In this document: piece by piece, positions 1-64,000 of the stretch
Layout of the letters: each line of letters starts with the position of its first letter
Numbering within the stretch: position 1 is the stretch's first letter
Source of the DNA: Streptomyces lydicus
Lineage (GTDB): Bacteria > Actinomycetota > Actinomycetes > Streptomycetales > Streptomycetaceae
Assembly: GCF_000717345.1 (NCBI RefSeq)
Contig: NZ_JNZA01000001.1
Span: 186,001 to 250,000 of the forward strand
Length of the DNA stretch: 64,000 nucleotides
Direction of reading: 5' to 3'
Made by a program: the position numbers and the translations under genes
Notes under the pieces: model-generated
What the model saw: the letters and a program-made list of their open reading frames with translations, nothing else
Told to the model about the DNA's origin: nothing
Databases searched by the model: none

Positions 1-1
1 G

Positions 2-580
2 ACCGTCTCCGGGACCGTGGCGCGGATGCAGCGAGACGGCCTGGTGCGGGTGGCTGAAGACCGGCGTCTGGTGCTGACGGAACAGGGCCGTCGACAGGCC
101 GTGCGGGTGATGCGCAAGCATCGCCTCGCCGAGTGCCTCCTGGTGGACGTGATCGGCCTTCGCTGGGAGGACGTTCACGTCGAGGCATCCCGATGGCAGC
201 ACGTGATCTCCGACGCGGTGGAGAGCCGATTGACGGAGGTGCTCGGACACCCCGCCACCTGCCCGCACGGCAGCCCCATTCCCCGAGGGGAGGAGAGCGG
301 CGCCGGCCGTGCCCCCGTCCTCACCCTGACGCATGCGGCCACCGCCGCGGAGAGCACGGTGACCGTCGTCCGGATCGGCGAGCTGCTCCAGAACGATCCC
401 TGGGTCCTGCTGCGCCTCAAGCGCGCCGGGATTCGGCCCGGTCACACGGTCGCGGTCGCGGCCACCGAGAGCGGGGTGACGGTGACCGGCGGCGAGCAGG
501 CGACGTTCCCCCACGCACTCAGCGATCACATCTTTGTGGCAACCCACGGTGGCCCACTGCAAGGAGACGAGCCCCGATGA
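2..580 (+). CDS. DtxR/IdeR-family metal-dependent regulator, 5' end outside window
   Basis: Middle and C-terminal part of a DtxR/IdeR-type metal-dependent repressor. The frame is open to the left edge, so the start and most of the winged helix are missing. Visible are the end of the DNA-binding domain (TVSGTVARMQRDGLV), the dimerisation domain, and a C-terminal SH3/FeoA-like domain of roughly 80 residues. Compared with DtxR, the ancillary metal site is kept (His and Glu in RKHRLAE, His in DVHVE). The primary site, normally EACRWEH, reads EASRWQH, so the Cys and first Glu ligands are replaced by Ser and Gln. The stop overlaps the ATG of the ABC transporter (ATGA), implying translational coupling and a role in metal or siderophore transport. 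The family call is firm; the metal sensed is unknown. Confidence 0.88.
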   Translation, partial: TVSGTVARMQRDGLVRVAEDRRLVLTEQGRRQAVRVMRKHRLAECLLVDVIGLRWEDVHVEASRWQHVISDAVESRLTEVLGHPATCPHGSPIPRGEESGAGRAPVLTLTHAATAAESTVTVVRIGELLQNDPWVLLRLKRAGIRPGHTVAVAATESGVTVTGGEQATFPHALSDHIFVATHGGPLQGDEPR

Positions 581-2292
581 TTCGCATGCTGCTGCGCGTG
601 CTGGGACACGAGTACGCCCGGCCGACGCGCCGCACCGTGGCCCTGATGACGACGACCGCGATCGCCGAGGGGTTGTCCTACGCACTGCTCGTTCCGGTAC
701 TGCGGGCACTGTTCGGTGGCACGCCCGCGGCCGCCTGGCCCCGGCTGATCGCGTTCGGGGCCGCGGTCGCCGCCTACGGTGTGCTGCGCTACCTCAGCGA
801 CCTGTCGGGTTTCCGCGTCGGGACCGCGCTGTTGCGCGGCACGTACCGCCGGCTCGGCGACCATCTGGCCCGCTTGCCCCTCGGCTGGTACGGCGCCGGC
901 CGCGTCGGGGAGGTGTCCGTCCTGGCCAGCCGCGGCGTTCTGCAGGCGATGAGCGTGATCGCGCACCTTCTGGCACCGTTCATCTCGGCCTGCGTGACCC
1001 CCCTGACGATCGTGGCCGTGATGCTCGCCTTCCATTGGAAGATGGGGCTGACCGCGTTGGCTGCCGCACCGGTCGTGGCGGCTATCCAGCTCCGGACGGG
1101 ACGCGCGACGGCCGCCGGCGATGCGGAGCGCGCCGCACGCGACCAGGAGGCCGGCGGGCGGGTCATCGAATATCTCCGGGCCCAGCCGGTGCTGCGCGCC
1201 GGCGGACGGACCGCCGAACGCTTCCCCTTGCTCGACGAGTCGCTGCGGGAAGTCCAGCGCGTGTCCCGCCGTTCCACCCTGTCGGCACTGCCCGGCGCAT
1301 GGGCATTGACGCTCACGGTGCAGGCGATGTTCACCGTGTTGTTGGTCCTCGGCGCCTCCCTCGCGCTCGGCGGGAGCATCGGCGCGGCAGAGGTGCTGAC
1401 GATTCTGGTGCTGGCCGCCCGCTGCGCGGATCCGCTGCTGTCGCTGACGGACATCGGCGGCAAACTCCGCGGCGCGCGTTCCGTCCTAGCGGGACTCGAC
1501 GCGGTACTGCGCACCGAGCCGCTGCCGGAGGCTCCCGAGCCGGTCCAGCCGCGCCGCCACGACCTGGACTTCGCGTCCGTCACCTTCCGCCACGGCGACC
1601 GCCCGGTGATCGACGACGTGTCGTTGTCCGTACCGGAGGGACAGCGGCTTGCCGTGGTCGGGCCGTCGGGTGCGGGCAAGAGCACCCTGCTCCAGCTGCT
1701 CGCACGGTTCCACGACGTGGATGCGGGCCAGGTGCGCGTAGGGGGCGTGGACGTGCGCGCCATCAGCACCGAGGTACTGATGGCGCAGTTCGCCATCGTC
1801 TTCCAGGACGTCTGTCTCTTCGACGGCACCATCGAGGAGAACGTGCGTCTCGGGCGTCCCGACGCCGACGCATCCGAGGTGCGGGCGGCAGCGACTGCGG
1901 CGCGGCTGGACGAGGTGATCGAGCGCCTGCCCGGGGGCTGGGAAACGCATGTCGGCGAGGGCGGCGCACTGCTGTCGGGGGGCGAGCGCCAGCGCGTCTC
2001 CATCGCCCGAGCCCTGCTCAAGAACGCGCCGATCGTCCTCCTCGACGAGGTGACCTCCGCACTGGACCCGGTGAACGAGGCCGCCGTCCACGAAGGCATC
2101 GAACGCCTGATGGCGGGCCGGACGGTGGTGACGGTCGCGCACCGGCTGCGGACCGTCCGCCGCGCGGATCGCGTCGTCTTCCTGGACCGCGGCCGGATCG
2201 TCGAAGAAGGCAGCCACGACGAGCTGCTGCGCCGAGGTGGCCGCTACGCCGATTTCTGGAATCTGTCCCTGACCGCGGCAGAGGGTGCATGA
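577..2292 (+). CDS. ABC transporter half-molecule (membrane domain fused to ATPase), siderophore-type
   Basis: A 571-residue fused membrane/ATPase ABC exporter-fold protein. Residues 1-320 hold about six membrane segments. The C-terminal ATPase has Walker A (GPSGAGKST), a Q-loop (FAIVFQDVCLFDGTI), the signature LSGGERQ, Walker B with catalytic Glu (IVLLDEVTSALD) and a switch His (TVAHRL). The ATG at 577 is chosen because it overlaps the stop of the DtxR-like gene by 4 bp; an upstream extension in the same frame would run antisense-like through that gene. Coupling to a DtxR regulator resembles actinobacterial IrtA/IrtB-type siderophore transporters, which act as pairs of half-transporters. No partner is downstream, so it is either upstream outside the window or the protein forms a homodimer. 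The substrate is inferred only. Confidence 0.9.
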   Translation: MIRMLLRVLGHEYARPTRRTVALMTTTAIAEGLSYALLVPVLRALFGGTPAAAWPRLIAFGAAVAAYGVLRYLSDLSGFRVGTALLRGTYRRLGDHLARLPLGWYGAGRVGEVSVLASRGVLQAMSVIAHLLAPFISACVTPLTIVAVMLAFHWKMGLTALAAAPVVAAIQLRTGRATAAGDAERAARDQEAGGRVIEYLRAQPVLRAGGRTAERFPLLDESLREVQRVSRRSTLSALPGAWALTLTVQAMFTVLLVLGASLALGGSIGAAEVLTILVLAARCADPLLSLTDIGGKLRGARSVLAGLDAVLRTEPLPEAPEPVQPRRHDLDFASVTFRHGDRPVIDDVSLSVPEGQRLAVVGPSGAGKSTLLQLLARFHDVDAGQVRVGGVDVRAISTEVLMAQFAIVFQDVCLFDGTIEENVRLGRPDADASEVRAAATAARLDEVIERLPGGWETHVGEGGALLSGGERQRVSIARALLKNAPIVLLDEVTSALDPVNEAAVHEGIERLMAGRTVVTVAHRLRTVRRADRVVFLDRGRIVEEGSHDELLRRGGRYADFWNLSLTAAEGA

Positions 2293-2353
2293 GCCGGCTG
2301 CCCTCCGGTCCCAACGGGGGGCTGGCCCTCACGTAGCCCTCGCGGTGCCCCTC

Positions 2354-2378
2354 ATCACCCGACGGGATCACCCGACGG
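2354..2378. repeat. 12-bp direct repeat, 13-bp period
   Basis: ATCACCCGACGG occurs twice, at 2354-2365 and 2367-2378, about 170 bp upstream of the secreted hydrolase gene. It may be an operator or chance; there is no other support. Confidence 0.4.
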
Positions 2379-2545
2379 CTACCACCCGCCACGCACCGTG
2401 TTCCTGGCCGGTGGCAACCGTAGCGATGCGTGTGCGTTCCGTCGGCGCTGCGTGAATACGGTCCCGACTGTGACGGGGCCAACAGCAGGTTTGCGCCTTT
2501 TGTGAGCATGCTTCCCCGGGGGTCAGCGAGAGAGCGAGAACGCCG

Positions 2546-4129
2546 ATGTCCATACCCCGCACATCCATGGCCTTGTCCGCCGGTCTGCTGGCCGTCACCA
2601 CGTTGGTGGTGACGGCCTCCGGTGCCGGTGGTGCCGCAGCGTCCCCGTCCGGCGACGCCAAGGGCGGGAAGGCTTCCGTCCCGGTGCTGCCCGCGCGCTT
2701 CACGCAGCAGAAGGTCCAGTGGACGGCTTGCGGCGCGGACGTCACCCCGAAGGCCGTGCCCGGCGCGGAGTGCGGCTGGGTGAAGGTGCCTGTCGACTAC
2801 GCCGCCCCGGACGGGCAGACCGTCAAGCTGCGGGTGTCGCGGGTGCAGGCCAAGGACCACAGCCATCGGCTCGGGTCGCTGCTCTTCAACCCCGGCGGGC
2901 CCGGCGCCGGCGGCGCGGCCGACGTGGCCGACGGAAACTGGCAGGCCGGTGCGCAGGCGCGGGCCCGCTACGACCTGGTCGGCTTCGACCCGCGAGGCAC
3001 AGCCGGTTCCGGGCAGATCAAGTGCCCCGACGGCGTGGCGCAGGAACCCGAGAACCCGCCGCGCACCGAGGCGGAAGCCAAGAAGGCGTTCGACGACGGG
3101 GCCAGGCGGGCCCGGGCCTGCCAACGGGCGAGCGGCGCTGTTCTCGGGCACATGGACAGCGTGAGCGTCGCGCGCGACATGGATGTGCTGCGTACGGTCC
3201 TGGGCGACGCCAAGCTGAACTACACGGGCTACTCCTACGGCACCTTCATAGGCCAGCAGTACATGAAGCTGTTCCCCGGCAAGGTGGGCCGGATGGTGCT
3301 CGACAGTGTCGTCAACCCCGCCGCCGACATGCGGCACGTCGCCCGGCTCGACGTCAAGACCTCCGATGACGCGGTGCGGCGCTACGCCCAGAACCTCGTC
3401 GCGCGCGAGGACCACCGGCTGGGAGCCACGACCGAGGAGATCCTGCAGAGGCTCACCACGTTCGCCAAGAAGCTGGACCGGAAGCCGCTGCAAGGGGCCG
3501 ACGGCCAGGAATTCACCAACGCCACCTTGTCCACGTACCTGGGAATGGCGGTGTCGGGCGAAGCGAGCTGGAAGCGACTGACCCCGGCGCTGGCGTCCGC
3601 GCTGCACGGCGACGTGACCGCCCTCGATCGTCTTGATGCCGGGGCGCCCGGCGAGAGCGGCGGTGGCAAGAAGCCGACGCCGCAGGAGGAGCAGGCCGAG
3701 GAGAACGAGTCCTTGAGCATGTCGGCAGTGCTGTGCCTGGACTCCCCGTCGGCGCCGAAGTCCCCGAAGGAGATGCTCGACACCGCCGACGCGTTCGCCA
3801 AGCAGTCGCCGCTCTTCGGCCGTACCTACGCCTGGCAGATGATCGACTGCGCGACCTGGCCGATCGCCCCCACCGGTGCGGCCGCGCCGGTCAAGGCATC
3901 AGGCGCGGCGCCGGTGCTGCTGGTGTCGTACACCGACGACCAGCTCACTCCGCTGGCGAACGCGCGGGCGGTACACCGGCAGTTGGACCACAGCTCGCTC
4001 CTCGTACGCAGGGGCCAGGGGCACGCGGCGTACGCCTCGGAGCATCCGTCCCCGTGCACCGACCGTGCCGTCGACAGGTATCTCGTCGGGGGAAAGCTGC
4101 CGGACAAGACCGTCAACTGCTCGCGTTGA
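2546..4129 (+). CDS. secreted alpha/beta hydrolase, TAP-like (tripeptidyl aminopeptidase family)
   Basis: A 527-residue exported serine hydrolase of the Streptomyces tripeptidyl-aminopeptidase/SlpD-SlpE type, expected to trim short peptides from the N-terminus outside the cell. Residues 1-33 form a Sec-type signal peptide ending in an Ala-rich stretch. An oxyanion region (NPGGPG) follows, then the nucleophile elbow GYSYGT with catalytic Ser. The C-terminal TAP-like segment carries the catalytic Asp in YTDDQLTP and the His in GQGHAAY. Length fits the family (about 500-540). There is no lipobox Cys, so it is probably free or surface-associated. It stands alone, about 250 bp after the ABC gene. 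Substrate specificity (tripeptides or other) cannot be read from the sequence. Confidence 0.9.
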   Translation: MSIPRTSMALSAGLLAVTTLVVTASGAGGAAASPSGDAKGGKASVPVLPARFTQQKVQWTACGADVTPKAVPGAECGWVKVPVDYAAPDGQTVKLRVSRVQAKDHSHRLGSLLFNPGGPGAGGAADVADGNWQAGAQARARYDLVGFDPRGTAGSGQIKCPDGVAQEPENPPRTEAEAKKAFDDGARRARACQRASGAVLGHMDSVSVARDMDVLRTVLGDAKLNYTGYSYGTFIGQQYMKLFPGKVGRMVLDSVVNPAADMRHVARLDVKTSDDAVRRYAQNLVAREDHRLGATTEEILQRLTTFAKKLDRKPLQGADGQEFTNATLSTYLGMAVSGEASWKRLTPALASALHGDVTALDRLDAGAPGESGGGKKPTPQEEQAEENESLSMSAVLCLDSPSAPKSPKEMLDTADAFAKQSPLFGRTYAWQMIDCATWPIAPTGAAAPVKASGAAPVLLVSYTDDQLTPLANARAVHRQLDHSSLLVRRGQGHAAYASEHPSPCTDRAVDRYLVGGKLPDKTVNCSR

Positions 4130-4323
4130 GCAAGCACAGCAACGGCGGAAACCCCGCGCCGTCAGTGCGATAGCGGCGCCCGGGGCGCATCCCTTGCAGA
4201 GATCACCGATCCACCCGCGCCACCCGCAGAAGGACGGCATCCTGTCTTACGTCCTCGACACCAACAGCGGTACCGAGGGCAGCTCTTGGCGCAGGTGAGT
4301 CGACTCTGGAAGGCATCGACAGG

Positions 4324-5463
4324 ATGACGCGTTTACCGGACGAGCCGTACGCGACGGCCGGCGGGTACTCCCGCCGTAAGCTCCTCAAGATCGGCATCGG
4401 CGTCGCCCTGGGGGCGGGGGCCGTCGGTTCGGGCACCGGCGTAGCGGTGGCCGGCGGGCCGGGCGACCCCTCCAGCCCGACGTTCGCGACCAAGGTGAGG
4501 AACCTGAGCGGCCCGGCCGAGACCGGGCCGTTCGCCTCGCCGTGGACCGACCTCGGCATCCCCGCGCTGTGCCCGGACGGCACCATGCTGTTCGTCGGCG
4601 GCGACACCTTCAACGGCGACCACGTACCGCGGCCGGGCGAGCCCGCCGATGACTGGCGGGCCCCGATCGGCCTGCGCTCCGGCAGCGCCGACCTGAACAA
4701 CCTGCGCATCGACGGCAGCGTCGGCGGCGGCCACGCCAACAGCCTGGTCGACGAGCCGCACAACCCGGTCGGCGACAAGGCCACGACGGCGATCCCGTCC
4801 GATGTGTTCGTCGTCGACGGCGTGATGTACATGCACCTCATGCGCGGCGTCATCTACGACACCCATCACACGGACTTCTGGCGCTCCACCGACAACGGTG
4901 AGACCTGGGAGTACCTGTGCCAGTGGCCGGGAGACCTGCACGGTGGCCAGTTCCAGCAGAAGACCTACGCCGTGGCCGAGGGCGACTACTGCTACGTCCT
5001 CTCCACGGTCTTCAACCGCGACGTGGAATCGGGGATGCTGCTGCACCGCGTACGGAAGGACAGCCTCGGCAACGCGGACGCCTACGAGCCGTGGGGCTAC
5101 GTCGACGGCGACTGGCGGTGGAACGCGCCTGCCCCGACGACCGTCTTCGGCATCCGCAAGTGGGGCGAGATCTGCTTCCGCGCCATGGACGGCAAGTACG
5201 TCCTGACGTGGCTGAACATGAACCCGCTGTCGATCCGGGCGATGGTCTTCCCGCTCCCGACCTCGGACCTGACCAGGACGCTGGAGCAGACGATGATCCT
5301 GCCGGGTACCCCGGGGCAGGAGGCGGCCAACTTCGTCGCCAGTCCGTACGGTGGATTCGTCATCCCCGGCTCGACCTTCGGCAACTTCCACATCGTCGTC
5401 AGCCAGTGGTACGACGCGACGAACTACCGGTTCATGCAGTACAAGGTCAACATGCTGTCCTGA
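4324..5463 (+). CDS. Tat-exported DUF4185 protein (possible endo-D-arabinanase, GH183-like)
   Basis: A 379-residue protein with a twin-arginine signal (SRRKLLK at residues 16-22, then a hydrophobic run and an Ala-rich end near 43). The mature part has the conserved blocks of DUF4185: GGDTFNGD, WRAPIGLRS, IPSDVFVVDG, DFWRSTDNGETW, GEICFRAMDGKYVLTW and PGSTFGNFHIVVSQW. It is predicted to fold as a five-bladed propeller. Members of this family in mycobacteria and gut bacteria are endo-acting D-arabinanases (GH183). Whether this one acts on arabinan, and on whose cell wall, is inference. Codon 4 is TTA (4333-4335), rare in high-GC actinomycetes and read by the bldA tRNA, so expression may be tied to development. 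A strong hairpin follows the stop. Confidence 0.85.
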   Translation: MTRLPDEPYATAGGYSRRKLLKIGIGVALGAGAVGSGTGVAVAGGPGDPSSPTFATKVRNLSGPAETGPFASPWTDLGIPALCPDGTMLFVGGDTFNGDHVPRPGEPADDWRAPIGLRSGSADLNNLRIDGSVGGGHANSLVDEPHNPVGDKATTAIPSDVFVVDGVMYMHLMRGVIYDTHHTDFWRSTDNGETWEYLCQWPGDLHGGQFQQKTYAVAEGDYCYVLSTVFNRDVESGMLLHRVRKDSLGNADAYEPWGYVDGDWRWNAPAPTTVFGIRKWGEICFRAMDGKYVLTWLNMNPLSIRAMVFPLPTSDLTRTLEQTMILPGTPGQEAANFVASPYGGFVIPGSTFGNFHIVVSQWYDATNYRFMQYKVNMLS

Positions 5464-5477
5464 GCGAGTGCCTCGCG

Positions 5478-5506
5478 CCCGGCGCCGCCGTCGGAACGGC
5501 GCCGGG
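5478..5506. terminator. bidirectional hairpin terminator
   Basis: CCCGGCGCCG pairs perfectly with CGGCGCCGGG across a 9-nt loop. It lies between the convergent DUF4185 and LysE genes. There is no T tract, as is usual in Streptomyces. Confidence 0.7.
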
Positions 5507-5598
5507 TACGCGGATCGGCGAACCGGCAGACCAGGCCGGCGACGTGGAGCCGATGGCGCCCGGTGCGTCCGTTCCGGTCCTTGGACGGAGCACGCAGG

Positions 5599-6249
5599 TC
5601 AGTCGGCGCGGCCGGTGGCGGCGACGGTCACCCCGAGGCCGATCATGGCGAAGCCGCCCGCTCCGCCGATCATCGACAGCCGGCGTTCGGAGCGGGCGAA
5701 CCAGGTGCGCGCCGCCGAAGCGCTCAGGCCCCACACCGTGTCGGTGATCAGGCCGATGCAGATCGGTACCAGGCCCAGGACGAGCATCTGGGTGGGCAGC
5801 CCACCCGCCGAGTGGTTCACGAACTGGGGGAGCACCGCGGCGAAGAAGACCAGGCCCTTCGGGTTGGTGACGCCCACCGTGACGCCGTCCGCGATCGTCC
5901 GCAGATCACCGCGCGCCCCCTTCCCGCTGCTCTGCCCGGCATCGGCACCCACCTTCATGTCCTTGCGGTGCCGGAACGCCTGTACGCCGAGGACAACGAG
6001 GTACGCCGCACCCGCCAGCTTCACCGCCGTGAACACCGCCGCGGACCGTTCGACCAGCGAGCCGAGACCGAAGGCCACGGCGGCCACCAGCAGGTATGAG
6101 CCGAGTACGTTGCCCAGCACCGTCGCCAGCGCGGTCCGCCGGCCGTGGGCCAGGGCCCGGCCGATCACGAACAGCACACTCGGCCCCGGGATCACGATCA
6201 CCAGCAGGGACATCGCCGCGAACGCGAGCAGACGATCGACAGACACCAT
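5599..6249 (-). CDS. LysE/RhtB family amino-acid exporter
   Basis: A 216-residue membrane protein of the LysE/RhtB family, which exports amino acids or their analogues. It has about six hydrophobic segments, the typical N-terminal IPGPSVLFVIGRAL motif, and the mid-protein VTNPKGLVFFAAVLPQF motif. I chose ATG at 6249 because GAGGTGAG lies a few bases upstream; in-frame ATG codons 21 and 33 bp further upstream lack a better site. It is convergent with the DUF4185 gene, with a shared hairpin between them, and stands alone. No regulator is adjacent except the HTH protein 290 bp away on the other strand. The substrate is not predictable. Confidence 0.88.
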   Translation of the reverse strand: MVSVDRLLAFAAMSLLVIVIPGPSVLFVIGRALAHGRRTALATVLGNVLGSYLLVAAVAFGLGSLVERSAAVFTAVKLAGAAYLVVLGVQAFRHRKDMKVGADAGQSSGKGARGDLRTIADGVTVGVTNPKGLVFFAAVLPQFVNHSAGGLPTQMLVLGLVPICIGLITDTVWGLSASAARTWFARSERRLSMIGGAGGFAMIGLGVTVAATGRAD

Positions 6250-6538
6250 GACTCTCACCTCGGCGGCCATTGAACCACGCACCCGGACAAGCGGTTTCGA
6301 CGTGCTCTGCGGCCGAAAACGGTTGCCCTGGTTGCCGTGTCCTGCCCGCTATCGGTGCGAACATGATCCTCACGTATGGGGCGATGCAGACCACAGGGGC
6401 CCAATGTGGTCACCAGAGGATCGGTCATCCGGGGAATTCGGGATGGGGGGCGTGGGCGTTTGCCGGGCGGTGAGAGCGGTTTCAGGTGGACGGCACGTGG
6501 CACGTGTGCGGTGCGCGCGGGCGGGGAGGGAGTGACCA

Positions 6539-7999
6539 GTGGGGGCGGCTGAGGAAGCGGCTGGGGTGGCGGCGCTGCTGAAGGAGTGGAAGGACCGCTC
6601 CGGGTACAGCTACGGGGTGCTCGCGAAGCGACTGCACATGAGCACGTCGACGCTGCACCGTTATTGCAACGGCGACGCGGTTCCGACGGAGTACGCACCG
6701 CTTGAGCGCCTGGCACGGCTGTGCCGGGCGACGCCGGACGAGCTGGTGGAGCTGCACCGGCGGTGGATCCTGGCGGATGAGGCACGTCGGCGGGAGCGGG
6801 ATCGCAGGCAAGGGGGCGGGAACGCGCCGGTCGTTGAGCGGGGCGGGGAGGGGATAGTCGGGTCCGGGGCCAACTCCGAGGCCGAGGCCGGGAGCAAGTC
6901 CGGGCCCGGGTGCGGGTCCAAGAGCGAGACCGAGGCTGATGCGGCCGGGACTGAGCCCGAGGGCGTGCCGCCGACGGTGCCCGTCGCCGCGCTCGCCGGT
7001 TCCGCCTTCGCTTCCGGCTCCGGTCGGGTCACCTCGATCATTCCCGAGGGGCGGTCCGTGCGCCAGGCGGCGCACGCGGGCGGCCGGCAGCGTCTCGCGC
7101 TGGTCGCCGGGGCAGTGGTGGCCGCCGTGGCCGCGTCCGCCGCGCTGGTCGCCGGACTGGTCTCCGGTGGCGGCGACGGCCGTAGGGCGGAAGCCGGGGC
7201 GGCCACGAGGGCGGAGCGCGGCAGCGAGCCGACGCAGACCGGGGGCGGCCGGTCGGCGTCTGCGAAACCGCCCGGCGCGGGTGCCGCGAGTCCCTCCCCG
7301 TCCTCGTCCCCGTCCCCGTCGCGCACGTTCGAAGGCAAGGCGGGCGAAGCCGGCGACGGGGTGCCCGGCCCGGGCGCGGCCGATCGTGCCGGGCTCCCGG
7401 TGAGTGTGGATGTCCGTCCGTACAGCTGGGAGGACCCGTGCAGTCAGCGCTACTTGGTCGATCGGGACCCGGGCGAGATGCCCCCGCCGCCCACCGAACA
7501 GGACGCCCGGGGCTGGATCTCGGCGCTGGGCGCGGTCTCGGCGGACAGCCAGCGGGTCCAGGTGTCGGTGCAGGGTGCCGGTGACGCGACGGTGGTAGTG
7601 CATGCCCTGCGGGTGCGCGTGGTGGGAAGTTCGGCGCCACCCGCCTGGGACGCCTACAGCATGGGCGTGGGCTGTGGCGGTGGCATCACGCCCAAGTCGT
7701 TCGGGGTTGCCCTGGACGCGGCGCGGCCACAGATCACGCCGCAGAACGGACAGCGGGACTTCCCCTACAAGGCGAGCGAGCGGGACCCCGAGGTCTTCAC
7801 GATCCTCGCGCGGGCCGGTGCCCGCGACGTGCGCTGGTACATGGAGCTGGAGTGGTCCAGCGGGAACCGGCACGGCACGCTCCGGATCGACGACAACGGG
7901 GAGCCGTTCCGCACCAGCGGGATGGCGGGCCGGCCCCAGTACGACTACCCGCTGGGGGGCAGCAACAAGTGGGTCCCCGCCCCGAAGGAGAACGGCTGA
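6539..7999 (+). CDS. membrane-anchored helix-turn-helix protein
   Basis: A 486-residue protein with a GTG start. Residues 8-75 are an XRE-like helix-turn-helix of the Streptomyces type (LAKRLHMSTSTLHRYCNGDAVPTEY). A low-complexity Gly/Glu/Ser linker follows, with one membrane segment at about 184-209. A Pro/Ser-rich stretch leads to an extracytoplasmic C-terminal domain (about 295-486) that I cannot assign to a named family. The layout, DNA-binding inside and sensor outside, suggests a one-component membrane regulator. GAGGGAG just upstream serves as ribosome binding site. A perfect 13-bp hairpin follows the stop, and the next gene is convergent. Its target genes are unknown. Confidence 0.8.
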   Translation: MGAAEEAAGVAALLKEWKDRSGYSYGVLAKRLHMSTSTLHRYCNGDAVPTEYAPLERLARLCRATPDELVELHRRWILADEARRRERDRRQGGGNAPVVERGGEGIVGSGANSEAEAGSKSGPGCGSKSETEADAAGTEPEGVPPTVPVAALAGSAFASGSGRVTSIIPEGRSVRQAAHAGGRQRLALVAGAVVAAVAASAALVAGLVSGGGDGRRAEAGAATRAERGSEPTQTGGGRSASAKPPGAGAASPSPSSSPSPSRTFEGKAGEAGDGVPGPGAADRAGLPVSVDVRPYSWEDPCSQRYLVDRDPGEMPPPPTEQDARGWISALGAVSADSQRVQVSVQGAGDATVVVHALRVRVVGSSAPPAWDAYSMGVGCGGGITPKSFGVALDAARPQITPQNGQRDFPYKASERDPEVFTILARAGARDVRWYMELEWSSGNRHGTLRIDDNGEPFRTSGMAGRPQYDYPLGGSNKWVPAPKENG

Positions 8000-8000
8000 C

Positions 8001-8030
8001 CCCGGTTCCGGCGCGCACGCCGGAACCGGG
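8001..8030. terminator. strong bidirectional hairpin terminator
   Basis: A perfect 13-bp stem (CCCGGTTCCGGCG with CGCCGGAACCGGG) with a 4-nt loop begins one base after the stop of the HTH gene. It separates that gene from the convergent DUF4232 lipoprotein. Confidence 0.85.
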
Positions 8031-8056
8031 ACCCGACCGAGATCGGTGACGTCCCT

Positions 8057-8776
8057 TCACCAGGTCAGCGCGTCCTGGGCGGAGGTCTGCCAGTAGGTGA
8101 CCCACGCCGAACTGTCGGTGGTGATACCGCCCTTGGGCAGCGTGAACCGCACGGACGGGCCGGTGGAACCGTTCCCCGCCCGGTTGGCGAACAGTACGCG
8201 CAGGCTGCGCGCGGTGTAGCCACCGCTGCCGGAGCCGTCCGCGGACCGGTACATGATCCCCGCGTACGCCGACTGGCCCGGTGCGAGGGTGATCACGGCC
8301 TGCGGCTTGGACCTCTCCAGGAACGCGGTGGCGGCCTGGCCCTCGTCCCAGCGGAGGTACGGGGCGTTGTAGGCGTAGCAGGGCACGGAGCCGGTGTTGG
8401 TGGCGGTGAGGAGCATGTGGTTGACGGGGCGATTGACCTTGATCGCGGTGACCTTCACCCGCGCATTGGTGCAGGCGACGGTCGCCGAGTGGCTCCCGGA
8501 ACCCTGGCCGGCGGCCTGACCGGAGCCGTTCGTTCCATGGGGTCCGCTGCCGCCGGTGGCGCCCGACCCGGCCTTCGACGAGTGACCGTCCTTGGCCCGG
8601 CCCTTCGCATCCGCCGAGGACGGGGCGCCCTGGCCGCCGGTCTCGGGCGCGGAGGACGCGGCCGGTGCCTGGCTGCCGGTGTCCTTGGTGCCGTTCTCGC
8701 AGGCGGTCAGTGAGAGGGCGGCCGCCAGCACGGTGGCGGAGGCGGCGAGGCGGGTGGTGTGCCGGGCGATGCGCAT
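8057..8776 (-). CDS. DUF4232 lipoprotein
   Basis: A 239-residue secreted lipoprotein. The signal peptide ends in the lipobox LSLTAC (Cys near residue 26). It is followed by a long Ser/Gly/Ala/Lys-rich linker and a C-terminal DUF4232 domain (about 105-239; CTNARVKVTAIKV, GSVPCYAYNAPYLRWDEGQ, LAPGQSAYAGI). The domain has an immunoglobulin-like beta-sandwich fold and is common in Streptomyces; its function is not established. The ATG at 8776 is used because it starts the signal peptide; the frame stays open upstream but the extension has no signal features. A 40-codon membrane-protein gene lies just upstream on the same strand. Confidence 0.87.
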   Translation of the reverse strand: MRIARHTTRLAASATVLAAALSLTACENGTKDTGSQAPAASSAPETGGQGAPSSADAKGRAKDGHSSKAGSGATGGSGPHGTNGSGQAAGQGSGSHSATVACTNARVKVTAIKVNRPVNHMLLTATNTGSVPCYAYNAPYLRWDEGQAATAFLERSKPQAVITLAPGQSAYAGIMYRSADGSGSGGYTARSLRVLFANRAGNGSTGPSVRFTLPKGGITTDSSAWVTYWQTSAQDALTW

Positions 8777-8825
8777 GGTGAGTGGGTGCTTTCTCTTGCG
8801 GTGGGTCCGGTCGGCGGACGTGACG

Positions 8826-8948
8826 TCAGAGACGGCTGACGACCAGGAGGATGACGGTCGCTGCCGATGTGGCGAGCACCGCCAGGGCCACCGCGTCAGT
8901 GAGGACGTCGGGACGACGGAACCGGTGAATCCGGATGAGCGTCCGCAT
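8826..8948 (-). CDS. small single-span membrane protein (40 aa)
   Basis: A 40-residue open frame, MRTLIRIHRFRRPDVLTDAV and onward, ending in LLVVSRL. The N-terminal third is very basic (five Arg, one His). It is followed by one hydrophobic stretch (about residues 19-38) that would span the membrane with the basic end inside. AAGGGA sits about 7 bases upstream of the ATG. It precedes the DUF4232 lipoprotein on the same strand, with 49 bp between them, so the two may share a transcript. No family is recognised. It is short enough to be missed by automatic calling. Coding status rests on composition, ribosome binding site and position only. Confidence 0.5.
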   Translation of the reverse strand: MRTLIRIHRFRRPDVLTDAVALAVLATSAATVILLVVSRL

Positions 8949-9053
8949 GGCGTTTCCCTTCGGCATGACCTCGTCGATGCTTGCCGTCCCGAGCTTGCGA
9001 CGCCGTCCGTCCCAGCCGCCCCGGGCACCGCGAAAACCGGGACGCCGGAACGC

Positions 9054-10198
9054 TCATACTGCATCTGACCTGCGAGAACGGACCCTCCCTGGAACGCCGT
9101 GCAGGGACACGCCGGGCCGTCCGCCGAGCAGCGGCTGGCGTCCGCCGCGGCGCCGCAGTGCCGTCCGGGTCAGGACGGCCGCGCCCAGGGCGGCACCGAG
9201 CAGGCCGCCCGCCACCGGGGCGGGGTGGCGGGCCAGCGTCGTCAGGGGAGAGCCGGCGGCAGAGTGCTCGTCGAAGATGCCGTGGGTGCCGTAGTCGTGG
9301 CCGTCCTTGCCGTCGGCGGGTTCCCAGAGGTTGCTGGGCCGGTCCGCCGGCGACTCGCACGCCGGCACCGGTACGAGATCCAGCTCGGCCCGCAGCACGG
9401 TGACGAGCGTGCCCTCGCTGCCCACCAGGGCGCGGGCGAGGTCGAAGCCGTTCTCCGGCAGCAGCGAGTCGAGGTTGTAGCCCGACACCCGCCGCGGGAT
9501 CTTCGGGAAGCCCCGGCGGACGTCCCCCCCCGGTAGCGGTCGATGAGCTCCCGCGCCCCCTTGTACAGCTCCGCCCGGCGGCCACCGGCCGCCACGGCCC
9601 GCTCGTACTCCTCGTCCGAGGTGGGCCCGCCCCACATCCGGGCACCGTCGTAGGTGAGAATCTCCAGCCGCCGCACATTGTCGACGGTCTTGCCGTACGC
9701 CTGCGCCGACGCCCCACACGAGTTGTTGCCGATCATCCCGCCCAGCGAACAATGGCTGTGCGTAGACGGCTTCGGCCCGAACTGCAGCTTCTGGTCGGCG
9801 AGTTGGCGATTGAGCTCATCCAGGACGATGCCCGGCTCGACCACACAGGTGCGCCGCTCGGCATCCACCGACACCAAGCGGTTGCAGTACTTCGTCCAGT
9901 CGATGACGACGGCGGTATTGGTGCACTGCCCACCCAGGCTGGTCCCGCCGCCGCGGGAGAGCACCGGCGCCCCGAACTCCGCACACACCGCGACCGCGAC
10001 CGCCCCGGCCTCGACGCTCCGGGGCACCACCACCGCGATCGGCACCTGCCGGTAGTTCGAACCGTCGGTCGAGTAGGCGCCCCGGCTCCCCGCGTCGAAA
10101 CGCACCTCCCCGTCCACCCGCGCCCGCAGGGCCCGCCGCAGAGCCTTCGTACGCAGCCCGGGCACCGTGCCCTCCACGTCCCCTGCGCCGCGCTCCAT
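9054..10198 (-). pseudogene. broken FAD-linked oxidase (GlcD-like) joined to an SDR-type C-terminal tail
   Basis: The first about 220 codons from ATG 10198 (preceded by GGGAGG) encode the FAD-binding half of a GlcD/D-lactate-dehydrogenase-type oxidase (PIAVVVPRSVEAG, VLSRGGGTSLGGQ, VEPGIVLDELN, SLGGMIGNNSCG). The frame is lost at a run of eight C on the plus strand (9523-9531). Homology resumes in the next frame (GYNLDSLLPENGFDLARALVGSEGTL, split across the break). After ELDLVPVP the text changes to SNLWEPADGKDGHDYGTHGIFDEHS plus a hydrophobic, Arg-ended tail, which resembles the C-terminal tail of actinobacterial short-chain dehydrogenases. The substrate-binding half of the oxidase and any 4Fe-4S domain are absent. 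I read it as a deletion fusion plus frameshift; the frameshift alone could be a homopolymer sequencing error. Confidence 0.72.
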
Positions 10199-10300
10199 CG
10201 CCACACCTCCCACCACTCCACCTGCGGCCGTCGTCAGCCGACCACAGGACACGGGTTCCCCCGGGGAAAGAGAAAACGCGCGGGTCAGCACGGATTGCGT

Positions 10301-10327
10301 CAGATGCGCCAGATGCGCCAGATGCCC
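10301..10327. repeat. three tandem 9-bp repeats in a 350-bp non-coding gap
   Basis: CAGATGCGC, CAGATGCGC, CAGATGCCC in tandem. The whole gap 10199-10550 holds no gene I can support. It contains the oxidase upstream region and the 3' side of the glycosyltransferase gene. Confidence 0.5.
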
Positions 10328-10550
10328 CGGGTGGGGGAGGGAGGAGAGCAAGGCGGCCCCCGGGACTTGAGTCCTCGGCTATCTGTCCCGGAACAACGGG
10401 GTGCGCGAGATGCGGACCGCGGGAGGGCGGCTACGTGTGGAGGATCTGAACGGCCACCCGGGGCACCAGCCGTTCCGTCGCAACCGGACCCCGGCAGTCA
10501 GCCCCATCCCGCCGACCGCCGAACTCATCGAGGATGTCCGTGACCGGCCG

Positions 10551-11321
10551 TCACGTATCGGCATCCGCACCGGGTGTGACGGCAGACCAGGCCCGAAGCG
10601 CATCGGCGTGCTCCTGGATCAACGACATCCGGGCTTCCCATTCCGGCCCAGTCTGGTGATCAGGATGCGTAGTGATCTGACCTCCGTGTTTCCGGTACAG
10701 AAGGCCGGTCTCGCCGAGGAACCATCCGTCTGCCAGAGCATCGAGTCCGAGCAGGAGACCCGTGTCACCGGAAGCCGGCAGGGCCATCCAACCGCCGAGT
10801 AGCGCCAGGAGGGGGCGGCGGACACACAGTGTGGCGGGGTGGATCTGGGGGCGACGGTTTTCGGCCCAGAACCCGTAGGCGCTCCCTCGTGGAAGCTGAC
10901 CGGGCTCCGGATCACCGAGTTCGAAGGAAACGGTGCTGCCGTCCTCAAGGAGGTCAATCGCTCGAGAGGTGGTCCACCCCACCGCTGGATGCCTTTCCAA
11001 CACAGCGATGTCGCGCGCAAGAGTTCCGGGAGTGAGCTGGTCGTCAGCGTCCAGGTTCTTTACGTACACACCCGTTGACCGGGCGAAGGCCATGGTCCGT
11101 GCCACGTGCGGGCCGCCACGGCGGGACGCCGAGATTCGGATGCGCGGATCGTCCGTCGGGAGCTGGGCCGAAGCATGGACGTCGGCTCCGTCTTCCTGCA
11201 CACACCACTCCCATGACCAGCCGTCAGGAAGCTCTTGGGCGCGTAGAGACGCGTACGCCTCCGGGAGGAAGTGCACCCCCTCGCCATGGACCGGGGTAAC
11301 GATCGAGATGAGCGTGTTCAT
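10551..11321 (-). CDS. family 2 glycosyltransferase
   Basis: A 256-residue single-domain GT-A fold transferase. The N-terminal strand ISIVTPVHGEG is the usual nucleotide-binding start. The metal-binding DxD motif is in VKNLDADDQLTPG (about residues 88-100), and the acceptor side carries ENRRPQIHPATLCVRR and GDTGLLLGLDAL. There is no membrane segment, so it is cytoplasmic. ATG 11321 is chosen over an in-frame upstream start because the protein begins directly with the conserved strand and AGGA lies upstream. It follows the GntR regulator on the same strand with an 85-bp gap and is probably co-transcribed with it. Donor and acceptor sugars are unknown. Confidence 0.85.
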   Translation of the reverse strand: MNTLISIVTPVHGEGVHFLPEAYASLRAQELPDGWSWEWCVQEDGADVHASAQLPTDDPRIRISASRRGGPHVARTMAFARSTGVYVKNLDADDQLTPGTLARDIAVLERHPAVGWTTSRAIDLLEDGSTVSFELGDPEPGQLPRGSAYGFWAENRRPQIHPATLCVRRPLLALLGGWMALPASGDTGLLLGLDALADGWFLGETGLLYRKHGGQITTHPDHQTGPEWEARMSLIQEHADALRAWSAVTPGADADT

Positions 11322-11406
11322 GAAAACCGTCCTGTAAAGCCCTGCGAGGGACTCCAACGCCAGCCGAGGCTGCGGATTGCCTGCATTGCGCTCCCTTTCC
11401 GGGGTA

Positions 11407-12219
11407 TTAACTCCAACGCTCCAGCTGTGTGGTGTAGATCAGCTCGATGCGCTCTGCGGGAAGTGGAATCTCGGTGACCTCGACGGGTTTGTCTTCCGTC
11501 GAATAGCTGACCTTGCGGATTCTTATGAGCGGCACACTGGGCGGAATATCAAAATCCCGTATCTCTTCAGGTGTGGGCATGCCGGCCGTTACATGATCTA
11601 CGACCCTGTCCAGTTCCACTCCAATGGTGTAGAGCTGGTGCATGGTGCCCCCTGGCCACGGCTCGCGGTGGGGATCCAGCAGGTCTGGGTTGCCGCGCAC
11701 CAAGTCGTACGGGAGGTAGCTGATCGAGCGGCTGGCGCCCGCCTTTTGGGCATGGCGCCTGGTGTAGGTGCGGCGTAGAACCCGTGTTCCTGGGGGCAGC
11801 GCCAGGGCATCGCGAATCTCTGGCGGCGCCTCGATGACTGCGTAATCTGCACGATCCTCATGCAGGTCCTGCAGAGGGATTCCTGAGTCGGCCTCGGACG
11901 CCCCCACAGCCGAGCGCTCGGATTCCGGCAGTTGAACCGCTGATTTCTCCATGTGATAGCGGGTGTTCTGCCGCTTTTTGTGCGGAGGCGGTACGCGCAC
12001 CCAGGTGTTTCCGCCCGCCAGTCCTGACAGGACGCCCGTTGCTTTCAGGCTCACGACAGCCTTGCTGGCGGTGTTTTTGTTGACGCCGTACTCCTCGGCC
12101 AGGGCGGCAATGGTAGGCATCTGGTCGCCAGGGCGCAGAGCTCCGCTCTCGATCTGCGTCAGGAGCGCGGTGACAACTTTCTGCGCGCTGCCGGCGGCGC
12201 CCCGCGTGGGCTTGGTCAT
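11407..12219 (-). CDS. GntR-family regulator, HutC/UTRA type
   Basis: A 270-residue repressor-type regulator. Residues about 12-75 are a GntR winged helix (SGALRPGDQMPTIAALAEEYGVNKNTASKAV). Residues about 110-265 are a UTRA ligand-binding domain (LALPPGTRVLRRTYTRR, SISYLPYDLV, RDFDIPPSVPLIRIRK, VEVTEIPLPAERIELIYTTQ). A GTG start two codons upstream (12225) is equally possible; neither has a strong ribosome binding site. A perfect 16-bp palindrome lies 37 bp upstream, between this gene and the divergent barstar-domain gene, and is the likely operator for autoregulation. The glycosyltransferase downstream may be in the same operon. The ligand is unknown. Confidence 0.88.
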   Translation of the reverse strand: MTKPTRGAAGSAQKVVTALLTQIESGALRPGDQMPTIAALAEEYGVNKNTASKAVVSLKATGVLSGLAGGNTWVRVPPPHKKRQNTRYHMEKSAVQLPESERSAVGASEADSGIPLQDLHEDRADYAVIEAPPEIRDALALPPGTRVLRRTYTRRHAQKAGASRSISYLPYDLVRGNPDLLDPHREPWPGGTMHQLYTIGVELDRVVDHVTAGMPTPEEIRDFDIPPSVPLIRIRKVSYSTEDKPVEVTEIPLPAERIELIYTTQLERWS

Positions 12220-12255
12220 GGCCACACTTTCGCAGAGTGATCACATCGAAGCAAA

Positions 12256-12271
12256 ACCTTCCTAGGAAGGT
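12256..12271. promoter_or_regulatory. perfect 16-bp palindrome, likely GntR operator
   Basis: ACCTTCCTAGGAAGGT is identical to its reverse complement. It lies in the 120-bp divergent region between the GntR gene (start 12219) and the barstar-domain gene (start 12343), where an autoregulating GntR protein would bind. Confidence 0.65.
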
Positions 12272-12342
12272 GCTGACCGGGTGCGGCAAACCATCGCGAC
12301 CGACTACGGGAAATAACTTCGCCGTCGGAACCTGGTCCCGGC

Positions 12343-13437
12343 ATGATTCCCAGCGTGCAGGAGGACGAGGACCACCGCGGGCGAACGCGGTACACGCTGA
12401 CCGAGACAGAGCACGGGCATGCCTGGGGCGTTTGCGCCGAGGCGGAAGGGCTGTTCGGAGAACCCCCACGCGGGACCTACGAGCTGTTCGGCTGGGTTCC
12501 ACAAGCAGAAGTGGGCGGCTGGATCGGCAACCGAGTGTGGCTGGTGCCGGATGACGAGACGCTCGACCCCTGGTTGCTGGAGGACGCGGAGAGCCCGGCG
12601 CAGCCCCTTGGGACAGACAGTCTCGTGCTCACCGGCCTGGACGACTACGAAGGTCCGCCCGAGGGACACAGGGGCCGCGTTCGCGTGCATGACGGGCACC
12701 GATGGCTCGGCTCCTGCCGGGAATTCACCCGCGTCCTGCCGCACAAGCAGTCGGCGCCCCCGCTCGTCCTGCGGGGGCTCGACGAGGGGGATCAGCTACG
12801 GGCGGCACTGGCGAAGGGCACCCGGCGGGCGCTGGACCTGGAGCAGGCCGCCCTGGAGATACGAGACGATCAAGGTGAGCCGCTCACCGAACGCCTGCTC
12901 TGGGCGAGAGTCAGCGCTTGGCGCCCCTCCTCCTACGGGACGGATCTGATCGACCTGGAACTCGATGGAGAGCTCTTCAGGCCCGTCCCGGAACACGCCA
13001 GGCCCGTCTGGGAGCGGTGGCTCGTTGGGCCGCCTGACACGGCGGCCGCCTGGGCCGGCCTTGATACCCGACGCCGCTGGGCCTGGCGCGATCTCGTCCG
13101 AGAGCGAGCTGCCTACCGTGCCCTCTGTGACCGGCCGGCCGGACACGCCTACGAACTCGATGGTCGGCATGTCACCGACGAACCGGGCCTCTACCTGGCG
13201 CTCGGCGAGGCGGTGAACGGGCCGGGTGGTTACTTCGGCGGCTGCCTTGCCGCCCTCGACGACTGCCTGCGTGGCACCTTCGGCTACACCGCCCCCGCAA
13301 CTCTGCTCTGGCGGAACGCTGCGACCGCACGCGAGCACCTGTCCCAGGCCCTGTCACCGGATGGCCAGCGCTACGACCTGTTCGGGGTGGTCCTCGATGC
13401 CTTGGCCGAGGGCGGCATGCACGTCACCCTGGCGTGA
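12343..13437 (+). CDS. barstar-domain protein with long N-terminal extension
   Basis: A 364-residue protein. The C-terminal about 90 residues (275-364) have the barstar fold signature: DGRHVTDEPGLYLALGEAVN, GGYFGGCLAALDDCLRGTFG, LLWRNAATAREHL and a closing VVLDALAEGG. Barstar is the intracellular inhibitor of the RNase barnase. The N-terminal 270 residues contain repeated strand-rich segments (VRVHDGHRWLGSCREFTRVL; ARVSAWRPSSYGTDLIDLEL) that I do not recognise. No RNase toxin lies next to it, so it may protect against an incoming toxin or serve another role. Start: ATG 12343; a GTG at 12355 is an alternative and neither has a clear ribosome binding site. It is divergent from the GntR gene across a palindrome. 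Confidence 0.75.
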   Translation: MIPSVQEDEDHRGRTRYTLTETEHGHAWGVCAEAEGLFGEPPRGTYELFGWVPQAEVGGWIGNRVWLVPDDETLDPWLLEDAESPAQPLGTDSLVLTGLDDYEGPPEGHRGRVRVHDGHRWLGSCREFTRVLPHKQSAPPLVLRGLDEGDQLRAALAKGTRRALDLEQAALEIRDDQGEPLTERLLWARVSAWRPSSYGTDLIDLELDGELFRPVPEHARPVWERWLVGPPDTAAAWAGLDTRRRWAWRDLVRERAAYRALCDRPAGHAYELDGRHVTDEPGLYLALGEAVNGPGGYFGGCLAALDDCLRGTFGYTAPATLLWRNAATAREHLSQALSPDGQRYDLFGVVLDALAEGGMHVTLA

Positions 13438-13581
13438 GCTACGAAGTGGAAGATCTTTAGCGTGCCCCATCCGCGGTGCGCACCGAGTTTTGGGACATGT
13501 TTTACGCGACGCATGCAACTGCAGCCCGTCCTCTCTCCGTCTGACAGGGAGTCGGGCCCGTCAGGGCCGAAGAGCGAGAGA

Positions 13582-14580
13582 GTGGGGCAGGTCGTGGGGC
13601 GGCGCAAGGGCGGCATAGGGATCGCACTCGTGACGGGTGCGATGCTGGTGGGCGCGAGTGCCTGTGGCGGGGGCGGCGGTGACAAGGCCGGTGGGGACGA
13701 CGCGAAGGCACCGGGCAAGCCGAGTGCGAGCGCCTCGCCTTCACCGACGAAGCCCGCGGGCCCGCCGATGCTTCTGGACACCATCACCCCGCAGACGGGC
13801 ACCACCGCCGGCGTGGCCATGCCGATCTCGGTGGTCTTCACGAACCCGGTGGAGGCCAAGGCACGGGCCACGGTGGAGAAGCACATGAAGGTGAGCGCCT
13901 CGCATCCGGTGGCCGGTGCCTGGCACTGGTTCGGCGACAAGCGCGCCGACTGGCGGCCGAAGACGTACTGGCCCGCCGGCACGAGCGTGAAGATCGACGC
14001 CGACCTGAAGGGCGTCAGCAACGGCAACGGACGCTACGGCGTGCGCAGCTACACGCACACCTTCAAGATCGGCGACGATGTGCGCGCGGATGTCTCGGTG
14101 ACCGGCCACACCATGAAGGTGTCCCGGAACGGCAAGCCGGTGCGCACCCTGTCGATCAACGCGGGCAGCGCTCAATACCCGACCTGGAACGGCACGATGG
14201 CCGTCATCGACAAGCAGGAGAAGGTCCACATGACCTCCTGCAGCGTCGGCATCAGCTGCAACAAGGGCAGCTCCAACTACTACGACCTGACGCTGCCCTG
14301 GGATGTCCACCTGACCCAGTCCGGCACGTACGTGCATTACTCGACCGGGGATCCCAATCCGGGCAGCGGCAGCGCCCGCGGCTCGCACGGCTGCGTCCAC
14401 CTCTCCCTGCCGGACGCCAAGTGGTTCTACGGCCAGGTCAAGCAGGGGGATCCCATCACCATCACCGGCTCGCCCCGTGCCAAGGCATCGGCCGACAACG
14501 GCTACGCCGCCTTCAACCTGGGATGGGGGCAGTGGCTCGCGGGCAGCGCGTCCGGGCAGCGGACGACCGCGACGCTGTGA
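13582..14580 (+). CDS. L,D-transpeptidase lipoprotein
   Basis: Exported lipoprotein that cross-links peptidoglycan through 3-3 bonds. The signal peptide ends at the lipobox VGASAC. It is followed by a Ser/Pro/Lys linker, an immunoglobulin-like domain (about TITPQTGTTAGVAMPISVVF, then a Trp/Tyr-rich block), and a C-terminal YkuD catalytic domain with the active-site SHGCVHL preceded at the usual distance by VHYSTGD. Starts at 13582 (GTG) or 13594 (GTG) both give a good lipoprotein leader; a longer frame from 13462 adds residues without signal character. The architecture matches the Ldt lipoproteins widespread in Streptomyces. It stands alone between a plus-strand and a convergent minus-strand gene. 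Confidence 0.9.
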   Translation: MGQVVGRRKGGIGIALVTGAMLVGASACGGGGGDKAGGDDAKAPGKPSASASPSPTKPAGPPMLLDTITPQTGTTAGVAMPISVVFTNPVEAKARATVEKHMKVSASHPVAGAWHWFGDKRADWRPKTYWPAGTSVKIDADLKGVSNGNGRYGVRSYTHTFKIGDDVRADVSVTGHTMKVSRNGKPVRTLSINAGSAQYPTWNGTMAVIDKQEKVHMTSCSVGISCNKGSSNYYDLTLPWDVHLTQSGTYVHYSTGDPNPGSGSARGSHGCVHLSLPDAKWFYGQVKQGDPITITGSPRAKASADNGYAAFNLGWGQWLAGSASGQRTTATL

Positions 14581-14659
14581 TGCGCTGCGGTGGAGGCGGC
14601 GGTCAGTAGTCGTCAGCGGCAGGCCAGTGAAGCGAAACACGATGCAGGAATGCCTCTGG

Positions 14660-15583
14660 CTAGCGCTCCCGTGCCCACGGCCGTAGCTTCTGCGGGTTGC
14701 GGACTGCCCAGATCCGGGTGACGCGCCCGTCGGAGATGTCGAACGAGGCTACGGTCGTGACGACGCCGGCACGCCGGGCCACCAGGCCCGGCCCGCCATT
14801 GACCGACCGTTCCAGGAGTTCGAGCCCCGGAGCCTTGTCGGCAATGGCGACCATGTACTGGGCGATGCGCGCGCCGCCCTCGACCGGGCGCAGGACGGTG
14901 CCGACCATGCCGCCGCCGTCGGCGGTCATCACGGCGGCCGCGTTGAGGAGACCGACGAGGGTTGCGATGTCCCTGGTCTCCCATGCCTCTTTGACGTGCC
15001 TGATCACGTCTGCCCGGTCGGTCGTCGTCACCGGGGCGGGGGCGCGCGCGACGCTCACCCGCCGCCGGGCGGAGGCGGCCAGCTGCTTGCAGGCCGCAGT
15101 GGTCCGGCCGAGAACGACGGCGATCTCGGCGAACGGGTACCGGAAGACGTCGTGCAGGACGAACGCCACCCGCTCGGCGGGCGTCATCGACTCCAGGACG
15201 ACGAGGAAGGCCATGGACACCGACTCGTCCAGGACGATCTGGTCGGCGGGGTCTGCAGGGCCGGTGGAGTCGGCGCCGCCCGCGTGGCCCCACTCGGTGC
15301 GGTCGGGCAGCGGCTCGGGCAGCCACGCGCCGACATAGCGTTCACGGCGGGCCCGCGCCGAGCCGAGCAGGTCCAGGCAGATGCGGCTGGTCACCGTCGT
15401 CAGCCAGGCGCCGGGGGACACGATCTCCTCCTGCCGGCTCCGCGGCAGCCCGTACCAGCGGGTGTAGGCATCCTGGACGGCGTCCTCGGCCTCGGTCAGC
15501 GAACCGAGCAACCGGTAAGCGACGTTGATCAGTTGGCGTCGCTCGCCGGCTGTTCCGTCTGCGCTGGTCCCGACAGTCCCCAT
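14660..15583 (-). CDS. ECF41-type RNA polymerase sigma factor (SigJ-like)
   Basis: A 307-residue ECF sigma factor. Region 2 covers about residues 15-75 (AYRLLGSLTEAEDAVQDAYTRW, PGAWLTTVTSRICLDLL). Region 4 covers about 125-180 (MTPAERVAFVLHDVFRYPFAEIAVVLGRTTAACKQLAASARRR). A C-terminal SnoaL/NTF2-like domain (about 190-307) marks the ECF41 group, in which the extension replaces an anti-sigma factor. The ATG at 15583 fits family length. It is divergent from a four-span membrane protein. TGTCACA, the -35 sequence described for ECF41 promoters, lies on this strand at 15683-15677, but I see no matching CGTC at the expected -10 distance. The usual COE-superfamily (carboxymuconolactone decarboxylase, oxidoreductase or epimerase) partner gene is not adjacent. 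Confidence 0.9.
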   Translation of the reverse strand: MGTVGTSADGTAGERRQLINVAYRLLGSLTEAEDAVQDAYTRWYGLPRSRQEEIVSPGAWLTTVTSRICLDLLGSARARRERYVGAWLPEPLPDRTEWGHAGGADSTGPADPADQIVLDESVSMAFLVVLESMTPAERVAFVLHDVFRYPFAEIAVVLGRTTAACKQLAASARRRVSVARAPAPVTTTDRADVIRHVKEAWETRDIATLVGLLNAAAVMTADGGGMVGTVLRPVEGGARIAQYMVAIADKAPGLELLERSVNGGPGLVARRAGVVTTVASFDISDGRVTRIWAVRNPQKLRPWARER

Positions 15584-15682
15584 CTTCCGGCCGCCCCCTC
15601 GCCTTACCTTTCGCAGGCCCGCGTCGTCGGGTCGGTGAGACCTTATCGACCACTGCCCGAGGGCGGAAAAGGGGACTGTGAC

Positions 15683-16063
15683 ATGACCACTCAGGTGACG
15701 GCGACGGCGAACGCACCGCGCAGCTCCTCGTTCCTGCGGATCGCGATCGCCCTGCAGACCCTGACCCTCTTCCTTGAGGCGGTCTCCGCCGGACTGCTGC
15801 TGACCTCGTCCTACGGAGAGACGCTGCACAGCGTCGGGGCCCGTGTGATGTACGGGGCGTCGATGCTGTACGTGCTCGCGGCGGTGCTGGCGTGGAGGCC
15901 GGGCGGTGGCTCGCCCCGGCCCGTCCGGCACGCGTCGGGTTTCCTCGTCTTGGCCTCGGTCCAGGTCGTGCTCGGTATCGCTCACGTCCCGTCGGTCCAT
16001 CTTCCCCTGGGTGTCTTGATGTTCGGTCTGAGCGTGCTGGCGCTGTCCCGGCGCAACCTGTGA
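15683..16063 (+). CDS. four-span integral membrane protein, function unknown
   Basis: A 126-residue protein with four hydrophobic segments (about 18-40, 50-72, 83-102 and 105-122) and a short basic C-terminus (SRRNL). GGGGAC lies just before the ATG. It is transcribed divergently from the ECF41 sigma gene with 99 bp between the starts, so a shared regulatory region is likely and it is the best local candidate for a sigma target. I recognise no named family. A position within a redox or stress circuit is inference from the neighbour only. Confidence 0.75.
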   Translation: MTTQVTATANAPRSSSFLRIAIALQTLTLFLEAVSAGLLLTSSYGETLHSVGARVMYGASMLYVLAAVLAWRPGGGSPRPVRHASGFLVLASVQVVLGIAHVPSVHLPLGVLMFGLSVLALSRRNL

Positions 16064-16104
16064 ACCTGCAACAACGGCTGGGTGACGGGGGGATCACCTG
16101 CGCG

Positions 16105-17721
16105 TCAGTCCGTGGAACGGTCCGTCTCGGTGCGGGACTTGGCGGATGCGGGGCGCCACGGGCGGGTCAGGGCCGTGAGGGTGAGCGCGGCGACTCCTGC
16201 CAGGCAGAGCCAGGCGAAGAGGTCGCCGATCCGGTCGTAGAGGGTGGTGGCGCCGTGCGTGGGCACGTACGCCACCATGGTCTGTTGACCGGTCGTGAAG
16301 TAGTCGGTGGTGGCGAGTACCCGGCCCTTGTTGTCGTAAGCCGTCGAGACGCCTTCCGCGTCCTGACGCACCAGCGCGTAGCCTCCCTCGATGGCGCGCA
16401 GGCTCGCCTTCATGGTGTGCGCGCCGCCGTATTCCTTCCAGTCGTGAGAGGGAACGAGCATGATGTCGGCCCTGGTCCGCATCATGGCGGGGAAGTCGGC
16501 GTCGTAGCAGATGACATCGGCGATCCGGCCGTACGGGGTGTCGGCGACGGGCACACGGCCGTCACCGGGGGTGAACTTCTCCGAGCCGGGGATGGGATGC
16601 GCCTTCTGGTAGGTCCACAGCACCTTTCCGTGGGGGTCGATGAGGATCGCCTCGTCCCGGCCGTAGGCGGGGGCGGTGGTGCTGTAGACGCGGAGACCGA
16701 TCTCCAGATAGATGCCTGACCTGCGGGCCTGCTCCTGTGCCGCCGCGATGGCGTCGGACCTGTGGGCCTCCTGGGTCTTGACGGCCTCCTCCGGCCAGAC
16801 CACGATCTTCGCTCCGGCGGCGGCCTCGCGTCGGGTGGCGGCGAGCAGGTCGTTCTCGACGGCGGTCATCGCGGGCCGCACCGTCGATGCGGGAGCGGCA
16901 GCGATGCCGGCCGCTCCGCCGGTGATCCGGCGGAGCGTGGTCGCGAGTTCATCGGTCACGGCCCGGCCAGGGCTCACCCCGGCGATCCGCACGGTCGTGC
17001 TCGGGGCCGGGCTGAAGGCGAGCCGGGCGCCGCCCGCGAGCACGACGGCCAGCAGGACCGCCCCGTAGACCAGGCCGCCGCGCCATGAAGGCCGTTCCCA
17101 GATCCGGTTGACGGTACTGGCGAAGTACGCGATCAGGAATCCGATCCCGTACGAACCGGTGACCGAAATGATCTGCAGGAGTGGCAGGTCACCGTACTGG
17201 GTGACGGCCAGCGAACCGTAGGCCGTACCGAACGGCGACAGCACGGTGATCAGGAACTCGCCGCCCGCGACAGCGGCCGGAAAGACGCAAGCCGCCACCG
17301 CGGGGCGCAGCCGGCCGACCAGCAGCCGGTCGGCCAGGAACGGCAGCGTCTGCACGGCGGCGAGGGCAGCCGCGCCCGCCGCGGTCACGGGGTTGAGGCC
17401 GATCGCCGAGTCCTGGATCCAGAAGACGGCGGCGGCGACGTGCGCCAGCAAGATCCACAGTGCCCCGGTCCCCACGCCGCTGAGGCGGGTGAAACGCAGC
17501 AGGAGCACGGGGAAGATCCACGCCGCTGCGGCGATGTCCCATCGGCCGCCCACCGCGAACAGCATCGTGCCGGTGCCGAGCAGCAGGAGGAGTATCCGCA
17601 CGGCGGGCGCCGCCCCTCTGTGATGCCTGGGAGGGTTACTCGCGTTCTTCGCGCCACGCTGAGGCCGCGCCGTCGGACCGGTCTGCCCGACAGGGGGTGT
17701 TGACACCGGGATGTTCGTCAT
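16105..17721 (-). CDS. apolipoprotein N-acyltransferase-like membrane nitrilase
   Basis: A 538-residue protein with about six N-terminal membrane segments, a carbon-nitrogen hydrolase domain (about 265-500) and a final C-terminal membrane segment, the Lnt layout. The nitrilase triad is present: Glu in VVWPEEAVK, Lys in WTYQKAHPIPGSE and Cys in DVICYDADFP. Lnt adds the third acyl chain to lipoproteins at the outer face of the membrane. The ATG at 17721 is chosen because the earlier frame lacks a site. The N-terminal 40 residues are Pro/Arg-rich and cytoplasmic. It is divergent from the two-component system by 137 bp. Streptomyces often carries two Lnt homologues; whether this is the main one cannot be told. 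Confidence 0.85.
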   Translation of the reverse strand: MTNIPVSTPPVGQTGPTARPQRGAKNASNPPRHHRGAAPAVRILLLLLGTGTMLFAVGGRWDIAAAAWIFPVLLLRFTRLSGVGTGALWILLAHVAAAVFWIQDSAIGLNPVTAAGAAALAAVQTLPFLADRLLVGRLRPAVAACVFPAAVAGGEFLITVLSPFGTAYGSLAVTQYGDLPLLQIISVTGSYGIGFLIAYFASTVNRIWERPSWRGGLVYGAVLLAVVLAGGARLAFSPAPSTTVRIAGVSPGRAVTDELATTLRRITGGAAGIAAAPASTVRPAMTAVENDLLAATRREAAAGAKIVVWPEEAVKTQEAHRSDAIAAAQEQARRSGIYLEIGLRVYSTTAPAYGRDEAILIDPHGKVLWTYQKAHPIPGSEKFTPGDGRVPVADTPYGRIADVICYDADFPAMMRTRADIMLVPSHDWKEYGGAHTMKASLRAIEGGYALVRQDAEGVSTAYDNKGRVLATTDYFTTGQQTMVAYVPTHGATTLYDRIGDLFAWLCLAGVAALTLTALTRPWRPASAKSRTETDRSTD

Positions 17722-17858
17722 GGAAAAGACGCTAGGAGGGGGCAGGTGCGCAGCGCCTCGGTCGCTGTGGCGATCTCCGGGGAGGCCGCGCAACTATCGA
17801 TGCGCCCCTGACGGATGATCCGCCGAGCCCTCGTCTTCCTCTAGCCTGACGAACTGAA

Positions 17859-19115
17859 ATGATCACTACGATGTGTGCCGCGCCGCGAGCCGTGCGGCGA
17901 TGGATGGCCGACCGGCCGCGTCTGACGGATGCGGCCCTGGGCGGTGGCATCACGCTGTTCGATGTGGTCACGGTGCTGGACCGCTCACCGGAGCCGGGCG
18001 CCTGGGGAGTGGCGCTGTGGGGCATGCAGACCGTTCCGCTGCTGTGCAGGCGGACGCGTCCCTGCACAGTCCTGGCGGCGATGACCGGCCTCTACGTGGT
18101 CTTCCAGATACTCAGCCCGATCCACGGCCGGATACCCGGCCCCTTCCTGCTGGTGATCGGCGTGTACGGCGTTGCCCGTTACGCGACGGCCTCGGCGAGC
18201 GTGCCGGGGACGGTGCTGTGCCTCGCGTCCACCTCCGCTGCCGACGCCCTCACCGGGCACTGGCAGAGCCCCCGGCTCGGATCGCTGGAGCCGATCAGCG
18301 CCACGACGTTCGTCGTCTTCTTCACCCTTGCCTGGACCCTGGGGTACGGCCGGCGCAGGATCGACGCCCATGCCGCACGCCTGCGGGACCTCAATCGGCG
18401 TCTGCGGGCCGAGCAGGAGCGCAACGCCCGGCAAGCGGTGGTCACCGAACGGGCCCGCATCGCCCGGGACCTGCACGATGTGGTCGCCCACCACGTGAGC
18501 GCGATCGCCGTTCTGGCGCGAGCCACCGAGGAAGGCTTGGTGAGCGGCGTCCCACCCACGGTGGAGGCTGCAGAAGGCGCGGAGGCCAGGAAGAGTGTCG
18601 GGCTCATCGCGCGGACAGCCGACACCGCGCTCATCGAGATGCGGCGCCTCCTCGGACTGCTGTCCTTCCGGGACCAAGGGCTCGCGCCCGAACCGTCCTT
18701 GTCCTCGGAACACCTTGAGCCACTCATCGGCGCCGCGACATCTGCCGGTTGCCGGGTGACGTACGTGTCGGACCTCCAGGCACGGACCGATCCGTCCGCC
18801 GGCCTGCTGATCTCCGGCTACCGGATCATCCAGGAAGCACTGACGAACGTGATCAAGCACGCCGGGCCCGTCAGCGTGCGGGTCACCGTACGCGGAGACG
18901 ACTCCCACCTCACGATCGCGGTCGAGAACGACCCGGCACCACCGGGCCACCGGCCCGTCCCCGGCAGCGGCCGGGGACTCGTCGGCATGCGCGAACGTGT
19001 GGCGGCCTTCGACGGCGTGCTGCGGGCCGGGCCACGCGAGGACGGCGGCTGGCGGCTGTACGCCGTCCTGTCCGCGCAGGCATCTCAACCGGCGGAGGAG
19101 AACGAGAGCGTATGA
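17859..19115 (+). CDS. NarL-type sensor histidine kinase
   Basis: A 418-residue membrane sensor kinase. The N-terminal about 165 residues hold four or five membrane segments with little extracellular sequence. A coiled coil (LRDLNRRLRAEQERNARQAV) leads to the HisKA_3 dimerisation helix with the phospho-acceptor His in RARIARDLHDVVAHHVSAIAV (residue about 206). The ATPase domain follows (YRIIQEALTNVIKHAG N-box, GSGRGLVGMRERV G-box). Start: ATG 17859. The stop overlaps the response regulator start by 4 bp (ATGA), so they form a coupled pair. The signal is unknown; intramembrane-sensing kinases of this shape often respond to cell-envelope stress. Confidence 0.92.
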   Translation: MITTMCAAPRAVRRWMADRPRLTDAALGGGITLFDVVTVLDRSPEPGAWGVALWGMQTVPLLCRRTRPCTVLAAMTGLYVVFQILSPIHGRIPGPFLLVIGVYGVARYATASASVPGTVLCLASTSAADALTGHWQSPRLGSLEPISATTFVVFFTLAWTLGYGRRRIDAHAARLRDLNRRLRAEQERNARQAVVTERARIARDLHDVVAHHVSAIAVLARATEEGLVSGVPPTVEAAEGAEARKSVGLIARTADTALIEMRRLLGLLSFRDQGLAPEPSLSSEHLEPLIGAATSAGCRVTYVSDLQARTDPSAGLLISGYRIIQEALTNVIKHAGPVSVRVTVRGDDSHLTIAVENDPAPPGHRPVPGSGRGLVGMRERVAAFDGVLRAGPREDGGWRLYAVLSAQASQPAEENESV

Positions 19116-19918
19116 CCGTACGCGTACTCCTTGCCGACGACCAGGAGATGGTCCGCACCGCGCTCCGGCTGGTCATCGACCGCCGCGAGGACCTGTCCGT
19201 CGTCGGCGAGTCGTCCGACGGGGAGCAGGCTGTCTCACACGCGATCGAACTCCAGCCGGACGTCGTGCTGATGGACGTCCGTATGCCCGGCATGACCGGC
19301 GTCGAAGCCACGCGGCGCATCACCACCAGCTGGCCTGGACCGGGGCCGGCTCCGCGTGTCCTTGTTCTCACCACATTCGATCTGGACGAATACGTGCACG
19401 CCGCGCTGCGAGCCGGAGCCGCCGGCTTCCTGCTGAAGAACAGCCCTCCCGACCAGCTCACCCATGCCCTTCGCACGGCAGCAGGCGGGGAGCCCGTCCT
19501 CGCACCGAGCGTCACGCGCCGCCTCATCGACACCGTCACCGCGCTGCCTGCCGCCCTGCTGCCCAACGCCCCCGTTCCCCCCGACCCGGCACCGCGTGAG
19601 GGCAGACAGGAAGACGGGCTGGACCGGCTGGACACCCCGGGCACGCTGAGCGCGCTGACCGAACGCGAACTCCACGTCCTCGTCCTGGTCGCCCGAGGCA
19701 TGTCCAACGCCCGGATCGCCGCGGCCCTCGGCCTCAGCGAGGGGAACGTGAAGAGTCGCGTCAACCGCATCCTCACCCGCCTCGGACTGGAGAACCGTGT
19801 ACAGGCCGCACTCCTCGCCCACCAGGCGGGTCTCACAGGAAGCACCCGGATGACGACCACGCCCGGCCCTCGGCAAGCCACGGCAGACAGCACCGGTGAT
19901 CCCTCGTCTTCCTCTTGA
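19112..19918 (+). CDS. NarL/LuxR-type response regulator
   Basis: A 268-residue response regulator paired with the preceding kinase. The receiver domain is at 1-125 with the acidic pocket in LLADDQEM, phospho-acceptor Asp55 in VVLMDVRMPG, and the conserved Thr and Lys in VLTTFDLDEYV and GFLLKNSPP. After a Pro-rich linker (about 150-185) comes a LuxR helix-turn-helix (TERELHVLVLVARGMSNARIAAALGLSEGNVKSRVNRIL). A low-complexity Thr/Ser tail ends the protein. The interdomain linker is longer than in most NarL members. It overlaps the kinase by 4 bp. Targets are unknown; the divergent lnt-like gene is the nearest candidate. Confidence 0.93.
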   Translation: MTVRVLLADDQEMVRTALRLVIDRREDLSVVGESSDGEQAVSHAIELQPDVVLMDVRMPGMTGVEATRRITTSWPGPGPAPRVLVLTTFDLDEYVHAALRAGAAGFLLKNSPPDQLTHALRTAAGGEPVLAPSVTRRLIDTVTALPAALLPNAPVPPDPAPREGRQEDGLDRLDTPGTLSALTERELHVLVLVARGMSNARIAAALGLSEGNVKSRVNRILTRLGLENRVQAALLAHQAGLTGSTRMTTTPGPRQATADSTGDPSSSS

Positions 19919-20022
19919 CCGCCAACTTCCGGTGTGCGGTGCTGCCGTGGAAGGGCTCTCTGCGTGCGTGCACCATGGTGGCGTCCAGGTCCCGCGGGCG
20001 CGGGCACGACTCCTCCGTGCGC

Positions 20023-21219
20023 TTACCGCCGGGCACGTTCACGGTAGTCGCGGAGCGTGATGTTCTCCGCGGCCTTGCGGGCGATCTTGGAGGCCATGTT
20101 CTTGCCCGGCAGGTACGGCATGACCTTGTAATAGCGGTTGAGGAGCGTGGCCAGGGCGCGGTTGCCGGGGACCATCAGCCTGGCGACGCCGTCACCCATC
20201 TTCTGGCAGCCCACGGCGTACTCGCGCATCTCCTCCTCGTACCGCTCGAACGCGACGCGGTGGTCGCCGCGCGCGGCGGCCAGCTCGCCCGCCAGGACGT
20301 ACGCGCCGACCAGAGCGAGACCCGACCCCATGCCCGACAGGGAGGACGGGCAGTAGGCGGCGTCGCCGATCAAGGCGACCCGGCCGCGGGACCAGGTGTC
20401 CATGTGGACCTGGCCGACCGAGTCGAAGTAGAAGTCCGGCGCGTACCGCATGTCCTGGAGCAGCCGGTCGCTCTCCCAACCGTTGCCGGCGAAGGTCTCG
20501 GCGAGGAGGGCCTGTTGCCGCGCCACGTCACGGCGGTCCACATCCAGTTGCGGCGCGGCGAAGTAGAAGACGGCCCTGGCTTCGGCGTTGTGGCGGGCGC
20601 TGTGCAGCGCGACGAGCTTGCCCGCGGTGCGGTAGGCGTGCCCGGTGTGGTCGAGCCCGAGGTGGTTGGCGGTGGTGAAGATCGCGCAGTGCACGCCCAG
20701 GTGCTTCACGAACTCTTCCTCCGGACCGAACGCCAGGCGGCGGGTGGTGGAGTGCAGCCCGTCCGCGCCGATCACCAGGTCGAACCGGCGCGGCGCGCCG
20801 TGCTCGAAGGACACCGTCACGCCCTGGGCGTCCTCGGTGAGTGAGGTGATGGAGTCGCCGAAGACGTACTCGGTGTGCTGTCTGGTGGCGTCGTACAGGA
20901 TCCGGGCCAGATCGCCCCGGAGGATCTCGATGTCCCCGGCGAACAGGTCCGCGGGCAGCTCGGCCTGCGGCTTGCCCGCGCTGTTGACGTAGGACATCGA
21001 GCCCGTGCCCGTCCGGACGCGCTCGAGGTCGGCCAGGATGCCCATGCGGCGCAGGACCGTCAGGTGGGCCTCGCCGCGGAAGTCGACGGCGTAGCCGCCG
21101 TCGCGGAGCGCGGGGGCGCGCTCCACGATGGTGGCCTGGAAGCCGTGCCGGTGGAGCCAGTAGGCGAGCGCGGGGCCGGCGACGGAGGCGCCGGAGATCA
21201 GTACCTTGAGGTTCGTCAT
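20023..21219 (-). CDS. FAD-dependent aromatic-type monooxygenase, last gene of the SARP module
   Basis: A 398-residue single-component flavin monooxygenase. It has the FAD Rossmann motif at the N-terminus (ISGASVAGPALAYWLHRHG; the usual GxGxxG has Ser at the second Gly), the middle DG motif (DLVIGADGLHSTTRR) and the C-terminal GD motif (VALIGDAAYCPSSLSGMGSGLA). The family hydroxylates aromatic or polyketide-like substrates with NAD(P)H. It starts 71 bp after the SARP regulator. Three direct repeats of CGGTGAGC at exactly 11-bp period lie 22-52 bp before its ATG, with a TAGAAG -10-like hexamer 7 bp after the last repeat. The mRNA would therefore be almost leaderless, and the gene is very likely activated by that SARP. 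Confidence 0.88.
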   Translation of the reverse strand: MTNLKVLISGASVAGPALAYWLHRHGFQATIVERAPALRDGGYAVDFRGEAHLTVLRRMGILADLERVRTGTGSMSYVNSAGKPQAELPADLFAGDIEILRGDLARILYDATRQHTEYVFGDSITSLTEDAQGVTVSFEHGAPRRFDLVIGADGLHSTTRRLAFGPEEEFVKHLGVHCAIFTTANHLGLDHTGHAYRTAGKLVALHSARHNAEARAVFYFAAPQLDVDRRDVARQQALLAETFAGNGWESDRLLQDMRYAPDFYFDSVGQVHMDTWSRGRVALIGDAAYCPSSLSGMGSGLALVGAYVLAGELAAARGDHRVAFERYEEEMREYAVGCQKMGDGVARLMVPGNRALATLLNRYYKVMPYLPGKNMASKIARKAAENITLRDYRERARR

Positions 21220-21241
21220 GCCTCAGACCTTCTACGGGAGC

Positions 21242-21271
21242 GCTCACCGCGGGCTCACCGTGCGCTCACCG
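21242..21271 (-). promoter_or_regulatory. SARP-type triple direct repeat upstream of the monooxygenase
   Basis: On the minus strand CGGTGAGC occurs at 21271-21264, 21260-21253 and 21249-21242, an exact 11-bp period, one helical turn, as in SARP binding sites. A fourth copy lies at 21295-21288, overlapping the SARP stop codon. A candidate -10, TAGAAG, is at 21234-21229. Confidence 0.8.
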
Positions 21272-21289
21272 CGGAGGAGCGACCGCGGC

Positions 21290-24208
21290 TCACCGGTCCG
21301 CGGCCACCGCCTCAAGGACGGACTCCACGGCCCTCTCGGACAACCCCAGCATGCGCAGCACCTCCGGGGCGTGTGCCCCGACCGTGTCGGCGACCTCGGC
21401 GGCCTGCCGGTAGTACGTGCGCGCCTCCGTGTGGTGGCTCCGGGCCGCGGCGACGCGGCCGAGGCCGATGAGCGTACGCACCCGGGGCCCCAGACTCTTG
21501 ATCCAGTGCGGATCGTTCCGCTCCAGCGCCTCGCTGTACAGCCGTTCCGCCTCCGCCAGGTCGCCCTCCTCCAGGGCGATGTCGCCGAGCCCGCGCAGCG
21601 CAGCCGCCAGGTAGGTGGAGCTGCCGGCGCGGCGGGCGAGCGCGGCGGCGTTCGCATAGGCGTTACGGGCACCCGCCGGGTCGTCCCCGGCCAGGTGATC
21701 GCCCCGGTTGACCAGCAGGTCGGCGCTGTCCTCCAGGGCGCCGAGCCGTTCGGTGAGCACCAGGGCCTCGTCGGTCAGCGCGACCGCACGCGTCCGGTCA
21801 CCGCGCGCACCGGCCACGCCGGCCAGCGTGTCCAGGACCAGCGCGATGCCCCAGCGGTCGCCGAGCGAACGGAATTCCTCCAGGGCCTGACCGAAGGCGT
21901 CCTCGGCCGCCGCGGGATCCCGCCGGCCGAGGTGCCCGAACCCCGACACGTAGTGGGCGGCGGCCCGCGCCCACGGCTCGGGACAGTCGCGCTGGGACGA
22001 GACGAGCGCGAAGGCACTCTGCGGGTCCGGTCCGCCCGCGTTCCGCATCATCCACAGCAGCAGGACGACCGGGTAGCGGCCCGACCGGTCGCCGGGCCAC
22101 GCGGCCGCCAGCGCCTTGCCGGCCGTCGCACGGTGCCGCTGCCACACCTGCTCCCCGGCTTCGCCAGTGGCCGACGCCGCGCCGGCGAGCAGCACGCACG
22201 TCGCGTACTCCTCGCCGAGCCCGTCGGGGGCCGCCTCGCCCACCGATGCGAGCAGCGCGATCGCCAGAGGCGCGACTGACGCGGACGCGCCCCGGATCCA
22301 CAGGTAGTTGAACGCCGCGGCGAGCAGCTCGAAGGCCGTCTCCACCGCCGGCTCCTCGACTGCCCAGCGCAGCGCCGCCAGGAGGTCACCGTGCTCGGCG
22401 GCAACCACGGGCAGCCACTCCAGCTGCTCGGCCCGCCGCAGATGCGGGTCGGCCGTGCGCAGGAGCTCCAGCAGACGCTGGGCGTGGGCGCGCCGCACGG
22501 ACTCGCGTTCGCCCGCCGCGTCGAGCCGTTCGGCACCGTACGCGCGGATCGTCTCCAGCATCCGGTAGCGGCCGCCCGCGACCTCCAGCAGCGACTTGTC
22601 GGCCAGCGCCTCCAGCGTCTCACCGTCGGTGCCGCACACCCGAAGCGCGGACCGGGCCGTCGCGCCCCCGGCGAAGACCGTGAACCGGCGCGCGGCCCGC
22701 TGCTCGGGCTCGGAGAGCAGGTCCCAGCTCCAGGCGACCACCGAGCGCAGCGTGCGGTGCCGCTCGTCCGCCGTGCGGTTGCCGCGGGCGCCGACGGCGA
22801 GCAGATCGTCCAGCCGCCCCGCCAGGTCGTCGATGTCCAGGGTGCGCGACCGCGCCGCCGCGAGCTCGATGGCCAGCGGCAGGTCGTCGAGCGCCGCGCA
22901 GATCCGCCGCACGACCTCGGGGTCGGCGGTGAAGCCGCGCCGCACGGCACCGGCCCGCTCGGTGAACAGCCGTACGGCCGCGTCCTCGTCGAGCGGCCGC
23001 ACGGGGAAGAGGTGCTCGCCGATGATGCCGAGCGGCTCCCGGCTCGTCGCCAGCACCCGCAGCCGCGGGCAGGTCGCCAGCAGCCGCGCCGCCAGCCTGG
23101 CGACCTCGTCGACAAGGTGCTCGCAGTTGTCCAGGACGAGCAGCAGCACTTGGTCGGACAGCGCCGCGATCAGACGATCGACCGGTGCCTTCGCGCCGCC
23201 GTCCATCTGGAGCCCGTTCTCGCGCAGGCCGAGCGCGCCCAGCAGGGCATGCGGCAGGCCGGCGCCGTCGCGCAACGGTGCCAGCTCCACAAAGCACACC
23301 TGGTCCGGGGTGCCCCCGACGCCCGCGACCTCGACCGACAGCCGGGTCTTGCCGACGCCGCCGGGCCCGAGGAGGGTGACCAACCGGGCCACCCGCAACG
23401 TCTCGGCGACCTCGGTCACCTCATCGGCGCGACCCACGAAGCTCGTCAGCTGGGCGGGCGGCGCGGCGGGCGACGGCGTCGGATCGGTGCTCAGCAACTC
23501 CCGGTGCAGCGCCGTCAGTTCGGCCGAGGGGTCGGCGCCCAGCTCGTCGGCCAGGTGCCGCCGGGTCTCCTCGAACACCACCAGCGCCTCGGCCTGCCCG
23601 CCCTCGGCGAACAGCGCCCGCATCAGCAGCCCCGCCAGCCGTTCCCGTAGTGGATGGCGGCCGACCAATTCGCGCAGCTCAGGTACGACCGCCCGGTGCT
23701 CGCCGAGCCGCAGCCCCGCTTCGATACGGTCTTCGAGTGCCCCGAGCCGGCGCTCTTCCAGCCGCACGGCGGCGGCCCGGGCCGTCTCGCTCTCGGGCAG
23801 GTCGGCCAGTGCCGGTCCCCGCCACAGCTCCAGCGCCTCGCGCAACAGTACGACCGCCCGACCGGCGTCGCCGTCGGCGAGCGCCGCACGGCCCTCCCCG
23901 GCCAAGCGCTCGAACCGGGAGGTGTCCACGGCGTCCGGATCGACCACGATCCGGTACCCCGCGCCGGCCCGTTCGATCGCGGCCCCGGCGCCCAGTGAGG
24001 TACGGAGCCTGGACACCTGGGACTGCAGCGAATGTGCCGAGAGCGCCCCGGCGGGGTCGATCTCGTCGGCCAGCCGGTCCGTCGAGACGACTTCGCCGGG
24101 GCGCACCAGCAGCAGGGCCAGCAGTGCCCGCCGGGCCGGTCCGCCCAACGGGACCTCGTTGCCGTCGCCGTGCCATGCTCGGGTCTCGCCGAGGATTCCG
24201 AACTGCAT
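21290..24208 (-). CDS. large SARP/AfsR-family regulator with NB-ARC and TPR domains
   Basis: A 972-residue transcriptional activator. Residues about 15-90 are an OmpR-like winged helix (DRLADEIDPAGALSAHSLQS region) and 95-240 the bacterial transcriptional activation domain. An NTPase of the AfsR/NB-ARC type follows from about 255 with P-loop GPGGVGKT (281-288) and Walker B (VLLLVLDNCEHL). The C-terminal 400 residues are helical repeats of TPR character (SVAPLAIALLASVGEAA, DDPAGARNAYANAAALARRAG). Such regulators switch on secondary-metabolism or stress genes. It lies 28 bp after the SDR gene, so both are probably one transcript. Identical repeats before the SDR and before the monooxygenase suggest it drives its own operon and the next gene. 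Confidence 0.92.
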   Translation of the reverse strand: MQFGILGETRAWHGDGNEVPLGGPARRALLALLLVRPGEVVSTDRLADEIDPAGALSAHSLQSQVSRLRTSLGAGAAIERAGAGYRIVVDPDAVDTSRFERLAGEGRAALADGDAGRAVVLLREALELWRGPALADLPESETARAAAVRLEERRLGALEDRIEAGLRLGEHRAVVPELRELVGRHPLRERLAGLLMRALFAEGGQAEALVVFEETRRHLADELGADPSAELTALHRELLSTDPTPSPAAPPAQLTSFVGRADEVTEVAETLRVARLVTLLGPGGVGKTRLSVEVAGVGGTPDQVCFVELAPLRDGAGLPHALLGALGLRENGLQMDGGAKAPVDRLIAALSDQVLLLVLDNCEHLVDEVARLAARLLATCPRLRVLATSREPLGIIGEHLFPVRPLDEDAAVRLFTERAGAVRRGFTADPEVVRRICAALDDLPLAIELAAARSRTLDIDDLAGRLDDLLAVGARGNRTADERHRTLRSVVAWSWDLLSEPEQRAARRFTVFAGGATARSALRVCGTDGETLEALADKSLLEVAGGRYRMLETIRAYGAERLDAAGERESVRRAHAQRLLELLRTADPHLRRAEQLEWLPVVAAEHGDLLAALRWAVEEPAVETAFELLAAAFNYLWIRGASASVAPLAIALLASVGEAAPDGLGEEYATCVLLAGAASATGEAGEQVWQRHRATAGKALAAAWPGDRSGRYPVVLLLWMMRNAGGPDPQSAFALVSSQRDCPEPWARAAAHYVSGFGHLGRRDPAAAEDAFGQALEEFRSLGDRWGIALVLDTLAGVAGARGDRTRAVALTDEALVLTERLGALEDSADLLVNRGDHLAGDDPAGARNAYANAAALARRAGSSTYLAAALRGLGDIALEEGDLAEAERLYSEALERNDPHWIKSLGPRVRTLIGLGRVAAARSHHTEARTYYRQAAEVADTVGAHAPEVLRMLGLSERAVESVLEAVAADR

Positions 24209-24236
24209 GCCGGCGATTATTCATCGGCGCGAAGGA

Positions 24237-25004
24237 TCATGGGGCAATCGGGCCGAGGAAGGTCCCGCCCGAGACGTCGACGGTCTGACCGGTCACCCAG
24301 CGGCCCTGCGGGCCGGCCAGGAACGCGACGACGTCCGCGACGTCCTCGGGCACGCCCAGCCGCCCCAGCGCGGTGATCGACTCCAGCCCGGCCACCACCT
24401 CGGGGATGGAGGTGTAGCCCGCGGTCATGTCGGTCCGCACGGCACCTGGCGCGACCGTGTTCACCGTGATGCCGCGGCGGCCGAGCTCGTTGGCGAGCGA
24501 CGGCGCCATCGACTCCAGCGCCGCCTTGCTGATCGTGTAGCCGATCTGGGTGGAGACCGCGAACCGGCTGGCCGTGGAGCCCATGTTGATGATGCGTCCG
24601 CCGTCGTTCAGCAGCGCCATCGCGCGCTGGATCACGAAGAACGGGGTGGCGACGTTGATCGCCATCAGCCTGCCGAACTCCTCTTCGGTGACCTGCGAGA
24701 TCGGGTTGCCCGAGCTGATGCCCGCATTGTTGACGAGGATGTCCAGCCCGGCCCCCGCCAGCCCCCCGGTCAGCTCCTTGAACAGCCGCTCCACCGCGCC
24801 GTCCGCGCCGAACCGGGCCCGGATCGCGAACGCCCGGCCGCCCGCTTCCTCGATCCGCCCCACCGTCTCCTCGGCCGCCTGGTCGTTGCCGCCGTAGTGG
24901 ACGGCGACCAGCGCGCCCTCGGCCGCCAGCCGCAGCGCGACCGCCCGGCCGATTCCCCGCGAGCCGCCGGTCACCAGTGCCGTCTTGCCGGTCAGAACGT
25001 TCAT
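24237..25004 (-). CDS. short-chain dehydrogenase/reductase, first gene of the SARP module
   Basis: A 255-residue classical SDR. It has the cofactor motif TGGSRGIG (residues 11-18), NNAG (about 87-90), and the catalytic Ser in the NMGSTAS segment and Tyr/Lys in YTISKAALE. It ends with the GQTVDVSGG block typical of 3-oxoacyl-ACP-reductase-like SDRs. An acidic or neutral residue at the end of strand 2 (HYGGNDQ) fits NADP use, but this is uncertain. ATG 25004 is chosen because AGGGAG is 7 bases upstream and the protein starts at the first strand. It heads the transcript that includes the SARP gene. Three CGGTGAGC repeats lie 66-95 bp upstream. Confidence 0.9.
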   Translation of the reverse strand: MNVLTGKTALVTGGSRGIGRAVALRLAAEGALVAVHYGGNDQAAEETVGRIEEAGGRAFAIRARFGADGAVERLFKELTGGLAGAGLDILVNNAGISSGNPISQVTEEEFGRLMAINVATPFFVIQRAMALLNDGGRIINMGSTASRFAVSTQIGYTISKAALESMAPSLANELGRRGITVNTVAPGAVRTDMTAGYTSIPEVVAGLESITALGRLGVPEDVADVVAFLAGPQGRWVTGQTVDVSGGTFLGPIAP

Positions 25005-25069
25005 CGTCGCTCCCTGTTGGGTGGCCGGTCCGCGGCGGATCCGGCGATGAGCCAACAGTCGCGGCGAGG

Positions 25070-25099
25070 GCTCACCGGGAGCTCACCGCGGGCTCACCG
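25070..25099 (-). promoter_or_regulatory. SARP-type triple direct repeat upstream of the SDR-SARP operon
   Basis: Minus-strand CGGTGAGC at 25099-25092, 25088-25081 and 25077-25070, exactly 11 bp apart. The octamer and period are the same as upstream of the monooxygenase at 21242-21271. No clear -10 hexamer is seen at the usual distance. Confidence 0.78.
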
Positions 25100-25212
25100 G
25101 GGCACGTCGGCGCCGGCAGCCGCAGAGAGCCGGGCATACGCCGAGGCGGACGCCCCACACGAGCCGTAGCCTGCCCCCACCCGCCCAAACCCGTGCGCCC
25201 ACAGCCCTACAT

Positions 25213-25264
25213 CCGAACGACCTCCGAACTACCTTCGAACTTCCTCCGAACTACCTCCGACTGC
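25213..25264. repeat. five tandem 11-bp repeats of CCGAACTACCT type
   Basis: Units start at 25213, 25224, 25235, 25246 and 25257 (CCGAACGACCT, CCGAACTACCT, TCGAACTTCCT, CCGAACTACCT and a decayed last copy), an exact 11-bp period. The array overlaps the 3' end of the phosphatase gene and lies about 115 bp beyond the CGGTGAGC array. It could be a second protein-binding array for the SDR promoter or a simple tandem repeat. Confidence 0.6.
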
Positions 25265-26048
25265 CGATCATCGACATCAGCAACTCGTGGGTCTCGGCGT
25301 CAGCGGCCACCACAAGTCCGCGGCCTGCCTGACCGATCGGGCCGCCGTCAATCCCGGTGACGACGCAGCCGGCGGCCCGGCACACAGCGATGCCAGCGGC
25401 GAAATGCACACTCTCGGACAGGCCCACGCCATCGGTGACGTACGCGGCACGCTTGCCGGCCGCGACCCAGGCCAACGCCAACGTCGTGGACACAACCCGC
25501 GGTCGGAACCGCTCGACGAACCTGGGGTGGGCGAGCAAGTCCACGGCCCGGAATCCGGGCGCGCTCGGAAACGGCGGATCCAGGTTGACGTCCACCAGCC
25601 GGGTGGCAGGCGTGGGCGCCAGCTCTGCATCAACCCCTCGGTGCCGCACCCAGGCGGCCTCACCATCGGTGCAGAAGACTTCGCCGCTGAACGGGTCGGC
25701 CACCGCAGCCGCCCCGTTGCGCAGCGCCACGTTGACGGCCACCAGCATGTTTCCGACGGCGTAGTTCAGCGTGCCGCACAAGGGATCCACCAACCACTGG
25801 CGCACAGCGGCGACCGCGCCCTGCTGCCCGCCTTCCTCGCCGAGCACCGCATCATGAGGCCGAGCAGCACGGATGACTCCGAGGATCGTCCTCTCGGCCT
25901 CCACATCGGCGGCGGTGGCGAAGTCCCCGGCACCCTTGTCGATGCGGGAGAGCTGCTGGCCGTACATGTTGCGCACCACCGCCGCGCCGGCATGTGCCGC
26001 AGCTATCGCAACCTCGGCATCGTCTGTGCTCGCGTACGAGTTGATCAC
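25251..26048 (-). CDS. inositol-monophosphatase-like protein with altered metal motifs
   Basis: A 265-residue member of the IMPase superfamily. The first metal motif is kept (VLGEEGGQ, residues 68-75), and motif A is recognisable as WLVDPLCGTLNYAVGN (85-100). The second Asp of the canonical DPLDGT is Cys91, and the later WDxAAG motif reads SVHFAAGIAVCRAAG, so that Asp is His. Metals 2 and 3 may therefore be bound differently, or the protein may have lost phosphatase activity. Start is GTG 26048. The stop lies in an 11-bp tandem repeat array. It precedes the SARP module on the same strand by about 250 bp and is probably independent of it. Confidence 0.78.
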   Translation of the reverse strand: MINSYASTDDAEVAIAAAHAGAAVVRNMYGQQLSRIDKGAGDFATAADVEAERTILGVIRAARPHDAVLGEEGGQQGAVAAVRQWLVDPLCGTLNYAVGNMLVAVNVALRNGAAAVADPFSGEVFCTDGEAAWVRHRGVDAELAPTPATRLVDVNLDPPFPSAPGFRAVDLLAHPRFVERFRPRVVSTTLALAWVAAGKRAAYVTDGVGLSESVHFAAGIAVCRAAGCVVTGIDGGPIGQAGRGLVVAADAETHELLMSMIGSRR

Positions 26049-26217
26049 GCCATGCAGGATATCGAGCCGCCCCGGCGTACCTGTACGGTCACCATTTCAG
26101 TGCGGTGCGCCCGTGGTCCGACGGCTATGGGCGCGCGCATCGAATTCCTGCTCGTGACCAGCCGTCGCCACCGTAGCCTGGCCTGTTCTGCCCGTACGCG
26201 TAAGGGAGTTGTGGAAC

Positions 26218-26641
26218 ATGAGCGAGGCCAGAGCTCCGTGGCGGCCGACGGAGCATGGCGCCAACATCGGCCGCTCGTCTGCCTTGGCGGCGCACCGGAA
26301 GGTGGCCCTCGACCTGCATCGGATGCTCAACGAGGGCGACCAGGATCGCGCGCTCATCGATGCCCCTACACGATCCCCGAAAGCCGGACGATGTGCTCTC
26401 TGAGAAGTACAACCATCGTTTCGACTGGGAACGGGACGGCGATGAACGCCGCCCCGTGTACATCGCCGGACCGTACGGAGTCGACCTCATCGCCGCGGAG
26501 GAAGCCGCCTTCCGTCTCGTCTGCGACGCATATGAGGCCCTGCGTCTCGACGAGGGCAATCCTGCCGCGCGGCTGGACGTACGAAGTCCAGCGGGGCACG
26601 CCACGGGGCTGAGCGGGGGCCTGGCCACCCACGTCCTGTGA
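26218..26641 (+). pseudogene. small gene of unknown family split by a frameshift
   Basis: A first frame from ATG 26218 (AAGGGAG upstream) encodes WRPTEHGANIGRSSALAAHR and continues to DQDRALID, then loses coding character. A second frame overlapping it from 26360 continues with LHDPRKPDDVLSEKYNHRFD, GDERRPVYIAGPYG and DLIAAEEAAFRLVCDAYEAL. Skipping one base near 26362 joins the two into one protein of about 140 residues with consistent charge and composition. I do not recognise the family. Either one base is inserted here (real or in the assembly) or these are two overlapping small genes. Confidence 0.5.
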
Positions 26642-26855
26642 GCCAGGGCGCACGGCCAAGCAGAATCAGCCCGGGCTGAAGATCGCGGTCAGGGCTAATG
26701 GATCTTCTGCTGCTGCAGCCTCTGTGATGCTCGGTCGTACGTGAGGGGCGGCCCTGGGGGTGAGGTGGACCCCCGAGCAGTCCCTGCCGATACCTGATGC
26801 CTCGTCAGGGATTTCGGCGTTCGGTCGGCGTGGGTCCGGTAACACCTTGGAACAG

Positions 26856-26884
26856 CTGACCGAACATGCGAAGCGTTGTAGTCT
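26856..26884 (+). promoter_or_regulatory. candidate housekeeping promoter of panD
   Basis: CTGACC (26856-26861), a 17-bp spacer, then TAGTCT (26879-26884), 61 bp before the panD start. The rest of the roughly 300-bp gap 26642-26945 shows no gene; CCTGC-AGAAA-GCAGG just upstream of the ribosome binding site could form a small hairpin. Confidence 0.5.
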
Positions 26885-26945
26885 CCGAAGACCGCCCTTG
26901 ACCTGCAGAAAGCAGGCAGGGAGCAGACAAACCGGGAGCTTCTTC

Positions 26946-27365
26946 ATGCTGCGCACCATGTTCAAGTCCAAGATCCACCGGGCCACGGTGACCGAGGCCG
27001 ATCTGCACTACGTGGGGTCGGTCACCATCGACGCCGCGCTGATGGAGGCCGCCGACCTGCTGCCCGGTGAGCTGGTCCATATCGTCGACATCGACAACGG
27101 GGCCCGTCTGGAGACGTATGTCATCGAGGGCGAGCGGGACTCGGGTGTCATCGGTATCAACGGGGCGGCGGCGCATCTGGTGCACCCGGGGGATCTGGTC
27201 ATCCTGATCAGCTATGCCCAGGTGGACGACGCGGAGGCCCGTGCGCTGCGTCCGCAGGTCGTGCATGTCGACGCGGACAACCGGATCGTCGCCCTGGGCG
27301 CCGACGCCTCCGAGCCGGTGCCTGGCAGCGACACCTCACGCAGCCCGAGGGCGTCGAAGGTCTGA
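26946..27365 (+). CDS. panD: aspartate 1-decarboxylase proenzyme
   Basis: A 139-residue pyruvoyl enzyme that makes beta-alanine from aspartate for pantothenate and CoA. It has [20 protein letters not shown] at the N-terminus, the self-cleavage Gly-Ser in HYVGSVTID (Ser becomes the pyruvoyl group), the conserved [12 protein letters not shown], and [17 protein letters not shown]. Length matches the family (about 126-140). Start: ATG 26946 with GGGAGC 8 bases upstream; a second Met four codons in is possible. It is not next to panB or panC here, as is usual in Streptomyces where panD is unlinked. A HrdB-like promoter is visible upstream. Confidence 0.95.
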
Positions 27366-27468
27366 GGGCCTCGTCCCTGCTTGGTCTCCGCAAGATGCAG
27401 CTGACCCCGCCCGCTGAAGCCACCGCGCCCCCTCGACCAACGCCGGCACCGGCGAACGCCCCGGTGAC

Positions 27469-27840
27469 CGGATCGGGGTCGAGGTGGTCCAGGTGTCCGG
27501 GTGCGTTCAGCGGGAGTACGTCGACGGTGCGATCCGGGCGGTCAAGGGCGGGGCGGGTGGGGAGCTCGCCGAGGGGTGGATCGCCTCGGCCGCCGAGGCG
27601 CTCAAGGGACAGGGGGCGCAGGTGGTCATCGCGGCCTGTACGGAGATTCCGCTGGTCAGCAGGGCGGCGGCGCGAGTGCTGCCGCTCGTGGACTCCACCG
27701 AGGCGCTGGTGGACGCGACCCTGTCCCGGTTGTCGGGGCCCGAGCCGGAAGACTTCGTTCCGGGGGACGGAGACGGTCGCCTATCCTCGTCCGCACGTAC
27801 GAACCTCGCAGGCTGTGAGGGTCCTAACCTGCGGAGATGA
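27469..27840 (+). pseudogene. C-terminal fragment of an aspartate/glutamate racemase
   Basis: The frame reads RIGVEVVQVSG, then YVDGAIRAVK, LAEGWIASAAEALKGQGAQV, VIAACTEIPLV and LPLVDSTEALVDATL. This is the second half of an Asp/Glu racemase with the catalytic Cys in the AACTEIP motif. The first half, with the other catalytic Cys, is absent; upstream bases back to panD give no matching frame. After about 27750 the frame loses racemase similarity. Its stop overlaps the PucR start by 4 bp (ATGA), which may be fortuitous. A GTG at 27484 could still start a short product, but activity would not be expected. Confidence 0.62.
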
Positions 27841-29537
27841 TCAGGCACATGTCGGCCGACCCCGCCAGAGGCTTGAGTCGGGTGCTCGAGGACTTCGGCC
27901 CCACACTCCTGGACCTGGTCCACGGTGACCCCGGTGCGGCGGGAGAGCTCGGCGGCGTCGGCATTCACGATCCGCACGATGAGCAGCACTACCCGCGGCA
28001 CGCCGTCGTGCTCGGCGTCGGTGTCCATGGAGCCGGGGAGATCGCCCGGCTCCTGCGGAAACTCTCCGCCTACGGCGCCGCCGCTCTCGTGGTCCGCGGG
28101 CCCGTCGGCGACAGCGAGGAACTCGCCTCGGTCGTGGCCGAGACCGGAGTGGCCCTGCTCGCCCTGACCCGGGGGGCCTCCTGGGCCCAGCTGGCGGCGA
28201 TGCTGCGCACCCTGCTCTCCGAGGGGGACATCGGCGAGGCCGGCGGGCAGACCCTGGGCGGGGTGCCGTCCGGGGACCTGTTCGCGCTGGCCAACGCGAT
28301 CGCCACGCTGATGGACGCGCCGATCACCATCGAGGACCGTCGCTCCCGGATCCTGGCCTTCTCCGGCCGGCAGGACGAGGCGGACGCTCCGCGGGTGGCG
28401 AGCATCCTGGCCCGGCAGGTGCCCGAGCGCTATGTGCGTATCCACGAGGAGCACGGAGTCTTCCGCGAGCTGTACCGCAGCGAGGGCCCCGTGCACATTC
28501 CGCCGCCCACCGTCGACGGCGAGGTCGCGCTGCCGAGGGTCGCGATCGCGGTGCGTGCCGGTGACGAGATCCTGGGTTCGGTGTGGGCGGCCCTGCGGAA
28601 GCCCCTCACCCCGGAGCGGGAGCGGGCGTTCCAGGAGGCGGCGAAGCTCGTCGCGCTGCACATGCTGCGGTTCCGGGCGGGCGCCGACGCCGAGCACCGG
28701 CTCCGCACCGATCTCGTCACGACCGCGCTGGAAGGCGGCGTGGGGGCGGTCGAGGCGCTCGGCCGGCTGGGGCTGGTGAACCAACCCACGCTGGTCGTCG
28801 CCATGGGACTGCAAGCCGATCAGGGCGTGGACCACGCCCACGTCACCGCGGAGCGCCAGCGCCTCGCGAGCGCGCTGGCCGTGCATCTCACCGCGGTCCA
28901 GCCGCGGTCCGCGGTGGCGCTGCTCGGCGACGTGGCCTACGGGCTCTTCCCGGTGCCGGGCGACTCCGCCCACGCGCGGGAGCGCGCACTGCAGGTCGCG
29001 TCGAACTTTCTGCAGCGCACCGGAGACCGGGCGGGCCTCGTCATCGGCATCGGCTCGGTCGCCGAGGAGCCCTCCGCCCTCGCCCGCTCCCGCGCCAACG
29101 CGGACCGTGCGCTGCGCGTGCTGTTCAGCGGCCGGGCGGCCCAGCGCGTCGCCTCGATCGCCGATGTGTATGTCGACGCGCTCTTGATCGAAATGCGGGA
29201 CCTCGCCGTCGCCAACCGCGACGAGCTCTCCGGCCCGCTCGCCCGGCTGGTGGCCTACGACGCCAAGCACAACGCCCACCTCGTGGAGACCCTGCGGGCG
29301 TGGCTGGACGCCTTCGGAGACGTGATCACCGCCTCCGCGAGCGTGTTCGTCCACCCCAACACCTTCCGCTACCGGATCCGCCGGGTGGCCGAGGTGGGGG
29401 AGTTCGACCTGCGGGATCCATCCGCACGGTTCGCTGCGATGGTGCAGCTGCGGCTGATGGGCATGGACGACGACGGCGACGGCGGGGCCGGGGCGCGTTC
29501 CGCGGGGACCGGTCCCACCGCCACCTCGTCCGGCTGA
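27837..29537 (+). CDS. PucR-family transcriptional regulator
   Basis: A 566-residue regulator. An N-terminal purine-catabolism-regulator-like domain is followed by a GAF-like middle (about 130-290, LMDAPITIEDRRSRILAFSG), a GGDEF-like CdaR segment (about 300-440, VGAVEALGRLGLVNQPTLVVA), and the C-terminal PucR helix-turn-helix (LVETLRAWLDAFGDVITASASVFVHPNTFRYRIRR). Start: ATG 27837; ATG 27849 also possible. It lies directly after a racemase remnant. PucR proteins often control degradation of purines, proline or other amino acids, and no obvious target is adjacent. Regulation of the following secreted-protein genes is not indicated, since 365 bp with palindromes intervene. Confidence 0.88.
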   Translation: MIRHMSADPARGLSRVLEDFGPTLLDLVHGDPGAAGELGGVGIHDPHDEQHYPRHAVVLGVGVHGAGEIARLLRKLSAYGAAALVVRGPVGDSEELASVVAETGVALLALTRGASWAQLAAMLRTLLSEGDIGEAGGQTLGGVPSGDLFALANAIATLMDAPITIEDRRSRILAFSGRQDEADAPRVASILARQVPERYVRIHEEHGVFRELYRSEGPVHIPPPTVDGEVALPRVAIAVRAGDEILGSVWAALRKPLTPERERAFQEAAKLVALHMLRFRAGADAEHRLRTDLVTTALEGGVGAVEALGRLGLVNQPTLVVAMGLQADQGVDHAHVTAERQRLASALAVHLTAVQPRSAVALLGDVAYGLFPVPGDSAHARERALQVASNFLQRTGDRAGLVIGIGSVAEEPSALARSRANADRALRVLFSGRAAQRVASIADVYVDALLIEMRDLAVANRDELSGPLARLVAYDAKHNAHLVETLRAWLDAFGDVITASASVFVHPNTFRYRIRRVAEVGEFDLRDPSARFAAMVQLRLMGMDDDGDGGAGARSAGTGPTATSSG

Positions 29538-29687
29538 CGGTCGGCGGACCCGGCAGGTCAGGCCCGCGGGATCAGCAGATACGAGCAACTCCCGGTCAGG
29601 GCAAGTGAGTTCATGGCGACGTACCGCCCCACCCCACCCCACCCTGATCCACCACGCGGTGCTCCTTGTTTGAAGACGGACCCCAGC

Positions 29688-29707
29688 GGAAATCCCAGGA
29701 GATTTCC
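29688..29707. promoter_or_regulatory. 7-bp inverted repeat upstream of the LAxTG gene
   Basis: GGAAATC and GATTTCC separated by 6 bp (CCAGGA). It sits in the 365-bp gap 29538-29902, which has no gene and is less GC-rich than its surroundings. Confidence 0.4.
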
Positions 29708-29760
29708 TGCCCATGCGCCACTTCAGTGACGTGAGAGTGCAACCTTTTCGCGGTGCGAAT

Positions 29761-29774
29761 CCTCATATATGAGG
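29761..29774. promoter_or_regulatory. perfect 14-bp palindrome with AT core
   Basis: CCTCATATATGAGG equals its reverse complement and lies 129 bp before the LAxTG gene. It is followed by a stretch rich in GCATG/GTGCA words (29780-29815). It may be an operator; the TATATA core is notable at this GC content. Confidence 0.5.
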
Positions 29775-29902
29775 CGTAGGTGTGCGCATGCACGCATGTC
29801 TGCATGTGCACTCACGCGCACCACGAGACACGCACGGCCTGAACATGACGAACGTCAACCTGTGCCGTCCAGGCGGCACTTGGGATACGAAAGGTCTGCT
29901 GG

Positions 29903-31036
29903 ATGAAGATTCGCCGCGCCCTGACGGCCGCCGCAGCGGCTGCCGTGATAGCGCCCGCCGCCGTACTGGCCGCGCCCGCCGCCGCGTTCGCAACGGCGCC
30001 GGTGTCCGAGGCCGGTCCCCGCATGCCCGCCTCTCCCGACTTACCCGATGCCGCAACACCGGCGGAGCGGTCAGCGGATTCCGCCACGAGCGGCGGCGGA
30101 GCGGGTAACCCGCACGAGCCGCGGCGCCCGGGCGAAGCCGCTGCCGGTGGCTCGGCATCCCAGGACCGCGACGGGGCCGCCCGTCCCGCCCCGGGGAAGC
30201 AGCCGAAAGCCGCCGGGACCGCCGAACAGACCACTGAGGGCGCCACCGGCGCGGGTGGTGCCACCGGGGGAGGCGAGGCCGCCGGTGATGCCGACGGTGC
30301 GGGTCAGTCCTGCGCGTTCGAGTCCGACCAGTTGCACGCAGCCGTCCACGGGCTGCCGCACCAGCTGGCTGCGGGCGGCGCCTGGACCCCCTTCTCCATG
30401 ACGCTCACCAACACCACCGGCAAGCCCCTGGAGGAGGTCCAGCCCTTCCTGTTCGTGTCCTCCGCCGAAGATGTCGACCGGCCGTACTGGGAGCTGGAGA
30501 CCGAGTACCGCGACGCCAAGACGGGGCGGTGGAAGACCTTCCACGACGCGGAGCCCGACGACCTGTTCGGCTTCTTTGCCGTCGGTCCGCGCAGCACCCT
30601 CACGCTCCAACTGCGCACCCGCGTGGTCAAGGACGCCAAACCCGACGCCGGGTACGCGCTCGCCGCCGGCGACTACCGCAACCGCGACGGTTCCTGCGGT
30701 TCGGCCAAGGAAGCCTGGTACGACTTCACCATCCTCCCCGCGGGCGCGAAGCCGACGCAGCCCCCGACCGCCAAGCCGAGCGAGCCGGGCAAGCCGGGTG
30801 CCACGGCCGAGCCCGGCCAGAGCGCCGCGGCCGGCGGTGGTACGGGTGGTTCCGATTCCACCGGTGGCCTCAGCCCGCAGGGCGGGGCCCACCTCGCCGC
30901 GACCGGCTCCTCGTCCGCGCTCCCGGCGATCGCTCTCGCCGGCGGAGCCGCGATGGTGGTCGGCGCGGGGGCGGTCATCGGCGTGCGCCGCCGCCAGGGC
31001 GTGGCCGGTCCGGGCGCCACGGACGTCACCGCGTAA
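29903..31036 (+). CDS. LAxTG cell-wall-anchored secreted protein
   Basis: A 377-residue surface protein. It has a signal peptide (residues 1-30, MKIRRALTAAAAAAV and onward), a Gly/Ala/Thr-rich stretch to about 130, then a folded domain of about 130 residues with two Cys (QSCAFESDQ; NRDGSCGSAKEAWYDF). A Pro/Lys/Thr wall-spanning linker leads to the sorting signal LAATG, a hydrophobic segment and a basic end (GVRRRQ). LAxTG is the class E sortase motif of Streptomyces, which also anchors long chaplins. The folded domain resembles the following secreted protein (VGPRSTLTLQLRTRV against LRPRESVHVQLRFRV). Start: ATG 29903. Possible developmental or adhesive role; function unknown. Confidence 0.88.
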   Translation: MKIRRALTAAAAAAVIAPAAVLAAPAAAFATAPVSEAGPRMPASPDLPDAATPAERSADSATSGGGAGNPHEPRRPGEAAAGGSASQDRDGAARPAPGKQPKAAGTAEQTTEGATGAGGATGGGEAAGDADGAGQSCAFESDQLHAAVHGLPHQLAAGGAWTPFSMTLTNTTGKPLEEVQPFLFVSSAEDVDRPYWELETEYRDAKTGRWKTFHDAEPDDLFGFFAVGPRSTLTLQLRTRVVKDAKPDAGYALAAGDYRNRDGSCGSAKEAWYDFTILPAGAKPTQPPTAKPSEPGKPGATAEPGQSAAAGGGTGGSDSTGGLSPQGGAHLAATGSSSALPAIALAGGAAMVVGAGAVIGVRRRQGVAGPGATDVTA

Positions 31037-31156
31037 GCCCAACCACTTCTCCAAGAACCTGACAACCCAAGAATCCACGGCCTTGGAACTCAATGGCACT
31101 AATGGCACTGGAAACAAAGGTTCCAAGGGTCCGAAGAACCGGGAAATGAGATCCTC

Positions 31157-31744
31157 ATGAAACTGCGCCGCGCCCTGTCGGCCACGGCCGCGACGGCCGC
31201 CCTGCTCCCCGTGGCGATGGCCGCCGCGCCCGCCTCCCAAGCGGCCCCTGCCGCGGACCTCCCGACATGCTCCGACGTCGGGCAGCCCCACAACAACACC
31301 TTCGTGGGCCGCTCGTTCGGCATACCCAAGTCGATCACTCTCGGCACGCACTGGACGACCTACACCGCCACGCTCACCAACGCCTCGGCGAAGGAGCTGA
31401 AGTCGTTCGAACTCAGCGCCAAGTTAGGCAGTTATGTCTATAACGAGGGCGAGCGCGACCTGAGCCCGTACGGCGATCTGCAGTACTGGGACACCTCGCA
31501 GCGCGCCTGGAAGACGCTGCGCCAAGGTGGAAACGCCCGCGGCGCCATCCCCGGCCCGAAGACGCTGAGGCCCCGCGAGTCCGTCCACGTGCAGCTGCGA
31601 TTCAGGGTGGGCAAGGACCTGCCCATGGACCAGACGTACGACGCGTTCACCGGCCTCACCGGCACCTTCGTGGACAGCTACCACGACACGGCCTGCACGT
31701 CCCACGGCGACGCCGTCGGCAGTTTCTACCCCCGCAAGGGCTGA
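31157..31744 (+). CDS. secreted protein related to the LAxTG protein; contains a TTA codon
   Basis: A 195-residue exported protein. The signal peptide (MKLRRALSATAATAALLPVA, cleaved near SQAAPA) closely resembles that of the preceding gene. The mature domain of about 150 residues matches the folded domain of the LAxTG protein: a TFVGRSFGIPKSITLG strand, TTYTATLTNASAKELKSF, a DLQYWDTSQRAWKTL block, LRPRESVHVQLRFRV and a terminal DTACTSHGD. It has two Cys and no anchor, so it is released. Codon 90 is TTA (31424-31426), which makes translation bldA-dependent in Streptomyces. A hairpin follows. The two genes are probably a duplicated pair; the role is unknown. Confidence 0.85.
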   Translation: MKLRRALSATAATAALLPVAMAAAPASQAAPAADLPTCSDVGQPHNNTFVGRSFGIPKSITLGTHWTTYTATLTNASAKELKSFELSAKLGSYVYNEGERDLSPYGDLQYWDTSQRAWKTLRQGGNARGAIPGPKTLRPRESVHVQLRFRVGKDLPMDQTYDAFTGLTGTFVDSYHDTACTSHGDAVGSFYPRKG

Positions 31745-31751
31745 AACCTGA

Positions 31752-31797
31752 GGGGAGGGCTGCCGACTTCGCGCCCCGACGGCGGCAGCCCCTCCTG
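31752..31797 (+). terminator. hairpin after the secreted-protein gene
   Basis: GGGCTGCCG (31757-31765) pairs with CGGCAGCCC (31783-31791), and flanking GGA/TCC extend the stem past a one-base bulge. It begins a few bases after the stop at 31744. Confidence 0.6.
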
Positions 31798-31799
31798 AG

Positions 31800-32207
31800 G
31801 ACCCCACCGGCAGCCGGCTGACGGCCCCCGGCATCGAGGCCCTGCGGGAGATGGAACGCCTCGGCATCCTCTTCGACGAACTTCGTACCGGACTTCCTCA
31901 CCGACGACCAGGCGAAGGTGAGCGTCGACCGGGTCGTCGACCACATCGAGCACATCGTTTCGGTCGCCGGAATCGACCATGTCGGCCTCGGATCGGACTT
32001 CGTCCGCGAGGTCATGGTCGATGTCACGCCACCCTGCTGCGAATCGCCGGACGACGAGGACCGCTGTTCGACTTCCCCGAACTGGCGGGCCCGGCAGGCA
32101 TGCCCCTGGTCACCGACGCACTGGTCCGCCGGGGCCGGACCGAAGCGGAGATCCTCAAGATCCTCGGCGGGAACACCAGGCGGCTGATGAGCGCACACAT
32201 GGGCTGA
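31800..32207 (+). pseudogene. remnant of a membrane dipeptidase (peptidase M19)
   Basis: Pieces of an M19 (renal-dipeptidase-like) enzyme appear in order but in different frames. LTAPGIEALREMERLGILFD begins at about 31821. A jump removes the SH/zinc-ligand region, and NFVPDFLTDDQAKVSVDRVV then DHIEHIVSVAGIDHVGLGSD continues in another frame to about 32010. The C-terminal block is in the first frame again (FPELAGPAGMPLVTDALVRR, TEAEILKILGGNTRRLM). The N-terminal half of the family, with its own zinc ligands, is missing. M19 enzymes cleave dipeptides including L-D peptides, which is of interest beside the D-amino-acid operon that follows. Clearly non-functional. Confidence 0.8.
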
Positions 32208-32225
32208 CGCCAGCTGCCCCGGACA

Positions 32226-32259
32226 GGTGCCCGGCCGGTCGGACGCCAGGCCGGGCACC
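32226..32259 (+). terminator. perfect 11-bp hairpin after the dipeptidase remnant
   Basis: GGTGCCCGGCC pairs with GGCCGGGCACC across a 12-nt loop. It was probably the terminator of the former dipeptidase gene, and it isolates the downstream operon. Confidence 0.7.
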
Positions 32260-32399
32260 GCGGCGGGTGCGGTTTGGGACCGCCGTACGAATCGGCCGCT
32301 CACGTTGTGACGCAGCCACCAACCCGGCCCCGTCCACCCTGCCTAGCGTGGCGGTCATCCCACGTCGTCCCAGGTCATCCCCCGATGGAGGACTCACCC

Positions 32400-33542
32400 G
32401 TGCCGGTTGACCACGAAAGCCAATCCACGCGAGCGCACCACCCGTACGACCTCGACGCCATGCTCGCCGACCTCGAAGAACTCGTCACGTGCGAGTCGTA
32501 CTCCGCCGACCACGCGGCCGTCGCCCGCAGCGCGCAGGTCGTCGCCGCACAGGGGGAGCGACTGCTCGGCGCCGCGCCCCGGACGCTGGTGATCGACGGC
32601 GTCACCCACCTCCGGTGGAGCTTCGGCACCCCGCGCATCCTGCTCCTGGGGCACCACGACACCGTCTGGCCGATCGGCTCCCTCACCACGCACCCCTGGT
32701 CCGTGAAACAGGGCATCGCCCGCGGCCCCGGCGTCTTCGACATGAAAGCCGGACTGGTTCAGATGTTCCACGCCCTGGCCTCCCTGCCCTCCCTCGACGG
32801 CATCTGCGTCCTGGTCACGGGCGACGAGGAGGTCGGCTCGGCCACCTCCCGCCCGCTCATCGAGGAGACCGCGCGTCAGTGCGCGGCGACCTTCGTCCTG
32901 GAGCCCTCCGCGGCAGGCGGAGCGCTGAAGACCAGCCGCAAGGGCGTCTCCGCCTACGACCTCACCGTGCACGGCCGCGCCGCCCACTCCGGACTGGAAC
33001 CCGAGAAGGGCATCAACGCGGCGACCGAACTCGCCCACCAGATCCTCGCCCTCCAGCAGCTGGCCGACACCGTCACCACACGCACCGGGCCCGGCACCAC
33101 GATCACCCCCACCGTGATGTCGGCCGGCACCGCGAACAACACCGTGCCCGCCCGGGCCGAACTGAGCGTGGACGTCCGCGTCCCCAACGCGGCGGCCCAG
33201 CAGACGGTCGACGCCCTCATCAGGAACCTCCCGCCGCAGCTCCCCGGTGCCCGCCTGGAGATCGGGGGCGGCCCCAACCGCCCGCCCCTGGACCCCGACG
33301 CGTCCCGCGAACTGTTCGCCCTGGCCACCGAAGCGGCCGCACACCTCGGCCTCGACGCCCCGCGGCAGGCGGCCGTCGGCGGAGCCTCCGACGGCAACTA
33401 CACCGCCGGAGTGGGCTGCCCCACCCTCGACGGCCTCGGCGCGGTCGGCGACGGCGCCCACGCCGACCACGAACACGTCGTCACCGCCACCATGCCGATC
33501 CGCGCCCGGCTGCTGGCCCACCTCGTCGGAGCGATGCAATGA
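32400..33542 (+). CDS. M20-family metallohydrolase, likely N-acyl-amino-acid deacylase
   Basis: A 380-residue zinc hydrolase of the glutamate carboxypeptidase/ArgE-like group. Metal ligands and catalytic residues are visible: LLLGHHDTVWP (about 82-91), GVFDMKAG (111-118; bridging Asp), VTGDEEVGS (139-147; catalytic Glu and ligand), FVLEPS and the late HADHEHV. The dimerisation/lid domain lies at about 180-290 (SRKGVSAYDLTVHGRAAHSG). GTG 32400 is preferred because GGAGGA stands 9 bases before it; an ATG at 32385 overlaps that site. The next gene starts within its stop (ATGA). In this operon it would remove the succinyl or other acyl group from the L-amino acid made by the racemase. Confidence 0.85.
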   Translation: MPVDHESQSTRAHHPYDLDAMLADLEELVTCESYSADHAAVARSAQVVAAQGERLLGAAPRTLVIDGVTHLRWSFGTPRILLLGHHDTVWPIGSLTTHPWSVKQGIARGPGVFDMKAGLVQMFHALASLPSLDGICVLVTGDEEVGSATSRPLIEETARQCAATFVLEPSAAGGALKTSRKGVSAYDLTVHGRAAHSGLEPEKGINAATELAHQILALQQLADTVTTRTGPGTTITPTVMSAGTANNTVPARAELSVDVRVPNAAAQQTVDALIRNLPPQLPGARLEIGGGPNRPPLDPDASRELFALATEAAAHLGLDAPRQAAVGGASDGNYTAGVGCPTLDGLGAVGDGAHADHEHVVTATMPIRARLLAHLVGAMQ

Positions 33543-34360
33543 GCGGGCCGGCAAGCGGACTGGAACTCCGCGAACTCCACGGCATGGCGGAGTTCGACAG
33601 CGCCAGCCTGCTCTACGCCGAGATCTGGGGCACCGGCCCGGCCGGCGCACCCGTCTCCGCCGAGGTCATGCGGGCCCTGGCCCACGCCGGAAACTACGTG
33701 GCCGGAGCGTATGAGGACGGCCGGCTGGTGGGCGCGTCCGTCGCCTTCTTCGGCACACCCACGGGCACCACCCTGCACTCCCACATCACCGGCGCCGCCA
33801 AGGGCCGAGGCATCGGGCTGGCTCTCAAGCTCCACCAGCGGCAGTGGGCGCTCACCCGCGGACTGAAGCGCATCACCTGGACATACGACCCCCTCATCCG
33901 CCGCAACGCCTACTTCAACCTCGTCAAACTCGGCGCCCGCCCCGAGGAGTACCTGCGGTCCTTCTACGGGACCATGGACGACGCCATCAACGGCGGCGAC
34001 GAAACCGACCGGGTCCTGGCCGCCTGGGACCTCTCCGCCTCCCCGACGACGCCCGAGACCCCGGACGTCGACGTGCCGGCGAATGCCGCGCACGGCGTCC
34101 GCGATCACTGCGGCCTGCCCCAACTCGGCGCCACCGACGCGGAGGTCGTACTCATCGACCTCCCCGACGACATCGAAAGCCTCCGCCGCGCGGACGCCGG
34201 CGCCGCCCGTGCCTGGCGGCTGGCCGTCCGGCAGACCCTGGGCGGCCTGCTCTCCGACGGAGCCCGAGTCGTCGGCTTCCACAACCGCCGCAGCTACGTG
34301 GTCCACCGCGCCACCCCCTCCCTCACCCACCCGGCACACCGCACCAGGAGCCACCCGTAA
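33539..34360 (+). CDS. GNAT-type acyltransferase (COG3375-like), likely D-amino-acid N-succinyltransferase
   Basis: A 273-residue protein of the predicted GNAT group that accompanies N-acylamino-acid racemases. It has the acetyl-CoA-binding-like segment VGASVAFFGTPTGTTLHSHI, then AKGRGIGLALKLHQRQWALT, and the diagnostic WTYDPLIRRNAYFNLVKLGA (about residues 119-138). The C-terminal third carries EVVLIDLPDDIESLRRAD. Start: ATG 33539 overlaps the M20 stop; its TAA overlaps the next ATG by one base. In characterised operons the homologue transfers succinyl from succinyl-CoA to D-amino acids, and I infer the same here from synteny. Confidence 0.8.
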   Translation: MSGPASGLELRELHGMAEFDSASLLYAEIWGTGPAGAPVSAEVMRALAHAGNYVAGAYEDGRLVGASVAFFGTPTGTTLHSHITGAAKGRGIGLALKLHQRQWALTRGLKRITWTYDPLIRRNAYFNLVKLGARPEEYLRSFYGTMDDAINGGDETDRVLAAWDLSASPTTPETPDVDVPANAAHGVRDHCGLPQLGATDAEVVLIDLPDDIESLRRADAGAARAWRLAVRQTLGGLLSDGARVVGFHNRRSYVVHRATPSLTHPAHRTRSHP

Positions 34361-35469
34361 TGAAGCTGAAGATCTCCGGCATCGAACTGCGCCGGATCGC
34401 GATGCCCCTCGTCGCCCCGTTCCGCACCTCCTTCGGCGTGGAGACCAGCCGCGACGTGCTGCTCGTCCGCGTCGTCACCTCCGAAGGAGAGGGCTGGGCC
34501 GAATGCGCGGCCATGTCCGAGCCCCGCTACTGCTCGGAGTACGTGGACGGCGCACAGGACGTCCTGCGCAAGTTCCTCATACCCGCCCTGCCGAAGGACG
34601 GCGTCGACGCCGCGACGGTGGGCCGGGCCCTGGAACCCTTCACCGGCCACCACATGGCGAAGTCCGCTCTGGAGACGGCGGTCCTCGACGCCCAACTCCG
34701 TGTCACCGGCGAGTCCTTCGGCTCCTACCTCGGCGCCGCCCGCGACCGCGTCCCCTGCGGCGTCTCGGTCGGCATCATGGACACCGTCCCCGAACTCCTC
34801 GACGCCGTCGAGCGCTATGTCGCCGAGGGCTACGTCCGGATCAAGCTGAAGATCGAACCCGGCTGGGATCTCGAACCCGTCCGCGCGGTCCGCGAACGCT
34901 TCGGCGACGACCTGCTCCTCCAGGTCGACGCCAACGCGGCGTACACCCTCGTCGACGCCCAACACCTGGCCAAACTGGACGCGTTCGACCTCCTCCTGAT
35001 CGAACAACCCCTCGCCAACGACGACCTGGTGCAGCACGCCCAGCTCGCGAAGCTCCTGCGCACCCCGATCTGCCTCGACGAGTCCATCGAGTCGGCCGCC
35101 CACGCCGCGGCGGCCATCTCCCTCGGCGCCTGCTCCGTCATCAACGTCAAGCCGGCGCGAGTCGGCGGCTACCTCGAAGCCCGCCGCATCCACGACCTGG
35201 CCCGCGCCCACGGCATCCCCGTCTGGTGCGGCGGCATGCTCGAAACCGGCATCGGGCGCGCCGCCAACGTAGCCCTCGCCGCCCTCCCCGGCTTCACCCT
35301 CCCCGGCGACACCTCCGGCTCCCACCGCTACTTCGCCACCGACATCACACCGCCGTTCGTCCTCGCCGACGGTCACCTCGAAGTCCCCACCGGCCCGGGA
35401 ATCGGCACCGAGCCACTCGCCGACGTCCTCGACGAGGTCACCACCGCCAGCGAGTGGATCGCGTTTTAA
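34360..35469 (+). CDS. N-acyl (N-succinyl) amino acid racemase / o-succinylbenzoate synthase-type enolase
   Basis: A 369-residue enolase-superfamily enzyme. The acid/base lysines are in RIKLKI (Lys162/Lys164) and NVKPARVGG (Lys264). Metal ligands are Asp190 in LLQVDANAA, Glu215 in LLIEQPLAN and Asp240 in ICLDESIES. These positions agree within one residue with the characterised Amycolatopsis racemase. The capping domain is residues 1-125 (MPLVAPFRTSFG). Some family members are bifunctional with menaquinone OSB synthase; the absence of men genes and the presence of M20 and GNAT partners favour the racemase role. Start: ATG 34360 (TAATG overlap). A 12-bp hairpin ends the operon. Confidence 0.88.
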   Translation: MKLKISGIELRRIAMPLVAPFRTSFGVETSRDVLLVRVVTSEGEGWAECAAMSEPRYCSEYVDGAQDVLRKFLIPALPKDGVDAATVGRALEPFTGHHMAKSALETAVLDAQLRVTGESFGSYLGAARDRVPCGVSVGIMDTVPELLDAVERYVAEGYVRIKLKIEPGWDLEPVRAVRERFGDDLLLQVDANAAYTLVDAQHLAKLDAFDLLLIEQPLANDDLVQHAQLAKLLRTPICLDESIESAAHAAAAISLGACSVINVKPARVGGYLEARRIHDLARAHGIPVWCGGMLETGIGRAANVALAALPGFTLPGDTSGSHRYFATDITPPFVLADGHLEVPTGPGIGTEPLADVLDEVTTASEWIAF

Positions 35470-35492
35470 CCGCGTTCCCGGCAGCATCTGCC

Positions 35493-35530
35493 CCGGGCTC
35501 CCCGAACCACAGCGCGACCGGGGAGCCCGG
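35493..35530 (+). terminator. perfect 12-bp hairpin ending the racemase operon
   Basis: CCGGGCTCCCCG pairs with CGGGGAGCCCGG across a 14-nt loop, 24 bp after the racemase stop. Confidence 0.8.
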
Positions 35531-35650
35531 CCGCATACGCGCCGGGCCCACCTCCCGGGTTCAGCGTGAGGGCAGGACCAACGGCCTGCGGGCCGATCCC
35601 CGGTCGGGCAAACCCGAAAGGCCGGGCCCACCGGTACGTCCGCTCGGTCA

Positions 35651-36391
35651 TCAGGCGCGGCAGCGCAGCATCTCCATAGGCGGGTTGGCGAGGTAGTCCG
35701 CCCAGAAGTCCGCACCGAACTTGCGCACGCCGGCGTCGGACACCTTCAGTGGGACCCAGGCCACGTCACTGAATCCGGCCGCCTGCAGACACTTCTCGTA
35801 GACCTCGCGGCGCGGGCGGGTGGTGACGAACTCGATCGGCGGGTCGAGCAGCGCCGTGACCCGGACTCGCGGTCCGGTCTCGGCCTCCTCGCCGGTCGGC
35901 TCGCAGAGAAAGCCGTACTTGCCCAGGGACGGCCCGTCGAAGCGGTAGTCGGGCGATTGGTTGAGAATGAAGAACTCGCCGCCTGGCACCAGACTTTGGT
36001 GCACGTTGCGGCACATCTGCTCCATGACGGCGACGTCCTCCGCGTAGTTGAGCAGCTGGACCCCCGTGGCGATATCGAAGCCTCGCCCGAGGGGCCGCAG
36101 CGCGGACACATCGCCCACCTCGTAGCGCACACCCAGCGGATCGTGCTTCTCCAACTTCTCCGCAACGGCGATCATCTCGCCGGAGATATCGATTCCGAGC
36201 ACCTCCGTGGCGCCGCGCCGCTTGAACTCCCTGCTGTAGAAGCCGGTGCCGGAGGCCAGATCGAGGACCGACCTGCCGCGCACCTCCCCGACCATGGCCA
36301 GGAAGCCCGGCACCAACGCGTAGTGCTCCAACGGCAGGGACTTGAAGCCCTCGTACGCCTCACCGATCTCGTCATACTGCTGCGCGCTCAC
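35651..36391 (-). CDS. class I SAM-dependent methyltransferase
   Basis: A 246-residue Rossmann-fold methyltransferase. It has motif I SVLDLASGTGFYSREF (about 41-56), the acidic end of strand 2 in VLGIDISGEM, motif II around GVRYEVGDVSAL, and FDIATGVQLLNYAEDV then LVPGGEFFILNQSP as post-I and motif III. The C-terminal 90 residues are substrate-specific. The same general type occurs in antibiotic tailoring and in stand-alone small-molecule methylation. Start: ATG 36391. It stands alone, convergent with the racemase operon. The substrate is unknown. Confidence 0.87.
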   Translation of the reverse strand: MSAQQYDEIGEAYEGFKSLPLEHYALVPGFLAMVGEVRGRSVLDLASGTGFYSREFKRRGATEVLGIDISGEMIAVAEKLEKHDPLGVRYEVGDVSALRPLGRGFDIATGVQLLNYAEDVAVMEQMCRNVHQSLVPGGEFFILNQSPDYRFDGPSLGKYGFLCEPTGEEAETGPRVRVTALLDPPIEFVTTRPRREVYEKCLQAAGFSDVAWVPLKVSDAGVRKFGADFWADYLANPPMEMLRCRA

Positions 36392-36928
36392 CGCACTGTC
36401 CTCCCCGCTTCGTCATGTCCTCGGCCTCGGCTTCCCGCACTCGGGGCACGCCGCGGCCTCTGGCGGGCAGTCTCTCCGCATCCCGGCAGCCGGTCGTACC
36501 GGCAGAAGCCACAAAGATGCAGACGTCGTCCCGGCCACTTGTACGGGCGGGGGCACGGGTGTGCCGTCGTCGGGGAAGTGAGCAAACCCAGGCTAGGTTG
36601 CGTCTCTCCGCCGGCGGTCGGAGCCGGATGAGAGCTGCGGCAGCGGTGACGGTGCCCGAGGTGCCGTAGCCGTCAAGCGCATGGCCCACGAGTGAGTCTC
36701 CGACGTCGCGGAAGGCGTGGCACGCCTTCAGCTCCGGGAGGCTCGCCCTTCTCGCCGGACTCCCGGGCTGCGAAGTTCTCTTCCCCGCGGCGGCGCGGAT
36801 GGCTTCCACGGCCGGCGGAGCCAAGGCGTCCAGGAGATGTGGGTCGAGCGAGGGCGAGAAGGGGAGCATCCGTTCGGGGCTTGTCGATGCTTGTCGGGCT
36901 TGTCAGGGCTTGGCGGTGCTTGAGCGGC
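36392..36928. other. 537-bp stretch with no supportable gene; short repeats at its right end
   Basis: Open frames here have no recognisable motifs and no consistent start. At 36879-36922 the word GCTTG recurs five times at 9-10 bp spacing, just downstream of the TetX-like stop. Otherwise I see nothing in it. Confidence 0.5.
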
Positions 36929-38062
36929 TCACCGGGTCTGGTCGTGTCCGGTGAACATGTCGACCAGGCGCTGGGGTGCGTCCTCGCTGAGCAGGGCCTC
37001 CAGGAGCTCGGCACCCTCGGCGGCGGTTTCGGCGGTGCGAGGGAACATGGCCCGCTCGTACTCGGTGAGGGCGGCCTCGATGTCATCAGGGTGCGCGGCG
37101 AGGGAGTCGCCGAGTTCGGCGCCGTCGAGCATGGCCAGGTTGGCTCCTTCGCCGTTCGGGGCCGTGAGGTGGGCGGCGTCGCCGACCAGGGTCACCCCCG
37201 GCACCCGGTCCCACCGGTGCCCGTTCGGCAGCGCGTAGTGGTGGCGCAGAACCGGCGCGGTGTCGCCGTCGGTGATCAGCGAGGTGAGTTCCGGTGCCCA
37301 GTCGCCGAACTCCTGCGCGATCAGCGCCCTGGCTGCGGCGGCATTGGTGAAATCGATGGCGGCGAACCAGTCCAGCGGCCTGGCAAGCCCCACGTAGGTG
37401 TGCAGGGTGTCGCCGGTCTCCCGGTGAGCGAAGATTTCCTTGCCCTGGGCGGGCACCATCAGCGCCCCGCCGCCGACCGTCTTCGCGGCGGCCGGGTGCC
37501 GGGTGTCGGCCTCGAACAGGTAGGTCTCGACGACTGAGTGGCCGGTGTACTCGGGAGTCGCGCTGGAGAGCAGCGGCCGGACCCGTGACCACGCGCCGTC
37601 CGCACCGACCAGCAGGCTCGTGACGACGGTGCTGCCGTCGGCGAACGTCACCTCGTGGCGGCCGTCGCCGAGGGCACGGGTATCACTGACCTTGTGGCCC
37701 CACCGGACGGTGCCGGCCGGGAGCGAGTCGAGCAGGATCTGTCGCAGTTCGCCGCGTTGCACCTCGGGGCGTCCCCCCGTGCCGTCGTCGGCTTTGTCGA
37801 ACAGGACGGTTCCGTCCGAGTCGAGGACCCGCATGGCCTGGCGGCCCTCCAGGATGAGGCCGCGGAACTCTTCCATCAAGTCCGCAGCTTTGAGGGCGAG
37901 TTGACCGTTGTAGTCGTGGATGTCGAGCATGCCGCCCTGCGAACGCGCCGTCGGCGAAGGCTCCGCCTCGTAGACGGTGGCCGGTATCCCGTGGACGTGC
38001 AGGACGCGGGCGAGGGTGAGGCCGCCGAGTCCGGCGCCGATGATCGTGACGTGAGTGGTCAT
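36929..38062 (-). CDS. TetX-like FAD-dependent monooxygenase
   Basis: A 377-residue flavin monooxygenase that follows TetX along its length. It has the FAD motif VTIIGAGLGGLTLARVLHVHG (residues about 5-24), GGMLDIHDYNGQLALKAA, PEVQRGELRQILLDSLPAGT, SLLVGADGAWSRVRPLL and LVGDAAHLTAPNGEGANLA. The C-terminal helix ends MFTGHDQTR. TetX (388 residues) hydroxylates and inactivates tetracyclines; actinomycete relatives act on diverse aromatic compounds. Whether this one is a tetracycline destructase is not shown by the sequence. Start: ATG 38062. It follows the alpha/beta hydrolase on the same strand, but a perfect 10-bp hairpin 24 bp before its start separates them. Confidence 0.87.
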   Translation of the reverse strand: MTTHVTIIGAGLGGLTLARVLHVHGIPATVYEAEPSPTARSQGGMLDIHDYNGQLALKAADLMEEFRGLILEGRQAMRVLDSDGTVLFDKADDGTGGRPEVQRGELRQILLDSLPAGTVRWGHKVSDTRALGDGRHEVTFADGSTVVTSLLVGADGAWSRVRPLLSSATPEYTGHSVVETYLFEADTRHPAAAKTVGGGALMVPAQGKEIFAHRETGDTLHTYVGLARPLDWFAAIDFTNAAAARALIAQEFGDWAPELTSLITDGDTAPVLRHHYALPNGHRWDRVPGVTLVGDAAHLTAPNGEGANLAMLDGAELGDSLAAHPDDIEAALTEYERAMFPRTAETAAEGAELLEALLSEDAPQRLVDMFTGHDQTR

Positions 38063-38085
38063 GGCGATTCCTTATGTGTGGCACG

Positions 38086-38110
38086 CCTGCCGGGTAGGGC
38101 ACCCGGCAGG
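38086..38110 (-). terminator. perfect 10-bp hairpin between hydrolase and TetX-like gene
   Basis: CCTGCCGGGT pairs with ACCCGGCAGG across a 5-nt loop. It could end the hydrolase transcript or attenuate the TetX-like gene. Confidence 0.65.
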
Positions 38111-38189
38111 TTCACTGGAAACGTGCCAGCCCCCGCCGACAAGCCGCCGACATCGGACCGAGAGCCCCGACAGGTGATCGACAACCGAC

Positions 38190-39005
38190 TCACTCAGATG
38201 TGGCAGCTTGGACGGTGGTCAGGAAGTCGCCCAGGGCGGTGGCGACCGTTTCGGGAGCTTCCAGAGGCAGCAGGTGCCCGACGCCGGGAACGGTGGTCAT
38301 GGTCGCGTGCGGAACGTAGGGCAGCAAGCACTCGCGCAGCACGGTGGGCGGCTCGACCTTGTCGTGCTCGCCGGCGAGCACAGCCACAGGGGTTTCGATG
38401 CGACGGGCTTCCTTGGTGATGTCCTGGGCGATTCCCCGCAACGGCCACTCCGTACGGGCGTCGCCCGAGGTGGCAAGGCTGTCTCGGACGACTGCGTCCC
38501 GTACTGCTTGCGGCATGGCGACAGCAGTCAGGACATGGTCCAGGGCATGGTCTACGGACGCGGGCGAGTCGTAGGCGTGGGACAAGTCCTGCCGGTACTG
38601 CTCCGTCACGGCCGCGGCCGGCAGGGCGGGAGCGGGCGCGAGGAGGACCGCGCCGAGCAGTCCGGCGGGACGCCGGGCCGCGACCAGTTGGCTGACCTTG
38701 CCGCCCATCGAGTGACCGACGAGAACGAAGGGTCCCGCGACGCATTCCTCGACCACTCGCAGGAGGTCGTCGGCGAGTTGGTCGAGGTGATACGGCCCCG
38801 GTAGCTCACGCGAGGTGCTCCAGCCGCGCTGATCGAAACGGACCGTCGCCTGCTCGGGCGGCAGGCGCCGGACGACCTCGTCCCACGTACGGGCGGAGCC
38901 GCCCCAGTAGTGCGCGAACACCAGCGTGTGCCCGCCGCGTTCGCCCTCGATCCGGGCCTCCAGGGACCCGCCCGCCACGGCCACGGTCTTTGTAGTATTC
39001 GACAC
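38190..39005 (-). CDS. alpha/beta hydrolase
   Basis: A 271-residue cytoplasmic alpha/beta hydrolase. The oxyanion region is FAHYWGGSARTWDEVV (HY in place of the usual HG), the nucleophile Ser is in LVGHSMGGKVSQL (about 92-104), Asp in VLAGEHDKVEPP, and His in VPGVGHLLPLEAP. Start is taken as GTG 39005, with GAGGAG about 10 bases upstream; the frame continues far upstream but only as antisense of the AraC gene. It is divergent from the AraC-type regulator with 96 bp between, so that regulator probably controls it. The reaction could be an esterase, lactonase or haloperoxidase-like activity. Confidence 0.85.
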   Translation of the reverse strand: MSNTTKTVAVAGGSLEARIEGERGGHTLVFAHYWGGSARTWDEVVRRLPPEQATVRFDQRGWSTSRELPGPYHLDQLADDLLRVVEECVAGPFVLVGHSMGGKVSQLVAARRPAGLLGAVLLAPAPALPAAAVTEQYRQDLSHAYDSPASVDHALDHVLTAVAMPQAVRDAVVRDSLATSGDARTEWPLRGIAQDITKEARRIETPVAVLAGEHDKVEPPTVLRECLLPYVPHATMTTVPGVGHLLPLEAPETVATALGDFLTTVQAATSE

Positions 39006-39101
39006 CTCTACGCCTCTCCTCAACGTCACAGCAGGCAGCAAACCGGTGGAACCACTCGCCCCTCCGTGCTGTCCATCTGCCTCAGATACGGGAATGACGC
39101 T

Positions 39102-40025
39102 ATGCCGGTGAAGCCCTTCTCCTTGGTGAAAAGAGACCGACCCCTTGTGGAAAACGGACACCTTGCCGTGCGGCAGCTGCGGTACCTGCCCGCCGTCGGA
39201 GCCCCCTACGGCGTGGAGGTCCTCAGCTTCGCCGCGCTGCGCGAGACAGACACGGAGCGGCGTCGCACACGACTGCAACGCCCCGACTTCCACGTGCTCG
39301 CCCTGGTCACCAAGGGCAGCGGTGCCCATGAAGCGGACTTCCAGCCCTACCAACTGCACGAGGGCAGCGTCGTGTGGATCAGGCCCGGTGTGGTGCATCG
39401 ATGGAGCGACGTCGATGGTCTCGACGGCCCCCTGATCCTCTTCCAGCCCTGCTTCCTGCCCGATCCCGGCCTCGAAACCATGGACGCCACCGCGCCCGCC
39501 TGCTGGCGCCTGCCGTCCCAGGCCCTTCCGCTCGCAGTGCTGGCCGCCGAGCACCTCGATCGCGAGCACCGTGCGGCAGTGCAATCGCCACGTCTGGCGT
39601 CCTCCGCGCTGCTCTCCCACCTGCTGGCGGCACTGGTGTTGCGCGTACGGCCCGGGACATCCACACCGCCTGCCCGCGGCGCGACCGGGAGCGGGCAGCT
39701 TGAGATCTTCCACGCCTACCGCACCGCGATGGAGGAACACTTCACCCACTGGCACCGCGTGGCCGACTACGCGCAGGCACTCGGCTACGACGTACGGACA
39801 CTCACCCGTGCGACCCGCACCGCCACAGGAACCGGCGCCAAGGCATTCCTCGACCAGCGCATCTTGCTCGAAGCAAAACGGCTGCTCGCCCACACCGACC
39901 TACCGGTCGGCAGCTGTGCACACCGCCTCGGATTCCGCGACACCGGCAACTTCACCACCTTCTTCCGACGCCAGACCGGCCTGGCCCCCACCTCATGGAC
40001 GGCCACCCTCCGTCCCGATCGGTAA
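39102..40025 (+). CDS. AraC-family transcriptional regulator
   Basis: A 307-residue regulator. The N-terminal cupin-like ligand domain is at about 20-180 (RPDFHVLALVTKGSGAHEADF, EGSVVWIRPGVVHRW). The C-terminal pair of helix-turn-helix motifs spans about 205-300 (VADYAQALGYDVRTLTRATR; PVGSCAHRLGFRDTGNFTTFFRRQTGLAPTSW). The recognition-helix and PxxW end are canonical. Start: ATG 39102; a longer frame upstream overlaps the divergent hydrolase promoter and is unlikely. It is divergent from the hydrolase at 39005. The ligand is unknown. Confidence 0.88.
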   Translation: MPVKPFSLVKRDRPLVENGHLAVRQLRYLPAVGAPYGVEVLSFAALRETDTERRRTRLQRPDFHVLALVTKGSGAHEADFQPYQLHEGSVVWIRPGVVHRWSDVDGLDGPLILFQPCFLPDPGLETMDATAPACWRLPSQALPLAVLAAEHLDREHRAAVQSPRLASSALLSHLLAALVLRVRPGTSTPPARGATGSGQLEIFHAYRTAMEEHFTHWHRVADYAQALGYDVRTLTRATRTATGTGAKAFLDQRILLEAKRLLAHTDLPVGSCAHRLGFRDTGNFTTFFRRQTGLAPTSWTATLRPDR

Positions 40026-40064
40026 CCGGAGTACGCACGGGTTCCGGTCTGATGGGGGAGGGGC

Positions 40065-40088
40065 TTGACCTTGACCGTGCGTCAGGGT
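40065..40088 (+). promoter_or_regulatory. MerR-type operator/promoter
   Basis: TTGACC (-35) at 40065-40070 overlaps the dyad ACCTTGAC (40068-40075), N5, GTCAGGGT (40081-40088), with one mismatch between arms. This is the classic MerR-family operator shape. The hydrolase ATG is 15 bp downstream, and a merR-family gene follows it in the same direction. Confidence 0.65.
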
Positions 40089-40102
40089 TGGAGCCTCGTC
40101 GC

Positions 40103-41017
40103 ATGACGAACAACAGCACTTCCCCGGACCGGCTCGCTCCGCCGGTCGGAGGGTTTCAGGAGATCGACGGCCGCCGTGTTTTCGTGCACCGGTCGGGCAG
40201 CGGCGGACCGGCCGTCGTGTTCCTGCCGGGCGCCAGCGCGGTCGGCCTGGACTACTTCGGTGTCCAGCAAGGGGTTTCGCAGTTCACCACCGCCGTGGTG
40301 TACGACCGCGGCGGCACGGGCTACAGCGATCACCTTCCACTCCCGCGCACCGCCGCCGCGGTCGCCACGGAACTGCACGACCTGCTGCACGCCCAGGGCA
40401 TTCCCGCCCCGTACGTTCTGGTGGCGCACTCTCTCGGCGGCCTCTATGCGCACCGGTTCGCGCAGCTGTACCCGCAGGAGGTGGCCGGGCTGGTCTGGTT
40501 GGACGCCTTCCACCGCGACTGGGACGCCTTCATGCCTCCCGAAGCCAGTCTGGTCGCGGTCGAGCAGATGGCACCTGATCTGGAACAGCTGGAACAGATG
40601 CGCCCGGTCTTGCGCGAGATGTTTGCCGAGTTGCTCGTCGACTACCCGGAGCACATGCGGCAGGCGCTGCTCGACCTCAAGGTGAGTGACAGAGGGATCC
40701 GCGTCGGTATCGCCGAGCGCACCAAGTTGGCCGGACTCGCCACCGAATTGCAGGTCGGGCCGAGCACTCCCGACGTCCCGGTGATCGCGCTCACCGTGGT
40801 GGGCACCGATCCCGGCCAGCAGGCGCTGATGTCGGAGCAGACGGCGCAGGAGATGTATGACGGCAGGACAAGAATGGACGCGGCCCGGGTGAGCGCGGTC
40901 TCGCACGGGGAACAACGCATCCTCACCGACACCAGCCACCACCGGCTCTGCTTCGACCGCCCCGATGCCGTGGTCCAGGCTATCCGCGACGTCGTCGACC
41001 GGGCGGCTCGTCCCTAG
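40103..41017 (+). CDS. alpha/beta hydrolase, MerR-controlled
   Basis: A 304-residue alpha/beta hydrolase. It has the oxyanion region VVFLPGASAVG, TAVVYDRGGTGYSD, and the nucleophile Ser in YVLVAHSLGGLYAHRF (about 113-128). The acid residue is probably in the HRDWDAF or later VVGTDPG region, and the His in DTSHHRLCFDRPD. There is no signal peptide or membrane segment. ATG 40103 lies 15 bp after a MerR-type dyad, so the message has a short leader. The MerR-family gene starts 37 bp after its stop, and the two likely form an operon induced when that regulator senses a small molecule, perhaps the substrate. Confidence 0.85.
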   Translation: MTNNSTSPDRLAPPVGGFQEIDGRRVFVHRSGSGGPAVVFLPGASAVGLDYFGVQQGVSQFTTAVVYDRGGTGYSDHLPLPRTAAAVATELHDLLHAQGIPAPYVLVAHSLGGLYAHRFAQLYPQEVAGLVWLDAFHRDWDAFMPPEASLVAVEQMAPDLEQLEQMRPVLREMFAELLVDYPEHMRQALLDLKVSDRGIRVGIAERTKLAGLATELQVGPSTPDVPVIALTVVGTDPGQQALMSEQTAQEMYDGRTRMDAARVSAVSHGEQRILTDTSHHRLCFDRPDAVVQAIRDVVDRAARP

Positions 41018-41054
41018 ACTCGGCCCGACCATGCCCGACGATCAGAGGTGACCG

Positions 41055-41816
41055 GTGCTTACGATCAGTCAACTCGCGGCGACTGCCGGCGTGACCGTGC
41101 GCACCGTTCGCCACTACCACCACTTCGGCCTGTTGCCCGAGCCCGAGCGCGATTCCTCCGGCTACCGCTGTTACGACGCGCAAGCGGCGGTGGATCTCAT
41201 CCGGATCAGGACCCTTGCTGACGCCGGGGTTCCGTTGGCTCGTATCGACGCGCTGCTGCACGCACAGCCGACTGAATTCGCCTCGGCCATCACGGATATC
41301 GACGCCGCCTTGCAGCGCAAGATCGACCAGCTCGCCGCATACCGCCGCCGGATCGCCGAACTGGCAAGCGGCGAAAGGCTTGTGCTGCCACCCGAGGTGG
41401 TCGCCATTCTGGACCGGATGCGCAGTCTCGGGGTCAGCGAACGGCGGGTACGACTTGAGCGCGACTCGTGGATCCTGATACAGGCACTGGACCCCAGCTC
41501 CATGCCGCAACGGATACGGGACAAGAACGCCAGATTCGACGACCCCGAGACGACGCGCCTGTATCTCGTCTGTGATCAATCGGTCGACTGGGATCCGCAC
41601 GATCCACGCCTGGACCGTCTCATCGACGATCTGGACGCATGGGAGATCAAGCACGCACGAGACAGCAGCGGCGGGTCAGGGAACCTGAAGCTGGTCTTCT
41701 CCCGGATCTTCGCCGAGGCGTCACCGGCATGGCAACGCATCCTTGAAGCGCTGGCCCACCGCGCCGAGCAACGCCGAACCGCCGAGCAGCGCCGAACCGC
41801 CGGGCACAACAGCTGA
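41055..41816 (+). CDS. MerR-family transcriptional regulator
   Basis: A 253-residue regulator. The N-terminal MerR helix-turn-helix and wing are clear (ISQLAATAGVTVRTVRHYHH, SSGYRCYDAQAAVDLIRIRT). The usual coiled-coil dimer helix follows at about 80-115 (DIDAALQRKIDQLAAYRRRI). The remaining 140 residues are an effector domain without the metal-binding Cys of MerR/ZntR, so an organic ligand is likely. A repeat RRTAEQRRTA occurs near the C-terminus. GTG 41055 is preceded by GAGGTG. Its probable operator is the dyad at 40068-40088 before the hydrolase, with which it is co-directional. Confidence 0.9.
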   Translation: MLTISQLAATAGVTVRTVRHYHHFGLLPEPERDSSGYRCYDAQAAVDLIRIRTLADAGVPLARIDALLHAQPTEFASAITDIDAALQRKIDQLAAYRRRIAELASGERLVLPPEVVAILDRMRSLGVSERRVRLERDSWILIQALDPSSMPQRIRDKNARFDDPETTRLYLVCDQSVDWDPHDPRLDRLIDDLDAWEIKHARDSSGGSGNLKLVFSRIFAEASPAWQRILEALAHRAEQRRTAEQRRTAGHNS

Positions 41817-41887
41817 AGCCGGCACCCTGGTCTCGTCCGACGGTCGGGCGGAGGGCGCGGTGCCGCGGGCTTTCTTGGGGCAACTCC

Positions 41888-42457
41888 TCACCTATGGACG
41901 GGCGTCGTGCTGCTTCCCTGCGGCTGTCCCAGCGCCGCCACAAGGCCGTTCAATCGCAGGCGGGTGGCGCCGCGCAGGTGAGGGAAGTCGTGTTCGGGTT
42001 CCGCGGAAGGGGTGAGGAAGGCTGCTTGCTCGGTCCACCGCAGCTGGGTGCCGTCGAGGTGCGGTTGCAGTTCGACGGTCACCAGCGAGGCCCAGCGCGG
42101 CACGTCGTCCACGCGGGCGGTGTACGCGTAGACGATCCTCGACCCCGGCCTGATGTCGAGGTACCGGGATGCATACGCAAGCCGTTCGGGCGCGGCGCCG
42201 GGAACCGTGAAGACGCTGGACGCCGTCTCGCCACCGTTCACCGTGAAGTCGTGGTGGTAGGACACGTGACGGCCCGGCAGTTTGAACCACCGACGCCGGA
42301 CCGGAGTATCGGCGAAGGCTTCGAACACCGCGCTCGGAGGCGCGGCGAGGTGGTAGTCGACCGTAAAGGTCTCGTGCCGTGCCGCCGGTACCGTCCCGTT
42401 GCTCTTCCCCTCAACTGGTGCGTCCGGTGTGATGGTTTCGACGGCGTCGGCGGTCAT
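41888..42457 (-). CDS. SRPBCC (AHSA1/Bet v1-like) domain protein
   Basis: A 189-residue START/Bet v1-like protein. The SRPBCC signature strands and helix are visible: TFTVDYHLAAPPSAVFEAFA, RRRWFKLPG, SRYLDIRPGSRIVYAYTARV and VTVELQPHLDGTQLRWTEQA. Such domains form a hydrophobic pocket; AHSA1-like members are frequent partners of ArsR or HxlR regulators and their biochemical roles are mostly unknown. ATG 42457 is chosen for its GGGAGGG ribosome binding site. It is divergent from an HxlR regulator across 140 bp with a GTTAC/GTAAC inverted repeat. Confidence 0.87.
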   Translation of the reverse strand: MTADAVETITPDAPVEGKSNGTVPAARHETFTVDYHLAAPPSAVFEAFADTPVRRRWFKLPGRHVSYHHDFTVNGGETASSVFTVPGAAPERLAYASRYLDIRPGSRIVYAYTARVDDVPRWASLVTVELQPHLDGTQLRWTEQAAFLTPSAEPEHDFPHLRGATRLRLNGLVAALGQPQGSSTTPVHR

Positions 42458-42502
42458 GGTTCCCTCCCAGGGCATCGCGGCGGATCGGGCGAGCGCCCAT
42501 TG

Positions 42503-42521
42503 GTTACGATCCGTATGTAAC
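42503..42521. promoter_or_regulatory. putative HxlR operator
   Basis: GTTAC and GTAAC separated by 9 bp, in the divergent region between the SRPBCC gene and the HxlR gene. Confidence 0.45.
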
Positions 42522-42597
42522 GGGGTGCGGTCGCTGTGATCAAGGCTTCGCGCTTACGCACTTTCACGTCAGCTACGCACTCGGAGGGAACGGACAC

Positions 42598-43005
42598 ATG
42601 GATTCCGCACTGCGGTCCCAACTGGCGGCCGCCGGGGTCACGCCGGAGTGCGCGGCGACCATCGCACTCGTGCGGGACGTGCTCGCCCGTGTCGGAGACA
42701 AGTGGACCGTCCTGGTCGTCACCACGCTCGCCGACGGACCGCTGCGCTTCACGACCCTGCACGGGCGGATTGCCGGGGTGTCCCAGCGGATGCTGAGCCA
42801 GACGCTCCGCTCGCTGACCCGCGACGGCCTGATCACACGGACGGCATACGCCGAAGTCCCGCCTCGCGTCGAATACGCGCTCACCCCACTGGGGCGCTCG
42901 CTGAGTGACACCGTCAGCCACGTAGTGCGCTGGGTCCAGGAAAACCAGGGCGAGATCGTTCGTCACCGCGAGCTGTTCGACGGAGCCGATCCCGCGGCAC
43001 CGTGA
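42598..43005 (+). CDS. HxlR-family transcriptional regulator
   Basis: A 135-residue winged-helix protein. The HxlR core is visible: DVLARVGDKWTVLVVTTLAD, LRFTTLHGRIAGVSQRMLSQ and RDGLITRTAYAEVPPRVEYA, with a C-terminal dimer helix (WVQENQGEIVRHRELF). Unlike redox-sensing HypR/QorR members it has a single Cys (near residue 18, TPECAATI) before the winged helix. Start: ATG 42598 with GGAGGGAA 11 bases upstream. Divergent from the SRPBCC gene, which it probably represses. Confidence 0.9.
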   Translation: MDSALRSQLAAAGVTPECAATIALVRDVLARVGDKWTVLVVTTLADGPLRFTTLHGRIAGVSQRMLSQTLRSLTRDGLITRTAYAEVPPRVEYALTPLGRSLSDTVSHVVRWVQENQGEIVRHRELFDGADPAAP

Positions 43006-43040
43006 ATCATCCGCCGGGTGCCGTTGTCCGTCTATGCGGG

Positions 43041-43625
43041 TCAGGTGGTGGCCGTGGGGCCGGGCGGAAGGTGGACGGTCATGATCAGGTGGCAGGTTTT
43101 GGTGCCGGCGCCGCGGTAGGTGTGGGGGGCGTCGGCATCGAAGGTGGCGGTCTGTCCGGCTTCGACGGGGTGTTCCGTGCCGTCGACGACGAGGGTCATC
43201 CGGCCGGCGGTGACGCTGACGGTTTCGACGACTCCGGCCTGGTGGGGGTGGCTGGGGTATTCCTCGCCCGGCTGGAGTTTCCAGCGCCAGACCTCGACCG
43301 GGGCCGGGCCCGAGGTCGTCAGCATGAGGCGGGCTTCGCTACCCTCGGCGCCGGTCCACAGAGGCATCACGGCCTCCGCGGTGACGACACGGACCCGGCC
43401 TTCGGCCGGTCCTTCCATCAGGGCGGAGACGGAGACGCCGAGGGTGTCGGCCAGCCGGACCAGGGTGGCGAAGTTCGGGTTGCCCTGCGCCTTCTCCAGC
43501 CCGACGAGGGCGCCCTTGCTGACCTTGGCGCGCCGCCCGAGTTCGTCCAGGGACAGACCCGCTCGGGTACGGGCCGTCCGGACGTTGTGGGCGAGCGTCC
43601 GCAGGGCTGCCTCTGTCTCGGCCAT
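43041..43625 (-). CDS. XRE-family regulator with C-terminal cupin
   Basis: A 194-residue regulator. An N-terminal helix-turn-helix (VRTARTRAGLSLDELGRRAK, KGALVGLEKAQGNPNFATL) is followed by a cupin ligand domain (about 115-190; VWRWKLQPGEEYPSHPHQAG and FDADAPHTYRG, with His residues at cupin metal positions). ATG 43625 is used because GGAAGGTG precedes it; 20 more codons are open upstream. It is divergent from an EamA transporter. TTCAATG (43654-43660) and its complement CATTGAA (43720-43726) flank the shared promoter region and are candidate binding sites. Confidence 0.9.
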   Translation of the reverse strand: MAETEAALRTLAHNVRTARTRAGLSLDELGRRAKVSKGALVGLEKAQGNPNFATLVRLADTLGVSVSALMEGPAEGRVRVVTAEAVMPLWTGAEGSEARLMLTTSGPAPVEVWRWKLQPGEEYPSHPHQAGVVETVSVTAGRMTLVVDGTEHPVEAGQTATFDADAPHTYRGAGTKTCHLIMTVHLPPGPTATT

Positions 43626-43678
43626 CCGAGCACCTTCCTCGCAGGTGGACCACTTCAATGCACCGTCCGGTCGTTTGG

Positions 43679-43709
43679 TTGACACTGCCCGGTCGGTTCG
43701 CTGTACGGT
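43679..43709 (+). promoter_or_regulatory. candidate promoter of the EamA transporter
   Basis: TTGACA at 43679-43684 and TACGGT at 43704-43709, 19 bp apart, lie between the TTCAATG/CATTGAA half-sites. The spacing is longer than ideal. Confidence 0.4.
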
Positions 43710-43747
43710 TCAGTCGTTCCATTGAAATGTTAAGGGATGTGCGTACC

Positions 43748-44584
43748 GTGCTCGCTCTGCTGCTGGCCCTGGGCAGCTCTCTCGCCTACGGCTGTGCCGA
43801 CTTCCTCGGCGGCCTCGGCGCCCGCAAGGCTCACGTGCTGCGCACCGTGATGATCGCGGCTCCGTCCTCGCTCGCGGTCGAGCTGCTGCTGTGGCCGGTG
43901 CTCGGTGCCTCGTTCAGCCCGGGCGCGATCGGCTGGGGCGCTGCGTCCGGTGTCGCTTCGGCCGCCGCTTTCGTGCTGCTCTACCGCACCCTGGCGATCG
44001 GCCCGATGAACGTGCTCTCGCCCGTCACCGCGCTGGTGTCCGCCATGCTGCCCGTCGGTGTGGGCCTGCTGCAGGGCGAGCACCTGGGCACCGCCGGGCT
44101 GGTGGGGCTGCCGCTCGCACTGGCCGCGGTGGTGCTGGTCAGCGCCGGACACGGCGCCGGGTCGGCGCGCCCGTCGCGTACCGCGCTGCTGCTGGCCTTC
44201 GGCGCCGGCGCGGCCATCGCCATGCAGCTGGTCTTTCTGCACCAGGCGCCGTCCGACAGCGGGGTCGCTCCGCTGATCGTGGGCCGCGCGGTGTCCTCGG
44301 CCGTCACCCTGGCCGCGGCCGGGCTGCTGCACCGCAGGCTCGGGGCGGAGAAGCCCGCGTACGCGATGTCGGCCGCCGCGGGCGTGCTGGACTCGGTGGC
44401 GAACGTGCTGTTCCTGCTCGCCGCCCGCAGCGGGGACCTCGCCGTCGTCGCCGTGATCACCGCCCTCTACCCGGCCGGCACCGTCCTGCTCGCCCGCAGC
44501 GTCCTTGCCGAACGCATCCACCGCGGCCAACTCGTCGGCCTCGGCGCCGCCGCCGTCGCCGTCAGCCTCCTCGCCCTCACCTGA
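43748..44584 (+). CDS. EamA/DMT-superfamily transporter
   Basis: A 278-residue membrane protein with ten hydrophobic segments and the internal duplication of the drug/metabolite transporter superfamily (SSLAYGCADFLGGLGARKAH; VVAVITALYPAGTVLLARSV near the end of each EamA half). The start is uncertain. GTG 43748 has AAGGGA at a good distance. ATG 43727 would add seven codons, the second being TTA, and places that ribosome binding site inside the gene. It is divergent from the XRE-cupin regulator, the usual arrangement for exporters of this class in actinomycetes. The substrate is unknown. Confidence 0.88.
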   Translation: MLALLLALGSSLAYGCADFLGGLGARKAHVLRTVMIAAPSSLAVELLLWPVLGASFSPGAIGWGAASGVASAAAFVLLYRTLAIGPMNVLSPVTALVSAMLPVGVGLLQGEHLGTAGLVGLPLALAAVVLVSAGHGAGSARPSRTALLLAFGAGAAIAMQLVFLHQAPSDSGVAPLIVGRAVSSAVTLAAAGLLHRRLGAEKPAYAMSAAAGVLDSVANVLFLLAARSGDLAVVAVITALYPAGTVLLARSVLAERIHRGQLVGLGAAAVAVSLLALT

Positions 44585-44602
44585 TCCGCTTAGAGTGCTC
44601 GG

Positions 44603-45100
44603 GTGAGCAGTGCGATATCGCGTGAGGCGAGCAGGAACACCAGCCGGCAGAAGAAGCCGAAGCCGGCATGGGGATGGCGAGCCACCGGGCTGCTGCTCGG
44701 TCTCGTGCTCACCCTTGTCGGGGCCGGAGCGGTCTTCGTCAACGCTGTCCAGGGTGTGCAGGCAACTGGCCTGGTGGGCACAAGGGGCACCTTCACGGTC
44801 CACTACTGCACCGATATCAACCCCAGCAGGAAGAATTCCGACTACGAATGTGGTGGCGCTTTCACCCCCCACGAGGGCGCTGCCGGCGACAAGCGGAGCG
44901 GAACGCTGGAGAACGCGGAAGACTATCCCGCCGGTAAGAAGCTGGACGTGGTCGAGGGGTGGCCGGGCAGCGACATGCGCTTCCGGGAGACCGGTATCGG
45001 GGCGACTTCGAGTTCCGTGATGTGGCTCTGCTTTGGACTGGCGATCCTGGCGATGGGTGCTTTCCAAGTCCGCAAATGGGCCAAGAGCTTCAAGAAGTAG
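44603..45100 (+). CDS. two-span membrane protein of unknown function
   Basis: A 165-residue protein with a GTG start. It has a basic cytoplasmic N-terminus (SRNTSRQKKPKPAW), a membrane segment at about 28-52, and an extracellular loop of about 80 residues with two Cys (HYCTDINPSRKNSDYECGGAF) that probably form a disulfide. A second membrane segment at about 138-155 is followed by a basic tail (RKWAKSFKK). The codon usage is normal for the window. It lies 18 bp after the EamA stop and may be co-transcribed. I recognise no family, though the topology is common among Streptomyces DUF proteins. Confidence 0.75.
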   Translation: MSSAISREASRNTSRQKKPKPAWGWRATGLLLGLVLTLVGAGAVFVNAVQGVQATGLVGTRGTFTVHYCTDINPSRKNSDYECGGAFTPHEGAAGDKRSGTLENAEDYPAGKKLDVVEGWPGSDMRFRETGIGATSSSVMWLCFGLAILAMGAFQVRKWAKSFKK

Positions 45101-45351
45101 GCCCGGGGCAGGGTAGCAGTACCAGATAGCCGGCGACGGGCAGCTGGTTGCCTGGCGCCAGATCGTGCAGTAAGGCGTGCGTCATCACCGGGTTCCCGGC
45201 GGCACGGCGATCAACCTGGCATGTCAATAAGTCGATTGCCTCCCCCCCAGCGCCGGCCTCCCTTCGAACGCGACGAACGCCCCCTGCTCTTCGCCGAATT
45301 GACGAGCCACTCGCACGAGCTCGGGGCAGCCATTGTGCTGAAGTCTGCTTT

Positions 45352-45810
45352 CTATCGGGTCTTCTGCACGTGGGTGCTGTCGATGCCGAGGAGGGTGCCG
45401 TCGGCGCCGGTCGGTGCGATTTCCGGCACAGGGGTGCCGTGCCGGTCGACAAGGGTGGAGTGAGTCTCGCCGGAAGCGAAGGCATGGCGTTCTCCCCACT
45501 GCCGCAAGGTGAGGATGACGGGGAAGAGATTGCGGCCGGCGTCGGTGAGTACGTATTCCTGGCGGCGGCCCGTTGGCGCGGTGCGCTGGGCGAGGAGCCC
45601 GTGAGCGGTGAGCTTGCGGAGGCGGTCGGTGAGGATGTTGCGGGCGATGCCGGTACGTCGCTGGAACTCGGTGAACGATCGCGCCCCGTCCATCGCGTCG
45701 CGGACGACGAGCAGGCTCCACCTGTCGCCGACGAGGTCGAGCGTGCGGGCGACGGGGCAGTCGGGGTCGGTCCAGACGGGGTTCGGGGCGCGCACGGTGG
45801 TGTGCGACAT
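45352..45810 (-). CDS. HxlR-family transcriptional regulator
   Basis: A 152-residue winged-helix regulator. It has the HxlR motif with the N-terminal Cys (DPDCPVARTLDLVGDRWSLL), then FTEFQRRTGIARNILTDRLR and LAQRTAPTGRRQEYVLTDAG. The extra C-terminal stretch (VPEIAPTGADGTLLGIDSTH) is found in a subset of the family. ATG 45810 is preceded by GGGAGGTG. The single Cys at the family position suggests redox or electrophile sensing, as shown for some HxlR proteins. It is divergent from an MFS transporter, with a repeat-rich operator region between them. Confidence 0.9.
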   Translation of the reverse strand: MSHTTVRAPNPVWTDPDCPVARTLDLVGDRWSLLVVRDAMDGARSFTEFQRRTGIARNILTDRLRKLTAHGLLAQRTAPTGRRQEYVLTDAGRNLFPVILTLRQWGERHAFASGETHSTLVDRHGTPVPEIAPTGADGTLLGIDSTHVQKTR

Positions 45811-45861
45811 GACACCTCCCGGTGGGTTGCGGATTGAAACCATCATGCCGTGCAAGCAAAA

Positions 45862-45923
45862 CGGTTGCAATCTGCTACTGGAGCGCCGTACGGTCCAATC
45901 GGTTGCAAACTGCTACCGATTGG
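45862..45923. promoter_or_regulatory. operator region of the HxlR/MFS pair
   Basis: A 17-bp direct repeat with one mismatch (CGGTTGCAATCTGCTAC at 45862-45878; CGGTTGCAAACTGCTAC at 45900-45916) and a 9-bp inverted repeat CCAATCGGT (45895-45903) / ACCGATTGG (45915-45923) that ends 8 bp before the MFS start. The inverted repeat could also fold over the ribosome binding site. Confidence 0.65.
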
Positions 45924-45931
45924 GGAGTGTG

Positions 45932-47161
45932 ATGAACGTGTGGCGGCGGTTGCTGCTCGCGGTGGTGTGTGGTGTCGCTGTGGCGAGCGTCTACGCCGCG
46001 CAGCCGGTCCTGGAGGTGATGGGACGCGATCTCGGTTTACCGGCAGAACTCGCTGGGTGGATCGTCGCGACCGGCCAATTCGGCTATCTGGCAGGGCTGG
46101 TGCTGCTGGTGCCGCTTGGCGATGTGGTCGACCGGCGCCGACTCATCGCCGTTCATCTGGCGATCACCGCAGTGGGCGTGACCCTCACGGCCTCGGCGTC
46201 AGTGGCGTGGATGGCGTTTGCGGGGCTCGCGGCGGCTGGGGCGTTCGCGGTCGTGGTGCAGACCACGGTGGCCTATGCCGCGTCGGTGTCGCTGCCTGCC
46301 GAACGCGGACGGAACATCGGGGTCGTGACCTCGGGTGTTGTGGTCGGCATCCTGGGGGCGCGGGTCGCCACCGGCACGCTCGCCGAGGTGTGGGGCTGGC
46401 GAAGCGTCTATGCCGTGCTCGCGGTGCTGTCACTCGGGCTCGCGGCCGTCGTCCTCGTCGCACTGCCGCCCGAGGAACGCCCCAACCGACCGGCGAGGTA
46501 CGGGCAGGCGGTCGTCGCACTCGGCGGGCTGTTCAGGCAGCGCCTCTTCCTGACGCGCGGGCTCATCGCGTTCTTCTTGTTCGCATCGTTCGGAACCCTG
46601 TGGAGCGGACTGTCCCTGCCGCTGGCAGGCGCGCCGTGGCAGCTGAACGAGAGCCAGATCGGGCTGTTCGGCATCGCCGGACTCGCCGGCGCCCTCGGCG
46701 CGGGACGCGCGGGACGGTGGGCGGATGCAGGACGGGCAATCCCGGTCACCGGCCTCGCGCTCACCCTGCTCGTCCTCTCGTGGGCGGCGATCGCACAACT
46801 GCCGTGGACACTCTGGCTTCTCATCGTCGGAATCGTGGCTCTCGACTTCGCGGTTCAGGCCGTGCATGTGAGCAACCAGCACCTGCTCACCGCCGCACAC
46901 CCGGATCGCACCAGCAGCGTCATCGGCGGCTACATGATCTTCTACTCACTCGGCTCCGCCCTCGGCGCGGCCGCAACCACCGCCATCTTCACCGCCCACG
47001 GGTGGGCGGGTTCCAGTCTCCTCGGAGCCGGATTCGCCGCCTGCGCGCTGGCCGTCTGGGCGACCAACAGGCAACTGCCCCTTGATGGCGCGGAGCTCCG
47101 GTTCGAGAAGGCAGGCACGTGCCGGGCGGAGAGCAAGAGGCGGACCAAGGCGGACAGGTGA
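45932..47161 (+). CDS. MFS transporter; contains a TTA codon
   Basis: A 409-residue major-facilitator protein with about 12 membrane segments. It has the loop 2-3 motif A-like GDVVDRRRLI, an Arg-containing segment RGRNIGVVTSGVVVGILGAR (motif C-like region), and a basic C-terminal tail. It belongs to the YnfM/AraJ-like group seen next to HxlR or MarR regulators. ATG 45932 has GGGGAG upstream, embedded in the inverted repeat. Codon 36 is TTA (46037-46039), so its translation would depend on the bldA tRNA. Substrate unknown; probable efflux. Confidence 0.88.
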   Translation: MNVWRRLLLAVVCGVAVASVYAAQPVLEVMGRDLGLPAELAGWIVATGQFGYLAGLVLLVPLGDVVDRRRLIAVHLAITAVGVTLTASASVAWMAFAGLAAAGAFAVVVQTTVAYAASVSLPAERGRNIGVVTSGVVVGILGARVATGTLAEVWGWRSVYAVLAVLSLGLAAVVLVALPPEERPNRPARYGQAVVALGGLFRQRLFLTRGLIAFFLFASFGTLWSGLSLPLAGAPWQLNESQIGLFGIAGLAGALGAGRAGRWADAGRAIPVTGLALTLLVLSWAAIAQLPWTLWLLIVGIVALDFAVQAVHVSNQHLLTAAHPDRTSSVIGGYMIFYSLGSALGAAATTAIFTAHGWAGSSLLGAGFAACALAVWATNRQLPLDGAELRFEKAGTCRAESKRRTKADR

Positions 47162-47189
47162 TGAACAGATCCAAGTCCCTTTCCCGCCC

Positions 47190-48137
47190 TCACCCCGTGG
47201 CCGGGCCTGCGCCGCCCCCGCGTGCTCCGCCCGGCCCGTCGGCCCCGTCCTCCCGCAGCGCGGCAGCGAGTTCGCGCACTACCTCGGCAAAGCCCCCAAC
47301 GAGGGGGCTGGGCGCACCCTCGTACCAGGCCAGGGCGACCCTCAGGGGTTCCACGTCGGTGAGCGGGACCCAGGACAGATCGGGGCGGGCGTAGTACAGA
47401 GCCATGCTCGACGGGGCGAAGCAGACCGCGGTGCCCTCGGCGACCTGTTCCAGCATCTCCTCGACGTTGTCGTTCTTCGGGCCCCAGCGCGGTGCGGAGC
47501 CGTCCGGTCGGGGGTTCACCGCCCACCAGTCGACCCAGTCGCGTGGCGCCCGCTCCGTCCACAGCAGCGGCTCGTCCTTGACGTCCAGGATGCCGATGCC
47601 CGTACGTCCCGCCAGCGGGTGTCCGATGGGCAGGCCGACGACCCGGGGTTCGGTGTGGACCACCTCGGCGTGCAGGTCGGTGAGGTCGGCGGGCAGCCAG
47701 ACGAAGGCGACGTCCACCCGGCCGTCGCGCAGGGCGGCCGCCTCCTGGCCCCAGTCGAAGCGCTTCGGTTCGACCCGGACGTCCGGATTGCGGCGGGCGA
47801 ACTCGGCCCGGGCCCTGGTGGTCAACTCGCCCGCGCCGCTTGCCTCGAAGCCGACCCGGAGCACCGCCTGCTGCAAGCACCGGTGGCGTTCCGCCGCGGC
47901 GAGGACACGGTCCGCCTGGCGTACGGTCCGGCGTGCCTCGGCCACCACATCGCGCCCGGCAGGGGTCTGGGTCACGCCGCCGGGGTGCCGCTCGAAGAGG
48001 GGGACGCCGAGTTCCGCCTCCAGCTTCCGCAGCGCGTACGACAGGGCCGGCTGGCTCACGTACAGCCGCGCCGCCGCCCGGCCGAGGTTGCCCTCCTCGG
48101 CGATCGCCACGAGATAGTTCAACTGCCGCAACTCCAT
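47190..48137 (-). CDS. LysR-family transcriptional regulator
   Basis: A 315-residue LysR regulator. The N-terminal helix-turn-helix is canonical (LNYLVAIAEEGNLGRAAARL, SQPALSYALRKLEAELGVPL). The periplasmic-binding-protein-like effector domain follows (about 90-290). The last 20 residues are Gly/Ala-rich. It is divergent from an SDR gene. A T-N11-A box with ATAA/TTAT ends lies 23 bp upstream of its start, the usual position for autoregulation and activation of the divergent gene. It is convergent with the MFS transporter on the other side. Confidence 0.9.
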   Translation of the reverse strand: MELRQLNYLVAIAEEGNLGRAAARLYVSQPALSYALRKLEAELGVPLFERHPGGVTQTPAGRDVVAEARRTVRQADRVLAAAERHRCLQQAVLRVGFEASGAGELTTRARAEFARRNPDVRVEPKRFDWGQEAAALRDGRVDVAFVWLPADLTDLHAEVVHTEPRVVGLPIGHPLAGRTGIGILDVKDEPLLWTERAPRDWVDWWAVNPRPDGSAPRWGPKNDNVEEMLEQVAEGTAVCFAPSSMALYYARPDLSWVPLTDVEPLRVALAWYEGAPSPLVGGFAEVVRELAAALREDGADGPGGARGGGAGPATG

Positions 48138-48159
48138 GGGGAGATCGTAACCAGCGGCG

Positions 48160-48174
48160 ATAAGCGCTCTTTAT
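48160..48174. promoter_or_regulatory. LysR T-N11-A box
   Basis: ATAAGCGCTCTTTAT contains T-N11-A (T 48161, A 48173) with complementary ATAA/TTAT ends, between the divergent LysR and SDR genes. Confidence 0.6.
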
Positions 48175-48310
48175 GGGCCGTGTTGATCTCTGTCTTGGAC
48201 GGCGGGGCCGGGCAGCGGCCGTAATGGAGACGCACGCCGGGACAACCGCCCCGGCCGCGTTCGCGGAAGCCGGCGCCCGGTCGGCTTCCGGAACCACCTT
48301 GGAGACCCCC

Positions 48311-49210
48311 ATGAGCGACAAGACCCGCACCGTCACTGCCCCCGCCGCCACCCCCACCCCCACCCGCTCCGCGACCGGCAAGGTCTGGCTGATCACCGGT
48401 GCCAACTCCGGTTTCGGGCAGGCGATCACGCGGGTGGCCCTCGCTGCCGGTGACACCGTGGTGGCTGCCGTCCGCCGCCCCGAATCCCTCGACGAACTCG
48501 CCGCCGCGCACCCCGGCCGCGTCGTCCCCGTCGCCCTCGACGTCACCGACCCGGCCCGCATCACCGCCGTCGTCGCCGAAGTGATCCTCTGGTACGGACG
48601 GATCGACGTACTGGTCAACAACGCCGGCCGCGGACAGATCGGCGCCGTCGAGGAGACCACCGACCGTGAACTGCGCGACCTGATGGACCTGCACTTCTTC
48701 GGCCCGGCCGCGCTCACCCGCGCCGTACTCCCGCACATGCGCCGCCAGGGCTCGGGCGCCGTCGTGCAGATGAGCAGCATGGGCGGCCGGTTCTCCTTCC
48801 CCGGCGTCGGCGCCTACTCGGCCACCAAGTTCGCCCTGGAGGGGCTGTCCGAGGCGCTGGCCCTGGAAGTCGCCCCGCACGGGATCAAGGTGCTGGTCGT
48901 GGAGCCGGGGGCGTTCCGGACCGGGTTCGCCGGCGGCGGTGCGCTGCGGCAGTCGGCGCCCATGGACGCGTACGAGGAGACGGTCGGCCCGGTCCGCGCC
49001 GGGCTCCCGAACAGCGACGGCAGGCAGCCGGGGGACCCCGAGAAGGCCGCCGCGGCGATTCTGACCGCGTTGGCCGCCGAGCAGACCCCGCTGCGGCTGG
49101 CCCTCGGCAACGACGCCGCCGACGCCATCGCCGCCCAGCTGAAGTCCGCAGGCCAGGAGGCGGTCGCCTGGGAGGCGGTCAGCCGGGGCACCGACTTCGA
49201 CGAGGAGTGA
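48311..49210 (+). CDS. short-chain dehydrogenase/reductase, LysR-associated
   Basis: A 299-residue SDR. It has TGANSGFG (cofactor loop), a basic RRPE segment after strand 2 that favours NADP, NNAG, the catalytic Ser in QMSSMGGR, and Tyr/Lys in YSATKFALEGLSEALA. The C-terminal extension is longer than in the 250-residue classical type and resembles the actinobacterial KR-like group. ATG 48311 is preceded by GGAG; the frame is open further upstream but that part is Pro/Ala-rich without motifs. It is divergent from the LysR gene that probably controls it. Confidence 0.88.
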   Translation: MSDKTRTVTAPAATPTPTRSATGKVWLITGANSGFGQAITRVALAAGDTVVAAVRRPESLDELAAAHPGRVVPVALDVTDPARITAVVAEVILWYGRIDVLVNNAGRGQIGAVEETTDRELRDLMDLHFFGPAALTRAVLPHMRRQGSGAVVQMSSMGGRFSFPGVGAYSATKFALEGLSEALALEVAPHGIKVLVVEPGAFRTGFAGGGALRQSAPMDAYEETVGPVRAGLPNSDGRQPGDPEKAAAAILTALAAEQTPLRLALGNDAADAIAAQLKSAGQEAVAWEAVSRGTDFDEE

Positions 49211-49359
49211 GGGGAGCAGGCGTCAGGCCGTCGGGACCGTGCCGTATTCGTCGACTGCCGTGCATGGCAGGCGAGTTGAACGTCATTCAGTCATCGGTCG
49301 TTCCGGCTGCGCGGGATTCGCAGCACACCGAACACCGGCAAGACCGGGAAGGAAGATCC

Positions 49360-50850
49360 ATGGACCGCAACGGTGAGGACGTGCGGGGTGGCGCCCCGTC
49401 CGGCCACGAGGCAGCCGGCACCCGGTCGCGGCTGGGCCTCCGGTCCACGGTGCTGGTTGCCTGTCTGGCCTTTTTCGTCATCACGCTGGACACCACCGTG
49501 GTCAACGTCGCCCTGCCGAGTATCGGTCAGCAGTGGGACGGCCAAGTCTCCGCACTGCAGTGGGTGGTCACCGCGTACACCCTGCTCTTCGCTGCCCTGC
49601 TCCTGTCGGCCGGGGCCATCTCCGACCGGATCGGGGCGAGCCGCGCCTTCACGATCGGGCTGTCCGTCTTCACCCTGATGTCCGCAGTGTGCGGGCTGGC
49701 ACCCAACCTCACCGTCCTCATCGTTGCGCGGGCGATCCAGGGCGCCGGAGCCGCGGTGATGATGCCTGCCTCGCTCGCCCTGGTGCGCCAGGCGTACGAC
49801 TCCCCGGCCCGGCGTGCTCGCGGCATCGCACTGTGGACCGCCGGTGGTGGTGCGGCGGTCGCGGCCGGCCCGGTTGTCGGCGGCGCACTCACCACCGGGC
49901 TCGGCTGGCGGTGGATCTTCTTCGTGAACCTGCCGGTCGGTGTCTTGGCGCTCGTCGGCATGCTCCGGGCGCCCCGCTCCCCACGAGGACACTCCCCGAT
50001 GGACCCGGCCGGCCAGATCACCGCTGTACTCGCGCTGGCGGCGCTGGTGTTCGCGGTCATCACCGGAGGGTCGGGCGGGTGGACGAGCCCGACGACGATC
50101 GGCGGCTTCCTGGTCGCCGTACTCGCCGGAACCGCGTTCCTGCTGGTCGAGTCCCGGCAGAGCGATCCTGCAGTTCCGCTGACGCTGTTCCGTATTCCCT
50201 CGGTGGCCGTCTGCACCAGCGCGGGTTTCGCCCTGAACTTCGGCTACTACGGCCTGGTCTTCGTCTTCACGATCTTCTTCCAGGAGCACCGCGGAGCCTC
50301 GGCGCTCACCGCGGGACTGATGTTCATTCCGATGACGGCCTTCACCACCCTCGTCAACCTGCTGGCCGGCAAGCTGACCAACCGGTACGGGCCGCGCCTC
50401 CCGCTGATCCTCGGCCAGGTCATCCAGTCGGTCGGCATCCTGGGCCTGCTCCTCGTCCGCCGGGACACCTCCACTCCCTTGCTGCTGACCCTGCTGGTGC
50501 CGCTCGGCATCGGCGGCGGACTCGCGATCCCGCCGTTGACGTCGGCCATGCTGGAGTCGGTACCGCACGAGCGGGCCGGCCTCGCATCCGGAGTACTCAG
50601 CGCCGCCCGGCAGTTCGGCGGCGCGATCGGGGTCGCCCTGCTCGGTGCGCTGATCGCTGACTCCGCCCACTTCATGACCGGGATGCGGATCAGCCTGGTG
50701 GTCGGGGCGGCCGTACTGGTCGCCACCACACTCGGCGTGGCGCTCTTCCTGCCCGGCAGCCCGAAGCCCGCGGCTCCCTCAACGCCCGTGCCGGGAACCG
50801 AGGAACCTGCCACGCTCTCCTCGCACCCTGACGGCTTGGATGCGCGATGA
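49360..50850 (+). CDS. MFS transporter, DHA2 (14-span) family
   Basis: A 496-residue drug:proton antiporter-type MFS protein with about 14 membrane segments. Motif signatures: DTTVVNVALPSIG in segment 1, AGAISDRIGASRAF (loop 2-3), VARAIQGAGAAVMMPASLAL, GPVVGGALTTGLGWRWIFFV (motif C) and RVSAARQFGGAIGVAL-like SAARQFGGAIGVALLGAL in the second half. A cytoplasmic C-terminal tail of about 30 residues is Pro/Thr-rich. ATG 49360 has GGAAGGAAG upstream. It follows the SDR gene by 150 bp on the same strand. Substrates in this family include antibiotics and dyes. Confidence 0.92.
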   Translation: MDRNGEDVRGGAPSGHEAAGTRSRLGLRSTVLVACLAFFVITLDTTVVNVALPSIGQQWDGQVSALQWVVTAYTLLFAALLLSAGAISDRIGASRAFTIGLSVFTLMSAVCGLAPNLTVLIVARAIQGAGAAVMMPASLALVRQAYDSPARRARGIALWTAGGGAAVAAGPVVGGALTTGLGWRWIFFVNLPVGVLALVGMLRAPRSPRGHSPMDPAGQITAVLALAALVFAVITGGSGGWTSPTTIGGFLVAVLAGTAFLLVESRQSDPAVPLTLFRIPSVAVCTSAGFALNFGYYGLVFVFTIFFQEHRGASALTAGLMFIPMTAFTTLVNLLAGKLTNRYGPRLPLILGQVIQSVGILGLLLVRRDTSTPLLLTLLVPLGIGGGLAIPPLTSAMLESVPHERAGLASGVLSAARQFGGAIGVALLGALIADSAHFMTGMRISLVVGAAVLVATTLGVALFLPGSPKPAAPSTPVPGTEEPATLSSHPDGLDAR

Positions 50851-50993
50851 CAGGTGGGAGGGACGGTCGGGGTCGCGTCGGCCTTGATCGATGACTGACC
50901 CTGCCCGACCTCGTCGGTTGCGGCAGCCGGTGCGGTCGCACCGCTTCCCGCCTCATATCTGCACGAAATGAACGCCATGCCTGACTCGGCAGC

Positions 50994-51469
50994 CTAGGCG
51001 TGCCCGGGTCCCCGCAGCGCCCACGCTTCCGGTACGGCGAGGTCTTGCGTACTCCCACGGTGCCGGCATCGCGACCGTCTCTTCGCGTGCAGGTGCGCCA
51101 GGTATGCACTGAGCACCTCGTTCAGCGCGAGGTGCAGCGCGTGTTGGGCGTCGGCAAGGGTGTCGACGGGGCGCGCGGGCAGTGCACGCGCCAGGTCGTC
51201 CAGCGCGACGAAGGCCGCGTCGAGACGGACGTGCTCCGCCTCCAGTGCATCGGCAGCCCGAGGCGCCCGCTCCCGCAGGAGCTGGTGAATGAAGGTGTCT
51301 TCATGGTCGGCGTGTTCGCGCAGCTCCTCGTCAAGGCCAGGCAGCGTTCCGCTTGGTCGGCGGCGGTGCCGGGGCGGGAGATGTCCGCGGCACCCAGTTC
51401 GACGGCAAGGGCGAACAGGCGCGCACGCTGCCCCATGTGAACATTCCGGTAAAGGTCGATCTGGGGCAT
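50994..51469 (-). pseudogene. hemerythrin-like protein gene broken by a one-base deletion
   Basis: From ATG 51469 the frame reads MPQIDLYRNVHMGQRARLFA and on to DQAERCLAL, then turns to nonsense. In the next frame from 51332 the protein continues LDEELREHADHEDTFIHQLL, DALEAEHVRLDAAFVALDDL and LHLALNEVLSAYLAHLHAK to a stop at 50994. Restoring one base (CCC for CC near 51335) gives a protein of about 158 residues with the H-x-D-H-E and later E-H helices of hemerythrin-like four-helix bundles. It is divergent from a MarR regulator with strong operators. The break may be a natural mutation or an assembly error. Confidence 0.7.
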
Positions 51470-51502
51470 GGCTTGTCCCCGGTGTGGTCGCTCCGTATAT
51501 AA

Positions 51503-51537
51503 TGACAACATGTTGCGCTTATGGCAACATGTTGTCA
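51503..51537. promoter_or_regulatory. double palindromic MarR operator with divergent promoters
   Basis: TGACAACATGTTG (51503-51515) and CAACATGTTGTCA (51525-51537) are exact reverse complements separated by 9 bp, and each contains the 10-bp palindrome CAACATGTTG. TATAAT at 51498-51503 and TTGCCA on the minus strand give -10/-35-like elements overlapping the sites. Confidence 0.8.
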
Positions 51538-51554
51538 AGCGTGAAGGTGTGCGG

Positions 51555-52001
51555 ATGCCCGACGAAACAGCCCTGCTCATTGCCGATGTATTCGAGGCTG
51601 CCGGGGCCCTGCGCCGCTTGGGCGAGCGCACCGCCAGCGCTGAGGGGCTCACTCAGGCCCGCTGGCAGGTGCTGAGCGTGGTGTCCGACGACGCCCTCAG
51701 CGTTCCCCAAGCCGCGCGGAGGCTCGGCGTCAGCCGTCAGAACGTCCAGCGAGTCGCCAACGATCTCGTGAGCCTCGGTCTCGCCACCTACGAGTCCAAC
51801 CCGGACCATCGCAGCTCGCCTCTGCTGACGCTGACGCCTCGGGGACAGGAGTCGCTCGCCCGCGTCACCGACAGGGCCGCAGCAGCGCACCACACCCTCT
51901 TCGCGGACATCCCCGATGAGGAGATCCGTACCACCCGAGCCTCCCTGCGTCGGCTACTGACCGCCCTTGACCGCGAGGAGGGACCGACGGGCAAGCGGTA
52001 G
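51555..52001 (+). CDS. MarR-family transcriptional regulator
   Basis: A 148-residue winged-helix repressor. It has ADVFEAAGALRRLGERTASA (dimer helix), LTQARWQVLSVVSDDALSVP and QAARRLGVSRQNVQRVANDL (recognition helix), then the wing YESNPDHRSSPLLTLTPRG and a C-terminal helix. ATG 51555 is preceded by AAGG; 29 further codons are open upstream but cover the operator. It lies directly after two palindromic sites shared with the divergent hemerythrin-like gene, so autoregulation and repression of that gene are expected. There is no Cys in the protein, so sensing is not thiol-based. Confidence 0.92.
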   Translation: MPDETALLIADVFEAAGALRRLGERTASAEGLTQARWQVLSVVSDDALSVPQAARRLGVSRQNVQRVANDLVSLGLATYESNPDHRSSPLLTLTPRGQESLARVTDRAAAAHHTLFADIPDEEIRTTRASLRRLLTALDREEGPTGKR

Positions 52002-52142
52002 CCGCAGGGGGACATCGATCACGTCCGTTCCTGAGGTGCCACGGCTCACCGGGCAGGTCTGAACCCGCTGATTCCGGACTGCCCGGTCGTTTGAGTAGCA
52101 GGACTCATACGTCCGGGGGCGGGGCAGGGTTGGCTGTCGAGC

Positions 52143-52460
52143 ATGGAACAGATGCCCTACCCGTACAGGGTTGAGCCGAGACACCTGACGGGCGACGATC
52201 GCGATCCTCGGGTGATCGCCGCCCCGGCCATTTCGACTGTCGTGACTCTGGCCGGCGGATTCGTGCTCGGGACGAGGCCCCAGCCGCAGACCGCAACGAT
52301 CACAGCCTCGACGGGGTCGTTGTGTCTGGCTCGCCCTCTCCTGAGGTCCCGACACACCGACGAGGTTCTCACAGATGGTTCGCCAGAGTTCGCAGATGCC
52401 CTGATGACGGCACTGCGGGAGACCGGCGCTGACGCCGAAGCGAGGCAGCGGCCTGCCTGA
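52143..52460 (+). CDS. hypothetical small protein, doubtful
   Basis: A 105-residue open frame from ATG 52143 with no recognised domain. One hydrophobic stretch (about 25-43) could span the membrane. Third-position GC is lower than in neighbouring genes and there is no convincing ribosome binding site. The C-terminal part (DEVLTDGSPEFADALMTALR) looks protein-like and may be a remnant. Treat as uncertain. Confidence 0.25.
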   Translation: MEQMPYPYRVEPRHLTGDDRDPRVIAAPAISTVVTLAGGFVLGTRPQPQTATITASTGSLCLARPLLRSRHTDEVLTDGSPEFADALMTALRETGADAEARQRPA

Positions 52461-52520
52461 CCCGTAGTGAGTGCGCGGCTTTACCTGCGCAGCAGATTAC
52501 GGGGATCGGGAGATGACGAA

Positions 52521-52552
52521 CCGGGTCCGGCAGGTTCAAGTGCCGGACCCGG
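52521..52552. terminator. perfect 12-bp hairpin terminator of the EF-hand gene
   Basis: CCGGGTCCGGCA pairs with TGCCGGACCCGG across an 8-nt loop, 5 bp beyond the EF-hand stop codon on the minus strand. Confidence 0.85.
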
Positions 52553-52557
52553 AAGTG

Positions 52558-52776
52558 TCAGCCATTCATGGCCGCCCAGAACTCCTCGAAGGACATCTGG
52601 CGGTCGCCGTTGGTGTCGAGCGAGTCGATCAGTTCCTGGGCCTGCGACTCGGTGATCTCCGAGCCCTCCAACTCCGCCACGACCTGCCGGTATTCCTCCG
52701 CGGTGACCTGGCCGTCCCCGTCGACGTCGTAACGCTCGAAGACCTTGCGCGCCGCCGTCTCCACGATGTCTGCCAT
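52558..52776 (-). CDS. small two-EF-hand calcium-binding protein
   Basis: A 72-residue acidic protein made of two EF-hands. Loop 1 spans residues 17-28 (DVDGDGQVTAEE) with all canonical ligands. Loop 2 spans 54-65 (DTNGDRQMSFEE) with Asp/Asn/Asp and the final Glu, but Arg instead of Gly at position 6. Helices flank both loops. It resembles the calmodulin-like CabB/CabD-type proteins of Streptomyces, which buffer or sense calcium in the cytoplasm during growth and development. Start: ATG 52776. It is monocistronic with its own strong hairpin. Confidence 0.92.
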   Translation of the reverse strand: MADIVETAARKVFERYDVDGDGQVTAEEYRQVVAELEGSEITESQAQELIDSLDTNGDRQMSFEEFWAAMNG

Positions 52777-52943
52777 GTGCTCCGCCCTTCTGTGATCTTC
52801 GCTGACGGGCCCAGGCTATCCCTCCGTTCGGAGCAACACGGGCGCGCCCCACCTGCCTAAGACCTGGCCCGTAACGATCGCAGGACGGAGTCCCAGCCGG
52901 CTGTCCACCGGCTGCTGAGTCAGTCAAGGCCAGTTGCCCATGA

Positions 52944-53261
52944 CGTCAGAGTGCCGAAGTCGTCGATGGCGACCTCGGCGACATCCGGAAGGCGCAAGCC
53001 CGTATCGCTGACGGCCTCGCCCTGCTCCCGCCCGCCCGCGACAAGACGCGAGGGGTCTTCCTGGCCTCGCAAGCCAGGGGAGCACTGGATGCTCAAGAAA
53101 TCGAACACGCCGCCCACCTGGCGGGACAATCCCTCGATATCGCCTCCCGAATCGGTGCCGAACGTTGCATCACGCAGGTACGTGAGCTGACGCGCCGCTT
53201 CGCCGAACACCAGGAAATCGAAGGCGTCGACAGGATCCTTGACCGGCTGCGTGCCGCATGA
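52944..53261 (+). pseudogene. C-terminal fragment of an XRE/TPR-type regulator
   Basis: From just after an in-frame stop at 52941 the frame reads DLGDIRKAQARIADGLALLP, DKTRGVFLASQARGALDAQE, AAHLAGQSLDIASRIGAERC and VRELTRRFAEHQEIEGVDRI to TGA 53259. This is the helical repeat C-terminus typical of Streptomyces helix-turn-helix regulators of the BldD-neighbour/XRE type. There is no start codon and no DNA-binding half, so it is a decayed remnant. Confidence 0.62.
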
Positions 53262-53308
53262 CTGCCACCGGCGGCAGAACACGTCCCTGACGAGCGCGTC
53301 GCGGCATC

Positions 53309-55618
53309 TCACCGGCCGAGAGGGGGGCGACGACCATGCTCTCCGCACGCGATCGGCCGGACAATGCCCAGGCGCAGCCGGCGATCGCGCAACGCGGTCC
53401 AGGCCGGGATGAACAGCAGGGCCAGGGCCGTGGTCCAGGCCGTGATGGTCGGCGTCGCCGACACCGCGAACGCCACATCGGGCGTCACACGGCAGGCCGC
53501 GTGGCCGGTGCCCCACCGCATGCAGGCGAAATGGTCGCGTGCGGTGATGGCGGCCAGTGGCAGCAGCAGCCCCGCGCCCAGGGCGCCGAGAATTCCGTGC
53601 AGAGCGCGCAGTTCGCCGCGTGCGTGTCGCCACGCGACAACGAAGCCCACTGCAAGCTGCAGCAATGCCGCCAGCGCCAGCTGATAAAAGGTGAAGACGG
53701 CACCGACCCATTCGATCGGCCGGGGGAAGACCAGGGCGCAGAACAGGTGCCACAGCCACAGTCCGAGCCCGGCGGCGGCGCCGAAGACCGCGCCCTGTGC
53801 CAGAGCCTTTAGGGGGCGAACCTGCGGCGGGTCGAGGAGGGCCGCCGAGTCCTCGGCCGATACGGCCTGGAGCAGGAAGCGTTCGGGCCCTGCGGTGGAT
53901 GCCCCGGCGCGGCGCTGCCCGGAGAGCCGTACGCCGAGCCGCGCGGCAAGCGGAAATCCGACCGCGACCACGACCAGAGCGATCACCCACTGCGGCGGCG
54001 TGAGCACGAAGGCCGTGGAGAACACGAACCCCAGGTAGTCCAGTGGCGTCGGCAGAAGGTTCAGAGGGCGGGGCAGCGGCAACAGCTGGAACCCCGGAGC
54101 TCCGGCGGCGTAGGCGTGCCCCAAACAGATGCTCAGCAGCGCGACGCCGACCGCGCACCCGCCGCCGACAAGCAGCAACGGGCGCCGACCGGCCAGCACC
54201 ACGGGTGCCCACACCCGGGCAGTCGCCGCGTTCCACCGGACGAATCCGTAGCCGACGGCCCCGAGGATCAGCCACCACGACAGCTGGACCGGTAACGCGT
54301 CCGCGACGCCGAGGGACAGCGCCGTGCCGTGCATTTTGTCCCCGAAGGTCCCCACGATGAGCCCAGCCGCCGTGGCGAGCCCCGTGCGATGGGCGTCTTC
54401 CCACCGACCACGGTTCAGCCGTGCGGCCAGCACCGCATGCCAGATGCCCATCGCCACGCCACCGCCGAGCACAACGGAAGGGGCGACGGCGGACAGCGGG
54501 CTGCCTTCGTCCGTGAGACGGGCGGCCTCCTCGGTCCACTGCGACATCTGCTGGTAGACGAGTGAGCAGGTCAGAGCCAGCCCGAATGCTTCCCAGGGAC
54601 CGAAGGCGAACAGCAGCCGCGGGTCGCTCAGGGCCGCCAGCCGCTTTGCAGCCGGGGGATGCGGGCGCAGCAAGGGAGAACGACGGCGGCCGGTCCGCTC
54701 GCGGCCGCACTGAGCGGCGAGCAGGCGTCGAAGGGAGGGGGCTCCGCGGGTCCAGACGGCGACCCGGGCGTCCGCGTACAACTCACGGCTGCGCAGCACC
54801 GCGGAGCTCGTGAGGGCGACGGTGGCCGCGAGTGCGCACATGGCGAGGATGAACTGCAGCTGGAAGAGCAGACTCGACGGCAGCAACAGCCATGCGACCA
54901 GCAGCGCGAAGGGCGCGCTGACGGCGAGCGGAATCGCGACGGCGACTACGAACAACCGGTAGCAGATGATCGTGAGGAAGGCGATGTCCACATCCCGGTT
55001 GCGCAGGTGCGCCAGTTCGTGCAGCACGATCGCGCGGAATGCCTCGGGGTCCCGCCGGTGCAGTTGCAACAGTCCGGCACTGAGCATCACATGGCGCCGC
55101 CCGACCCGACCGAAGGCGAGCCCGCTGGGTGCCCGCTGGCGCCAGTCGACGACGAAGCGCACCCGGCAGCGCAACCCGGCGACGGCGACCAGCTCATCGA
55201 GCGTTCGCCGGAGATCGGCAAGTCCGGTGGTCGGCAATGGCCGCAGGCGGCGCCGGCGGATCCGGTAGGCCGGCAGCAGCCAGTAGACAATGCCGACGGC
55301 CAGCCACAGTGCCCCAAGAGCCGCCAGTCCCAGGGCGGTCTGATTGCCGAGGCTCGGCTGCGGGCATGTGCTGGCGAACTTGTCGGGGTCGGTCGCTGTG
55401 TCATGGATGGTCGCGGCCGCGCAGGTCAGGGTTCCGGCGATGTCGTCGATATCGCCGCCAAGCCCGAAGTACGACGCCGTGCCGACCGCCCCGCCGAGCG
55501 TCGTCGCCATGGCCGTCGACGTGCTCAAGATGAGCAGCGCGAACCGCAGCGACGTCCCCGACGGCATCCGAAACGGATGCGGCATGCCCACAGCAGCACC
55601 GGCCGGCGCGCTGCTCAT
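53309..55618 (-). CDS. large polytopic M48-type zinc metalloprotease
   Basis: A 769-residue membrane protein with an HtpX/Ste24-like protease core. Zinc site: H200-E-L-A-H204 in AIVLHELAHLRNRDVD, with the third ligand Glu279 in LRSRELYADARVA. Two membrane segments flank an N-terminal loop with two Cys (about 66 and 85). More membrane segments lie at about 210-265 and at least eight more in the 400-residue C-terminal part, which has no protease motif. Typical HtpX is about 290 residues, so the C-terminal membrane domain is an unusual addition. It follows a 212-residue gene by 8 bp and is probably co-expressed with it. Likely role: membrane-protein quality control or processing; substrate unknown. 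Confidence 0.82.
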   Translation of the reverse strand: MSSAPAGAAVGMPHPFRMPSGTSLRFALLILSTSTAMATTLGGAVGTASYFGLGGDIDDIAGTLTCAAATIHDTATDPDKFASTCPQPSLGNQTALGLAALGALWLAVGIVYWLLPAYRIRRRRLRPLPTTGLADLRRTLDELVAVAGLRCRVRFVVDWRQRAPSGLAFGRVGRRHVMLSAGLLQLHRRDPEAFRAIVLHELAHLRNRDVDIAFLTIICYRLFVVAVAIPLAVSAPFALLVAWLLLPSSLLFQLQFILAMCALAATVALTSSAVLRSRELYADARVAVWTRGAPSLRRLLAAQCGRERTGRRRSPLLRPHPPAAKRLAALSDPRLLFAFGPWEAFGLALTCSLVYQQMSQWTEEAARLTDEGSPLSAVAPSVVLGGGVAMGIWHAVLAARLNRGRWEDAHRTGLATAAGLIVGTFGDKMHGTALSLGVADALPVQLSWWLILGAVGYGFVRWNAATARVWAPVVLAGRRPLLLVGGGCAVGVALLSICLGHAYAAGAPGFQLLPLPRPLNLLPTPLDYLGFVFSTAFVLTPPQWVIALVVVAVGFPLAARLGVRLSGQRRAGASTAGPERFLLQAVSAEDSAALLDPPQVRPLKALAQGAVFGAAAGLGLWLWHLFCALVFPRPIEWVGAVFTFYQLALAALLQLAVGFVVAWRHARGELRALHGILGALGAGLLLPLAAITARDHFACMRWGTGHAACRVTPDVAFAVSATPTITAWTTALALLFIPAWTALRDRRLRLGIVRPIACGEHGRRPPLGR

Positions 55619-55626
55619 GAGGTGGC

Positions 55627-56265
55627 CTACTCCTCGTCCGGAGCCGACGGGGCCTGCATCCCGCCGACGATGGCGTCCGCCAGCAGCCTTGCCTGCGCCG
55701 GCGGCAGTCCCAGCGCCGTGGCCCGGTCGTAGGCGATCCGCCGCAGCCGCTCCAGCTCCTCGCCGCGGGCGGGCACCCCACCGTTCTGCTCGACGGCGCG
55801 TGTGGTGCCGGGCGCGGCGAACGGATTGGCCGCACCGCCGTCACCGCTACCGCTCCGCCGACCCGGTCGCCACCAGCTCCGCCGCCGTTCCCGGCGCAGC
55901 GCGTCGGTGGCGATGTTTCCCGCAACGGCCGACGCGACCGGCAGCGCGAACTGCGTCAAGGTCCCGATGACGACGGCGTCGATGCCGATCCCCAGCGGCT
56001 CCTGCCGGGTCTTCCGGTCGTCCCGCCTCGGATCGTCGAAGTACGCCTCGGCCGTTTCCTCGAAGAGGGCCGACTCCTCCGGCGCCAACCGCCGAACGGC
56101 CTCCCGCGCCAAGTCCCAGGCTCGTTGTGTCTCCCCGTCCCTCAACGCACCCACCGGCAGCCCCCCGCCTCCCGCTCGAATGTCCCTCCGCCCGAGTATC
56201 GTTCCCCAACTCGTGGCCGCCCAGTGGATGGCGGCATTTGGTCCTGGATCGGTTCGGTCAGCCAT
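55627..56265 (-). CDS. hypothetical protein, partner of the M48 protease
   Basis: A 212-residue protein of no family I recognise. A helical segment (TQRAWDLAREAVRRLAPEES) and an acidic stretch precede one hydrophobic segment of about 32 residues (GIDAVVIGTLTQFALPVASA and onward), then a basic Arg/Trp cluster (RRERRRSWWRPGRRSG) and a C-terminal helix pair (LERLRRIAYDRATALGLPPA; QARLLADAIVGG). The start is uncertain: ATG 56265 is used, with a further in-frame ATG 60 bp upstream and no clear ribosome binding site for either. Its stop is 8 bp before the M48 gene, so the two form an operon. A regulator or adaptor of the protease is a guess. Confidence 0.68.
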   Translation of the reverse strand: MADRTDPGPNAAIHWAATSWGTILGRRDIRAGGGGLPVGALRDGETQRAWDLAREAVRRLAPEESALFEETAEAYFDDPRRDDRKTRQEPLGIGIDAVVIGTLTQFALPVASAVAGNIATDALRRERRRSWWRPGRRSGSGDGGAANPFAAPGTTRAVEQNGGVPARGEELERLRRIAYDRATALGLPPAQARLLADAIVGGMQAPSAPDEE

Positions 56266-56384
56266 GACCGAAGCGCGGACACAGGTCTCCCCAGTGATCA
56301 CAGAGCGGCGCACATCCGTGATCACCGGGGCCTGTGCCCGTACCGTTGCCGACGTCCCCCGCCGCGCCTACCCCGCGCGACCGT

Positions 56385-57128
56385 CTAGTTCGGCTGGCCG
56401 ATCGGCCGGACCACCAGCGTGTTCACGTCCACGCCAGGTGGCTGGGAGATCGCCCACACGACGGTGTCCACCAGGTGCTCGGCGGAGATCATCGGGCCCG
56501 CCGCGTCGGCGCCGCCGGGGCGCTCGTCCCAGAACGGCGTCCGCACCCGACCGGGCGCGATCAACGTCGTGCCGACCCCGTACTCGGTCGTCAGCATGCG
56601 GACGTTCTCCGCCAGCCCGGTCACCGCGAACTTCGTCATCGAGTACAGGTTGCCGGGCGTGTTCTTGAAACCGGCGACGCTCCCGATCAGCACGACCCGG
56701 CCCTGCGCCGCCTTCAGCGCCGGGAGGGCCGCCCGCACCAGCAGCGCCGGACCCAGGACGTTGGTGAGCACCATGCCCCGCCACTCCTCGGGGTCGCCGG
56801 TCTCGACGGTGCCGTTGGTCGCGTAACCGGCGTTGGCGACCGCGTAGTCCAGCCGCCCGAACGCACGCACGGTCTCCTCGACCGCCGACGACACATGACC
56901 CCAGTCCCCGGCATCCCCCTCGAAGGTCAGCAGTCGGTCGCCCGCCCCCGCTTCCGCCGCGGCCTCGGTCAGGGAGGCCAGCTTCTTCGCGCTGCGCCCG
57001 GTCGCTGCGACCCGGTGGCCGAGGCCGAGCAGGCGGCGCACGGTCTCCGCCCCGATCCCGCTCGACCCGCCGGTGATGAAAGTGACGGGCGCTTCGGTGC
57101 GCTCGATGGACACGTTCCCGTTGGACAT
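56385..57128 (-). CDS. short-chain dehydrogenase/reductase
   Basis: A 247-residue SDR. It has the cofactor motif TGGSSGIG, a basic TGRSAKK after strand 2 that fits NADP preference, ANAGYATNG (NNAG variant AN), the catalytic Ser in LIGSVAGF, and Tyr/Lys in YSMTKFAVTGLAE. The C-terminus PPGVDVNTLVVRPIGQP resembles the YdfG/serine-dehydrogenase-like group. ATG 57128 is preceded by GGGGAG. It stands alone between the M48 operon and purU. The substrate is unknown. Confidence 0.9.
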   Translation of the reverse strand: MSNGNVSIERTEAPVTFITGGSSGIGAETVRRLLGLGHRVAATGRSAKKLASLTEAAAEAGAGDRLLTFEGDAGDWGHVSSAVEETVRAFGRLDYAVANAGYATNGTVETGDPEEWRGMVLTNVLGPALLVRAALPALKAAQGRVVLIGSVAGFKNTPGNLYSMTKFAVTGLAENVRMLTTEYGVGTTLIAPGRVRTPFWDERPGGADAAGPMISAEHLVDTVVWAISQPPGVDVNTLVVRPIGQPN

Positions 57129-57449
57129 GGTCTCCCCGTGTGCCGGTGCGGTGCGCGCGGAAGTGCGGCGCCGTCGCTGCCCCGACGCTAGATCGTCCCG
57201 GCCCGCGCGTCCACGCCATTGCCGGTCAGGGACATTGGAGGCGTCTCCCAGCGCTTCACCCGCCAGGAGGCCGAGCGCTGGGAGTGAGTGGCAGGCACGG
57301 ACGACGAGCGCGACGGTGGCGGGGACGCGCCGACGTGACGCCGCCGGGCGCCCCACCTGGACCTTGTCCACCGCTACGCACGTCGTTTCCACCGCCGTCA
57401 TAGCGCCACCGCGGCGTGCGGCACGCGTTTCGCGGCAGGCGTCCGGCCG
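57129..57449. other. 321-bp intergenic stretch, nothing recognised
   Basis: The 3' flank of the purU end of the sarcosine operon and the 5' flank of the SDR. No gene, strong hairpin or repeat is evident. Confidence 0.5.
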
Positions 57450-58331
57450 TCAGCGGAGCACCACCGTGCGCCTGCCCTGGACGAACACCCGGCCCTCGCA
57501 GTGCCACCGGACGGCTCGGGCCAGGGCTGCCGATTCCGCGTCGCGGCCGATGGCGGCGAGGTCGTCGGGGGTGTGGCTGTGGTCGACGCTGATGACCTCC
57601 TGGGCGATGATCGGGCCTTCGTCGAGGTCGGCGGTGACGTAGTGGGCGGTCGCGCCGACGAGCTTGACGCCGCGCTCGTGGGCCTGGTGGTAGGGCTTGG
57701 CGCCCTTGAAGCTCGGCAGGAACGAGTGATGGATGTTGATCGTCCGGCCGGCCAGCCGGGTGCACAGGTCGTTGGAGAGGACCTGCATGTAGCGGGCCAG
57801 TACGACCAGGTCGACGGCGAACTCGTCGACGATCTGCAGGAGTTGGGCCTCTGCCTCGGGCTTGGTCGCGGAAGTGACCGGCACGTGGAAGAACGGGATG
57901 CCGTGCCAGCTGACGAGTGCCTCGTGGTCGGGGTGGTTGGAGACCACGGCGACCACGTCGAGGGGCAGGTCCCCGCTGCGGGTGCGGAAGAGCAGGTCGT
58001 TGAGGCAGTGGCCGTGGCGGGACACCATCACCAGCACGCGGCGCCGGGTGCCGGCCGGTTCGAGGTGCCACCGCATCGCGAACGGGGCGGCCACGGCGGC
58101 GAAGTTCCGGCGCAGCAGCTCGGTGCTGTTCTCGTTGCCGGAGGTGGCGAAGCGCACCCGCATGAAGAAGTGGCCGTCGCGACGGTCACCGAACTGATGG
58201 TTGTCGATGATGTCGCTGCCGTGTTCCAGGAGGAACCGCGAGACGGCGTGCACGATGCCGGGGGCCTCGGGTCAGTCGACGGTGAGCACGTGCTCGACGG
58301 TGGCCGTGGCGGAAGCTGCGAGATCAGTCAT
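57450..58331 (-). CDS. purU: formyltetrahydrofolate deformylase with an in-frame UGA at the conserved Cys
   Basis: PurU hydrolyses 10-formyl-THF to formate and THF. The catalytic formyltransferase-like domain is intact: NPHD-like VVSNHPDHEAL, INIHHSFLPSFKGAKPYHQA (catalytic His) and TADLDEGPIIAQ (Asp), total about 293 codons. The N-terminal ACT domain begins at ATG 58331 (MTDLAASATATVEHVLTVD), 4 bp after the soxG stop. It is interrupted by TGA at codon 20 (58274-58272) and resumes PEAPGIVHAVSRFLLEHG in the same frame. In PurU this position is the conserved Cys of the (T/S)CPD motif, so TGC or TGT has become TGA. Translation might restart at GTG 58253, giving an enzyme with a damaged ACT domain. 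Confidence 0.88.
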
Positions 58332-58335
58332 GGTG

Positions 58336-58974
58336 TCAGCACTCGATTACGTTGACGGGGCCGCGGTACTCGCTCATCGCATCGAGGAGCCAGCGCGCCA
58401 GGTAGTCGGCGAACGAGGACCGCGGGAACAGCCGGTACGTGGGCGTGTCGTCGACCTGCCAGAGCAGCACCGCGACGGGGCCCACCGTGGTCGACACGGC
58501 CCGGCCGGGTGCGAAGGACCGGGGATGCAGGTCCAGCGGGCAGCCCTTCTCCAGGACCTGCCGGGCGGCCGGGCCGCTCAGCTCCAGCGTGGTGCGGTTC
58601 GCCGAGACGTCCACGACCGAGCCCGGGTCGCCTCCGAGCGCCGCCCGCAACTCGGCGGTCACAGCAGTCGATTCGGCCTGGGACAGCACGAGCCACTCGT
58701 CGGGACCGAGCCAGGCGACCGTGTGCGGGCCGGATGTGGTGGTGCGGCCGCACTCGCGGGGGAGTGGCGTACGCAGGGTCTTCTCGATGCGGGCGGCCGC
58801 TTCGGAAGCGGGGGCGACGCGCAGGTTCACCATGGTGAGGAACGGCCACTCGGTCAGCGTGACGCCGCGGGCGCCGGTGACGGCGGCGGCGCGCATCCGC
58901 TCCGCCAGATGTGCCAGGGGGCTCCTGCGCAGTGCGACGGGACCTGCGCCCGCGTCGATCGTCGGCTCAGCCAT
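58336..58974 (-). CDS. soxG: sarcosine oxidase gamma subunit
   Basis: A 212-residue gamma subunit of heterotetrameric sarcosine oxidase, with the GcvT/YgfZ-like fold. Visible features: [67 protein letters not shown] and [11 protein letters not shown], then a C-terminal [19 protein letters not shown] 58974 overlaps the end of soxA by 8 bp, and AAGCGAG serves as ribosome binding site. The stop is 4 bp before purU. The subunit caps the alpha subunit and completes the enzyme. Confidence 0.92.
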
Positions 58975-61909
58975 CTCGCTTGGTCCCTTCGGGGTCGTAG
59001 AGGACGGGTTCGGTGACCTGCACGGGTACGAGGGCGTCGCCGACGGGGGCGAAGAGGGTGTCGCCGACGCGGTCCCGGCCGGCGGCGACCAGGGCGAGGG
59101 CGAACGGGCGGCCCAGCGCCTCGCTGTGGTAACTGGAGGTGACGTGGCCGAGCATCGGCACCGGTCCGGCCTCGGGGGTGAGGGGCACGTCCGGCGCGAT
59201 GAGCTGGGTGCCCTCGGGCAGCCGGGTCGTGCGGTCGCTGGGCAGCAGGCCGACCAGGTGCTTGCGGTCGGTACGGGAGGTGTCGGCGCGGGAGTAGGAC
59301 CGCTTTCCGACGAAGTCCTTCTGCTTGGAGACCACCCAGGACATGCCCGCGTCCTGCGGGGTGACGGTGCCGTCGGTGTCCTGACCGACGATGATGTAGC
59401 CCTTCTCGGCCCGCAGGACGTGCATGGTCTCGGTGCCGTACGGCGTGATGTCGTACGGGCGGCCGATCGCATCCACCTCCTCCCAGACCGCCAGGCCGTA
59501 CCACGCGGAGACGTTGATCTCGTAGGCGAGTTCGCCGGAGAAGGAGATCCGGCAGATGCGGGCCGGGACCCCGGAGGCCAGGGTGGTCTCGCGGAAGGCC
59601 ATGAACGGGAACGCTTCGGCGGACAGGTCGACGTCGGGCGCGAGCTGGGCGACGACCTCGCGGGAGCGGGGGCCGACGACGGCGATCGTCGTCCACTGCT
59701 CGGTCACCGACGTGCAGTGGACGTCGAGGTCGGGCCACTCGGTCTGCAGCCACTCCTCCAGCCAGTCCAGGACCCCGGCGGCGCCGCCGGTCGTGGTGGT
59801 CATGAAGTAGCGGTTGTCGTCGAGGCGCAGCGTCACGCCGTCGTCGAAGATCATGCCGTCGGGCTTGCACATGACGCCGTAGCGGGCCATGCCGGGCTTC
59901 AGCTTCTTGAAGGCGTTGGTGTAGATGCGGTTGAGGAACTCGCCGGCGTCCGCGCCCCAGATCTCGATCTTGCCGAGGGTGGAGGCGTCCATGAACGCCA
60001 CGCCGTCACGGGCCGCGCGGCACTCGCGGGCCACGGCCGTGTCCATGTCCTCACCGGGCAGCGGGTAGTACCGGGGGCGCTTCCACTGCCCGACATCCTC
60101 GAACTCCGCGCCGTGCGCGAGGTGCCAGCTGTGGAGAGACGTGGTCCGCTCCGGGTCGAACAGCTCGCCGCGCTCACGCCCGGCGAGGGCGGCGAAGGCC
60201 ACCGGCGTGTAGGGCGCGCGGTAGGCCGTGGTGCCGATCTCCCCGGGTGACGCGCCCGCGCCGAGGGCCTCGGCGATCACCCCGATCGCGTTGACGCCGG
60301 ACGTCTTGCCCTGGTCGTTGGCCGTGCCGAGCGAGGTGTAGCGCTTGACGTGCTCGACGCCGCGCATGCCGGCGCCGGTGGAGCGCCAGACGTCGGCGAC
60401 GGTGACATCGCGCTGCAGATCGACGAAGTGGGTGTCCCACGTACCGGGGTCGCCGTCCGCACCGCTGCCGGAGCCGTCGTCGGAGCCGTTGTGGGGGGCA
60501 GGCACCAGCCACAGTTCGCGCACCGGGCCCGCGCCGGCCCCGGGCCGCGCCGCGCCGGACGGCGGCGCGGGCACCGGGACCGGGAAGCCGGCGTCCGTCG
60601 CGGCGCGCGCACCGGCCACCGCCCCTTCGGCCAGACAGCCGTCGAGGTCGTACGTCCCGCGGCCCGCACCGACGACGTGCTGGTCCCGTACGGTGCCGTC
60701 GGGGACGAAGGCGACCAGGTCCTCGTCCCAGCGCAGCCGGCCCTGGCGCTGACTGTGCAGGTGCACGACCGGGCTCCAGCCGCCCGAGACGGCGAGCAGG
60801 TCGCAGTCGAACGACTGCGGGGCACCGGTGAGTTGACCGTTCTCGTCGAGCGCCTGGGCGGTGACGCCGGTGAGCCGGCCGTCGCCCGCGGTGTCGACCA
60901 CCGCGCTGCCCGTCAGTACCCGCACGCCGGTCGCCTCGGCGACCTCGGCGGCCCGGTGGGACAGTTCGGGGCGCGCGTCCACGACGGCGGCGATGTCGAT
61001 CCCGGCGGCGTGGAGGTCGGCGACCGTGTCGTAGGCGCTGTCGTTGGTCGTGCTGACCACGGCCCGCGAACCCGCAGCCACGCCGTAGCGGTTGAGGTAC
61101 GAGCGCACCGCCGCGGCGAGCATGACGCCGGGCCGGTCGTTGCCGGCGAAGACCAGCGGACGCTCGTGCGCGCCGGTCGCCAGGACCACCTGGCGGGCGC
61201 GGATGTGCCACAGCCGCTGGCGGGAGACGCCTTCGGACGGCGCGGGGGCCCCGGCTCCGAGGTGGTCGGTGCGCGCCTGAAGGGCCAGCACGTAGTTGTC
61301 GTCGTACGCACCGAACGCCGTGGTGCGCGGCAGGACGGTGACCTCGGGAGCGGCGTCGAGCGCCGCGCGGATGTCGGCGACCCAGGCGAGAGCGGGCTGC
61401 GCGCCGATCGTCTCGGTGCGTCCGGAGAGCAGCGCACCGCCGGGCTCGGGCTGGGCGTCGACGAGGATCACGCGGGCGCCGGAGTCGGCGGCAGCAGCGG
61501 CGGCCGCGAGCCCGGCCGGTCCCGCGCCGACGACCAGGACGTCGGTGTGGACGTACTTCTTGTCGTAGACGGCGGGATCGGGGGCCGGGTCGAGCCGGCC
61601 CATCCCGGACAAGGTCGTCGCGGCCAGCCCGTCGGACAGCTCGACAGCGGTGGCCGGCAGCATCCCTTCCGAGCACGGTCCGGCGATCTGGAGCAGTGCG
61701 TTGGGCTCCTCGACGCCGGCGGCGACGATGCCGCGCGGGCGGCCGCGGTAGAGGGACGGCGCGACCTCGGCGATGCCGTTGGCGAGCATCGCGGAGGCGA
61801 CGGTGTCACCGGGGTGGCCGGTCAGCTCGCGGCCGTCGACGGTGAAGCGCAGGGTGGTGGCGCGGTCGACGCGGCCGGCGTGCGGCAGCCGGTGGGTCTG
61901 GTCGGTCAT
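58967..61909 (-). CDS. soxA: sarcosine oxidase alpha subunit
   Basis: A 980-residue alpha subunit. Residues about 15-105 are the 2Fe-2S-ferredoxin-like N-terminal domain without iron ligands ([20 protein letters not shown]). Residues about 120-450 are the NAD-binding two-dinucleotide-fold part ([38 protein letters not shown]). Residues about 585-970 are the GcvT-like THF-binding domain ([40 protein letters not shown]). The enzyme oxidises sarcosine to glycine and transfers the methyl carbon to THF as 5,10-methylene-THF. A Gly/Ser/Asp-rich insertion lies near 475-490. ATG 61909 overlaps the soxD stop by 4 bp. Confidence 0.95.
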
Positions 61910-62232
61910 CGGTTCCCTCCGGCCGCTTCGGCGGTCTGGTGGAGATCACGCAGGGTGGGGAGCTCGGGGCGGGGCTCGTCGAGCCGGTAGACGGCGAGGA
62001 CGTCGTAACTGACGGTGTCGCGCAGCACGTTGAACCAGCGGCGGCAGCCGAGGCTGTGCATCCATCGCTCGGCGAAGTGGCCCTTGGGGTTGTCGCGGTA
62101 GAAGACGTACTCGGCCCACTGCTCGTCGGTGAGGTCCGCGGGCGTCTCGGGGTACGGCACGTGGGCCTGTCCTCCGTAGTGGTACTCGGTCTCGTCACGC
62201 GGACCGCACCAGGGGCAGCTGATCAGCAGCAC
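61906..62232 (-). CDS. soxD: sarcosine oxidase delta subunit
   Basis: A 108-residue zinc-binding delta subunit. The zinc ligands match the known structure: Cys6 and Cys9 in SCPWCG, His59 and Cys63 in [16 protein letters not shown]. It has [20 protein letters not shown] in the middle and a slightly long C-terminus. It is encoded between soxB (23-bp gap) and soxA (4-bp overlap), the usual gene order B-D-A-G. It stabilises the alpha-subunit interface and has no catalytic role. Confidence 0.95.
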
Positions 62233-62255
62233 GGTGTCCTTCTCTCAACAGGCTT

Positions 62256-63476
62256 TCAGTGGGCCACGGCCGCGGCGCCGTGTTCGTCGACCAGTGCGCC
62301 CGTGGTGAAGCGCTCAAGGGCGAAGGGGGCGTTCAGCGGATGGGGTGCGCCGGTGGCGATGGTGTGCGCGAAGGTCAGGCCGGCGGCCGGGGTGGCCTTG
62401 AAGCCGCCGGTGCCCCAGCCGCAGTTGACGTAGAGGTTCTCGATCGGCGTGGTGCCGATGACGGGGGACGCGTCGGGCGTGACGTCGACGATGCCGCCCC
62501 AGGTGCGCAGCACGTGGGCGCGGGCGAAGACCGGGAAGAGCTCGACGGCGGCCGCCATCTGGTGCTCGATCACATGGAAGGAGCCGCGCTGGCCGTACCC
62601 GTTGTACGCGTCGACGCCCGCGCCCATCACCAGCTCGCCCTTGTGCGCCTGGGAGACGTAGACGTGCACGTGGTTGGACATCACCACGGTGGGGTGCACC
62701 GGCTCGTGCAGTTCGGAGACCAGCGCCTGGAGGGGGTGGGACTGCACCGGCAGCCGGAAGCCCGCGCGCTGTGCCAGCACGCTGCTGTGCCCGGCGGCCG
62801 CGAGGCCGACCCGGCCGGCGAGGATGCGGCCGCGGCTGGTCTCGACGCCGACGACCCGGTCACCGTCCTTGAGGAAGCCGGTGACCTCGCACCCCTGGAT
62901 CAGGTCGACGCCCATCTCGTCGGCCCGGCGGGCGAGCGCCCAGGCGACGTGGTCGTGCTTGGCGATGCCGGCCCGCGGTTGGTAGGTGCCGCCGAGGACC
63001 GGGTACCGGGTGTCGGCCGAGACGTTGAGGATCGGGCAGACCTTGGCGACCTCGTCCGGTTCGAGCCATTCGGCGTCGACACCGTTGAGGCGGTTGGCGT
63101 TGACCCGGCGTACGCCTTCGCGGACGTCCTGCAGGGTGTGCGCGAGGTTGAGCACGCCGCGCTGGCTGAACAGGAAGTCGTAATCCAGCTCCTCCGGCAG
63201 CTGTTCCCACAGCTTGAGCGCGTGCTCGTAGATCGCGGCGCTCTCGTCCCACAGGTAGTTGGAGCGGATGATCGTGGTGTTCCGCGCCATGTTGCCGCCG
63301 GCCAGCCAGCCCTTCTCCAGGACGGCGACATTGGTGATGCCGTGGTGCTTGGCGAGGTAGTAGGCGGTGGCCAGACCGTGACCGCCACCGCCGATGATGA
63401 CGACGTCGTACGAGGAGCGCGGCTCGGGGTTGCGCCAGAGCCAGTCGGGGTGCTCCGGGAGGGGCGTGGTGGTCAT
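62256..63476 (-). CDS. soxB: sarcosine oxidase beta subunit
   Basis: A 406-residue DAO-family flavoprotein where sarcosine is oxidised. It has the FAD motif [40 protein letters not shown], and [38 protein letters not shown] contains the His (174/176) in the region of the covalent FMN attachment of characterised beta subunits. The C-terminal [20 protein letters not shown] and [15 protein letters not shown] blocks are typical. ATG 63476 overlaps the glyA stop by 4 bp. Length equals the family norm (about 405). Confidence 0.95.
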
Positions 63477-64000
63477 CCGGCGAATCCGTTCCGGTCGGCG
63501 TAGAGGGGGAACTTCTCGGCGAGCGTGGTGACGCGGCCGCGCAGCTCATCGGTGTGTGCGTCGGTGAGTTCCTCCCTGAGGGCGAGCGCGATGATGTCGG
63601 CGACCTCGCGGAACTCCCCGGCCCCGAAGCCCCGGGTGGCCAGGGCCGGGGTGCCGATCCGCAGCCCGGAGGAGATCATCGGCGGGCGCGGGTCGAACGG
63701 CACCGCGTTGCGGTTGACGGTGATGCCGATGCGGTGCAGCCGATCCTCGGCCTGCTGCCCGTCGAGAGCGGAGTTCCGCAGGTCGACGAGGACCAGGTGA
63801 ACTTCGGTGCCGCCCGTCAGCACCGTGATCCCGGCCTCGGCCACATCGTCGGCCAGCAACCGTCCGGCCAGGATCCGGGCGCCGTCGAGGGTGCGCTGCT
63901 GGCGCTCCTTGAACGCCTCGCCCGCCGCCACCTTGAAGGCCACCGCCTTCGCCGCGATGACGTGCTCCAGCGGACCGCCCTGCTGACCGGGGAAGACCGC
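63473..64000 (-). CDS. glyA: serine hydroxymethyltransferase, 5' end outside window
   Basis: The C-terminal about 175 codons of SHMT; the frame is open to the right edge. It reads [20 protein letters not shown] at the edge and continues [52 protein letters not shown] and [10 protein letters not shown]. These are the conserved C-terminal PLP-enzyme blocks, including the Arg that binds the substrate carboxylate ([10 protein letters not shown]). The PLP lysine lies outside the window. As the first visible gene of the sox operon it would convert the glycine and methylene-THF made from sarcosine into serine. Stop overlaps soxB by 4 bp. Confidence 0.95.

Follow-up and report, generated by a model that had tools for sequence, protein, structure and literature searches.

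purU in the sarcosine operon is interrupted by a single TGA codon

Within the window, the 64,000-nucleotide stretch of DNA analysed here, a glyA-like gene, soxB, soxD, soxA, soxG and a purU frame lie one behind the other on the same strand (Table 1). The arrangement glyA-soxBDAG-purU is a sarcosine demethylation operon in which purU stands behind glyA-soxBDAG. A scan of positions 57200-58500 for promoters and terminators on both strands found none.

Table 1. Features of the operon and of the interrupted purU frame, in window coordinates
Feature	Coordinates	Strand	Remarks
purU (formyltetrahydrofolate deformylase) frame	57450..58331	-	starts at ATG 58331, ends with TGA 57450; stop at codon 20
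Internal TGA in place of the conserved N-terminal Cys codon	58272..58274	-	codon 20 of purU
Longest remaining ORF in the purU frame	57450..58253	-	GTG start, 267 aa; formyl transferase domain kept, Pfam ACT undetected in the domain search
Hairpin	58223..58236	-	5 bp, 4-nt loop (UCCU); begins at the 36th nt after the UGA
soxG	58336..58974	-	above cut-off for Pfam SoxG; 138.8 bits for TIGR01375, slightly short of its cut-off of 143.95
soxA, sarcosine oxidase alpha subunit	58967..61909	-	open frame
soxD, sarcosine oxidase delta subunit	61906..62232	-	open frame
soxB, sarcosine oxidase beta subunit	62256..63476	-	open frame
Serine hydroxymethyltransferase (glyA-like)	63473..64000	-	C-terminal part; truncated where the window ends

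Read on the minus strand from ATG 58331, the purU frame gives MTDLAASATATVEHVLTVD, a TGA (58274-58272) and then PEAPGIVHAVSRF..., and stays open until a second TGA (57452-57450). It comprises 293 codons ahead of the terminal TGA, the internal stop counted among them. An uninterrupted PurU reading frame is thus not present, owing to the TGA at codon 20. When the stop is read through, the product matches the PurU model TIGR00655 with 342.2 bits (cut-off 285.95). The domain search on this product found formyl transferase at 146.4 bits (cut-off 26.1) and ACT at 27.6 bits (cut-off 27). The frame being open elsewhere, these matches confirm the original prediction that a lone TGA lies inside an otherwise intact purU. 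The match to PurU (TIGR00655, PRK06027) is full length besides the stop, with both domains and the position behind soxBDAG; unlike PurU, the window copy has TGA rather than a Cys codon at codon 20.

Relatives carry a cysteine codon at the site

We compared the interrupted codon with the site in database proteins and in related genes. In the best 120 of 4837 proteins at E values up to 1e-100 (8000 candidates scored), 117 have Cys at the site, and the other three (P0049, P0052 and P0097) do not cover the position; a lesion may be present there in some relative. The closest of these 120 proteins, P0001, is 98% identical, represents 24 member sequences annotated as 'MULTISPECIES' Streptomyces, and has Cys, as does P0002 from S. 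lydicus (97% identical). Cys also occupies the site in all three PDB PurU alignments shown (3n0v, 3obi and 3lou). A TGA would not be visible in predicted proteins, which makes the count of Cys at the protein level weaker evidence than the codons read in nucleotide sequences.

At the nucleotide level, the aligned codon in the best 80 of 593 confirmed loci from genome contigs was TGC in 69, TGT in 10 and GGC (Gly) in one. A Cys codon is thus present in 79 of these 80 loci and TGA in none, in a sample from which records very near the window's own genome are possibly missing. A plasmid search returned 569 records, 14 of them with at least 80% query coverage.

We extended the comparison to 392 genomes of the genus, the window's own included, drawn from a larger group and with up to six candidates scored per genome. 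Some purU match was present in all 392. A close ortholog (78-96% identity) was found in 17 of the 391 other genomes, with a Cys codon in every one of the 17. The codon was read in 33 loci: 29 from other genomes (28 TGC and one TGT, hence Cys throughout), the window's TGA, a paralog from its own genome (TGC), and two further own-genome matches that do not cover the site (L102 and L103). Among the matches listed for the 392 genomes, only the window's own copy has a stop in purU. The TGA therefore sits at the conserved Cys of PurU, as had been proposed from the sequence, and the comparison of TGC with TGA that had been suggested as a check returned Cys codons, with no TGA in the best 80 of 593 loci or in the 29 genus loci.

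Selenocysteine machinery and RNA structure after the UGA

To evaluate a selenocysteine reading of the UGA, we searched the genome, a draft of 8.18 Mb in 131 contigs with a listed completeness of 100% and contamination of 0.03, for selA, selB, selD and tRNA-Sec. No match to TIGR00474 (selA) was found, with 5 of 5 candidates scored; of the 14 control genomes, one scored above the cut-off. For selB (TIGR00475), none of 11 matches passed the cut-off (best 205.4 versus 242.25 bits; 2 of 14 controls above it), and the best match spans only model positions 1-268 of 581. The four selD matches (TIGR00476) likewise remained below the cut-off (best 90.5 versus 125 bits; 2 of 14 controls above it). Since every selB- and selD-like match is sub-cutoff and covers its model only in part, we rejected them as selenocysteine genes; presumably they represent other translation GTPases and AIRS-type synthases.

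The tRNA-Sec model RF01852, for which 150 of 2122 first-look candidates were scored, gave seven matches and none above the gathering score (best 44.8 versus 47 bits; 5 of 14 controls above it). ARAGORN assigned these seven to Ser, Gly, Cys, Ser, Met, Leu and Gly tRNAs. Across the stretches holding all 67 tRNA-family matches (30 in search loci and 37 fetched), to which the ARAGORN analysis was confined, a single UCA anticodon was called, in a tRNA-SeC at L148:1559-1656 on contig C13 (the same gene as L149:867-964; anticodon TCA). This call shares 16 nt with the 3' end of a tRNA-Val (1501-1574). Its TCA comes from the loop of a 16-bp hairpin that follows the tRNA-Val and serves as the anticodon arm, and the sole tRNA that Rfam reports there at E values up to 10 is the tRNA-Val. 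On these three grounds we judged the call a false positive.

The hairpin noted in the original prediction is present (Table 1), and the region around it is not more structured than chance. The folding energy of the 60 nt starting with the UGA is -19.2 kcal/mol, compared with a mean of -20.75 for shuffled sequences (z +0.50; 131 of the 200 shuffles folded equally well or better). SECIS potential was judged here by shuffle folding, and bacterial SECIS elements vary. With selA unmatched, selB, selD and tRNA-Sec represented by sub-cutoff matches only, and no TGA at the site in the relatives read, the possibility that the UGA encodes selenocysteine is not supported.

A second purU and the divergence of the operon copy

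The genome contains a second, intact purU (C66:20482-21339) that is 62% identical to the operon copy and has TGC at the site. This paralog could make loss of the operon purU tolerable.

Compared with the nearest sampled genome (G137), the operon purU shows 29 nucleotide differences, codon 20 included, of which 18 fall at third positions. When codon 20 is left out, 16 differences are synonymous and 12 nonsynonymous, corresponding to a dN/dS of 0.248; soxG, compared in the same way over 195 codons, has a value of 0.344. Aligned with seven close proteins, and leaving the stop aside, the window PurU stands alone at one residue (124) where the other seven agree; the corresponding numbers are one for P0001 and two for P0002. 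The dN/dS of 0.248 and the lack of damage beyond the stop give no sign of long relaxation or decay, a pattern that fits a recent mutation and a base error equally well. The lesion is therefore either recent or not real.

Apparent gene loss in the sarcosine operon

Other loci differ from the window in what lies between soxG and purU. Two of them (L117 and L119) carry an additional gene there, with the C-terminus GGLAVNVIEC, that looks to us like sdaA (L-serine dehydratase). Apparent sdaA remnants, read by eye, are found in L104, L105, L110 and L113. In 10 further loci purU directly follows soxG; no soxG was found in L120. The sdaA-like gene seems to have been deleted or reduced in several lineages. 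In the window, soxG closes with six codons (VNVIEC, 58356-58339, minus strand) that match the tail of the sdaA-like gene. Since soxG and the sdaA-like gene share this ending, deletion of sdaA has apparently left its tail fused to the window soxG.

In G137, homology to the window ends inside soxA at window position 60275 (L163, around 7763-9682), and no soxB over the cut-off was found in the genome, so that the sarcosine oxidase operon looks broken there. Both purU and soxG are intact in G137 (L163). The sarcosine operon thus commonly loses parts, a trend into which a nonsense mutation in purU would fit.

Interpretation of the interrupted codon

The original prediction had left three readings of the TGA: a nonsense mutation, a base-call error, and selenocysteine or readthrough. 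The Cys codons of the relatives and the lack of selenocysteine genes over cut-off leave a nonsense mutation or a base error. We consider it probable that the purU copy of the sarcosine operon has undergone a recent nonsense mutation, private to this strain within the sampled relatives. The window gene resembles a nonsense pseudogene of a duplicated gene in its one stop, in the intact paralog elsewhere and in the lack of the stop in the relatives read. Unlike such pseudogenes, it has no further decay yet, as would be seen with a recent change or an error.

The latter alternative, a consensus base error in the 131-contig assembly with the gene intact in the organism, is unlikely but by no means negligible. 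It would suit the draft state of the assembly, a TGA that differs by a single base from the Cys codon present in each of the 17 close orthologs, and a gene that is otherwise undamaged and shows a pattern of purifying selection. Against it stand the listed completeness and contamination of the assembly, although these are no measure of base accuracy, and the lower frequency of isolated consensus substitutions as compared with indel errors. It is also improbable, and more so, that reinitiation or internal initiation at GTG 58253 yields a shortened working PurU of 267 aa that lacks the first ACT strand. Such a form would keep the formyl transferase domain and scores 324.1 bits against TIGR00655 (cut-off 285.95), but Pfam ACT is undetected in it, and the codon aligned with GTG 58253 is GTC in 14 and GTG in 3 of the 17 close orthologs (by eye), with no conserved internal start apparent in this group. 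In the more distant paralog group GTG is common at this position, as a Val codon within intact genes.

A selenocysteine PurU would, to our knowledge, have been a new selenoprotein family. A UGA at a conserved Cys is the usual pattern of a selenoprotein candidate, and PMC1242214 gives a conserved Cys aligned with UGA as a criterion for such candidates; bacterial selenoprotein genes such as that for formate dehydrogenase alpha share with the window gene a UGA where homologs have Cys. Unlike them, the window purU lies in a genome in which no selenocysteine machinery was found, is not followed by a supported SECIS and has no TGA homolog among the loci read. PMC5029168 describes SelB as fully consistent with the selenocysteine trait across more than 5200 genomes and lists Arthrobacter crystallopoietes BAB-32 as having gained the trait; even this strain has TGC at the site (L055). 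A literature search pairing formyltetrahydrofolate deformylase with selenocysteine returned a single match, on oxygen deprivation in E. coli. Furthermore, purU itself terminates in TGA, so that simple UGA suppression would extend the product. On the absence of selenocysteine genes and tRNA-Sec, the chance-level structure after the UGA, the false UCA anticodon and the lack of a TGA homolog among the loci read, we rejected selenocysteine in purU; recoding of the UGA, or its reading by a suppressor tRNA, to give full-length PurU is extremely unlikely.

If the TGA is a nonsense mutation, the UGA at codon 20 would end translation after 19 codons, and the operon's PurU would be lost or nearly so. 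The intact paralog would then cover hydrolysis of formyl-THF, through which THF from sarcosine demethylation is recycled. We see only a very slim chance that scarce or ACT-altered PurU, made by low-level UGA readthrough or from the GTG 58253 start, acts beside the paralog and tunes one-carbon output rather than abolishing it.

A UGA aligned with Cys can mimic a new selenoprotein, and a check of the genome for selenocysteine machinery together with the codon in relatives sets that reading aside. The window purU is an accessory gene whose stop is either a lesion private to the strain or an error.
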